A stretch of 39,574 bases of DNA. It comes from Desulfovibrio sp. JC010. GTDB taxonomy: Bacteria; Desulfobacterota; Desulfovibrionia; Desulfovibrionales; Desulfovibrionaceae. Below the pieces are notes generated by a model. It was given only the letters and a program-made list of their open reading frames with translations, ran no database searches and was not told where the DNA came from. Each line of letters starts with the position of its first letter. Within the stretch, counting starts at the first letter, position 1. Location of the stretch: assembly GCF_010470675.1 (NCBI RefSeq), contig NZ_VOIQ01000024.1, positions 1 through 39,574 on the forward strand, read 5' to 3'. Position numbers and translations under genes: made by a program. Below, one piece after another: positions 1-39,574 of the stretch.

Positions 1-82
1 AGACGTATGGGGCGCTGACACTATCGCTGATAAGTCCGATCCCATGCTCAAGTTCGCAGTTGGTCTGATCTACAACTTCTAA
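1..82 (+). CDS. C-terminal end of an outer-membrane beta-barrel protein (partial)
   Basis: Only the last 26 codons are inside the window; the frame ends at TAA 80-82. The readable tail ends in LKFAVGLIYNF. Alternating hydrophobic residues finishing in a C-terminal Phe are the usual signature of the last strand of a Gram-negative outer-membrane barrel, which the Bam machinery recognises. A strong terminator follows 35 bases later. A porin is plausible, but the family cannot be set from so little sequence. Confidence 0.55.
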   Translation, partial: DVWGADTIADKSDPMLKFAVGLIYNF

Positions 83-117
83 GAAATCTTAGAAATTTAG
101 CATAGCCTTGACGCCGG

Positions 118-148
118 GGGCCGGGAGTTTTTACTCCCGGCCCTTTTT
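118..148 (+). terminator. Intrinsic terminator after the barrel gene
   Basis: A perfect 10-bp stem (GGGCCGGGAG 118-127 with CTCCCGGCCC 134-143) has a 6-nt T-rich loop and is followed by five T. This is a textbook Rho-independent terminator and separates the upstream barrel gene from hisD. Confidence 0.93.
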
Positions 149-280
149 AATTTCCTACCTCCCCCGACCTATTATGCTCGACTTTTGGAGCGCATTAAGA
201 TAAGGGTCAATTCATCTTAAAGACATCTCTTCGTAATTACATTACACATCAATCACATCCATCAAGTTAAGGACACTTCT

Positions 281-1591
281 ATGCCTTGCAGAGATATTAA
301 TTATTCCGGACAACAGGATTGGCCGGAAATATGGAAATGGCTCCAGCAAAGAGTCAACCCTGACAGCAAAGTAGACTCCATTGTCAAAGACATCCTTTCT
401 AAAGTTAAATCCGAAGGCGATCAGGCCCTCGTAGATTACACCAAGCAATTCGATTGCCCGGATTTCACCCATTCCATGCTGGGGGTCGGTGTTGACCAGC
501 GTCGTCTGGCCTATGCTGAAATCGAATCACAAGACCTCGAAATAATCGAAGAAGCCATCCGCAATATCAGGGACTTCCATCGCAGACAGGTAGAAGAATC
601 ATGGTGGACCACCGGGGAAGACGGAACCATCCTCGGCCAGCTGGTGCGTCCGGTTGACCGTGTCGGTCTTTACGTGCCCGGCGGTCAGGGAGGTGAAACC
701 CCGCTCATCTCCAGCATGATCATGAACGCCGTCCCCGCACAGGTTGCCGGGGTTAAAGAAATCGCGGTAATCTCCCCTCCCCGTAAGGACGGAACCCTGA
801 ACCCCTACATCCTTGCCACTGCGCAGGAGCTGGGCATTACTGAAATTTACGCCTCCGGTTCTGCATGGGCCATCGGTGCTCTTGCGTACGGAACCGAAAC
901 CATTGCCCCCTGCGATGTTATCGCCGGACCGGGCAACATCTTTGTCGCCACCGCCAAGGGGCAGCTGGTTGGTGAAGTCGGTATCGACATGATTGCCGGC
1001 CCCAGTGAAGTCGCCATTCTCGCGGACGGCGATTCCGATCCCGCATGGATCGCCGCCGACCTCCTCTCGCAGGCAGAGCACGACCCCCTCGCATCCTCCG
1101 TTCTCGTAACATGGGATGATGAGCTGGGCGTAAAGGTCAAATACGAGCTCAAGAAGCAGGCCGACCTGCTCCCGCGTGGTGAAATTGCCCTCAAATCACT
1201 TGAGGACTGGGGGGCAATCGTCAAGGTTCCCGACCTTGGAACCGGGATTGATTTCGTCAACCGCATGGCTCCCGAACACCTTGAGCTGGCCTACGAAGAT
1301 CCGTGGGCAACCCTCGGTCAGATAAAACATGCCGGAGCCATTTTCATGGGCCACTTCACTCCCGAACCCGTGGGTGACTATTTCGCAGGCCCCAACCACG
1401 TACTGCCCACTGTGGGAACCGCAAGGTTTTCCTCAGCTCTTTCCGTGGAAACATTTACTAAAAAGACAAGTCTGATCTATACTGATCAGAATTACATTGA
1501 CCGCCACGGCGGTAAGATCGCCAGACTGGCACGCCTCGAAGGTCTTGAGGCCCACGCCCGTTCTGTTGAAACAAGACTTAAGAAAAGTTGA
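281..1591 (+). CDS. hisD: Histidinol dehydrogenase
   Basis: Catalyses the last two steps of histidine synthesis, oxidising L-histidinol to L-histidine with two NAD+ in the cytoplasm. The 436-residue length is normal for the family. Zinc-site residues known from the E. coli enzyme are present at the expected places: Q264 and H267 (SQAEH), D366 (GDYFAGPNH) and H425 (LEAHARS); the general base pair E332-H333 (APEHLE) is also there. AAGGA lies about 10 bases before the ATG. It stands apart from other his genes, with a terminator upstream and a repeat element starting at its stop codon, so it is probably transcribed alone. Confidence 0.96.
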   Translation: MPCRDINYSGQQDWPEIWKWLQQRVNPDSKVDSIVKDILSKVKSEGDQALVDYTKQFDCPDFTHSMLGVGVDQRRLAYAEIESQDLEIIEEAIRNIRDFHRRQVEESWWTTGEDGTILGQLVRPVDRVGLYVPGGQGGETPLISSMIMNAVPAQVAGVKEIAVISPPRKDGTLNPYILATAQELGITEIYASGSAWAIGALAYGTETIAPCDVIAGPGNIFVATAKGQLVGEVGIDMIAGPSEVAILADGDSDPAWIAADLLSQAEHDPLASSVLVTWDDELGVKVKYELKKQADLLPRGEIALKSLEDWGAIVKVPDLGTGIDFVNRMAPEHLELAYEDPWATLGQIKHAGAIFMGHFTPEPVGDYFAGPNHVLPTVGTARFSSALSVETFTKKTSLIYTDQNYIDRHGGKIARLARLEGLEAHARSVETRLKKS

Positions 1592-1700
1592 TGCGCTAAC
1601 GCGCCCTTAAGAATGAATTGATTTTGCCTCCGGCGGCCAAAGAACCCTTTTGCAAAAGGGTTCTCTGGACTCTCCCAAAACCTCTTGTTTTGGCTTCGCC
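1590..1700 (+). repeat. Modular palindromic intergenic repeat, copy A (long form)
   Basis: Contains in order: GATGCGCTAACGCGC (a small GCGC hairpin, overlapping the hisD stop), the core GCCTCCGGCGGCC at about 1626-1638, a perfect 24-nt palindrome at 1641-1664 (arms AGAACCCTTTTG and its complement), a second hairpin CCAAAA/TTTTGG at 1675-1693, and GGCTTCGCC. The same modules recur in five other places in this window. No T-run follows the hairpins, so it is not a standard terminator, though it may still stop or process transcripts. Confidence 0.85.
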
Positions 1701-1749
1701 GCTTCGTTTAATTAATTGCCATTTAACCAGACTTTGAGAGGATATCCTG

Positions 1750-2649
1750 ATGCCCAAGCATGTAATTGAAACCGACATTAAGGAACTGAATCTTCTTTCC
1801 CGCGGAAAAGTCCGCGATATTTATGAAGTGGATGATGATAAACTTCTGCTGGTTACCACCGACAGAATCTCCGCTTATGACGTCATCATGCCCAACCCCA
1901 TTGATGACAAGGGTAAAATCCTGAACCAGATCACCCTGTTCTGGATGGACATGTTCAAAGACATCGTCCCCAACCATCTCATCGCTTCCAAAGTGGACGA
2001 CTATCCAGAAGTGCTCCACAAATACCGCGATCAGCTGGAAGGCCGTTCCGTTCTGGTCAAAAGAGCCAAGCCGCTGCCCATCGAATGTATCGTTCGCGGT
2101 TACATCACCGGTTCCGGCTGGAAAGACTACCAGAACACCGGAGAAGTCTGCGGTCACAAGCTGCCTGAAGGTCTTCAGGAATCCGAAATGCTGGAACAGC
2201 CCCTGTTCACCCCCTCCACAAAAGCGGAACTGGGCGAGCACGATGAAAACATTTCCGTGGAAAAAGCCATGGAAATGCTCGGCGAAGAGCTGCTGGAAAA
2301 AGTTCAGGATGTCACCCTTTCCATCTACAAGCGCGGTCGCGATTACGCCCGCGAGAAAGGGATCATCATTGCTGACACCAAATTCGAATTCGGTCTCATC
2401 GACGGTGAACTGATTCTCATCGATGAAGTACTGACCCCGGACTCTTCCCGCTTCTGGCCCATGGATGGCTACGAAGCAGGCAAGGGACAGCCCAGCTTTG
2501 ACAAGCAGTTCCTGCGCGACTGGCTCACTGAAATCAAATTCAACAAGCAGCCCCCGGCTCCCGAAGTACCCGAAGAAATCGCCACCAAAACCCGCGATAA
2601 GTACATGGAAGCATTCAAGCTCTTGACTGAAAGCGAACTTGACGCTTAA
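1750..2649 (+). CDS. purC: SAICAR synthetase (phosphoribosylaminoimidazole-succinocarboxamide synthase)
   Basis: Joins aspartate to CAIR using ATP to make SAICAR in purine synthesis. The 299-residue protein begins with the family pattern ([21 protein letters not shown] near residues 13-33), carries the ATP/substrate region [20 protein letters not shown], and has the acidic segment [19 protein letters not shown] followed by TPDSSRFW. The length matches the longer bacterial/yeast-like form rather than the about 237-residue E. coli form. GAGAGG lies 9 bases before the ATG. It is flanked by repeat copies A and B and has no pur neighbours here. Confidence 0.95.
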
Positions 2650-2688
2650 AAAGAACTCGCTTTGATAACAAACTAATTCCCGCCTCAT

Positions 2689-2766
2689 ACGGCGAAGCCA
2701 TAACAAAAGGTTTTGGGATTCTTAAACCCTTTTGCAAAAGGGTTTAAGCCGCCGGAGGCAAAAAAG
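2689..2766 (-). repeat. Modular palindromic intergenic repeat, copy B (long form, inverted)
   Basis: Read on the plus strand: GGCGAAGCC (2691-2699), a short AAAAGGTTTTGGGA segment, a perfect 28-nt palindrome at 2721-2748 (arms CTTAAACCCTTTTG and complement), then the core GCCGCCGGAGGC (2748-2759) and six A followed by GGAG. It is copy A in reverse orientation. Its end runs directly into the Shine-Dalgarno sequence of fabI. Confidence 0.85.
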
Positions 2767-2775
2767 GAGAGATTA

Positions 2776-3540
2776 ATGCTGCTCAAAGGTAAAAAAGCAC
2801 TGATTTTCGGTGTTGCTAATAAAAAAAGCATTGCTTACGGCATCGCCAAACAGTTTCAGGAACAGGGAGCCGAACTGGCTTTCAGCTACGTAAACGATGC
2901 CATCAAAAAACGTGTTGAGCCCATCAGTGAAGAACTGGGCGGCGCATTCACTTTCCAGTGTGATGTACAGGACGATGCAAGCATCGCGGCTTCCGTTGAG
3001 GAAGTAAAAGAGAAATGGGGTGAGTTCGATATTCTCATCCACTCAGTAGCGTTCGCCAACCGCGAAGATCTCAAGAAACGGTACATCGAAACCTCCCGCG
3101 AAGGTTTCCACCTCGCTATGGATGTTTCCGCATATTCTCTGGTCAGCCTCTGCAATGCATACGAAGACATGATCAAGCCCGGCGGTTCCGTCATGGCTAT
3201 GACCTATCTCGGATCCAGCAGGGTTATCACCAACTATAATGTAATGGGTGTTGCAAAAGCGACCCTTGAAGCATCCGTGCGCTACCTTGCCGTAGATCTC
3301 GGCGAGAAAGGCATCCGCATGAATGCCATCAGCGCAGGTCCCATCAAGACCCTCGCCGCTTCGGGCATTTCCAGCTTCAAGGATATCTTCCGCCACATTG
3401 AAGAACGCGCACCGCTCAAACGCAACGTAACCACCGAAGATGTCGGTAAAACCGCCGTCTACTACGCATCCGACCTTTCCGCCGGTGTTACCGGGGAAAC
3501 CCACTTCGTGGATTGCGGCTACAACATCCTCGGAATTTAG
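2776..3540 (+). CDS. fabI: Enoyl-[acyl-carrier-protein] reductase (NADH), FabI type
   Basis: Reduces trans-2-enoyl-ACP in the last step of each fatty-acid elongation cycle; a divergent short-chain dehydrogenase. The chosen ATG (2776) has GGAG six bases upstream and gives 254 residues, close to E. coli FabI (262); an upstream in-frame start at 2713 would translate repeat sequence. The N-terminal FGVANKKSIAYGIAK is the modified Rossmann nucleotide site, and the catalytic pattern Y154-x6-K161 with a second Tyr at 144 matches FabI. Its ribosome-binding site lies inside the end of repeat copy B, an odd arrangement shared with thrC. Confidence 0.95.
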   Translation: MLLKGKKALIFGVANKKSIAYGIAKQFQEQGAELAFSYVNDAIKKRVEPISEELGGAFTFQCDVQDDASIAASVEEVKEKWGEFDILIHSVAFANREDLKKRYIETSREGFHLAMDVSAYSLVSLCNAYEDMIKPGGSVMAMTYLGSSRVITNYNVMGVAKATLEASVRYLAVDLGEKGIRMNAISAGPIKTLAASGISSFKDIFRHIEERAPLKRNVTTEDVGKTAVYYASDLSAGVTGETHFVDCGYNILGI

Positions 3541-3550
3541 TTAGAGATTT

Positions 3551-3624
3551 GATGCGCTTCGCGCTTTTTGACGAACGGATTTCGCCTCCGGCGGCCAAAG
3601 GGACTAAGCCCCTTTGGAATCCCT
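3551..3624 (+). repeat. Modular palindromic intergenic repeat, copy C (short form)
   Basis: GATGCGCTTCGCGC (3551-3564), then TTTCGCCTCCGGCGGCC, then a hairpin CCAAAGGG (3595-3602) with CCCTTTGG (3610-3617), then AATCC. It starts 11 bases after the fabI stop. Module order matches copies A and D. Confidence 0.85.
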
Positions 3625-3652
3625 AATTGTTTTTATTCTGTTTTTGAACTTA

Positions 3653-3690
3653 AAAAGCCGGAGGCATTTTAGCTTCCGGCTTTTTTATTT
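3653..3690 (+). terminator. Intrinsic terminator after fabI
   Basis: Stem AAAAGCCGGA (3653-3662) pairs with TCCGGCTTTT (3675-3684), extended inward by three pairs, followed by a T-rich tract. It ends the fabI transcript just before the ribosomal-protein operon. Confidence 0.9.
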
Positions 3691-3800
3691 TTCAGATATA
3701 GTCTCATTCCTGCTTGACAGGACTGAGTGAAGGGAATACACATCCCTTTTGCCTTGCCCTTATATAGGAAAGGGCCATAGACCATAAGGAGGAGTTAATA

Positions 3801-4112
3801 ATGCTCAGAAAGTATGAAGTACTTTTGCTTTTGAGCCCCGAACTTGCTAGCGACAGCCGCAAGGAAATCGTAGAGGGACTCATCGCAATTATCGACCGCG
3901 AAGGCGGTAAAATGGATGAGATCGACGATTGGGGTTCCCGCCAGCTGGCTTACCCTGTCCAGAACCAGACCCGTGGATACTATGTCCGCCTCATTTTCGA
4001 TGCACCCGGCCCGCTGGTTGCAGAACTTGAGCGCAACATCCGTATCACCGACGGTATCTTCAAGTTCGTAACTGTTAAACTTGATGAAACCGCAAAGGCA
4101 GAGGAGGCTTAA
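3801..4112 (+). CDS. rpsF: 30S ribosomal protein S6
   Basis: A 103-residue small-subunit protein that binds the central domain of 16S rRNA together with S18. It shows the S6 pattern: N-terminal [13 protein letters not shown] and the strand-turn region [25 protein letters not shown], then [25 protein letters not shown] strong AAGGAGG precedes the ATG. It opens the operon rpsF-rpsR-rplI-dnaB. A -35-like TTGACA is at 3714-3719, but the hexamer 17 bases on (TACACA) is a poor -10, so the promoter is unresolved. Confidence 0.97.
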
Positions 4113-4114
4113 TC

Positions 4115-4375
4115 ATGGCGTTCAAAAGAAAATTCACACCCAAAAGAAAGTTCTGCCGCTTCTGTGCGGATAAGAACCTTCCCCTCGATTATAAACGTCC
4201 TGACATTCTCAAGGACTTCGTAACCGAGCGCGGCAAAATTATTGCCCGCAGAATTACCGGTACCTGCGCCAAGCATCAGCGTCGTCTGACCACTGAAATC
4301 AAACGTTCCAGACAGATGGCTCTCATGCATTACACCACTGTGCACAGCACTGATGTAAAGAAAAAGAGCATCTAG
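4115..4375 (+). CDS. rpsR: 30S ribosomal protein S18
   Basis: An 86-residue partner of S6 on the 30S platform. Family signatures are [13 protein letters not shown]-like [28 protein letters not shown], and the basic C-terminal helix. Cysteines CxxC near residues 13-16 plus the later Cys and His of TGTCAKHQ make this the zinc-type (C+) form of S18. It starts two bases after the rpsF stop, so translation is probably coupled. Confidence 0.97.
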
Positions 4376-4384
4376 GGGGATCAC

Positions 4385-4927
4385 ATGAAACTTATTTTAC
4401 GTGCCGATGTAGACTCCCTTGGTAGCCTTGGTGACATCGTATCCGTTAAAGCCGGTTATGGCCGCAACTACCTGATTCCTCAGGGACTGGCTATGCCCGC
4501 TTCCGAAGCCAACCTCAAGCAGTTTGAACTTGAGAAAAGAAAGCTTCAGGAAATGGCTGACAACCTGCGCACCCAGGCCGAAGGTCTCAGAGACAAACTG
4601 GCTGAAGTCGAAGTTAACATTGAAGTACGCGTTGGTGAAGGCGACAAACTGTACGGTTCCGTAACCGCAGTTAACATCGCTGAAGCTCTCGCTGAAATGG
4701 ATTTCGAAATCGACCGCAGAAAAATTCTGCTGTCCGAGCCGATTCGCTCTCTGGGCGAATACGCAATCGAAATCAAACTCCACCCCGAAGTTCGCGGTGA
4801 AGTGAAACTGGTTGTAGCCAAAGTTGGCGGACCGGTTGAAGAAGAGCCCGCAGAAGAGGTTGAAGCTCCCGCTGAAACCGAAGCACCCGTAGCTGAAGCA
4901 GATGCAGAAGCAGAAGCAGAAGCGTAA
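4385..4927 (+). CDS. rplI: 50S ribosomal protein L9 with an acidic Ala/Glu tail
   Basis: Binds domain V of 23S rRNA near the L1 stalk. The N-terminal RNA-binding part (MKLILRADVDSLGSLGDIVSVKAGYGRNYLIPQGLA), the long connecting helix (about 40-75) and the C-terminal domain (about 80-148) are all present. Residues after about 150 form an extra tail made almost only of Glu, Ala, Pro and Val, ending in DAEAEAEA, so the 180-residue chain exceeds the usual about 150. The tail is encoded by GCAGAA repeats that overlap the start of dnaB in another frame. Confidence 0.96.
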   Translation: MKLILRADVDSLGSLGDIVSVKAGYGRNYLIPQGLAMPASEANLKQFELEKRKLQEMADNLRTQAEGLRDKLAEVEVNIEVRVGEGDKLYGSVTAVNIAEALAEMDFEIDRRKILLSEPIRSLGEYAIEIKLHPEVRGEVKLVVAKVGGPVEEEPAEEVEAPAETEAPVAEADAEAEAEA

Positions 4928-6329
4928 ATCAGGCTCAGACTACAATTCGGGCGGAGCGTCTAACGACGCTTCGTCCGATCTTTTGCGTAAAGTCCCGCCG
5001 CACAACCTTGAAGCCGAACAGGCCGTGCTTGGTGGAGTTTTCTTAAGCAACACCATCTTCAACGACCTCGTTGATATCGTCAAATCCGACGACTTCTACT
5101 CCCCTGCACATCAGGAAATTTTCCGGGCTTTTGAGACCCTTTATACGCGTAACGCCCCCATTGATCTGATCACGGTGAGCGAATACCTCACTGCTGCAGA
5201 AAAAATTGATTCCGTTGGCGGTCCCGTATATCTGGCTGAACTGGCAAACTCCGTTGTCAGTGCTGCAAACGCCCTGCACCATGCTGAAATCGTGGCTGAA
5301 AAAGGTATCCAGCGCAGTCTGATTGATGCTGCTGCAAATATCATCAATGAAAGCTTCGATACCCAAAACGTAAAGGAACTGCTGGACCACTCCGAACAGT
5401 CCATCTTCGACATTACCGATTCCAAGAAGAATACCACCCTCAAGGGCAGTAAAGCGATCATTACCGAGGTATTTCAAGACCTTGAACAAAGAGTCAACCA
5501 GACTTCACTGATTACCGGAATCCCGACCACCTATCATAAATTTGATGAGATGACCGCAGGTCTGCAAAACTCCGACCTGATCATCATCGCCGGACGTCCT
5601 TCCATGGGTAAGACTGCGTTTGCGTTGAACGTTGCCATGCGCGCGGCACTGCATTCCGGGGTAACCACTGCGGTATTCTCCCTTGAAATGGCAATGGGGC
5701 AGCTCATGACCCGTATGCTTGCCTGTCACGGAAAAGTAGATCTGTCCCGCCTCAGAACCGGACAGCTTGATGACGAAGACTGGGCCAAGCTTTATGATGC
5801 CGCAGATGACTTGACACAATCACCCATTTTTATTGATGATACTCCTGCGATTTCCACCATGGAACTGCGGGCAAGATGCAGACGATTAAAATCCCAGCAC
5901 AATCTCGGGCTGGTTATGGTCGACTACCTGCAGCTGATGCGTTCCAGTGCCCGCGTGGATTCCCGTGAACAGGAAATTTCCGACATTTCGCGAACCCTCA
6001 AAGCTCTGGCTAAAGAGCTTAATATACCTGTAATCGCCCTGTCGCAGCTTAACCGTAAGGTTGAAGAGCGAACCGACAAACGCCCCATGATGTCCGACCT
6101 GCGTGAATCCGGTGCTATTGAGCAGGATGCAGATATTATCCTCTTCCTTTACCGTGAAGATTTTTACAACAAGAAAGAGGACAAACCGCTTACAGGAAAA
6201 GCGGAAGTCATCATCGGTAAACAGCGTAACGGTCCTACAGGTATTTGCGAATTGGCCTTCTTCGGCCCGTATACCGCCTTTGAAAACCTAGCTGCCGAGC
6301 CATATCCGTCTGAATACGACGATGAATAA
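4902..6329 (+). CDS. dnaB: Replicative DNA helicase DnaB
   Basis: Hexameric 5'-3' helicase of the replication fork. N-terminal domain begins at PPHNLEAEQAVLGG (about residue 32). RecA-like motor: Walker A GRPSMGKT at 231-238, Walker B-type VMVDYLQLM, then LSQLNRKVEERTDKRP and SDLRESGAIEQDAD typical of DnaB. The 475-residue length is normal. The start is uncertain: ATG 4902 sits 26 bases inside rplI, has no good Shine-Dalgarno sequence, and would give a Gln/Lys leader (MQKQKQKRK) from the GCAGAA repeat; a TTG at 4983 is in frame but also lacks one. Linkage to rpsF-rpsR-rplI is widespread in bacteria. Confidence 0.94.
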   Translation: MQKQKQKRKSGSDYNSGGASNDASSDLLRKVPPHNLEAEQAVLGGVFLSNTIFNDLVDIVKSDDFYSPAHQEIFRAFETLYTRNAPIDLITVSEYLTAAEKIDSVGGPVYLAELANSVVSAANALHHAEIVAEKGIQRSLIDAAANIINESFDTQNVKELLDHSEQSIFDITDSKKNTTLKGSKAIITEVFQDLEQRVNQTSLITGIPTTYHKFDEMTAGLQNSDLIIIAGRPSMGKTAFALNVAMRAALHSGVTTAVFSLEMAMGQLMTRMLACHGKVDLSRLRTGQLDDEDWAKLYDAADDLTQSPIFIDDTPAISTMELRARCRRLKSQHNLGLVMVDYLQLMRSSARVDSREQEISDISRTLKALAKELNIPVIALSQLNRKVEERTDKRPMMSDLRESGAIEQDADIILFLYREDFYNKKEDKPLTGKAEVIIGKQRNGPTGICELAFFGPYTAFENLAAEPYPSEYDDE

Positions 6330-6382
6330 TCGGATATTATTTATGACGTGATACACTGAAAACATCTAGACGGAGAAAATTA

Positions 6383-7678
6383 ATGTATTTTCATGAAGCC
6401 GAAACCCTTGAAAGAGGAAAACTGGAAGAACTCCAGGTTGAAAGACTGAAAAAAACAATCGAGCTGGCTGCAAATTCTCCGTATTACAGTGAAGTTTTCA
6501 AGAACAACAGCATCGATCCTGCTATCATCAAAACCGCTGATGATATAACTAAACTTCCGTTCACCACCAAAGACGACCTACGCTCTCAGTATCCTTACGG
6601 ACTATTGACCCAGGCGCTGGATAATTTCGTGCGTCTGCACGCATCATCCGGTACTACCGGAACACCGACTGCCGTTCTCTACACCCAGAATGACCTTGAT
6701 GAATGGGCTTCCCTGATGGCCCGCTCCATGTACGCTGTGGGGCTGCGCAAAAGCGACGTACTTCAGAATATGTCCGGCTACGGTCTCTTCACCGGAGGAC
6801 TCGGTATCCATTACGGTTCCGAGCGTCTCGGCTGCCTGACTGTTCCCGCAGGTGCCGGAAACACCAAACGCCAGATCAAACTGATCCGCGATTTCAACGT
6901 AACCGCCCTGCACATCATCCCGTCCTTCGCACTCTACTTTGCGCAAAAAGTCCGCGATGAAGGTTATGATCCGGAAGAAATGCCCTGGAAAGTCGCGCTC
7001 ATCGGCGCGGAACCGCACACCGAGCATACCCGCCGCAAGATCGAAGAACTCATGTGTATCAAAGCCTACAACTCCTACGGCCTGTCTGAAATGAACGGTC
7101 CGGGTGTTGCTTTTGAATGTACCGAGCAGGACGGCATGCACGTCTGGGAAGATGCTTACATCGCTGAAATTATCGACCCGGAAACCGGAAAACATGTTGC
7201 AGAGGGCGAAGTGGGCGAACTGGTCATGACCACCCTGACCCGCGAAGGTATGCCCATCATCCGTTACCGCACCCGCGACCTTACCCGTTTCATCCCCGGT
7301 CAGTGTAAATGCGGACGGACCTCCCGCCGCATCGACCGTATCATGGGCCGCGCCGATGATATGCTCATCCTCAAAGGCGTGAACATCTACCCCATGCAGA
7401 TTGAAAAAATAATCATGGGCATCCCCGAAGTTGGTCAGAACTACCTCATCGAACTGTTTAAAGAAGGTCTCATGGACCAGATCAGGGTCAAGGTAGAGAT
7501 TAAAGAAGAACATTTCATTGAAGATATGCGCGCGCTTCAAGGCATTCAGAAAAAGATTGCCGGAATGCTGCGTGATGAAATCCTGATCACCCCGCGTGTC
7601 GAACTGGTACAGCACAACTCCATCCCCAAGGCGGAAGGCAAGGCTGTGCGCGTTGTTGATCTCAGGGATGAGGAATAA
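6383..7678 (+). CDS. Phenylacetate-CoA ligase-type acyl/aryl-CoA ligase
   Basis: A 431-residue AMP-forming ligase of the PaaK branch, which activates a carboxylic acid as acyl-AMP and then makes the CoA thioester. Visible motifs are the P-loop-like ASSGTTGTPT (about residues 89-98), YGLSEMNGPG, the hinge region RTRDLTRFIPGQCKCGRTSRRI, and C-terminal PKAEGKAVRVVDLR. Family members in anaerobes often act on aryl acids or indoleacetate, but the substrate cannot be read here. GGAG is 6-9 bases before the ATG. The next gene follows without a gap, so the two form an operon. Confidence 0.88.
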   Translation: MYFHEAETLERGKLEELQVERLKKTIELAANSPYYSEVFKNNSIDPAIIKTADDITKLPFTTKDDLRSQYPYGLLTQALDNFVRLHASSGTTGTPTAVLYTQNDLDEWASLMARSMYAVGLRKSDVLQNMSGYGLFTGGLGIHYGSERLGCLTVPAGAGNTKRQIKLIRDFNVTALHIIPSFALYFAQKVRDEGYDPEEMPWKVALIGAEPHTEHTRRKIEELMCIKAYNSYGLSEMNGPGVAFECTEQDGMHVWEDAYIAEIIDPETGKHVAEGEVGELVMTTLTREGMPIIRYRTRDLTRFIPGQCKCGRTSRRIDRIMGRADDMLILKGVNIYPMQIEKIIMGIPEVGQNYLIELFKEGLMDQIRVKVEIKEEHFIEDMRALQGIQKKIAGMLRDEILITPRVELVQHNSIPKAEGKAVRVVDLRDEE

Positions 7679-8185
7679 ATGATGATTACTGCATTGGCAG
7701 TTCTGGTTATCCTGCTTATGCTGTGCTCGCTGGCACTGCATGTTTTCGGGCTTCCGGCAAACTGGCTGGTTCTGGCATTAGTTGCCGGCTGGAAACTATA
7801 CCAGCCCGAAACAATGACCTGGAACTTTATCATAATTCTCGGCGTAATCGCCCTTGTGGGAGAAATCCTTGAATTTGTAGCCCAGTACTTCGGCGGCAAG
7901 AAATACGGCGCAACCGGACGCGGCAACATCGGCGCGTTCATCGGAGCAATCGGCGGGGCAATCCTCGGAGCACCGTTCTTTTTCGGACTAGGTGCCCTGC
8001 CCGGCGCACTGCTCGGCTCCTTCGGCGGCTGTCTTGTACTGGAACTTACCCATGGCCGTTCATTCGACGAAGCCAAGCATTCCGCATGTGGCGCGTTCTG
8101 GGGCAAAGCCTTCGGCATGGCCATCAAGATCAGCCTCGGCGTCTGGATGTTTGCCATGAGTATTCCCAAAATCTGGCCCGGTTAA
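7679..8185 (+). CDS. DUF456-family membrane protein
   Basis: A 168-residue, very hydrophobic protein with about four to five membrane segments. Glycine-rich helices between about residues 75 and 125 (GRGNIGAFIGAIGGAILGAPFFF is in this stretch) show the small-residue packing typical of DUF456. The ATG directly abuts the stop codon of the CoA ligase gene, with GAGGAA just upstream inside that gene, so translation is coupled. Function is unknown; the pairing with the ligase is the only clue. Confidence 0.85.
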   Translation: MMITALAVLVILLMLCSLALHVFGLPANWLVLALVAGWKLYQPETMTWNFIIILGVIALVGEILEFVAQYFGGKKYGATGRGNIGAFIGAIGGAILGAPFFFGLGALPGALLGSFGGCLVLELTHGRSFDEAKHSACGAFWGKAFGMAIKISLGVWMFAMSIPKIWPG

Positions 8186-8229
8186 TTGTTCCATGTAGGC
8201 CTCCGGCGGGTCTGCGACGCTTCTTATTC

Positions 8230-8305
8230 GATGCGCTTACGCGCTTTTGGATAAAAAGATTTCGCCTCCGGCGGCCAAAGGGGATAATCCCCTTTGGAAT
8301 CCTTA
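8230..8305 (+). repeat. Modular palindromic intergenic repeat, copy D (short form)
   Basis: GATGCGCTTACGCGC (8230-8244), the core TTTCGCCTCCGGCGGCC, then a perfect 10-bp hairpin CCAAAGGGGA (8275-8284) / TCCCCTTTGG (8288-8297) with a 3-nt loop, then AATCC. A fragment of the core (GGCCTCCGGCGGG, about 8198-8210) lies just upstream, possibly the remains of another copy. Confidence 0.85.
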
Positions 8306-8354
8306 AGAGTTTATTTTACTACTAAATATAAAACAGAACCTATTTAAAACCTAT

Positions 8355-8446
8355 CCGGCGAAGCCCTAATAAAAGTTTTTGAAGAGTCCAGAGAAACTTT
8401 TTCCAAAAAGTTTCTTTGGCCCCCGGAGGGCCGCCGGAGGCAAAAA
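8355..8446 (-). repeat. Modular palindromic intergenic repeat, copy E (long form, inverted)
   Basis: Plus-strand order: CCGGCGAAGCC (8355-8365), a hairpin with arms AGAAACTTTTT (8392-8402) and AAAAAGTTTCT (8405-8415), a partly duplicated core (GGCCCCCGGAGGGCC overlapping GCCGCCGGAGGC 8430-8441), then six A and GGA. It faces copy D, and its end supplies the ribosome-binding site of thrC exactly as copy B does for fabI. Confidence 0.85.
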
Positions 8447-8457
8447 AGGATGTAACT

Positions 8458-9909
8458 ATGTCTCTTGCAAATGAATTTCCGAAATATCGCGGTAAAATGG
8501 AATACAACTGTCTGGGTTGTGGTTCTAAATATGACATCAACGAACTTCACTACACCTGCCCGGATTGTGGCTCTGTATTTATCCTGAAGGACACAACCTT
8601 CGATGAACTGAAAAAGACCAGCGGCAAAGAATGGCGTGAAATTTTCGATGCCCGCTGCGGTACTAAAAACGACAGCCTGCGCGGTATCTTCCGCTTCTAC
8701 GAACTTTTCGCTCCGGTCATGGACGAAGATGAAATTCTCTACCTTGGTGAAGGCAACACCCCCATCATTGCTTCCAGCGACGCTCTCAACGCAGTTACCG
8801 GAATCAAAACCGCTTATAAAAACGACGGCCAGAACCCCAGCGCATCTTTTAAGGATCGCGGCATGGCCTGCGCTTTCAGCTACATTAACGCCCTGATGAA
8901 CAAGAACGATTGGGATGAAATCCTGACTGTCTGCGCTTCTACAGGGGATACTTCTGCAGCGGCTGCTCTCTACGCTTCCTATATGAAAGAAGGCGTGAAA
9001 TCAGTGGTCATCCTGCCTCAGGGCAAAGTTACCCCGCAGCAGTTGGCCCAGCCTTTGGGCAGCGGCGCGAAGGTTCTGGAAGTTCCCGGCGTATTTGACG
9101 ATTGTATGAAGGTAGTTGAAAACCTTGCGGACAACTACCGCGTGGCCCTGCTCAATTCCAAAAACTCATGGAGAATTCTGGGACAGGAATCCTACGCTTT
9201 TGAAGTTGCCCAGTGGTACAATTGGGATCTTAAAGATAAATGCATCTTCGTACCCATTGGAAACGCGGGTAATATCACCGCCATCATGGCCGGTTTCCTG
9301 AAACTCTACGAACTGGAAATCATCAGCGAGCTGCCCCGCGTATTCGGTGTGCAGTCCGCCCATGCCGACCCGGTTTACCGCTACTACTCCGTGGAAGATG
9401 AGAACGAGCGTGAATACAAACCTGTAAAGGTTCAGCCTTCTGTTGCACAGGCTGCCATGATCGGAAACCCGGTTTCCTTCCCGCGCGTAAAACATTTTGC
9501 GGAAAAATTTGAAGCCATCGGCGGCAAGAAGGCATTTCAGGTCGTACAGGTCAGTGAACAGATGATCATGGACTCCATGCTGCTGGCCAACTCCCACGGC
9601 CACATTGCCTGTACTCAGGGCGGTGAATGCTTTGCGGGACTGATTCGGGCCAAGGAACTGGGACTGATTTCCGAAAACGAAAGTGCCGTACTTGATTCCA
9701 CAGCACACCAACTGAAGTTTGTCGGTTTTCAGGACATGTACTACCAGAACGACTTCCCTGCTGAATATGAAGTCACCCCGGATGCCAGCCGCGCCAACAA
9801 GCCTGAGCTTGTTATTGAAGGTGCGGAAAAAGAAAAAATGTCCGAGGCTGACTACATTGCAAAAGCAGCGGACAACGTCGTTTCCATGCTTGGTCTGGAG
9901 AAAAGATAA
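8458..9909 (+). CDS. thrC: Threonine synthase
   Basis: PLP enzyme that converts O-phosphohomoserine to threonine. The PLP lysine is K132 in NPSASFKDRGM; the phosphate-binding SxxTGDTSAA and IPIGNAGN-like FVPIGNAGNITA motifs follow. The N-terminus has four cysteines C18, C21, C34 and C37 (CLGC and CPDC), a zinc-ribbon-like knuckle seen in a branch of this family. The start at 8458 (483 residues) has GGA 7 bases upstream; a longer frame start at 8416 would translate repeat sequence. TlyA follows with no gap. Confidence 0.93.
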   Translation: MSLANEFPKYRGKMEYNCLGCGSKYDINELHYTCPDCGSVFILKDTTFDELKKTSGKEWREIFDARCGTKNDSLRGIFRFYELFAPVMDEDEILYLGEGNTPIIASSDALNAVTGIKTAYKNDGQNPSASFKDRGMACAFSYINALMNKNDWDEILTVCASTGDTSAAAALYASYMKEGVKSVVILPQGKVTPQQLAQPLGSGAKVLEVPGVFDDCMKVVENLADNYRVALLNSKNSWRILGQESYAFEVAQWYNWDLKDKCIFVPIGNAGNITAIMAGFLKLYELEIISELPRVFGVQSAHADPVYRYYSVEDENEREYKPVKVQPSVAQAAMIGNPVSFPRVKHFAEKFEAIGGKKAFQVVQVSEQMIMDSMLLANSHGHIACTQGGECFAGLIRAKELGLISENESAVLDSTAHQLKFVGFQDMYYQNDFPAEYEVTPDASRANKPELVIEGAEKEKMSEADYIAKAADNVVSMLGLEKR

Positions 9910-10653
9910 GTGGCAAAAAAGGAACGTGCGGACCAGATGCTCTTTGCTCAGGGACTTTCCGAGAGCCGAGAGCAGGCCAAACGCATGATCATGGCCGGAC
10001 AGGCCCACTACCTCAAGGACGGACAGAAGCTCCCGGTAACCAAGCCGGGAATGCAACTGGACCCTGATCTTGAGATTGTAGTCAAAGGACGCGACCGCTT
10101 TGTCAGCCGGGGCGGCTATAAGCTGCTTACAGCTATTGAAGAACTGGGACTCAGTCCAGAAGGCAAGGTTGCGCTGGATGCCGGAGCATCCACCGGAGGT
10201 TTTACCGACTGCATGCTTCAGTTCGGGGCAGTGCGGGTCTATGCCGCAGATGTGGGATATGGTCAGCTGCACTGGAAATTGCAGCAGGATGAACGGGTTA
10301 CCAATCTTGAACGCATCAATCTGCGTCATGCGCAAGAAGACCTGATTCCTGAAAAAGTAGATCTGGTGGTCTGTGATGTTTCTTTTATCTCACTAACCAA
10401 AATACTCCCTGCACTGGTCCGTTTTCTTAAGGAAAGCGGGGAAATCGTCTGTTTGATCAAACCGCAATTTGAAGTCGGTCCCGGACAGACTGATAAAGGA
10501 ATTGTCCGAGACAAAGCTCTCAGACAGCAGGCAGTTGATATGATTGTAAACTTCGCTTCTTCTGAACTGGGCTTGCAACTTAAGGGGCTTGTCCCTTCCA
10601 GCATTAAGGGACCTAAAGGTAATCAGGAATACCTTGCGTATTTTATCCGCTGA
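9910..10653 (+). CDS. tlyA: TlyA-family rRNA 2'-O-methyltransferase (hemolysin A family)
   Basis: A 247-residue protein with an N-terminal S4 RNA-binding domain (about residues 3-62, MLFAQGLSESREQAKRMI) and a FtsJ-like SAM-dependent methyltransferase domain. The SAM loop is DAGASTGGFTDCML (about 91-104), and VVCDVSFISLTKILP carries the conserved aspartate and a lysine. Mycobacterial TlyA methylates 16S and 23S rRNA; other members are often named hemolysins. The start is GTG, immediately after the thrC stop, with GGAG about 9 bases upstream. Confidence 0.9.
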   Translation: MAKKERADQMLFAQGLSESREQAKRMIMAGQAHYLKDGQKLPVTKPGMQLDPDLEIVVKGRDRFVSRGGYKLLTAIEELGLSPEGKVALDAGASTGGFTDCMLQFGAVRVYAADVGYGQLHWKLQQDERVTNLERINLRHAQEDLIPEKVDLVVCDVSFISLTKILPALVRFLKESGEIVCLIKPQFEVGPGQTDKGIVRDKALRQQAVDMIVNFASSELGLQLKGLVPSSIKGPKGNQEYLAYFIR

Positions 10654-10678
10654 TTTAAAAAAAACACAAACATTAATC

Positions 10679-10711
10679 AGGCAGTTACAGTGATGTGACT
10701 GCCTTTTTTAT
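10679..10711 (+). terminator. Intrinsic terminator after tlyA
   Basis: AGGCAGTTAC (10679-10688) pairs with GTGACTGCCT (10695-10704) with one wobble pair and a 6-nt loop, followed by a T-run. It ends the thrC-tlyA transcript. Confidence 0.9.
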
Positions 10712-11115
10712 TGTTTATTATACAATATTGCCCCCTAAAAACTACAAACATTCACATGAACAGCTCAAACTAAGCAAAATCCGTTTTAAACACCAGCAAA
10801 CTACACCCCAAACACACCCCCACCCCCTTAAATGAACACAAAACAAACACATACCAACATCCCTACTATTGCAAAATCACTTTATGAAATTTAAAATGTA
10901 GTAAAATTTTCAATTACACAAAACAAACATACACCCATGTATGCAAATGTAAATTGATTTACGCATATATTATTTTCACAACAATTTACGACTACGTCAA
11001 TTTTACTTTACTAAATTTAACATTCAAGATAGTTAGTATGAGCATTTTTTATGAGGGGATGACTCTAATTAAGCGCAGTCATTAAGCATTTTCAGTTTTT
11101 TTTGAAGGAGTGTAT
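10712..11115 (+). other. Long AT-rich, G-poor leader region upstream of the FadL-type gene
   Basis: About 400 bases without a plausible gene. The stretch at about 10790-10868 is almost free of G on the plus strand and rich in CA and CCC runs. A 14-nt direct repeat ACACAAAACAAACA occurs at 10836-10849 and 10916-10929. A possible promoter is TTGCAA (10869-10874), 17-bp spacer, TAAAAT (10892-10897), which would give a 5' leader of about 210 bases. No riboswitch class was recognised. Confidence 0.5.
10869..10897 (+). promoter_or_regulatory. Candidate sigma-70 promoter for the FadL-type gene
   Basis: TTGCAA and TAAAAT hexamers with exactly 17 bases between them, matching the consensus at 4 of 6 and 5 of 6 positions. 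In AT-rich DNA such matches occur by chance, so this is only a candidate. Confidence 0.3.
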
Positions 11116-12396
11116 ATGAGGACCAAATTTACAACATGTTTCAGCCTGCTGATCATTTTAATGGGGTTGGCAATAGTCCCCGGCTTCAGCAGCAAGGCTG
11201 AAGCGGCAGGCTTTGCTCTCTACGAGTGGGGAGCTCGCGGAAACGCGCTTGGCGGTGCCATGGTAGCAAAAGCTGACGATCCGTCCGCCATTGCATGGAA
11301 CCCGGCAGGTATTACCCAATTGGAAGGCACACACATCTCCGCCGGTGTGGCGATGATCGCACCCAAGATGAATCTGACCACAACTGTCAATGGTGTCTCT
11401 ACCAAAAACGCCATGACTGAGAACGTGTTTTTCGTACCCAACTCTTATATTACCCACCAGATCAACGACAATGTCTGGCTGGGCGTGGGGATGTTTACAC
11501 GTTTCGGTCTCGGTACTGAATTTGATGAAAATTGGGATGGTCGTTACGCATCCTACAATACAGCGATTGAAAGTTATTCTTTCAACCCCAACCTCGCCTA
11601 CAAATTCAACGATTACATTTCCTTTGCCGCCGGTATCGAAATCATGAAAGTACGTGCCGATCTCCGGAAAAAAATCGACTCAACAGGAGCAAGCAACCCC
11701 GCTACAGATGTAGACCAACGCCTCAGGGTAGACGGATTCACTCCCGGTTTTAACGCCGCTATCCATGTTACTCCCAATGAACAATGGTCTCTAGGACTTT
11801 CCTGGCGCAGCAAAATGAACCACAGAGCAACCGGTTCTGCAAGCTATACAATGCCCAACAATGCTGCCCCACCGGCCAACAGATTTAATGACAGTGATGT
11901 TTCCATGAATATGAACACCCCGCATATGATCTTCGGTGGTGTCGAATATAAGCCCATGAAAAATCTCAGTATCGAATTTGATGCTATTTACTCCATGTGG
12001 AGTGACTACAGTGCCATTGATTACTATTTTGATAAAAGCACCGCTATCGGCGTCAACAATTATACTGCTGATAAAAAATGGAACGATGTCTGGAGATTTG
12101 AAGTGGGTGTTGAATACCTGCCCATAGAAGACCTCGCTCTCCGGGCCGGTTACTTTTACGACCAGTCCCCCATTCCAGACAGCTATGTCGACTACATGCT
12201 GCCTACCAACGACCGTCAGAACGTGTCTTTGGGTGTTGGCTGGAAGTACAAAAGTTTCTCTGTTGATGCTGCCTACAACTACATGTGGATGGCGGATCGA
12301 AACATTGAAGCCAGACCTGCTGACAATATTGTCGCTACAGAAATCAGAAACTCCCGCACACACATTGTAAGTTTGGACATGGGATTTGAATTTTAA
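11116..12396 (+). CDS. FadL/OmpP1/TodX-family outer-membrane transport protein
   Basis: A 426-residue outer-membrane barrel of the family that takes up long-chain fatty acids or other hydrophobic compounds by lateral diffusion. A signal peptide ends near AEA-AGF (about residue 31). The mature N-terminus GFALYEWGARGNALGGAMVA followed by ADDPSAIAWNPAGI is the family plug/hatch signature. The last residue is Phe (DMGFEF), as expected for a barrel. ATG 11116 is chosen because AAGGAG lies 5 bases before it; the GTG at 11110 overlaps that site. It is monocistronic, between a long leader and a strong terminator. The substrate is unknown. Confidence 0.9.
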   Translation: MRTKFTTCFSLLIILMGLAIVPGFSSKAEAAGFALYEWGARGNALGGAMVAKADDPSAIAWNPAGITQLEGTHISAGVAMIAPKMNLTTTVNGVSTKNAMTENVFFVPNSYITHQINDNVWLGVGMFTRFGLGTEFDENWDGRYASYNTAIESYSFNPNLAYKFNDYISFAAGIEIMKVRADLRKKIDSTGASNPATDVDQRLRVDGFTPGFNAAIHVTPNEQWSLGLSWRSKMNHRATGSASYTMPNNAAPPANRFNDSDVSMNMNTPHMIFGGVEYKPMKNLSIEFDAIYSMWSDYSAIDYYFDKSTAIGVNNYTADKKWNDVWRFEVGVEYLPIEDLALRAGYFYDQSPIPDSYVDYMLPTNDRQNVSLGVGWKYKSFSVDAAYNYMWMADRNIEARPADNIVATEIRNSRTHIVSLDMGFEF

Positions 12397-12413
12397 ATCC
12401 CTGCCAGTACAAC

Positions 12414-12455
12414 AAATAAGAAAGCCCGCTCCATCTGGAGCGGGCTTTCTTATTT
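12414..12455. terminator. Bidirectional terminator between convergent genes
   Basis: A perfect 20-bp inverted repeat (arms 12414-12433 and 12436-12455) with A-rich outer left arm and T-rich outer right arm, so it works from either side. The GC core is AAGCCCGCTCCA and its complement. It serves the FadL-type gene on plus and the DUF4139 gene on minus. Confidence 0.95.
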
Positions 12456-12470
12456 CAGAGTAATTTTTGT

Positions 12471-14024
12471 TTATCTTCCAATCCCAAGATCAATCTTCAT
12501 ATCATCCGGAGCGGTCATTTCTACAGAATACTTCACGCTGTATTTACCTGCTGCCGGAACTTCCACCTTCCACTCAAAGTTATCATCTTTGGTTTCGGCC
12601 TTGGGTTCAGTAATAATTTCCAGCTTGATGCGTTTATCTCCGGAAACAGGAGCAGGCTCCTGCACCAACACTTTAACCGGGCGGGTACGGCTGCTCTCCA
12701 ACTCGATTCCATATTTCCAACTGTAAGTCTGCTTGGAACTGAACATGCCCTGCTCACCGGACTTTTTCTCAAGAATCTTGCGTTCCACCTTGAGCATGGG
12801 ATCGGAACCGAAAAACATCTTCTTCTCCTTACCGGAAAAGGAGAATTTTCTCTTGCCGATCATAGTTCCTTCCATGAACATCAACGCCGATCCAGCGGGA
12901 TAATCCTTAGCTGCAGCAAGTTTGGTCTTAGCAGACACAAACACATCCGGAGTAAGGGAAGGACGAGCGATAAATGAAAAATTCGATTTCCATGTTTCGC
13001 TTTCCACTGCATATTTTCTGGTGCTGCCAGCCGGAATGGTCTTGCGGCCCATTTCCCAAAGTGAATAGGTAGCCTTGCTTACCCGTCTGGGAGCAGCACG
13101 TTTAGCCATATTCCTTCCGGCACCTACACGAGGCATTGAGGCGGCATCCATGGACATCACCGCTTCTTCCATGACATAACGCTCCGGCTCCGGCTCGGGA
13201 CGAGGTTCAATCACCCAGCGACCAAGATTGGGAGGGGAAATTCTGGAACGTTTCTTCACAGTGGCAAGGGCGATGTCACAATTCTTAAAATCCATGCCGC
13301 TGCCCTGCCGTATTTCCGCTTCAAAGGTGAATTTTATTTTCCCGGCACTGGGGTAGGCATCAAGCTTGTACTTGGGAATCCAGCCGCAATTGCGCAGCAT
13401 ATAGCCTATTTTGAAATCTGCACGCTTGGCACCCTTTGCTGCCACTGAAACTTTCACATTCCAGACCAGCTTGCCACCGCCGGACATCTCTTTGAGCTGC
13501 CTTTTCAAGTCATTAATCAACTCCTGCAACTCATTAATCTTAACCTTAAGCTTTGCAGACTCTGTATAAAGTTTGGAAAGATTGCTGACGACCTGCCCGG
13601 CGATATTACCCAGATCGGAAGGTTTAATCTGCTGCCTGCTGCCACGCTCATTCCAGAATGTGATTCCGCCGTCAACTGCCTGCTTCCGGGAAATGACCGC
13701 GTCACGCTTGAACTTGAGCTGGTCTATCTTCTTGCCCAGCTCAAAAGCAGCCGGAGAACGCGACAAATCACTTCTGGCCCATGCAACATCATTAATGGCA
13801 ACCCCTTTGGTGAGTGAAGCGATAGTGAACGTGTCCGGCACAGCCTGTCCGGAAAGGGTAAACATAACGTAATTGCCGTTTACATCCTTTTTAATATCCG
13901 CTTTTACTTTGCTGCTGAAATCCGCTCCGGAAGGATAAAAAACAACCCTCTCAGACGCAGCCAACGCAGAAGCGCAAAATAGAGCAACCACAATCAGAGT
14001 CATAAATATAATTCTTTTCCGCAA
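12471..14024 (-). CDS. DUF4140/DUF4139-domain secreted protein (mucoidy-inhibitor-like)
   Basis: A 517-residue protein with a signal peptide (hydrophobic core FMTLIVVALFCASALA). Residues about 25-120 resemble the N-terminal DUF4140 domain (RVVFYPSGADFSSKV); a coiled-coil follows at about 130-175 (many Leu/Lys/Glu); the rest resembles DUF4139, with a Pro/Glu-rich loop (EPRPEPEPER) before it. Family function is not established. The start is uncertain: TTG 14024 has GAGGG 7 bases upstream and gives a clean signal peptide; a TTG at 14045 would add seven residues. It is probably periplasmic or membrane-exported. Confidence 0.8.
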   Translation of the reverse strand: MRKRIIFMTLIVVALFCASALAASERVVFYPSGADFSSKVKADIKKDVNGNYVMFTLSGQAVPDTFTIASLTKGVAINDVAWARSDLSRSPAAFELGKKIDQLKFKRDAVISRKQAVDGGITFWNERGSRQQIKPSDLGNIAGQVVSNLSKLYTESAKLKVKINELQELINDLKRQLKEMSGGGKLVWNVKVSVAAKGAKRADFKIGYMLRNCGWIPKYKLDAYPSAGKIKFTFEAEIRQGSGMDFKNCDIALATVKKRSRISPPNLGRWVIEPRPEPEPERYVMEEAVMSMDAASMPRVGAGRNMAKRAAPRRVSKATYSLWEMGRKTIPAGSTRKYAVESETWKSNFSFIARPSLTPDVFVSAKTKLAAAKDYPAGSALMFMEGTMIGKRKFSFSGKEKKMFFGSDPMLKVERKILEKKSGEQGMFSSKQTYSWKYGIELESSRTRPVKVLVQEPAPVSGDKRIKLEIITEPKAETKDDNFEWKVEVPAAGKYSVKYSVEMTAPDDMKIDLGIGR

Positions 14025-14223
14025 ATCATTACCCTCGTTTAACAATCATAAAAATATACTGTTACCCTATCAGATATTATACACAATCAACAACACTCAA
14101 AAAGGACCGGATTAACCGATTATTGAACCACTTTAACTTTAATCAAGCATCCGCTCGACAAACCGTTTATTTTGGGAAATAGTCATTTCGTCTGATACTT
14201 ATAACAACCGGAGCATATAAATA

Positions 14224-15210
14224 ATGAGTAATAAACTTTCCCTGCTGGTCTGCGGCGGTGCGGGATATATAGGTTCACATATGACCCGTATGATTGCCGA
14301 AGCCGGACATGATGTGACCGTATTCGACAACCTTTCCACCGGGCATGCCGAAGCACTGAAATGGGGCAGATTTGTGGAAGGAGACCTGCGCAATCCGGCA
14401 GATCTTGAAAAGGTCTTTGCCGCAGGTTCATATGATGCTGTTTTCCATTTTTCAGGGCTGATCGTGGTGAGTGAATCTGTTGAAAAACCTTTTGAATACT
14501 ACGATAACAATGTGACCGGAACCCTGAACCTGCTGCAGGCCATGCGTAAGCACGGGGTTGATAAATTCGTTTTCTCATCCACCGCTGCTGTCTACGGTGA
14601 TCCGGTTATGGATATAATTACCGAAGAACATCCTCTCAAGCCGCTGAACCCCTATGGCAGAACCAAACTTCAAGTAGAAGAAATCCTGCAGGATTACGCC
14701 GTGGCTTACGGACTGGATTCCGTCTGTTTCCGCTATTTCAATGCTGCCGGAGCACACCCGGACAGCATTATCGGGGAAGCCCATTCCCCGGAAACGCACC
14801 TGATCCCCAACATCCTGCTCAGCTGCATTGACGAAGGCCGCAGACTGAAGATCTTCGGCAGCGACTACCCCACCCCGGACGGCACCTGCGTTCGCGACTA
14901 CATCCACATTCTGGACCTCTGTGACGCTCACCTGAAAGCTGTCGGGTTCATGGACAATAACAAAGGTGCACACTCATTCAACCTCGGCAACGGCAAAGGA
15001 TTCAGCATCCTTGAAGTGATCAAGTCCTCAAGCGAAGTAATCGGCCGGGAAATTGAATTTGATTACGAACCCGCACGTGCCGGGGATTCACCGCGACTGG
15101 TGGCTGACAGCTCCAAGGCCGCGGAAAAGCTCAAATGGACCCCGCAATACGCTGACCTGCGCGAAATAATTGAAACCGCCTACCGCTGGCACAAAAAACC
15201 TGCATTCTAG
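14224..15210 (+). CDS. galE: UDP-glucose 4-epimerase
   Basis: Interconverts UDP-glucose and UDP-galactose with bound NAD, feeding LPS and exopolysaccharide synthesis. The 328-residue short-chain dehydrogenase has the nucleotide loop GGAGYIGSHM (about residues 11-20), the active-site SSTAAVYG segment and the catalytic pair Y144-x3-K148 (YGRTK). FRYFNAAGAHPDS and PDGTCVRDYIHILDLCDAH are GalE hallmarks. It is divergent from the DUF4139 gene and is followed by its own terminator, so it is monocistronic. Confidence 0.95.
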   Translation: MSNKLSLLVCGGAGYIGSHMTRMIAEAGHDVTVFDNLSTGHAEALKWGRFVEGDLRNPADLEKVFAAGSYDAVFHFSGLIVVSESVEKPFEYYDNNVTGTLNLLQAMRKHGVDKFVFSSTAAVYGDPVMDIITEEHPLKPLNPYGRTKLQVEEILQDYAVAYGLDSVCFRYFNAAGAHPDSIIGEAHSPETHLIPNILLSCIDEGRRLKIFGSDYPTPDGTCVRDYIHILDLCDAHLKAVGFMDNNKGAHSFNLGNGKGFSILEVIKSSSEVIGREIEFDYEPARAGDSPRLVADSSKAAEKLKWTPQYADLREIIETAYRWHKKPAF

Positions 15211-15234
15211 CGCAAATTTTTATCATCTCAAAAT

Positions 15235-15275
15235 AAAGGCTGGAGTCTGTGGCAACCACAAACTCCAGCCTTTTA
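15235..15275. terminator. Bidirectional terminator between galE and the DsbA-like gene
   Basis: Arms AAAGGCTGGAGT (15235-15246) and ACTCCAGCCTTT (15262-15273) form a perfect 12-bp stem. An inner helper stem TGTGG (15248-15252) / CCACA (15256-15260) caps it. A T-run follows on plus and an A-run precedes it, so it can stop both convergent transcripts. Confidence 0.92.
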
Positions 15276-15315
15276 ATTTTCCAGTCTGAATCAAATCTGT
15301 TTCAGTTGAATAACT

Positions 15316-16140
15316 TTACATCTGGTTCAGGCAATCCTCACAAACTTCACCTTCAGGGCTTTCAACGGGCTCCTGCGTTTTGCTTTTCTCAAGAATCATA
15401 TTGACCATTTTTTCAAACCTGTCTGCCGGAAGATAGCCACGGATGGAAACCCCGTTAACCAGAAAAGTAGGGGTGGCATCAATTCTGAATTCTCCGGCTT
15501 CTTTCTCGTCAGCCAGCAGATATTCCTGCAGCTGCACAGAACTGAGATTTTTCTGCAGCAGATCAGGATCAACCTGAACTTCTTCAAGAATTTTGCCCAG
15601 TACTATACCATCCTTATCTTCATACAATTCTTTCTGACGCTCAAAAGCAAGGTCATGAAATTTATAAGCCTTTTCCTTATCAATCTTGGCAAGAGCCTCA
15701 AAAACAAGAGCCAGCTCACGGGAATTCTTGTGCATGGGCAGATGCTTGAACACCAGCCTGTATTTTTCAGGCTGTTCCTGCGCAAGCTTGCTGACCACGG
15801 CAGCACCCTTGCTGCAATAAGGACAAAGGAAATCTGAATATTCAACAATTGTCACCGGGGCATCAGCATTGCCCAGCATGGGACGCTCATTCCAGATGCG
15901 GGGCTGGTAAGGATTCTTTATCTCCGCATTGAGCATGGCTTCACGCTTCAGCTTTTCCCGCTCATCAATGCCCTGCTCTACAATGGCCAGCATATCCATA
16001 CTGCTTTCACGCATGGCATCAAGCACAATCTGGGGATTTTCCCGGATGGCTTCGGCGATCTGTTCCTTGAGCATTTGCTTATTCACACATCCGGAAAACA
16101 GGACAACAACCGACAGAATCAATAAAATCCGTTTCAACAT
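15316..16140 (-). CDS. DsbA/thioredoxin-fold lipoprotein with an extra C-terminal CxxC
   Basis: A 274-residue exported thiol oxidoreductase. The start at 16140 has GAGG upstream and gives a lipoprotein signal ending in LFSGC (lipid-modified C18). Residues about 21-70 form a charged helical stalk. The thioredoxin fold has the redox motif C106-P-Y-C109 in YSDFLCPYCS and the cis-proline region ATPTFLVNG. It ends in C267-E-D-C270, a second dithiol outside the fold. DsbA-like disulfide formation or isomerisation in the periplasm is likely; the partner is unknown. Confidence 0.87.
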   Translation of the reverse strand: MLKRILLILSVVVLFSGCVNKQMLKEQIAEAIRENPQIVLDAMRESSMDMLAIVEQGIDEREKLKREAMLNAEIKNPYQPRIWNERPMLGNADAPVTIVEYSDFLCPYCSKGAAVVSKLAQEQPEKYRLVFKHLPMHKNSRELALVFEALAKIDKEKAYKFHDLAFERQKELYEDKDGIVLGKILEEVQVDPDLLQKNLSSVQLQEYLLADEKEAGEFRIDATPTFLVNGVSIRGYLPADRFEKMVNMILEKSKTQEPVESPEGEVCEDCLNQM

Positions 16141-16163
16141 AGAATCCTCGTAAACAGCAATTA

Positions 16164-16200
16164 AAGAAAAAAACCTCCGGGCGATCATGCTCAGGAGGTT
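16164..16200 (-). terminator. Intrinsic terminator after the TIGR04073-type lipoprotein gene
   Basis: On the minus strand AACCTCC (16200-16194) pairs with GGAGGTT (16178-16172), followed by a T-run. The position fits the end of the lipoprotein gene transcribed from 16669. Confidence 0.8.
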
Positions 16201-16228
16201 GTAATTAGTATTTTAGACAGCTGCGCAG

Positions 16229-16669
16229 TTAATCAGCTCCCAGATTCCAGACATCACTGAAAGAATCTGTTCTTTCATCCACTTTTTCAAAAAAGTCAGA
16301 GTGGATTGTATCCGGGTCCATGGTCGGGGTGGCAGGACCGCCGAAAGGAGAAGTAACAATATCATACATGCCGGAAACAATCCGTCCGCCGGCATATGCA
16401 AAACCAACAAACACTCCACCGACGTATCCGGCAAACTGTTCGGCAGGCTCATCATTTTCAGCCGCAAGATCAACAGCCTGATTGGGAATCTCCAGCGGAG
16501 CGGTCAGAATGTTGCTCATACCCCTCCCCAGCTTGCGGGGAGCGCGGTCAGAATAATTCGGCTCATTTCCCACATAGTTTGCAGAGTTCATTGAGCAACC
16601 GCCGAGCAGCATTGAAGACAAAGAGACTGCGACGAGCAATATTTTTACAAATCTTTTAGATTTAATCAT
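16229..16669 (-). CDS. Exosortase-system-associated lipoprotein, TIGR04073-like
   Basis: A 146-residue lipoprotein: signal peptide with lipobox LLGGC (C25). The mature part has the pattern RKLGRGMSNILTAPLEIP, a Gly-rich middle (AGYVGGVFVGFAYAGGRIVSG) and MYDIVTSPFG, which I recognise as the TIGR04073 family, named for its frequent occurrence in exosortase genomes. Its function is unknown. The start at 16669 is set by AGGAG 6 bases upstream; a longer frame to 16804 would run through the ppsA terminator. No exosortase or PEP-CTERM gene is visible nearby. Confidence 0.75.
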   Translation of the reverse strand: MIKSKRFVKILLVAVSLSSMLLGGCSMNSANYVGNEPNYSDRAPRKLGRGMSNILTAPLEIPNQAVDLAAENDEPAEQFAGYVGGVFVGFAYAGGRIVSGMYDIVTSPFGGPATPTMDPDTIHSDFFEKVDERTDSFSDVWNLGAD

Positions 16670-16769
16670 TTCATCTCCTGTTCCCAAATATATGCCTCTG
16701 CTCCGGTTTTCTGTCAAGGGAATGCGCATGTTTACTGGGTTTCTAAAGGAGTCTAAACAAAATCCATAA

Positions 16770-16803
16770 AAAAAGGCCGTCCTCAAAAGAGAACGGCCTT
16801 TCA
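16770..16803 (-). terminator. Intrinsic terminator after ppsA
   Basis: On the minus strand AAAGGCCGT (16801-16793) pairs with ACGGCCTTT (16780-16772), followed by more T. It lies directly after the ppsA stop codon. Confidence 0.92.
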
Positions 16804-16824
16804 AAGTTACATTTAAATCTTAAT

Positions 16825-19800
16825 CTACCACTGCTTCTTGCGCTGCTCTTCAAGTGCTGCATCCTGCTCTTCGAAAGTAGCGAATCCGGCATGGTGCATG
16901 GCATCTTCAACAGTCTGGTTCCAATCCCAAGCGGAGTAGATAACCGGCTTGTGGAAAGTACCGCGGAAGGTATCCATTTCCTGCCTGATGAAGTCCTCTC
17001 TGGGGCTGTCCATGTTGTCACGGAGCTGCTCATTAAGACGTCTGATCTCACCTTCGTACCAGTCTTCCAGATCTTCGGGAGTCTTGTACTTCTTGATGAT
17101 GTGGCTGTAGCCGTTCTCTTCCATGAGCTTGGCAAGACGCTCAAAATGGCGGTCACGAATCCACTGTCCCAGTTCGCTGACCTTGATATTATCCGCTTCA
17201 ACCGCAGCCATATCCAGCTTGGTCTGAAGATAGGTATCAGGAACAACGGATGCGGAAACAATCCCGGCAATGCAGACTACGCCGCGCAGGATAACGCTGT
17301 TGGAAACACCTTGTCCGCAGAAACCGATCTTCTTGCCGAACTTCTGTCCGGTGAAGATTGCAGAAAGGATGGCCCAGACAACTGCCGGGTCTTCCTCGTC
17401 GTAGATATGCTGCAGGCTGGAGTTGTCACGGTCAGTCCCGAGCACCAGCTGGGTCATATCGTTGGAGCCGATGGAGAAACCGTCAACTTCCTTGATGAAT
17501 TCCTTGGCGAGTACTGCGTTACTGGGAATCTCGGCCATGAGGATCACCTTCAAATCATCCTTGCCGGATTCGAGGTTGTGAACCTGTGAGAGGTAACGCT
17601 TCATGCTGCGTGCTTCCTCAATGGTGCGCACGAAGGGCAGCATGATATGCAGGTTCTTACCGCCGAATACGCCACGGGCCAGCTTGAATGCCTCCAGCTC
17701 CCAGTCGTGGATGTTTCTGGAAACACCGCGATAGCCGAGCATGGGGTTGTCTTCATGGTGCTCAAAGAGCAGACCGCCGAGCAGGTTGTGATATTCGTTG
17801 GTTTTGAAGTCCGTGGTACGGTAGACAATATCCTTACCGTAAAAGGCCATAGCGAACAGGGCCAGTCCCTGAGACAGGGTCTGGATATAGTTTTCCTTAC
17901 CTGTGCGCAGGCCGCGGGATTTAATGATATCTGCAATGCGCTGACGAAGGGTGGTGACCTCATCCATTTCGGACTTGAGCCCCATCTTGAGGGCCACTTC
18001 TTCACGTAACGCTTTAACTTCTTCAATGTACTCAAGCACCAGAGGATTCTCTTTGGCCTTGGCAAGCATGCCGGGCAATTCATCCAGTGATTCAGTACGT
18101 TTGTAGATAAACTTGGAATCAGCGTGTTCACCCGCATGAATGCCGAGTACGCCGCGCAGGTGTTCCTCGATATTCACGGAAGTTTTCAGGGTGTACAGGC
18201 TTTCAGCACTGTGCTCGAGATAATGGTCAAGCTTCTTGTCCAGTTCACGCAGCTTGCGGTGCATGGCCAGAACTTCTTCAGTTCCGCGCGCGGTATTGGC
18301 GTTGGCCATGGAGTCCATTTCTTCCGTCAGACCGGTGAGTGCGCCCACATATTCCCTGAGATTGATGTTCAGGGAGATGAGTCCGGAATCAAGCTGGGTC
18401 TTCATTACTGTGGTCAGCTTTGAATCAAGCTCATCGAGCTTCTCCTGAACCAGCTTATCGAGGGTGCCGTTGTCGTAAGCTTCAAGAGCCAGCGGATGAA
18501 CACCCACATTGCCGAGCATGAACTCAGCACGCAGCAGGCCGACCTCAAAATCAGGCACTTCTCTAAGGCGGGAAAGGAACAGAGACTGCCCCACATCAGC
18601 GAGGATCAACCCGACTTTGGTCTTGGTAGCCGGAAGCTCGGAAGTGTTGATAGTTCCGCCGACCTCAATAAGAGGCAATGCGCCGCGATAAACTTTACCG
18701 CGGGAACCGTCAACGGTGATTTCCTGACCTTCAAGAGAGCGCAGCACTTCGAGCCGCTGAATGCCGATGATGGCAGGGATACCCAGTTCACGGGAGGTAA
18801 TGGCCGCGTGGCTGGTATCACCGCCCACATCCGCGAGGATACCGGAGGCAATACGCATGCCCGGAACCATATCCGGGTCAGTGCGTTCTGCTGCCAGAAT
18901 ATCGCCTTTGTGGATTTTATTCAGCTCAAGAGCGGAACGCAGGTACTTAACAGTTCCCTGCCCTGCGCCGCGTGACGCGCCGTTACCTTCCAGCACCACT
19001 TCAGCTTCTTCCAATTCCTTGGGGTCAACTTCAAGCCTGCGCATGAAGATGGCATCAGGATGCTGTTCAAATTCCTCGTTCCAGCGGGTTTCAGGACGGG
19101 CCTGTACAAACCAGAGACGGTCGGCCGCATCAAGGCAGAACTCGGTATCCATGATCATACCGCCGTATGCTTCGCTGATACCGCGCACACCCTTGGCCAC
19201 TTCCTCGGCCTGTGCAAGGGAGAGAGCCCAGCGATAAACAGCACCGGGCTGAACTTTTTCAACCTTGGTACCGCCCTTCTCGCTGTAAACAATCTTCTTG
19301 TCCTTGCTGCCCATGTTACGGACAACAACTTCAGATCCGTCATCACGCTGGAAGACATAAAACTTATCCGGGGTGACCATGCCGCCCACAACAGCCTCAC
19401 CGAGACCGTAGCTGGCATCAATGGAAACAAGATCCTTGCGATCTGTTCCACGGCAGCCGGTGGCGGTATCTGCGCTGAACGCGGTACCGGAAATAACCGG
19501 ATTGATCATGCGCATGATGCAGACTGAAAGGGAGGTATTTTCAATAGCCCATTCAAGCTTGGCATTTTCAGCGATGGAGGCATCGCCGGTATTTTCTGCC
19601 AAAGTAACCGCATCGAGAATAGCCTCGCGGCGGTAGGTCATGCTGCGCAGATTGTATGCGGAGGCGCAATCCCAGTGATAGGCTTCAGAGCACTGGTCTT
19701 CGCCGACAATGTTAAGATAGGTATCCTGAAGTCCGGCAAATGCCTTTTTACGGCTGTCTTCCCCTGCTGCGGAAGAACGCACCGCCACAGGCTCGTTTTC

Positions 19801-20403
19801 AAGCCCGGCATCCTTGCAGATGGAAAGATAAGCTTCCCTGACTGCATTATCGACTTCTTTGGGGAGTTCAACGGAAAGGATCGCACTCTGAACAAGCACG
19901 GATCTTTTACGGAGCTGGTCAATTCCTTCAGGAGAGGTGGCGAAACCTTCAACAACGTTGTTGATAAAGGTGCGCAGCTGAATCTGGGTTTCGGTGTGCT
20001 TGCCTGCTTCTTTTTTAATTACCTGAGCAATGGAGCGGACAAATTTCTGTAAAAATTCACTGTCACTGTTAACTTCTTCACTGGACCAGTCCACAGCGTT
20101 ATATTCGCTGTCTACAACAGCCCTGACAACACTGGCATGTACTTTTGTTTCATCCAGCAGCTTATGAAATGCGATGGATGAAACAGCCCTGAACTGGGGT
20201 GATCTGATGCCTTCTACCTGACTGATCAAAGCGGTATTATAGTTCTTTCCGCCAACCAGCAGTTCCGCATCTTCGCCGATTTTAACGATATCGGCACCGG
20301 TTAGAATCAGCTTCTTTTCAAGCTGTTTTTTAGCCTGGGACTTCTTCGGAGCTGCTGTTTCCGCACCTTTAGCGGAAACTGCTTCTTCCGTCTTACCAGC
20401 CAT
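16825..20403 (-). CDS. ppsA: Phosphoenolpyruvate synthase (pyruvate, water dikinase), long form
   Basis: Makes PEP from pyruvate and ATP (giving AMP and phosphate), needed for gluconeogenesis from lactate or pyruvate. Order of parts: nucleotide-binding N-terminal domain (EPVAVRSSAAGEDS, SYGLGEAVVGG), phospho-His swivelling domain with H532 in GGDTSHAAITS, and the C-terminal PEP/pyruvate barrel with GSNDMTQLVLGTDRD and catalytic C1029 in GFCGQG. At 1192 residues it is about 400 longer than E. coli PpsA. Much of the excess lies after LLRAEFMLGNVGVHP as a helical, Glu/Leu-rich insertion, plus an Ala/Lys-rich N-terminus and a C-terminal tail. AAGGAGG precedes the chosen ATG. Confidence 0.9.
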   Translation of the reverse strand: MAGKTEEAVSAKGAETAAPKKSQAKKQLEKKLILTGADIVKIGEDAELLVGGKNYNTALISQVEGIRSPQFRAVSSIAFHKLLDETKVHASVVRAVVDSEYNAVDWSSEEVNSDSEFLQKFVRSIAQVIKKEAGKHTETQIQLRTFINNVVEGFATSPEGIDQLRKRSVLVQSAILSVELPKEVDNAVREAYLSICKDAGLENEPVAVRSSAAGEDSRKKAFAGLQDTYLNIVGEDQCSEAYHWDCASAYNLRSMTYRREAILDAVTLAENTGDASIAENAKLEWAIENTSLSVCIMRMINPVISGTAFSADTATGCRGTDRKDLVSIDASYGLGEAVVGGMVTPDKFYVFQRDDGSEVVVRNMGSKDKKIVYSEKGGTKVEKVQPGAVYRWALSLAQAEEVAKGVRGISEAYGGMIMDTEFCLDAADRLWFVQARPETRWNEEFEQHPDAIFMRRLEVDPKELEEAEVVLEGNGASRGAGQGTVKYLRSALELNKIHKGDILAAERTDPDMVPGMRIASGILADVGGDTSHAAITSRELGIPAIIGIQRLEVLRSLEGQEITVDGSRGKVYRGALPLIEVGGTINTSELPATKTKVGLILADVGQSLFLSRLREVPDFEVGLLRAEFMLGNVGVHPLALEAYDNGTLDKLVQEKLDELDSKLTTVMKTQLDSGLISLNINLREYVGALTGLTEEMDSMANANTARGTEEVLAMHRKLRELDKKLDHYLEHSAESLYTLKTSVNIEEHLRGVLGIHAGEHADSKFIYKRTESLDELPGMLAKAKENPLVLEYIEEVKALREEVALKMGLKSEMDEVTTLRQRIADIIKSRGLRTGKENYIQTLSQGLALFAMAFYGKDIVYRTTDFKTNEYHNLLGGLLFEHHEDNPMLGYRGVSRNIHDWELEAFKLARGVFGGKNLHIMLPFVRTIEEARSMKRYLSQVHNLESGKDDLKVILMAEIPSNAVLAKEFIKEVDGFSIGSNDMTQLVLGTDRDNSSLQHIYDEEDPAVVWAILSAIFTGQKFGKKIGFCGQGVSNSVILRGVVCIAGIVSASVVPDTYLQTKLDMAAVEADNIKVSELGQWIRDRHFERLAKLMEENGYSHIIKKYKTPEDLEDWYEGEIRRLNEQLRDNMDSPREDFIRQEMDTFRGTFHKPVIYSAWDWNQTVEDAMHHAGFATFEEQDAALEEQRKKQW

Positions 20404-20705
20404 CACTTCCTCCTTACACATCATTAAGACGATATGCTCTTGGATTTCGATATAAAATCCGGGTAAATAAGATAATCAGTAATCGAAAAGAAATTAACAG
20501 AATATAAACAGACTAAGCCCCCCTGCTTTGGCAAAAGGCAGGGATGCATACGATAATGATACTGATTCGGGCACAGACGGAAGAACTCCGCTGCATTCCG
20601 GGATTGCCGTGAACGGATGAAAAGCTTCCCTTCAATTCACCCGGCAACAAAAAAGCAATTCCTCAGCAAGGCCCGTATGTCAAGCAAAAACAGTATCTAT
20701 CTGCA
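20404..20705 (-). other. ppsA upstream region, no gene seen
   Basis: About 300 bases between birA and ppsA, both on minus. A consensus -35 TTGACA is on the minus strand at 20683-20678, but no good -10 follows at 16-18 bases. A GC hairpin (CCCTGC/GCAGGG, about 20522-20543) without a T-run lies within the presumed leader. No known riboswitch was recognised. Confidence 0.35.
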
Positions 20706-21629
20706 TTATAAAGGCATTACCGAGCCGGAATAAATCTCATGCTGCTCGCCATTATGGTCAACAACAAGACCGCCATCGGAACGCAAACCGCAGATAACAC
20801 CGCGTTCAACTCCTTCAGGACCGTCCACAATCTTCACTTCCTCACCGAACCAGACCAGACGGTCGGCCAGCTCGTAAAGAAAATCGTCGGTATTCTTCAT
20901 GGAGATGATCTGCTCGAAATTTCCCCTGAAATACTTAATCAACTCAACCCATGTTTCCAGCGGCCCCAGCTGCATGGAATCAGTATTGAGCATTCCGGCC
21001 GGAACAGCATGGTCAGCCCGCAGCAGCTCCCTCGCCGGGGCATAGGCCAGATTCAAGCCGATGCCGACCATGGTGGCATTCCCGCGTTCTTCAATGAGAA
21101 TACCCCCGGCCTTCTTGCCATCGATCAGAATATCGTTGGGCCACTTGAGCTGGGTTTCCACTCCCAGATCACGCAGGGCATTACAGGTCAGATAGCCTAC
21201 GATAAGGGGCAGAATCCGGTTCCAGACCGGACGTTCCTCACCGGGCTTTGCTTCCGGCAGCGCAGGCCACTTGATGGTTCCGTATACATTTCCGGGAGGC
21301 GAAATCCATTCGCGGCGCACCTGCCCGCGTCCGGTATTCTGCTCCACAGCCAGCACACTTCCCCATTCCGAAAGATCTTCAAGAGCATTGAGCCGCCATG
21401 CGACATCAAGACTGGATACACAGGAACCGCAAACAGCAACAGGAACCCCGGTCCGCGAACCGGATATCCATGTTGAATAGGTCCTGTATTCTGCATCTTC
21501 ACTGTTCCATGGACCGAAATTTTCAATATCCCGCGCCCAAAGCGGATGAGCCTGAAAAAGATTTTCCGGGGTTGTCTTGGGGAGAGGACTGGTTTCCTTA
21601 CCGTTAATAATGGTAATTCGAGTAATCAT
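20706..21629 (-). CDS. birA: Biotin--[acetyl-CoA-carboxylase] ligase (BirA family, no DNA-binding domain)
   Basis: Makes biotinyl-AMP and transfers biotin to a lysine of carrier proteins. The ligase core has GRGQVRREWISPPGN (biotin/AMP loop), LKWPNDILIDGKKAGGILIE and GIGLNL, followed by the small SH3-like C-terminal domain (VICGLRSDGGLVVDHNGE). It lacks the N-terminal helix-turn-helix of E. coli BirA and instead has about 60 residues of unknown type, so it should not repress biotin genes directly. ATG 21629 is preferred; a GTG two codons upstream is possible. The 307-residue length is slightly long for a monofunctional ligase. Confidence 0.88.
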   Translation of the reverse strand: MITRITIINGKETSPLPKTTPENLFQAHPLWARDIENFGPWNSEDAEYRTYSTWISGSRTGVPVAVCGSCVSSLDVAWRLNALEDLSEWGSVLAVEQNTGRGQVRREWISPPGNVYGTIKWPALPEAKPGEERPVWNRILPLIVGYLTCNALRDLGVETQLKWPNDILIDGKKAGGILIEERGNATMVGIGLNLAYAPARELLRADHAVPAGMLNTDSMQLGPLETWVELIKYFRGNFEQIISMKNTDDFLYELADRLVWFGEEVKIVDGPEGVERGVICGLRSDGGLVVDHNGEQHEIYSGSVMPL

Positions 21630-21743
21630 GCGCACTATCCCATGGTCAAAAGATTATTAACAAGGGAGAATCTGTTTTTATTAATACTTTAGCTTAATTA
21701 TATTCTTAACCAAAGCGCGCAAAATGTGCAACGTTATTCTTTC

Positions 21744-21868
21744 TCAACGGCTTATAAAGCACCATCTGCTGCGTTGCTGCGAATAATATTGAAACTCACG
21801 TATGTCTGGATACGCTTCGTTCCAATATTATCCTTGCGCCTTACATCTGGCACTTTCTAAGCCGTTGA
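21744..21868. repeat. 125-bp imperfect inverted repeat, MITE-like
   Basis: The two ends are TCAACGGCTTA (21744-21754) and TAAGCCGTTGA (21858-21868), and the match continues inward with few mismatches: AAAG, CCA, GATAATATTG-like and GTAT segments pair across almost the full length, leaving a small centre near 21800-21810. It contains no gene and abuts the stop codon of the following minus-strand gene. It is unrelated to the GCCTCCGGCGG repeat family. It could be a non-autonomous mobile element or a transcript-ending hairpin. Confidence 0.7.
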
Positions 21869-23002
21869 TTATTCTTTTTTAGAGGACTTGATTTCACGTA
21901 TCAAATCGATGAGTTCTTCTTCCACATCATCGGCTTCGGTCTGGTCAATGGCATCGGAGGAGCGGGAATCGCGGGAAATGGCAGCTGCGATCTTGGTTGA
22001 AATGGCGGCCAGAATTCTTTTCTTGGCCTCCTCCCCGGCAATTGCCAGCAGGATACCGAGCTTGTAATATCCAAGCTGCCGGAAAACCTGCTTCAATGTT
22101 CCGAGATCAACAAAGACTATATCTTCAACACCTTCAAGCTCTTCAATGGATTTGCGCTTGCGCTTCACTTCCCTGAAGAACTGCTCGCCCTTCTTTTCTA
22201 CCCACTTGGAAGTAGCATCCTTGTGCAGCATGCAGATATCTTCGGGAAAATCACCTACGCCGATTTTTTTGTAAATCATCTCCGGATCAGAATCGACCAG
22301 AGCGGAAAAATCATGAATATCAACAAAGTCGGACAAAAAGACCTTACCGCTGAATTTGTTGACATCTTCGGAAAGATTTTCGGCAATAGCCATAAAATCA
22401 TCGGGATTGGTGATGGTCAGATAAGATTGTGAGGCAATCTTGTTTACCGAGACCATGTTGAACCCAACCGCGGATTTTAAATGCCTATCTATTTCATGCT
22501 GTGAAGCATTAGTAATATCTGAGAATTCTTTGGACAATTCCTCAAGAGTAATGCCGATGGGAACATCCTCACCTTTGGGCGTAGTCTGAAGAATACGGTG
22601 TTTCATATGCAGCAGCCGACAGAAGGTCAGCCATGAGTTATCGCTGCGACTCTCAGAAATAGCACGGTCCGCACGGGCGAGACGTGAAGCCAGCACGCGG
22701 GTAAGATGAAATACTGTGGGATGACTTTTCTTAAGCAGCATCAGGATCAGCCGCGCAGTGAGCACCAGCACGGTACATTCAGACGCAGCCTCAGCCCCCG
22801 CCACCCTTTCACTACGCGAAATAATTGCCATTTCCCCGAACAGTTCGCCCGGGCCGAGGGTAGCAAGAATCTGCCTTTTACCCTTAATATTTTTGACAAT
22901 ATTAACGGAACCAGACTGAATCATGTAGGCAACATTACCCTTGTCGCCTTCTCTGAAAAGCACCTCGCCCTTCAAAAAAGTCTTGGATTGCGGCCTTCCC
23001 AT
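21869..23002 (-). CDS. Cyclic-nucleotide-binding domain protein with FliG C-terminal-like domain (paralogue 2)
   Basis: A 377-residue cytoplasmic protein. Residues about 8-112 form a cNMP-binding domain with an intact phosphate-binding cassette: GELFGEMAI and R66 in SRSERVAGA. Residues about 150-205 have the place and pattern of a Crp-type winged helix (ITLEELSKEF, then IDRHLKS, then SYLTITNPDDF). Residues about 222-275 look like a second small helix-turn-helix (SALVDSDPEMIYKKI, DFPEDI). The C-terminus (about 284-372) aligns without gaps to the FliG C-terminal domain (VEDIVFVDLGTLKQVF, LAIAGEEAKKRILAAIS). The start at 23002 is one base after the stop of the paralogous gene, so the two are co-translated. 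A longer frame to 23050 would overlap that gene. Confidence 0.8.
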   Translation of the reverse strand: MGRPQSKTFLKGEVLFREGDKGNVAYMIQSGSVNIVKNIKGKRQILATLGPGELFGEMAIISRSERVAGAEAASECTVLVLTARLILMLLKKSHPTVFHLTRVLASRLARADRAISESRSDNSWLTFCRLLHMKHRILQTTPKGEDVPIGITLEELSKEFSDITNASQHEIDRHLKSAVGFNMVSVNKIASQSYLTITNPDDFMAIAENLSEDVNKFSGKVFLSDFVDIHDFSALVDSDPEMIYKKIGVGDFPEDICMLHKDATSKWVEKKGEQFFREVKRKRKSIEELEGVEDIVFVDLGTLKQVFRQLGYYKLGILLAIAGEEAKKRILAAISTKIAAAISRDSRSSDAIDQTEADDVEEELIDLIREIKSSKKE

Positions 23003-23003
23003 C

Positions 23004-24179
23004 CTACTTGACCCCCTTGAGTTTACGTACACTATCAAGGAGTTCATCACAGCATTCCAGAACTTCGGAATCGTTGGGATCCCGGTCCGCAGGCGGCTCC
23101 CGCAACAGAATCTGGGCGACCTTTTTGCCTATATTACGCTTGAGTTTATCCCTGCCCTGCTGGTCAAGAGCAGAATAAAGCACTGAAATTTTGTAATAAT
23201 TAAATTCTTCAAGGGCCTTTTTGAGAGTTGGGTTATCAATAAAAATGATATCTTCAGCAGCTTCAAGATCTTCCAGAGCCTTACGAGGCCTGCGGAATTT
23301 TTTGAAAAAATTAGGTTCCTTATCCTTGCGCCATTCCATGGCTTTCTCACGGTTAAAAAAGAGCAGATTCTCAGGCATCTCCTCTTTGATAACCTTCTTA
23401 TAAATCTGCTCCGGAGTGCTGCCGGTCCGCTGTGCAAGGTCCGTAAAAGTCATGAAACTCATGCGCTGGTCAACATTGGCTCCGAGTTCACGCATCTGTT
23501 TATAGAGATTGCGCAGATTAGGCATGAACTGCTCGAAATTCTTAATCGTGATATATCTTTCGACAAAGGCACTTTTATCACCTTTTTTAACGCTCTTCAT
23601 ATCAATCAGCCGCAACTTGAAGACCGTTTCAAGGAAAGATTCAATTTCAAGATTTGAAAAAACAGCCAGATTTTTCACTGTCTCGGTGTAGGAATTAACC
23701 GACAACCCCATCTTATAATTCTCAATTGCCCGTTGTTTATCACGGGGAATATACGCAAATTCGCGGTAGGCAAGATCGAGAATGGTTGCGAGGGCGAGAA
23801 ATGAATCACTCTGCTCAGCACACCCGGCCTTCAGGTCAGTAGCTGCAACCCTTTTGGCCAACAGTTCCAGCATTTTCTTTACTGTTTCCGGTGATGCGGC
23901 AAGAAGCTTGTTCATCATCTCTTCTGTGAGCACCACCAGTTCGCAAAAACTCGAAGCTTCGGCACTCGCTGTGCGCTTCTGGTTGGCAAGCAGGGACATT
24001 TCCCCGAAGATATCCCCACGGCGCAAAGAAGCCATAACCGACTTTTTCTTGTCGATTCTCTTAAAAATATCCACAGTCCCAGATTTGATCATGTAAGCGA
24101 TTTTGCTTTCCTGACCTTCATGGAATATAACCTTACCTTTATGGTAGGTCCGTATGCTTGGCGCGGTCCGTACAATCAT
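23004..24179 (-). CDS. Cyclic-nucleotide-binding domain protein with FliG C-terminal-like domain (paralogue 1)
   Basis: A 391-residue paralogue of the next gene, with the same four-part plan. cNMP-binding domain about 8-115, with cassette GDIFGEMSLL and R69 in NQKRTASAEA. Central helical/winged-helix segment about 125-215. Second helix-turn-helix-like unit about 240-290 (DLAQRTGSTPEQIYKKVIKEEMP is in it). FliG_C-like segment about 300-388 (AEDIIFIDNPTLKKAL, 308-323). The charged pair of the FliG torque helix is only half kept (D315-N316). The ATG has no strong Shine-Dalgarno sequence. It is first of a two-gene unit; the TVP38-type gene upstream is on the same strand, 38 bases away, and may belong to it. 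Confidence 0.8.
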   Translation of the reverse strand: MIVRTAPSIRTYHKGKVIFHEGQESKIAYMIKSGTVDIFKRIDKKKSVMASLRRGDIFGEMSLLANQKRTASAEASSFCELVVLTEEMMNKLLAASPETVKKMLELLAKRVAATDLKAGCAEQSDSFLALATILDLAYREFAYIPRDKQRAIENYKMGLSVNSYTETVKNLAVFSNLEIESFLETVFKLRLIDMKSVKKGDKSAFVERYITIKNFEQFMPNLRNLYKQMRELGANVDQRMSFMTFTDLAQRTGSTPEQIYKKVIKEEMPENLLFFNREKAMEWRKDKEPNFFKKFRRPRKALEDLEAAEDIIFIDNPTLKKALEEFNYYKISVLYSALDQQGRDKLKRNIGKKVAQILLREPPADRDPNDSEVLECCDELLDSVRKLKGVK

Positions 24180-24217
24180 ATTAAAATGTGCTTAAATTAA
24201 CTGAATCTTTCTAAATA

Positions 24218-24898
24218 TTACACATTACGGTGCTTCTTAACAAGTCCCATAACCTTTTTAACAACAAGGGGAAACAGTCCCAGCAGCACAAAAGAAAAAA
24301 GCACACCCGGCTGCACTATTCCTGACAAAGAATCAATCCGGCCCAACTCCTTACCGGCATTAACATAAACCATGGTTCCGGGCAGCATACCCAGCTGCGA
24401 AACCCAATAAAAAGTCTTCAGTCGCATGGGGGTGAGCCCCATAACCAGATTAATGACTACAAAAGGAATGGCCGGAATAAGGCGCATGGTAAAAAGGTAA
24501 AACGGGCCTTCTTCCTCAATACCCCGGTTGACTTTTTCCAGACGGTCCCCGAATTTCTGCTGCACGTAATCCCTAAACAGATAGCGGGAAAAAAAACAGG
24601 CCAGAGTGGCACCGATGGTACTGGCAAATGAAATAATCAGCACCCCGACGGTGAAACCGAACAAGGCCCCTCCGGCCAGACCTAGCACTGTCGCTCCCGG
24701 AAGATTAACTCCTACAACAATTACATAGATCAGAAAAAAGGAAAAAACTGTTAAGAATGGATTTTGATCATAAAATACCTGAAACTCCTGCCGGGAATTT
24801 TTCAAATATTCGAGGGTCAGAAACCTGTCCAGATCAAAGACGAAAAAAAGAGCCGCCACAAGCACGAGAAACATGATGATGAGTATTTTGTTTTTCAT
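24218..24898 (-). CDS. TVP38/TMEM64 (VTT/DedA-related) membrane protein
   Basis: A 226-residue inner-membrane protein with about five to six hydrophobic segments: one at the N-terminus (about 4-22), then about 47-70, 75-110, 135-160, 165-185 and 195-217. The central VTT-type motif is visible as GGALFGFTVGVL..STIGATLACFFSRYLFRDYV and MRLIPAIPFVVINLVMGLTPMRLKTFYW. Related proteins act in lipid scrambling or membrane homeostasis, but the bacterial role is not settled. The ATG lacks a clear ribosome-binding site. It lies just upstream of the cNMP-FliG paralogues on the same strand. Confidence 0.85.
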   Translation of the reverse strand: MKNKILIIMFLVLVAALFFVFDLDRFLTLEYLKNSRQEFQVFYDQNPFLTVFSFFLIYVIVVGVNLPGATVLGLAGGALFGFTVGVLIISFASTIGATLACFFSRYLFRDYVQQKFGDRLEKVNRGIEEEGPFYLFTMRLIPAIPFVVINLVMGLTPMRLKTFYWVSQLGMLPGTMVYVNAGKELGRIDSLSGIVQPGVLFSFVLLGLFPLVVKKVMGLVKKHRNV

Positions 24899-25034
24899 TA
24901 ATCATACGATACCATCAAACCTGAATTAATCAAGAACACGGAACGGAAGCGGCTCAAATTGGCGGGGAGAAACCTGCTCAGCTATTTTTAAACATTAACC
25001 ATAGGCACTGCCATATGGATTTTATAAATGCCCA

Positions 25035-27080
25035 CTACTTATTCAGCCAGTTATTCATTTCAGAATAAATAAACGGCCCTGCGACTTCAGGCATTTGAAC
25101 TGAATCCAACTCAGCAGAGTTATCGCTGTTAACCATTACGACCACGTAATATCCGCAACTTTTAAAAGCATAAGTAGAATATCCCGGATTTTCACCATCA
25201 TGGCCCAGTTTTATAAGATTTCCCGAAGAATCGTGGTCGTACATAACCCCAAGACCATACTTATCATCTACTCCGGGTGTCTTTTCCACCATCCGTGCAC
25301 GCATCTCATCACCTACCAGACTTCCTGAATCCAGAACCTTAAGCCAAGTAAGCATATCCGCAACAGTGGAAATTACATTACCCGATCCCACATCAAACGA
25401 ATAATTCCAAATGGAAAAATTCTTCCAACACCCATCACCTACTCCACATATTCCCGGATCAGCACAAGTGCTGTATCCTCGGATGTACGGTACGGGCATG
25501 GAGGAGTCGGATGGTTCCGGAACGGAAGTATTGGTCAGTCCGGCAGGAATTATAACCCGCTGCTCAATGAGTTGCTTATAAGTAAGCCCGGTTGCCCTCT
25601 CTGCAATCCATGCCAGCAGGATATAGTTTATATCCGCATACTTAAACTGCTCTCCCGGCTGAAAATAAACCTTTCCTCCTCCCGCCTGATTTGACATAGC
25701 CGCAAGTTCGGCAAAAGAGTATGTATGATTATTAACAAGGGCCTCGCACGGATCGGCTTCCCGGTTGTACAGCCCGCTAGTCTGGCGCAAAAGATTTTCG
25801 ATGGTGATCACATTTGAATTCGGCACCACTGCACCCAGCCAGTGATTAATTGTCTGATCCAGACTCAGGATTCCATCATTCACCAAAGTCAAAATCATCG
25901 TGGACGTGAAACTTTTTGATACACTGGCAATACGCCAGTGCAGATTATCAGCAAATCCCATATTAGTTCCCGCTGTCCAGGTAGTCTGATCCATATCGGT
26001 AATTGATGCGGCCTCGCTCAAACCTGTAGCATAACGAGTATCAGCACCGTCAGGACGCAGGATGGCAATAATTCCGCCAACACAATTATACCCCCCGACA
26101 ACCTCATCGAATTTAGTACCCAACGCAGTTTCAAAATCGGAACTAAATTGAGCCGTTGCAGGCTGTATTTTGGGAGAAGGGACAGGGTTGGCAGGCTGGG
26201 CTGCCGTCAAGGGCACAGAAGTGGATTGCTGCTCGCCGGCCATAAGATTCGTTATTGATGCCCATGTGGTGCTCGGCACATAACTGCTGATATTATTCTT
26301 AAAAGCCGCCCCCGTACCTAAAGCTGCAGCTGAAGCTGCAAGCCAGTTAAGGGCAGCAGTATCTCCACCGACATTGCTGACTCCATCCCAGGATGAATCA
26401 CATAAATCCAAAGCAACCGAACGAAGCAGAGCATTAAAATCACTGGAGGCTAAATCACAAGTACCATTAACTCTCGCTCCAACATAATTCCCCAGAATAT
26501 CAACAAAACTATTATTGGCATAACGTAAACGCTGGGAAGTAAGCACAGTTGAATCGGTCATAGCACAAGGCAAATCCGTAAAAACATTAAATGTACCATA
26601 GTCCTGCAGCAGCCCGTGTACAATCTGGGTAGCTCTGTCCAATTTATCGAGCAATGCGGCCCCGGGCATATCAATACTTTCGGCAATCTCAACCGCCAGA
26701 GTAGAAACAGTTGAGGCCGAAATTTCGGTAGCATTACTATTGAGTATCCCGGTGCGCACTGTACCTTTGAACTCAGTATTTGAACCTTGAAAATACCCAC
26801 CACTGAAATTTAAAATCAGCGGGAACTGCGCATCCTGCGGATAATTGAAACCAAAACTACCGTCAGCCGCTGTCCTTCCAAAAGAAAAAGTGCGACCATC
26901 CGCATCAACTGCAGAAACAACAGCATTGACCAGCAGAGGGTTGGCAACAACAGCTCCATTGACAGTTGAATTATTGTCTGTGCTGACTCCGCATCCGGAA
27001 TTACCGAACAGCACCGGACAAAGGGCCAACAGAAAGATTAATAGCAATGAACAGGGATAGACAACAGCGTGATTCTTCAT
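25035..27080 (-). CDS. Beta-lactamase-fold serine hydrolase with a large N-terminal extension
   Basis: A 681-residue exported protein. A signal peptide runs to about residue 29 with a possible but non-canonical lipobox (GNSGC, C30). Residues about 40-130 look like a small beta-sandwich domain (PLLVNAVVSAVDADGRTFSF); about 130-310 is Ala/Ser/Thr-rich and unassigned. The class C beta-lactamase/DD-peptidase-like domain spans about 320-681: nucleophile S386-V-S-K389, the second motif as Y481-A-D483 instead of the usual YxN, and HDG near the C-terminus in place of KTG. Peptidase, esterase or lactamase activity cannot be decided from sequence. It is monocistronic. Confidence 0.85.
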   Translation of the reverse strand: MKNHAVVYPCSLLLIFLLALCPVLFGNSGCGVSTDNNSTVNGAVVANPLLVNAVVSAVDADGRTFSFGRTAADGSFGFNYPQDAQFPLILNFSGGYFQGSNTEFKGTVRTGILNSNATEISASTVSTLAVEIAESIDMPGAALLDKLDRATQIVHGLLQDYGTFNVFTDLPCAMTDSTVLTSQRLRYANNSFVDILGNYVGARVNGTCDLASSDFNALLRSVALDLCDSSWDGVSNVGGDTAALNWLAASAAALGTGAAFKNNISSYVPSTTWASITNLMAGEQQSTSVPLTAAQPANPVPSPKIQPATAQFSSDFETALGTKFDEVVGGYNCVGGIIAILRPDGADTRYATGLSEAASITDMDQTTWTAGTNMGFADNLHWRIASVSKSFTSTMILTLVNDGILSLDQTINHWLGAVVPNSNVITIENLLRQTSGLYNREADPCEALVNNHTYSFAELAAMSNQAGGGKVYFQPGEQFKYADINYILLAWIAERATGLTYKQLIEQRVIIPAGLTNTSVPEPSDSSMPVPYIRGYSTCADPGICGVGDGCWKNFSIWNYSFDVGSGNVISTVADMLTWLKVLDSGSLVGDEMRARMVEKTPGVDDKYGLGVMYDHDSSGNLIKLGHDGENPGYSTYAFKSCGYYVVVMVNSDNSAELDSVQMPEVAGPFIYSEMNNWLNK

Positions 27081-27178
27081 CTCATTGCAGTGCCGATTTT
27101 CTTAAGATAAGTCAATCATGTCCGTAAATTCAGAACCCTACCAGTCTATTTTCTAAAAAAAATAGCAATTAGTCAGTA

Positions 27179-27207
27179 TCGTCAAATTGTGAAAACACTG
27201 CTATAAA
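27179..27207 (+). promoter_or_regulatory. Candidate promoter of the nucleotidyltransferase gene
   Basis: TCGTCA (27179-27184), 17 bases, TATAAA (27202-27207). Transcription would begin within two or three bases of the ATG at 27217, giving a leaderless message; indeed no Shine-Dalgarno sequence is seen there. Confidence 0.35.
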
Positions 27208-27216
27208 TTTTCCATA

Positions 27217-28380
27217 ATGACTGAAAATTCGGACAAACTAAAAATCCTCATTACAGGGGGAGCAATACGGGACCTGCTCCTTGGTCGCCAACCCAAGGAC
27301 CTTGATTATCTCATTGCTTCCGGCACTGCTGATGATTTTCTTAGACTCTTTCCGGCTGCACGCCCGGTAGGTAAATCGTACGAAATATTTTATCTAAAAG
27401 GTCTTGAATTCTCCTTTCCCAGAGCAAGAGGTAAGAATACAGAAGAAACAATCAACTTAGATCTTCTTGCCCGCGACTTCACTATAAACAGCTTTGCCCT
27501 TGATGATGACGGCGAGCTTTACGCCCACCCCCAAGGTCTGGAAGACCTGCATAACCGAATCCTGCGGCCTTCCTTCCCGGATTGCTTCAAAGAAGACCCG
27601 TTGCGGGTATTCCGGGCTGCGGCTTTCATGGCCCGCTTTCCGGAATTCAGCCCCCACCCGGAACTCATTGCGCAGATGAAACGCTGTGCAGCCAACGGCT
27701 GGCTGGAAGATATTGCCCCGGACCGTATAGGTGTGGAACTGCGCAAAGGCTTAAGCGGCCCCAGACCGGGCAATTTTCTGCGGCTGCTGATTGAAGGGAG
27801 TTGCCTTGAGCCATGGTTCACTGAATTTTCCGGGGCTGATAAAATCCCCGCCGGACCGCCGCAGTATCACGACAAATCCGTGGCCGGACATACGGCAGAT
27901 ATAATGGATAAAGTTGCAGGAAACGCACTGACCTGCTGGATGTCCATGTGTCATGATCTGGGAAAAGTGCACACCTCGGCAGAGATACTGCCCTCCCACT
28001 ACGGACACGACAAGGCCGGGGCAGTCCCGGCAAAAGAACTTGGCAGCAGACTCACGCTCCCGGTAAAATTTATCCGCGCCGGGGAAACAGCCGCCCTGCT
28101 GCACATGAAAGCCGGAAGCTACCGCGAACTGCGCCCCGGCACCAAAGTAGACCTGCTCATGAAACTGCATGTATCCGGCCTGCTGGAAAATATGATCAGC
28201 CTCTGCCATGCGGACAGAGGAGAAGGAGTGCTTGAGCATGCTCCCGCAGACCTGACAGAGATACTGAAAGTATCCCTGCCGGCCCACGAAAGAAATCTTG
28301 GAAAGGAATCAGGGGAAAAACTGCGCAACATGCGAGCCATGAGGATCAAGGCTTTCAGCAGAGGCAGAAAATGGAGTTAA
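27217..28380 (+). CDS. CCA-adding/poly(A) polymerase-type nucleotidyltransferase with HD domain
   Basis: A 387-residue class II tRNA nucleotidyltransferase-superfamily protein. Catalytic head: GGAIRDLLLG (14-23) and the metal-binding D28-L-D30, then a nucleotide-selecting region with the RDFTINSFALDDDG segment and EDPLRVFRAAAFMARF. The C-terminal part carries an HD phosphohydrolase-type motif (VAGHTADIMD and MCHDLGK). This layout matches E. coli-type CCA enzymes with phosphatase activity, but the chain could also be a poly(A) polymerase or half of a split A-/CC-adding pair. No ribosome-binding site is seen; see the promoter candidate just upstream. Confidence 0.85.
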   Translation: MTENSDKLKILITGGAIRDLLLGRQPKDLDYLIASGTADDFLRLFPAARPVGKSYEIFYLKGLEFSFPRARGKNTEETINLDLLARDFTINSFALDDDGELYAHPQGLEDLHNRILRPSFPDCFKEDPLRVFRAAAFMARFPEFSPHPELIAQMKRCAANGWLEDIAPDRIGVELRKGLSGPRPGNFLRLLIEGSCLEPWFTEFSGADKIPAGPPQYHDKSVAGHTADIMDKVAGNALTCWMSMCHDLGKVHTSAEILPSHYGHDKAGAVPAKELGSRLTLPVKFIRAGETAALLHMKAGSYRELRPGTKVDLLMKLHVSGLLENMISLCHADRGEGVLEHAPADLTEILKVSLPAHERNLGKESGEKLRNMRAMRIKAFSRGRKWS

Positions 28381-28386
28381 ATTTGT

Positions 28387-28878
28387 TTAATCAAAAAGGT
28401 ACTTGTATTCCCCGGCGACTTTATCGGTCTTGTTCATCAGCCCCGCGGCAGCATTCTCAACATTGCGCCAAGTGATAATGCCGAGCTCCTGCTTGAGATA
28501 AAAGGGTACAACTTCTCCGCTTTCGGCAAAAGTCCAGACCACGGAATAAACGGAACCGATCTCGGGCCTGTCCTTGAATTCACTGCGTGATTCAATATTG
28601 ACACGCACGGACCTGGTGTCTTTACCCGCCAAGGTGAACAGAACGGATTTCCTGAAGCTTTCCTTTAATTTCAGAGCCAGAGTACCGCCGAACACATCAT
28701 CTCCGGAATGAACCACAACAACCGGAATGCCTTGTTTTTCAGCAACCGGTTCTACTTTTTCAACCGGGGCAGGCTTAGTCTTGGTGTCAGGCACAGCCTT
28801 TGTTTCTTCAGCAGATACAATAGATCCCAAAGACAAAACAAGCAGCAAAACCAGAATGAGACCGAACACTTTTCTCAT
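28387..28878 (-). CDS. Secreted protein of unknown function
   Basis: A 163-residue protein with a clear signal peptide (core GLILVLLLVLSLGSIVSA, cleavage near residue 23), a Lys/Pro/Glu/Val-rich linker (about 24-48), then a folded domain with alternating strands and a central helix (GIPVVVVHSGDDVFGGTLALKL, SVYSVVWTFAESGEVVPFYL). I do not recognise the family. It overlaps the upstream gene by four bases (ATGA), so it is the second gene of a two-gene operon and probably periplasmic. Confidence 0.8.
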   Translation of the reverse strand: MRKVFGLILVLLLVLSLGSIVSAEETKAVPDTKTKPAPVEKVEPVAEKQGIPVVVVHSGDDVFGGTLALKLKESFRKSVLFTLAGKDTRSVRVNIESRSEFKDRPEIGSVYSVVWTFAESGEVVPFYLKQELGIITWRNVENAAAGLMNKTDKVAGEYKYLFD

Positions 28879-29660
28879 GACAACTCCTTATTCACACTCT
28901 TTCTCAAATCAACAAGCAAAGCCCTGACCCGCGCCTTATCACGGGCCCAGACCTGTGAACAATAACCGGAAATATACGACTTCATCTCTTTCAAGGGAGG
29001 AAGTTCAGGGAACTGTGGAAAATCAATATCCTTAATTGTGATGACTGTGAAGGCCATCTCATCATCAATCACCTGACATTGAGGACCTACACATCCAGCG
29101 ATATTCTCCTTCTGCACGGACTCCGGATCAAGTGATTTGGTAAATTTCAATACGTCGGAAGCTGTGACGTTCCGGTTGACCTTTTCTATTTTAACATTGA
29201 TCTCCTCGGCCATGCGGAAAAAATCCTCACGGTTTACAGTGCGGATTTTACGGCCACTGCCATCATCACGAAATGAGCCATGCATGTAGTCATTGATAGA
29301 TTCAAAAAGCATTTCATAAGCAATATTGAACCATTTGATGTATTCCCCCCTGCCGGTAAAAGCAAAGGAAGGCTTATCCATCAGCTCAGCACATTCCACT
29401 CCTGCCGGATGGTAAAAACTGCTTCTGCTCATCCCCGAAGCAACCAGAAAATCATTGAATCCTTCCGGGCCGAGACAAATTTTATCCAGCAAGGCACAGA
29501 CCCTGAAAACACGATACAGCTTGAGATGCAATTTCTCAGAAAGTTCATGGAAAAGCTCAATAGCATCATCAACATCCACACGGGCCCCAAAATAGGAATC
29601 CGCCATATCGCTAAGGACCTCATCCGTCAAAGCATCGGTAAAATCTTTAAAATCAGCCAT
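28875..29660 (-). CDS. Cytoplasmic protein of unknown function
   Basis: A 261-residue, mainly helical, acidic protein without a signal peptide or membrane segment. AAGGA lies 6 bases before the ATG. Notable parts are CALLDKICLGPEGFNDFL, a Cys pair GCVGPQC near residues 190-196 and CSQVWARDKARVRALL near the end. No family is recognised. It is translationally coupled to the secreted protein that follows; a cytoplasmic-plus-periplasmic pair of unknown role. Confidence 0.75.
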   Translation of the reverse strand: MADFKDFTDALTDEVLSDMADSYFGARVDVDDAIELFHELSEKLHLKLYRVFRVCALLDKICLGPEGFNDFLVASGMSRSSFYHPAGVECAELMDKPSFAFTGRGEYIKWFNIAYEMLFESINDYMHGSFRDDGSGRKIRTVNREDFFRMAEEINVKIEKVNRNVTASDVLKFTKSLDPESVQKENIAGCVGPQCQVIDDEMAFTVITIKDIDFPQFPELPPLKEMKSYISGYCSQVWARDKARVRALLVDLRKSVNKELS

Positions 29661-29787
29661 AATATTTCCTTCAGCAGTTCAGCTCAAAACTTTGTACGGA
29701 AATATTTTATTTCCGTCCTATCCGTTTATTTAACAAGGTTCCCGGACAAAACAACTGTTCAACTGCAAATGAATTCACTAATTAACC

Positions 29788-29816
29788 TTGAGAGTGCCAT
29801 ATAATTGAATTATACG
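29788..29816 (+). promoter_or_regulatory. Candidate promoter of the SucCD-type gene
   Basis: TTGAGA (29788-29793), 17-base spacer, TATACG (29811-29816); 5 of 6 and 4 of 6 matches to the sigma-70 consensus. The leader would be about 180 bases and would include repeat copy F. Confidence 0.45.
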
Positions 29817-29908
29817 CCATGGGTACGAGTATCATTCAAAAGATGACTACCCGAAAATTTTCAACAGTTAAATCCTGCTCGATTTAACTATTGCTCTCCA
29901 ACTACTAG

Positions 29909-29980
29909 GGATTGCAAAGGGGATTATCCCCTTTGCCCGCCGGAGGCGAAATGCGATCATCAAAAAGCGCGAAGCGCATC
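29909..29980 (-). repeat. Modular palindromic intergenic repeat, copy F (short form, inverted)
   Basis: Plus-strand order: GGATT, hairpin GCAAAGGGGA (29914-29923) / TCCCCTTTGC (29927-29936), core CCGCCGGAGGCGAAA, then GCGCGAAGCGCATC (29967-29980). It is the reverse of copies C and D and stands about 20 bases before the SucCD-type gene. It is over 21 kb from the other copies. Confidence 0.85.
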
Positions 29981-30002
29981 ATCACTTGCATACGGAGGGA
30001 GT

Positions 30003-32096
30003 ATGCTGCTCAATGAACACTTAAGTAAAATTCTTCTCAAAGAGGCCGGACTTCCTGTCCCCACCGGGGTGAAAATTTCCCAAAAGGACCTTCCCGGCCT
30101 GAAACCATATTTTCCCCTGCCGTGGATTCTCAAAGCTCAGGTCCCCGTAGGCGGACGAGGTAAGGCCGGAGGAATCCAGAAGGTTGATTCTCAGGACGAA
30201 TACGAAAAAATCGCCCGCCAGATCCTGTCCATGGAAATCAAGGGCAACAAGGTTCCCTTCCTGCGCGCAGAACCCGCAGTGGACATCCGCAAGGAATTCT
30301 ATCTATCCCTGACCCTGTCCCGCCAGCGTCGCAAGGTCATCATGACCGTGGGCCGCGAGGGCGGTGTGGAAATCGAAAACATGGGTCCTGAAAACCTGCT
30401 CATTCAGGAAATCAGCCTGCCCGGCGGATTGCAGCCCAACCAGATTCGCGCAGCCTTTTTCCACATCGGCATTGCCAAAGAACTTTTTGTCGATTTCAGC
30501 AACATCGTTAAAAATCTCTACAATTCCATGATTGATAACGGCTTGCTGCTGGCAGAGATCAACCCGCTGGCCCTGACCGGATACGGCAAGCTGCTCGCAT
30601 TGGACGGCAAAATCGAAATGGACGACAATATCGTCGATCTCAATCCCGCTTTTGAAAAATTTTACCAGCCTGAACACTCCACCCCGGTGGAAAATATCGC
30701 CCGCGATGCCGGAATGAGCTTTGTTTCCCTTAAAGGCTGGGTGGGCCTGATTGCCAACGGTGCAGGTCTGGCCATGGCTTCCATGGACGCGCTGAACTTC
30801 TCCGACCTCCCGGCAGCCAACTTCCTCGACCTCGGCGGTGCTGCGGACCAGAAACGCATTGAAACCGCCCTGCGTCTGCTTTTTGATGATGATCAGGTCA
30901 AAGCGATCCTGATCAACCTCTTCGGCGGAATCCTTTCCTGCGAACTGGTTGCCAAGGCACTCGTTGCAGCCCTCGGCGGCAAGGAACCGGAAAAACCCAT
31001 TGTGGTGCGTATGTCCGGCAACAGCGCGGAAGAAGGTCTGGAAGTGCTCAAGCAGGTCAAAGGCGACAAGCTGCACCGGGCCAGAAATATGCAGGAAGCC
31101 CTCGACCTGCTGGTCAAGCTCAAGCCTGCGGACACGACCACAATCGAATTCCCCGACCCCATCGCGGCTATGCCCGATTCACGCCCCCAAGACATCGGCT
31201 ACAAATCACCGCACCAGTTCGGCATCGACAAGGATACTCCCATCCTCGTACAGGGAATTACCGGGGCAGAGGGCCGCCTGCATACCAAGCTTATGCTAGA
31301 ATACGGCTCCAACATCGTTGCCGGGGTAACCCCGTTCAAGGGCGGACAGGAAGTACTCGGCGTTCCGGTCTACAACTCCATCAAAGAAGCACAGCGGCAC
31401 CATGAAATCGGGGCCAGCATCATTTTTGTTCCGCCCAAGCTGGCAACTGATGCCATCCTTGAAGCGGCATCCTGCGAAGTTCCGTGGGTGGTCTGCATCA
31501 CTGAAGGCATTGTGCAGTCGGCCATGCTCAACGTGCTGGAACAGGTTAAAGGCGGCAAGACTCGTATTGTCGGTCCCAACACCCCCGGCATGATCGTACC
31601 CGGCCAGACCAAAATAGGTATCCTGCCCACTACTCCGTTCTCCCCCGGTCCGGTGGCCGTACTCTCGCGTTCCGGCACCCTTACCTACGAAGTGGCCGAC
31701 CGCCTCAATCAGGTGGGCATCGGACAATCCCTGTCCATCGGTATCGGCGGCGACTCCTACATCGGCACCACCTTCGCGGATGTCTTCGAAATGCTCAGAA
31801 ACCACGATGAAACCAAGGCGGTTATGGTTCTGGGTGAGATCGGCGGAACCGCTGAGCAGGACCTCGCGGACTACGTGATCGAAACAGGATTTGACAAACC
31901 CGTACTTTCCTTTATTGCTGGTCAGACCGCACCTCCGGGCAAACGTCTGGGCCACGCAGGTGCTATCCTTCAGGAAGGAACCGGGGTTCAGGGCAAGCTG
32001 GAAAAAATGCGCGCAGCAGGATTCACAGTCTGCCCCAGCCTTGAATCGATCCCGCAGCTGACAGCAGACGCACTTGGAATCAAGTTAAGTGAATAG
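30003..32096 (+). CDS. Fused succinyl-CoA synthetase (SucC-SucD in one chain), ADP-forming acyl-CoA ligase type
   Basis: A 697-residue fusion. Residues 1 to about 385 match the beta subunit: ATP-grasp domain (ILKAQVPVGGRGKAGG, EINPLALTGYGKLLALDGK, MDDNI) and its CoA-ligase domain (FLDLGGAAD, INLFGGILSCELVA). Residues from about 410 match the alpha subunit (ILVQGITGAEGRLHTKLML, VTPFKGGQEVLGVPVYNS), with the phosphohistidine H651 in GHAGAI. It should make ATP from an acyl-CoA, with succinyl-CoA the closest match and acetyl-CoA a possible alternative. GGAGGG precedes the ATG. The order beta-alpha is that of sucCD operons, as expected for a gene fusion. Confidence 0.88.
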   Translation: MLLNEHLSKILLKEAGLPVPTGVKISQKDLPGLKPYFPLPWILKAQVPVGGRGKAGGIQKVDSQDEYEKIARQILSMEIKGNKVPFLRAEPAVDIRKEFYLSLTLSRQRRKVIMTVGREGGVEIENMGPENLLIQEISLPGGLQPNQIRAAFFHIGIAKELFVDFSNIVKNLYNSMIDNGLLLAEINPLALTGYGKLLALDGKIEMDDNIVDLNPAFEKFYQPEHSTPVENIARDAGMSFVSLKGWVGLIANGAGLAMASMDALNFSDLPAANFLDLGGAADQKRIETALRLLFDDDQVKAILINLFGGILSCELVAKALVAALGGKEPEKPIVVRMSGNSAEEGLEVLKQVKGDKLHRARNMQEALDLLVKLKPADTTTIEFPDPIAAMPDSRPQDIGYKSPHQFGIDKDTPILVQGITGAEGRLHTKLMLEYGSNIVAGVTPFKGGQEVLGVPVYNSIKEAQRHHEIGASIIFVPPKLATDAILEAASCEVPWVVCITEGIVQSAMLNVLEQVKGGKTRIVGPNTPGMIVPGQTKIGILPTTPFSPGPVAVLSRSGTLTYEVADRLNQVGIGQSLSIGIGGDSYIGTTFADVFEMLRNHDETKAVMVLGEIGGTAEQDLADYVIETGFDKPVLSFIAGQTAPPGKRLGHAGAILQEGTGVQGKLEKMRAAGFTVCPSLESIPQLTADALGIKLSE

Positions 32097-33180
32097 AAAC
32101 GTATGCTTCTTCAATAGTAATAAAGCCTGGGGCGGCGGGGAAAAGTGGAACCACCACTTTTCCCTGCTCCTCCGGGATCAGGGTTACAACGTTTTCGTGG
32201 TAACCAACCATAAATCCGAACTGAAAGACCGCTTAGAAAACGAACCGGGCATAACCTTGCACAGCGAGCCCATCGGCAATCTTTCCTTCCTCAATCCCAT
32301 TTTAATGGGCCGCTTGAAATCATTTTTTAAAACCAACAACATCCAGACTTTGATCACCGCCCTGCCCTCAGACCTGAAGAGCGGTGGCATCGCAGCCAAA
32401 CGTGCCGAGGTTAACCGTGTAATCTACCGGAGAGGAATCGCCGTTCCGGTAAAGAATTCCCTGCTCAACCGCTACATTTTCAAGAATGTTGTTGACCGCT
32501 TAATCGTCAATTCCCTTGAGACAAAGCGTACTGTTCTAGCCAACAATGCCGACCTGATCGATGAGAGCAAAATCCGCCAGATATACAACGGCTTCGATGT
32601 TGCCGAGTTCGATAAACAGGATTTCAGCCCGCTCTACACACCCAAAAAAGATGAAGTAGTCATCGGAAACGCAGCCCGCTTAACCGCTCAAAAGGGTCAA
32701 AAACATCTCATCAAGACCGCAAAACTGCTCAAAGAAAAGGGCCTAAATTTCAAAATACTCATCGCCGGAAAAGGCGAAATGGAACAGGAATTAAAAGACT
32801 ACGCCGCAAAACTGGACGTAAACAATCACGTTTCCTTCCTCGGCTTCATTGAAAACATGAAAAGTTTCCACGCTTCGCAGGATATTTTCTGCCTGCCCTC
32901 GCTCTGGGAAGGATTCGGTTATGCGCTGGTTGAGGCCATGACATTGGAAAAGCCCGTAGTGGGCTTTGACATAAGCTCCAACCCGGAAGTTGTCGCTGAC
33001 GGCGAGACCGGGATTCTTGTTCCAGTAGAAGACACAGAAAAACTGGCAGCGGCACTGGAAAAACTGATCCTTGATGTTAAATTGCGCAAGAAAATGGGTG
33101 CAGCCGGACGGCAAAGAGTGCTGGAAAATTTTAATACCCCGCTGGTTTTGCAAAAACTGATCGAGGTTATCGAAGAGTAA
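32089..33180 (+). CDS. Family 4 glycosyltransferase
   Basis: A 363-residue GT-B enzyme. The N-terminus NKAWGGGEKW is the acceptor-side glycine-rich loop. The donor-binding half contains VVIGNAARLTAQKGQKHLI and the conserved ExxxxxxxE patch CLPSLWEGFGYALVEAM followed by KPVVGFDISSNPEVVADGETGIL. It probably uses a nucleotide sugar and retains anomeric configuration, acting on LPS or another surface glycan. The start is GTG, overlapping the end of the SucCD-type gene by 8 bases, so translation is coupled despite the unrelated roles. Confidence 0.87.
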   Translation: MNRNVCFFNSNKAWGGGEKWNHHFSLLLRDQGYNVFVVTNHKSELKDRLENEPGITLHSEPIGNLSFLNPILMGRLKSFFKTNNIQTLITALPSDLKSGGIAAKRAEVNRVIYRRGIAVPVKNSLLNRYIFKNVVDRLIVNSLETKRTVLANNADLIDESKIRQIYNGFDVAEFDKQDFSPLYTPKKDEVVIGNAARLTAQKGQKHLIKTAKLLKEKGLNFKILIAGKGEMEQELKDYAAKLDVNNHVSFLGFIENMKSFHASQDIFCLPSLWEGFGYALVEAMTLEKPVVGFDISSNPEVVADGETGILVPVEDTEKLAAALEKLILDVKLRKKMGAAGRQRVLENFNTPLVLQKLIEVIEE

Positions 33181-33301
33181 AGCGCATTGTAACTCCCTGA
33201 TGTCAATTTCATTCTATATTATATGATACTTGCGCGATTAATGTCGGCTGTGTTCATATGCGATATCAATCAGAAATCAGGACAGGAAACGGGAGAGAAA
33301 A

Positions 33302-34021
33302 GTGACGGATTTAAAAAGCGAACTCTTAGCCAATGCCCAGCAATGGGGAGCGGACCTGATCAAAATTGCGGATACAACCCGCATGGCTGGTATGGAAACC
33401 CGCCCCGATGACCTGCTGACCAACTTCCCACGGGCTATCTCAATTGCAGTTCAGCTTGCTGACGGAATCATGGAAACAATCGATGACCGCCCCACTGAAA
33501 TATATTCCCAACACTACCAGCGCGTTAACGCCCTGCTCGACAACATTGCCTGCCGGGTGACAAGTTTTATCCAGAATAACGGTGGCAAAACACTACCCAT
33601 CCCGGCCAGCCAGATTCTCTGTGAAGAACGATTTGTTTCCTATATTTCACACAAAGCAGTCGCCATTAACGCCGGACTCGGCTGGCAAGGCAAATCATTA
33701 TTGCTGGTTACCCCGCAGTACGGACCACGCATTCGGCTGGTAACAATCCTCACCGACCTCGATATCCCAGCAGATGAACCAATCAAAAACCGTTGCGGCA
33801 AATGCACAAAATGCACTGACGCCTGCCCTTCCGGGGCCATAAAAAACGTGAATACCGAGCTGCATTATGCTTCACGAAACGAAGCAGTAGATTTAGCAGC
33901 ATGTGTTGATCATCTGAATAAAGTGTCGGGATTTGGGAATTTGATGCCTTATATTTGCGGGGTTTGTGTGGCTAGTTGTCCTTGGGGGAAGAAGAAACGG
34001 CAGCCCCGCGTAGTGAGCTAA
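33302..34021 (+). CDS. QueG-like protein with two [4Fe-4S] clusters (short form)
   Basis: A 239-residue iron-sulfur protein related to epoxyqueuosine reductase. LLTNFPRAISIAVQL and AINAGLGWQGKSLLLVTPQYGPRIRLVTILTDL are the cobalamin/substrate-side family segments; CGKCTKCTDACPSGAI gives cluster 1 and the later C...CGVCVASCPWGK gives cluster 2. True QueG is about 340-380 residues, so this lacks the C-terminal HEAT-repeat part and may have another substrate. The start is GTG with GGGAGA upstream. The last codons lie in a sequence repeated at 34687, so the present C-terminus may be altered. Confidence 0.8.
   Translation: MTDLKSELLANAQQWGADLIKIADTTRMAGMETRPDDLLTNFPRAISIAVQLADGIMETIDDRPTEIYSQHYQRVNALLDNIACRVTSFIQNNGGKTLPIPASQILCEERFVSYISHKAVAINAGLGWQGKSLLLVTPQYGPRIRLVTILTDLDIPADEPIKNRCGKCTKCTDACPSGAIKNVNTELHYASRNEAVDLAACVDHLNKVSGFGNLMPYICGVCVASCPWGKKKRQPRVVS
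33995..34019 (+). repeat. Left direct repeat flanking the toxin-antitoxin pair
   Basis: AAACGGCAGCCCC (33995-34007), TAG (34011-34013), GAGCT (34015-34019). The same order is found at 34687-34710, where it forms a terminator hairpin. This copy lies inside the end of the QueG-like gene and lacks the second hairpin arm. Confidence 0.7.
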
Positions 34022-34065
34022 TAATAATTTTATGCTTTTAATGATCAAGCCACATAGGTCCTCTC

Positions 34066-34094
34066 TTGACTAAACCTATATTCAAACCTATATT
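34066..34094 (+). promoter_or_regulatory. Toxin-antitoxin promoter with tandem operator-like repeats
   Basis: TTGACT (34066-34071), exactly 17 bases, TATATT (34089-34094): 5 of 6 matches at both hexamers. The 11-mer AAACCTATATT is repeated at 34072-34082 and 34084-34094, filling the spacer and covering the -10 box, a layout expected for autoregulation by the antitoxin. The start site would fall at about 34101, at the toxin ATG. Confidence 0.7.
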
Positions 34095-34099
34095 TAATT

Positions 34100-34354
34100 A
34101 TGACCACAGTTAAATGGCTCCCGAAGGCACTAAAGCAGCTACGGAAAATTCACACTGAAGATCAAAAACGCATACTTAAAAAGTTTGATGAACTTGAGGA
34201 GTTCCCTGATTGCTCTAATGTGAAGTCATTGACCAATCGGGAAGATTATAGATTCAGAGTAGGCAGATGTAGAATTTTATTCTCAGTTGAATCTGGGGAA
34301 CCAGTTGTAATCTATATCGAAGAGGTGAAAAAAAGAGATGAAAGAACGTATTGA
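34100..34354 (+). CDS. RelE/ParE-superfamily toxin
   Basis: An 84-residue basic toxin. The pattern VKWLPKALKQLRKI, KSLTNREDYRFRVGRCRILFSVE and VVIYIEEVKKRDERTY is that of the RelE/HigB/ParE fold; RelE-type members cut mRNA at the ribosome, ParE-type members block gyrase, and the sequence here fits the RelE/HigB side better, without certainty. No Shine-Dalgarno sequence precedes the ATG, and the promoter -10 ends only 5 bases before it, so the message is probably leaderless. It overlaps the antitoxin gene by 17 bases. Confidence 0.85.
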   Translation: MTTVKWLPKALKQLRKIHTEDQKRILKKFDELEEFPDCSNVKSLTNREDYRFRVGRCRILFSVESGEPVVIYIEEVKKRDERTY

Positions 34355-34685
34355 TTACGACATTTTGAAAGACAGTTTAGGGCAGCCTTACTGTGTTGTC
34401 ATGCCTTATGACAGCTTTCTTGAACTTAACAAGAAGGCAGACTCGGATAGCTCTATTTCAATTCCTCATGAAGTAGTTAAACTCCACGTACTTGAAAACA
34501 AGCCTCTTGTCCGGGCCTGGCGTGAACACCTTGGCAAAACTCAGACAGAAGTAGCTGAATCCATGGGCATAAAACAGGCCAGCTTTTCCCAAATGGAAAA
34601 CAACCCTAAATCATTACGTCCCAGCACCCTGAAACGTATTGCTGACGCCATGGGCATTGAATGGGAACAACTTTCCGAAGACTAA
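34338..34685 (+). CDS. XRE-type helix-turn-helix antitoxin
   Basis: A 115-residue protein. The C-terminal half has an XRE helix-turn-helix (TQTEVAESMGIKQASFSQME, about residues 68-87) and ends in LKRIADAMGIEWEQL. The N-terminal half (MPYDSFLELNKKAD) looks like a small antitoxin fold that would wrap the toxin. It is translated from within the 3' end of the toxin gene; the toxin-first order resembles higBA. It probably binds the tandem AAACCTATATT repeats upstream of the toxin. Confidence 0.87.
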   Translation: MKERIDYDILKDSLGQPYCVVMPYDSFLELNKKADSDSSISIPHEVVKLHVLENKPLVRAWREHLGKTQTEVAESMGIKQASFSQMENNPKSLRPSTLKRIADAMGIEWEQLSED

Positions 34686-34718
34686 AAAACGGCAGCCCCA
34701 CCTAGGAGCTGCCGTTTA
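34684..34718 (-). terminator. Terminator between the antitoxin and hysD; also right direct repeat
   Basis: AAACGGCAGC (34687-34696) pairs with GCTGCCGTTT (34708-34717). On the minus strand it is followed by six T and is a good terminator for the hys operon; on plus the T-run is only three long. The segment 34687-34710 repeats the sequence at 33995-34019. Confidence 0.85.
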
Positions 34719-34753
34719 AACAAAATCTATCAAACCAAATCCAATCAACCGCC

Positions 34754-35227
34754 CTACTGACCAAACTCCTCAATAAAACGCTTGATCTCAGTACGGGCGC
34801 GTTCCACATAACCGGGAAATACCGCTTTGCAGATATCGGTCATTTCCATGGACCAGTCAGTGTAGTTCTCAGGCTCCATGCCGAGGACACGCATTTCAGG
34901 ACGCTTGCCCACTGCTCCGGCCATATTCAGTGAATCGACCAGATCAATGTCATGCAGGGACAGACGCTGCTTTTCGTTGTTCATAATATCTTTTTCTTCA
35001 AGATAATAAACGGTGCCGCCATCCTTCCCGCCATGAACGATGTCCAGCACCAGAAGGCCGTCGTAGCCTTCCAGAATGTGAAAAATATCGTGGGTGAATG
35101 TGCCGCCGTCCACGAGGTGAACGTATTCCGGCCATTCTTCCTTTTTCAGCTCTTCTACAGCATGCACCCCGACGCCCTCATCGCCGAGGAGGATGTTACC
35201 AATCCCAAGTACCAGCAGTTTTTTCAT
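34754..35227 (-). CDS. hysD: Hydrogenase maturation endopeptidase (HysD/HybD family)
   Basis: Cuts the C-terminal tail off the hydrogenase large subunit once nickel is in place. The 157-residue protein has GIGNILLGDEGVGV with E17, then D62 (LLVLDIVHGG) and H92 (LSLHDIDL), matching the three nickel-sensing residues of E. coli HybD (E16, D62, H93). The start at 35227 has AAAGGA upstream; a longer frame to 35260 would run into a hairpin. It is third in hysB-hysA-hysD and its target is the tail that follows H494 of HysA. Confidence 0.92.
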   Translation of the reverse strand: MKKLLVLGIGNILLGDEGVGVHAVEELKKEEWPEYVHLVDGGTFTHDIFHILEGYDGLLVLDIVHGGKDGGTVYYLEEKDIMNNEKQRLSLHDIDLVDSLNMAGAVGKRPEMRVLGMEPENYTDWSMEMTDICKAVFPGYVERARTEIKRFIEEFGQ

Positions 35228-35249
35228 TTTATATCCTTTGAAAGGGAAA

Positions 35250-35280
35250 CTCCCGGACACAGGAACCCTGCATCCGGGAG
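35250..35280 (-). promoter_or_regulatory. Intercistronic hairpin between hysA and hysD
   Basis: Outer stem CTCCCGGA (35250-35257) / TCCGGGAG (35273-35280), a symmetric 2x2 internal loop, then inner stem CAGG/CCTG with a 3-nt loop. No T-run follows on the minus strand, so it is more likely an RNA-processing or stability element that lowers hysD relative to hysBA than a full terminator. Confidence 0.75.
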
Positions 35281-35306
35281 CTTATATTCAGTGAAACGTC
35301 GTTACG

Positions 35307-36845
35307 TTAGCAACCTTCGCCTACGTGAACAACATGCTCTTCACCGGTCTCTGCGTGCAGCACGTGCACGGCACAACCCAGTCACGGGTCAAAGGATCGA
35401 ATGATCCTTGAGATGTCTACGGGGTTCTTCGGATCAGGAACGGGAGTACCTACGAGGGCTTCCTCGATGGTACCGCGATGACCTTTGTCATCACGCGGGG
35501 TGCTGTTCCAGAGGGTCGCTGGGATCATCTGGTAGTTAGCAGTTACTGAATCCTTGATGTTGATGTAGTGCAGCAGGGAACCACGGGGTGCTTCGGTAAG
35601 ACCGAGACCTTCTGCGGACTCAGGAATTTCAGTCTTGACGTAGGTTTCTTCGCCGGGCTGAACTTCTTTGAGCCATGCATCCTGGATTGCGTTTGCAACC
35701 ATGTAAGCTTCTTCTGCGCGTGCAACGTGGCGGCCCATGAGGGAGAATGCCATGTCTTCGCCCAGATCGCGGAACATCTTGGCTTCGATGCCGAAGAGAT
35801 CCTTGAGCTGTTTTTTACCCATGGGGCTGAGCTCGGGGTTATGAACCCACATACGTGCAAGGGGACCAACTTCAACAGCTTTGCCGTTGTAGCGGGATGC
35901 CTTACAGAAGCTGTAAGCGTCCTTCTTGTGAACATCCGGGATGGTTTTACCTTCGCTGGGATGCAGATCGGAACACTCATCAGTGTACCATGCGTACTTG
36001 GTGTATTCTTTGATGAGCTTCTGGTCGAAGGGCTGATCCTTACCATCGATGTATACACCGGGCTTGAGCAGCATTTCGGACTCAGCATCATCCATGGGGA
36101 ATACGCCGTAAGCCATAGCATTTTTGTATCCGCCACCGATCTTGAACAGATCTTTGTAGACGGAACCGATAAGGTAAACGGTGGGTACGTAGGTTTCTTC
36201 AATGAACTTCTGAACCTGCTTGAAGCGGCTTGCGTATTCAGCGAGCTTTTCCTTGGTCGGAATTTCAGTTGCACCACCAACGACCTGACCGGAAACGTGA
36301 GGCATTTTACCACCGAACAGTGCTACCATTTCGTGGCAGATACGGCGGATTTCAAGAGCCTTAACGTACTGGTCAACAGCTACCTTGTTGGTTTTTTCAT
36401 CCAGACGCAGGTCGGGATGTTCGAAGCGGGGGACAAAGGGAGCTTTGCCGGGTCCGCGTACGAAGTCCAGAGCTGCGAGATGATAGAAGTGCAGAATGTG
36501 AGACTGCAGGTAGTTAGCACCGAAGATGAGGTTTTTGGTAACGCGACCATTGGTAGTCAGCTTTACGCCAAAAGCGTCATCAAGAGCGCGGGTGGAAGCA
36601 GTGGAGTGAGCAGTGGGGCAAACACCGCACAGACGCTGGGTCAGCTGTGCTGCATCGCGGGGATCACGTCCTACAAGGATGTTCTCGAAACCGCGATACA
36701 TGCCGCCGGAGAGCCATGCATCAGTTACTTTACCGTCTTTAACTACGACCTCAGCCTTGAGGTGACCTTCGATTCGGGTTACCGGATCAATGGCAATCTT
36801 AATTTTCCCGTCTTTACCGGCGGGTGCATGAGATTTTGAAGACAT
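35307..36845 (-). CDS. hysA: [NiFeSe] hydrogenase large subunit, selenocysteine-containing
   Basis: Holds the Ni-Fe active site of a periplasmic uptake hydrogenase. N-terminal ligand motif R71-L-C73-G-V-C76-P-T-A-H80. The C-terminal motif reads D-P-UGA-L-G-C-A-V-H: the UGA (35384-35382) stands exactly where [NiFe] enzymes have Cys and [NiFeSe] enzymes have Sec. Taking it as Sec488 extends the frame to TAA 35309-35307 and gives 512 residues, with C491 as partner ligand and an 18-residue tail after H494 for HysD to remove. A SECIS-like hairpin follows the UGA. No signal peptide of its own; it should be co-exported with HysB by Tat. Confidence 0.95.
35354..35370 (-). promoter_or_regulatory. SECIS-like hairpin for selenocysteine insertion in hysA
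   Basis: On the mRNA CGUGCA (35370-35365) pairs perfectly with UGCACG (35359-35354) around a 5-nt loop CGUGC that contains GU. The element is 17 nt long and begins 11 nt after the UGA; the minimal E. coli fdhF SECIS upper hairpin has that length and distance. A weaker lower stem CUGG/CCGG is possible around it. It lies within coding sequence. Confidence 0.85.
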
Positions 36846-36868
36846 AAGGATTTATTCTCCTTTTCCGG

Positions 36869-37816
36869 TTAACCGGCTTCGTAGAAGGGGGACATTTCAT
36901 CCGGGAATCCCGGTTCTACACAGCCAATACATACTGAGTTTTCAACACACCAGTTAACGCCGCCGTTCCACTTGCGTTTGAAGCAATCGGAGTTGGCATT
37001 GGGGCCTTTACAGCCCAGCTCGTAACGGCATTTAACGGGATCGGTGAAAGTTTCAGAATATTCATCGTTGTCGAACGCCTCAAGATAGGGGCAGTTGTCG
37101 TGGATGTTCTCACCGAAGAAAGGTGTGGGGCGGCCGTTTTCGTCAAGAATCTTGACAACTTCAGCCAGACCGCCATCAAGGCCTTTTTCTTCAATGGCAT
37201 TGATTGCGACAACGAGGGTGCCGACCATCCAGTCAGGATGGGGGGGACAACCCGGAATGTTAACAACGGGAGTCTTCACGCCGTTTTCTGCGAGGAAATT
37301 GGTTACAGACATGGAGCCGGTAAGGTTTCCTTCAGCAGCGGGGATACCGCCGTATGCTGCACAGGTACCAACGTTAACAACCACGGCTGCATTCTTGGCC
37401 ATTTCAAGAGTGGCCTCAGTCATGGTGTATTCTTTGTGGTCTGCGCCTGCACCTACGATACAGTAGTGGCCGTTCTCAGCTGTGGGAACGGAACCTTCAA
37501 CAATAACGATGTACTTGCCCTTATTCTTTTCAGCCTGACTCATCATGAAATCCCAGGCTTCGTGGCCTTCGGAACCCATGATGGTCGGATGATAATCAAG
37601 GTTGATTACATCAAGAAGAACCTCTGCGATAGAGGGATGCACTGAGTTCAGAATGGATACCGAACAACCGGTGCAGCCCTGTCCCTGCAGCCAGAAAACA
37701 TTCGGTACAAACTTCTTCAGCGCATGCACAACACTGGGGTTGAACATCTGGGAAATCCCAAATCCAGCCACAGTTCCTGTGCACATTTTCACGAAATCTC
37801 GCCTGGTCAAACTCAT
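36869..37816 (-). CDS. hysB: [NiFeSe] hydrogenase small subunit
   Basis: Electron-transfer subunit with three Fe-S clusters linking the active site to periplasmic cytochrome c3. The twin-arginine signal is at the N-terminus (LTRRDFVK, R5-R6). Proximal cluster ligands start with C48-T-G-C51 and include GTCAAYGG and GCPPHPDW; the distal and medial clusters use HDNCPYL, CRYELGCKGP and the Cys-rich C-terminal stretch up to CIGCVEPGFPD. The 315-residue length fits HysB. AAGGAGG precedes the ATG. First gene of hysB-hysA-hysD, 23 bases before hysA. Confidence 0.95.
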   Translation of the reverse strand: MSLTRRDFVKMCTGTVAGFGISQMFNPSVVHALKKFVPNVFWLQGQGCTGCSVSILNSVHPSIAEVLLDVINLDYHPTIMGSEGHEAWDFMMSQAEKNKGKYIVIVEGSVPTAENGHYCIVGAGADHKEYTMTEATLEMAKNAAVVVNVGTCAAYGGIPAAEGNLTGSMSVTNFLAENGVKTPVVNIPGCPPHPDWMVGTLVVAINAIEEKGLDGGLAEVVKILDENGRPTPFFGENIHDNCPYLEAFDNDEYSETFTDPVKCRYELGCKGPNANSDCFKRKWNGGVNWCVENSVCIGCVEPGFPDEMSPFYEAG

Positions 37817-38107
37817 CCCTACCTCCTTGGTGGTTGCCGGCGTTGTAAGGCACTGTCCTTACAAGATAAAAAAAACCGCCACGGCGACGATATTTTTCAA
37901 TTCCAAATACACACTCCAGCTTTTTTCGTCAACAATATCTGATAGAAAATTGATACATGTATCAGTTTTGTCAATATGACTCATAGACAGTTACTTTTTT
38001 AACAATGTTGTGTGTTGAACACTTCAGCTGTTTATGGTTATCTTCTGCTGCAGCAAATAAAGATGCACAATTTTAACAATTCACATAAAAAAACTTAAGG
38101 ATATGTA
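37817..38107. other. Divergent intergenic region between hysB and the M23 peptidase gene
   Basis: About 290 bases, AT-rich, with no gene. It holds a consensus -35 and a palindrome for the hys operon (see next entry), and an AAGGA ribosome-binding site for the peptidase. Nothing else was identified. Confidence 0.6.
37951..37974 (-). promoter_or_regulatory. Candidate hys operon -35 and operator palindrome
   Basis: On the minus strand TTGACA (37974-37969) is followed 4 bases later by the perfect 14-nt palindrome TGATACATGTATCA (37964-37951). The palindrome would fall in the promoter spacer, a place for a repressor. The -10 is not clear. TTGAT/ATCA half-sites recall the CRP/FNR family, but the spacing is two bases wider than the FNR consensus, so the regulator is unknown. 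Confidence 0.5.
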
Positions 38108-39424
38108 ATGGCTAAGAAAAAAAGTCGTCTCGGACAAATCGTCCTGCTGATCATACTTGTCGCTGTGATCGGAACCGGGGGCTACCTGCTCTACAAAGAC
38201 ACCACCGCTCCTCAGGCAGCCCTGACACCGGATAAAGGTTTTATAACTTATGAAACACCGATCAATATAAATATCAGCGACCCCCAGTCCGGGCTTAAGG
38301 CTGTGAAAATTGTTCTTTCGCAGGGTGAAAAAAAACTCACCCTTACCGAAAAAAATCTTCCGAAAGGCAGCTTTGATTACAATGAAGATATTCTGATCAA
38401 GAAAAAACAGATCAAAGAAGGACCGTTTGAGATTGCCGTATGGGCCGTAGATACATCTCTAGCCGGATTCGGCAGCGGTAATGCGGTTATCGCACGCGGC
38501 AACTACACCCTTGATACCATCGCTCCCAAAATCACTGTGCAGACAACCACCCACAACCTTAATCAGGGCGGTTGCGGTCTGCTTATTTACAACCTCAGCG
38601 AAAAACCGGCCAAAACAGGTGTACAGGTCAACGAAGACTTTTTCCCGGGACACAAGCAGCCGGACGGCAGCTACGCCTGCCTCTTCGCCATGCCCTACTA
38701 CACTGAGAAAAAAGACTTTAATCCGGTGCTAATCGCTCAAGACGAAGCCGGAAACACCCGCAAGGGCTCATTCTGGTACCATGCCAACGGTAAAAAATAC
38801 CGTCATGACCGCATCAACATCTCGGACCGTTTCCTGAACACCAAGATGCCTCAGTTTGAAGGCGATTTCCCCGGCCTGCCCAGTCAGGTTCAGCTGTTCC
38901 TTAAGGTCAACCGCGAGCTGCGTAAGAAAAACCGCGCCGAACTACACCGTGTTGCGCAGGAGACTTCGCCGACCTTTCTCTTTGAAGGCAAATTCCAGAG
39001 ACTGCCCAACGCCGCCACCCGTGCCGGATTCGGTGACAAGCGCAGCTACTACTACGCAGGCAAAGTCATCGACAAGCAGACCCATCTGGGCATCGACCTC
39101 GCCAGCACCCGTCAGGCACCGATTCCGGCGGCAAACAACGGACGCGTTGTACTGGCGGCATCTGACTTCGGCATCTACGGCAACGCGGTCATCATCGACC
39201 ACGGTCTCGGCCTGCAGACCCTCTACTCCCACCTGAGCATGATCAATGTGGAACCGGGCGATATGGTCGCCAAGGGACAGGTTATCGGCAAAACCGGAGC
39301 CACAGGAATGGCCGGTGGGGATCACCTGCACTACGGTGTCATCTGCGCCGGTATCCCGGTCAACCCCATTGAATGGTGGGATTCACGCTGGATCAAAAAT
39401 AATATCAGCAGTAAATTGAAATAA
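38108..39424 (+). CDS. Membrane-anchored M23 (LytM) metallopeptidase
   Basis: A 438-residue protein with an N-terminal membrane anchor (about residues 9-28) and a periplasmic body. Two beta-sandwich-like segments (about 35-140 and 145-225, TAPQAALTPDKGFITYETP and IAPKITVQ) precede a helical stretch (about 260-290) and the LytM domain (about 300-425). Zinc ligands are visible as H and D in THLGIDLA and the HxH of GGDHLHYGV. It should cut peptidoglycan cross-bridges or act as an amidase activator. AAGGA is upstream of the ATG. No terminator is visible after it. Confidence 0.9.
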   Translation: MAKKKSRLGQIVLLIILVAVIGTGGYLLYKDTTAPQAALTPDKGFITYETPININISDPQSGLKAVKIVLSQGEKKLTLTEKNLPKGSFDYNEDILIKKKQIKEGPFEIAVWAVDTSLAGFGSGNAVIARGNYTLDTIAPKITVQTTTHNLNQGGCGLLIYNLSEKPAKTGVQVNEDFFPGHKQPDGSYACLFAMPYYTEKKDFNPVLIAQDEAGNTRKGSFWYHANGKKYRHDRINISDRFLNTKMPQFEGDFPGLPSQVQLFLKVNRELRKKNRAELHRVAQETSPTFLFEGKFQRLPNAATRAGFGDKRSYYYAGKVIDKQTHLGIDLASTRQAPIPAANNGRVVLAASDFGIYGNAVIIDHGLGLQTLYSHLSMINVEPGDMVAKGQVIGKTGATGMAGGDHLHYGVICAGIPVNPIEWWDSRWIKNNISSKLK

Positions 39425-39574
39425 GAATTGCCTAGTACGTCTTGATTGACGTTGTTTAACCAATTAAACAGTTGTAATTTTGCATGGCAGACCGATTTTG
39501 CCTTGGTTTTTTAAGACCGTGCCGGAGCTTGGGTCGTCATGCTTTGTTCTTCTAACCCGAACCGTTGCTTGGGA
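39425..39574. other. Unassigned end of window
   Basis: 150 bases with no convincing gene. An inverted repeat TGTTTAA/TTAAACA is at 39453-39470 and a -35-like TTGACG at 39446-39451. The GC-richer section from about 39520 contains short complementary pieces (GACC/GGTC, GGGT/ACCC) and could be the start of a structured RNA or of an untranslated leader; the window ends before this can be judged. Confidence 0.3.

Follow-up and report, generated by a model that had tools for sequence, protein, structure and literature searches.

Cyclic-nucleotide-binding proteins with a FliG_C domain, encoded next to a distinct MotA subtype, as candidate partners of a flagellar stator

We describe a protein family in which a cyclic-nucleotide (cNMP) binding domain is joined to a C-terminal FliG_C domain, the part of the flagellar rotor that touches the stator. 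Its most widespread form is encoded directly upstream of motA and motB, and it is tied to one stator subtype and recurs in two phyla. We give a roughly even chance to the reading that these proteins are cyclic-nucleotide-gated partners of a dedicated MotA/MotB stator, acting through rotor mimicry. Two members, genes A and B, lie in the window, the whole stretch of 39,574 nucleotides that was analysed (Desulfovibrio sp. JC010, assembly GCF_010470675.1, contig NZ_VOIQ01000024.1, positions 1 to 39,574 of the forward strand; Table 1).

Results

Domains and predicted fold

Genes A and B are both encoded on the minus strand, with the ATG of gene B, at position 23,002, one base past the stop of gene A; their products are 29% identical. 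This agrees with the sequence-only reading, which had described adjacent paralogues with an intact phosphate-binding cassette and FliG_C-like C-termini, and the two domain assignments have stood up as well. The cNMP-binding domain is well over its Pfam cut-off in both proteins, PF00027 is present in all 66 aligned members of the family, and the cassette retains its G-E in 66/66 and its Arg in 63/66. At the C-terminus, Pfam FliG_C (cut-off 23.3 bits) scores 30.0 bits in gene B and falls below the cut-off in gene A; the domain is also recognised by the family profile and in the predicted fold. Alignments A3 and A4 contain 66 of the 76 family sequences (74 from survey loci and the two from the window), with 42 linked and 24 tandem, window-type, copies; the linked copies L029, L031, L047, L048, L049 and L076 are absent from both, as are the L057 and L063 pairs, and the L007 pair is in alignments A1 and A2 and the tree only.

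Table 1. Positions of genes A and B, their domains and their immediate neighbours in the window.
Feature	Positions	Strand	Remarks
Gene A (P0002, 391 aa)	23004..24179	-	cNMP-binding domain, CRP-like middle, FliG_C-like C-terminus; clade tandemA in the family tree
cNMP-binding domain, gene A residues 10-95	23895..24152	-	PF00027, 74.2 bits against a cut-off of 27.5; cassette conserved family-wide
FliG_C domain, gene A residues 308-387	23019..23258	-	PF01706, 19.9 bits, below the curated cut-off; backed by the family profile and the fold of paralogue B
Gene B (P0001 minus its first 16 residues, 377 aa)	21869..23002	-	Architecture as gene A; clade tandemB
cNMP-binding domain, gene B residues 7-92	22727..22984	-	
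FliG_C domain, gene B residues 288-372	21887..22141	-	
VTT-domain membrane protein, upstream neighbour	24218..24898	-	PF09335; in 14/14 same-genus loci (L051-L064) and L007; context, not part of the system
Biotin protein ligase-like gene, downstream neighbour	20706..21635	-	PF03099; in 14/14 same-genus loci (L051-L064) and L007; context only

A fold search with the whole protein was swamped by cNMP domains and gave nothing informative for the C-terminus; the latter was therefore folded separately. The fold predicted for the C-terminus of gene B alone is that of FliG_C, with weak Foldseek E-values (best 0.012); the sequence-only reading had named a prediction without such a fold as the outcome that would speak against it. 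An hhalign comparison between the family and the single FliG sequence of the window's genome gave a probability of only 33.6%, although the E-value was 4e-4. Chance similarity to FliG_C is ruled out by Pfam over the 66 members, the family profile and the predicted fold.

The family is nevertheless no FliG. The scores against the FliG model TIGR00207 (cut-off 226.7) are far too low, at 14.4 bits for gene B and 21.3 bits for P0003, a third member described below. FliG_N and FliG_M are the FliF- and FliM-binding parts of FliG. FliG_M occurs neither in the complete Pfam tables for A and B (E<=1) nor among the best 25 of 64 Pfam families over the 66 members, and the weak FliG_N match in gene B sits on the FliG_C segment; across the 66 members, weak FliG_N matches occur in 21 (best E 8e-4). 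Because FliG_N and FliG_M were not found, we reject the possibility of an alternative FliG built into the C-ring. PilZ is absent from the complete Pfam output for A and B (E<=1) and for P0003 (E<=0.01).

A dedicated motA-motB operon

P0003 is encoded elsewhere in the window's genome (4.39 Mb; C4:117424-118566) and is 34% identical to gene A. The stop of its gene and the start of a MotA gene share four bases, and a MotB with plug and OmpA domains comes next. The same genome has a normal FliG, adjoined by what are by eye fliF and fliH, five MotA-like genes and three class III nucleotidyl cyclases. Also on this contig, a 367-aa ORF (L014, 709-1812) with a sub-threshold FliG_C match of 17.3 bits lies beside a gene that is by eye a glutamine synthetase.

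Our survey covered 199 genomes of the order. The family is found in 48 of them, all in one taxonomic family (f1), and each of the 48 has one member immediately before motA, encoded on the same strand. With the motA start closest to the family gene's stop (and L082 read from its coordinates), the two genes overlap by four bases in 36 operons and by one base in 11, and a gap of three bases separates them in one; this most widespread form, just upstream of motA-motB, is probably translationally coupled to motA. MotB follows motA in 47 of the 48 linked operons. The sole operon without a detectable motB (L077 4181-5698, G102) has a ferredoxin-like ORF after motA, and the missing gene may reflect a rearrangement or an assembly fault.

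The linked MotA is a distinct subtype. A search of all 199 genomes at E<=1e-60 finds it in 48, the same 48 that carry the family. Among 20 family-less f1 genomes (of 91) that were searched, seven have any MotA at E<=1e-20, and none exceeds 38% identity. The branch of the linked group is long, at 1.02 changes per column (support 0.68). The linked MotA comes nearest to flagellar PomA in both the solved chains and the NCBIfam models, staying under the model's cut-off in the latter case. Pairwise identities of the family protein and of the linked MotA correlate with r 0.94 (42 gene pairs), which is expected from shared descent and is therefore given no weight.

FliG is present in all 48 family-bearing genomes of the order, and of the 199 genomes, the 19 that give no FliG match at E<=1e-30 all lack the family (P 0.004, or 0.03 within f1). 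The sequence-only reading had named a wide distribution in non-flagellated species as an outcome that would speak against a motor role, and such a spread is ruled out for this order. The link to the motor that it proposed holds on the side of the stator, through the motA-motB operon; it does not extend to the rotor genes, and the window's own copies sit in an unrelated neighbourhood.

Members in other lineages

Within the phylum and outside f1, full-length members occur, among the matches listed, in the three genomes of f11, whose class was sampled by three genomes. Their FliG_C domain scores 46 bits (Pfam). The two f11 loci that were read (L088 1501-2715 and L087 1099-2313) have no motA within about 1.5 kb; their neighbours are by eye a histidine kinase and a GGDEF-domain response regulator. 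A 407-aa frame from a different family of this phylum (G285:C48:13599-14420) matches the cNMP and middle regions of these proteins and not FliG_C, and may be related to a pre-fusion form.

Searching plasmid records at the protein level returned four and then eight Burkholderiaceae records, those of Caballeronia SBC1 and SBC2 being near-identical; a plasmid search with the f11 protein gave no match. The family profile spans nearly all of each of the eight proteins (E 4e-57 to 1.4e-48); with a database size of 5000, all of them are matched by the C-terminal profile on its own as well (E 1.4e-13 to 9e-12). All eight records have the family gene, motA and motB in this order on one strand, without overlap. 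In the Paraburkholderia plasmid (L142), where Pfam FliG_C reaches 15.3 bits and so stays below the cut-off, a gene for a methyl-accepting chemotaxis protein with a dCache sensor (5604-7403) lies directly upstream of these three genes. The Burkholderiaceae MotA does not match P0004, the MotA linked to P0003, at 1e-20, i.e., it is not of the Desulfovibrionaceae subtype, which implies that the pairing of the family with motA is either ancient or has arisen more than once.

Residues at the rotor-stator contact

According to the available part of PMC7564593, the pair MotA R90-FliG D289 serves to position the stator, and MotA E98-FliG R281 serves torque. In the family's FliG_C domain the R281 equivalent is Lys in 64/66 members, a feature absent from the Burkholderiaceae members in the alignment made here, and the D289 equivalent is acidic in 64/66. 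The D288 equivalent is acidic in 40/42 linked copies but in only 4/24 window-type copies, although the Lys and Asp/Glu contact positions are kept in all 24 of the latter. The numbering of two further positions, K264 and R297 (E. coli numbers), is presumed, unlike that of R90, E98, R281, D288 and D289. The K264 equivalent is lost in 66/66, and that of R297 is Asp in 39/42 linked copies, so that the family's surface differs from FliG's.

The linked MotA is altered as well. It keeps the E98 equivalent in 48/48 sequences, and none of the 48 has Arg or Lys at the position of R90 (which we take to be R88 of PomA); 47/48 have Lys or Arg two positions further on. By comparison, 22 of 22 other MotA sequences have Arg/Lys at the R90 position and Glu at the E98 position (four from the window's genome and 18 from seven family-less genomes, with L131 excluded because it duplicates the linked MotA). 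These counts suggest that the linked copies keep part of the stator-facing charge pattern, with both partners differing from the usual pair, and that the window-type copies have drifted further from it.

The window pair

Genes A and B each form one clade (support 100/100 and 100/99) on a long stem (0.98 and 0.76). Among the 199 genomes the tandem pair is confined to the window's genus (g1), where it is intact in 14 of 15 genomes; it is also present in L007 (labelled Desulfovibrionaceae, Thermodesulfobacteriota), the one close relative from a single contig scan with one protein. A short match from the contig scan, L008, was taken as spurious. One genome of the genus (L062, G156:C2:295000-306000) has lost the pair: a remnant of 71 positions with two stops is left, and the VTT and biotin ligase genes remain. 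The neighbours are non-flagellar genes and the same (polyA-polymerase-like, VTT, biotin ligase and PEP synthase-like) in 14/14 same-genus loci and in L007.

Two local features of the window may be recorded here. A beta-lactamase-fold protein (PF00144; 25,035-27,080) is encoded between the VTT and polyA-polymerase-like genes; it has no listed match at the 14 loci of the same genus or at L007, which have the VTT and polyA-polymerase-like genes close together. Just downstream of gene B (21,735-21,870) lies a strong imperfect palindrome (single-strand fold z -6.9), which is a dispersed palindromic repeat or small mobile element: it occurs at eight places in the genome including the window, with 77-100% identity over at least 103 bases, and there is one further match of 23 bases.

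The window pair are genus-restricted duplicates of the stator-linked family, and we infer their function from that family. They would act on a stator or on their sister proteins, a role that is less certain because they lie away from flagellar genes and most copies lack one stator-facing acidic residue.

Discussion

With a sister gene directly before the stator operon, the architecture suggests a direct route from a cyclic-nucleotide signal to the swimming motor. The N-terminal domain would bind cAMP or cGMP and the protein would change shape; its FliG_C domain would then engage the cytoplasmic face of the MotA ring, replacing the real rotor or alongside it, and by such mimicry would set whether the linked stator can drive the flagellum. 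A brake would fit the analogy with MotI and YcgR, whereas the lost positioning Arg would fit an enabler. In the latter case, which we consider rather unlikely, the linked MotA is a stator that lacks the Arg for positioning on FliG, and the cNMP-FliG_C protein is an adaptor that, at high messenger levels, brings it to the motor or positions it there. The absence of Arg/Lys at the R90 position from every linked MotA and its presence in every other MotA compared would be explained, as would the retention of charges at the E98-R281 pair, which PMC7564593, in the part available, assigns to torque and not to positioning; the one-to-one co-inheritance in our sample also fits an obligate partner. However, the Lys/Arg two positions on might replace R90. 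A FliG_C domain by itself also cannot keep a position in the C-ring if FliG_N and FliG_M are missing. It is possible, if still on the unlikely side, that the protein is the dedicated partner of a separate MotAB whose MotA ring engages this soluble FliG_C, switched by the cyclic nucleotide, and not the flagellar C-ring; it would then serve either as a clutch plate running idle, which takes the stator off line, or as the part that moves in a rotary device of its own. The stricter version, a self-contained unit in which the linked MotAB turns or pulls the cNMP-FliG_C protein itself for work other than that of the flagellar rotor, we hold to be most improbable. MotAB-like motors with non-flagellar tasks are known, the dedicated MotA has a long branch and altered FliG-facing charges, and the operon supplies its own FliG_C partner; but the family-bearing genomes of the order all have FliG, the MotB has plug and OmpA domains, and the MotA remains closest to flagellar PomA, if below the model's cut-off.

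The region behind the cNMP domain raises the question of whether these proteins might be CRP-type transcription factors for stator or flagellar genes, with FliG_C as a mere protein-interaction module. The family profile aligns to CAP over positions 10-195, i.e., past the cNMP domain; the predicted model has a helix-helix-helix-strand-strand segment there; three rows of the whole-protein fold search cover 180-203 residues of CRP/FNR-type proteins, but at an rmsd of 11.6-13 A; and weak matches to HTH_17 (f11 proteins, E 0.014) and HTH_Crp_2 (gene A, E 0.1) are seen. Yet no DNA-binding or HTH family exceeds its cut-off in the 12 members with full Pfam tables, such matches are weak over the 66 members (among the best 25 of 64 families), and a PDB search with just the middle region gives no CRP chain at E<=1 and no significant relative of any kind (best E 0.089). 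Where the CRP recognition helix stands, presumably Arg-Glu...Arg in CAP, the family reads S-Q-x-E-I-D, with position 170 acidic in 66/66, and FliG_C would be superfluous for a plain regulator. We regard such a regulator as very unlikely. For the window pair, a departure from motor work is improbable, though less so: they would now be a cNMP-responsive scaffold tied to their neighbours, the VTT membrane protein, the biotin ligase and the PEP synthase-like protein. The constancy of these neighbours, the long stems of both clades, the loss of the D288-equivalent acid in 20/24 copies and the loss of the pair in one genome are in keeping with this; however, FliG_C and the Lys and Asp/Glu contact positions persist in every window-type copy, and vertical descent alone may account for the constant neighbourhood.

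If the reading of a gated stator partner is correct, a cNMP receptor carrying the rotor's stator-contact domain would provide a direct, fast path from cAMP or cGMP to motor output; in a 2026 review (PMC13432727, in the part available), cAMP acts on motility through transcription. A soluble FliG_C would also be a probe of rotor recognition by MotA, and since a single module combines the stator with its partner and the altered contact residues, simple gene removals can test which stator is chosen.

Comparison with known systems

In the literature, drawn mostly from outside subscription journals, no cNMP-FliG_C protein appears in titles or abstract openings among the matches listed. The family shares the FliG_C domain (Pfam PF01706) with FliG; it differs in that no FliG_M and no separate FliG_N were found, in its scores below the TIGR00207 cut-off, in the fusion to a cNMP receptor and in the loss of the K264 and R297 equivalents. 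It has in common with CRP/FNR proteins a cNMP-binding domain with a phosphate-binding cassette; its last domain, however, is FliG_C and not DNA-binding, and the residues at the recognition helix are not CRP-like. The cAMP-binding enzyme Bd1971 ends in EAL, the family in FliG_C. The EpsE clutch of B. subtilis is similar in concept, as a protein uncoupling the rotor from the stator (PMC13432727, part available). EpsE, which binds FliG and resembles glycosyltransferases according to the accessible part of PMC3000366, is a FliG binder, whereas the family itself carries FliG_C and links to motA.

The closest functional kind, as far as the available parts of PMC8203827 and PMC12713396 go, are the second-messenger motor effectors. 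YcgR, MotI, FlgZ and MotL respond to c-di-GMP via PilZ domains, and the motL gene follows motA and motB (PMC8203827, same part). The proposed likeness, by analogy, is that of a soluble nucleotide-messenger receptor at the MotA-FliG interface. Theirs is PilZ with c-di-GMP; here a cNMP domain of the CRP/PKA type is combined with a rotor-type FliG_C. Since receptor, messenger class and output domain all differ, the family is not a member of the YcgR/MotI-type effectors.
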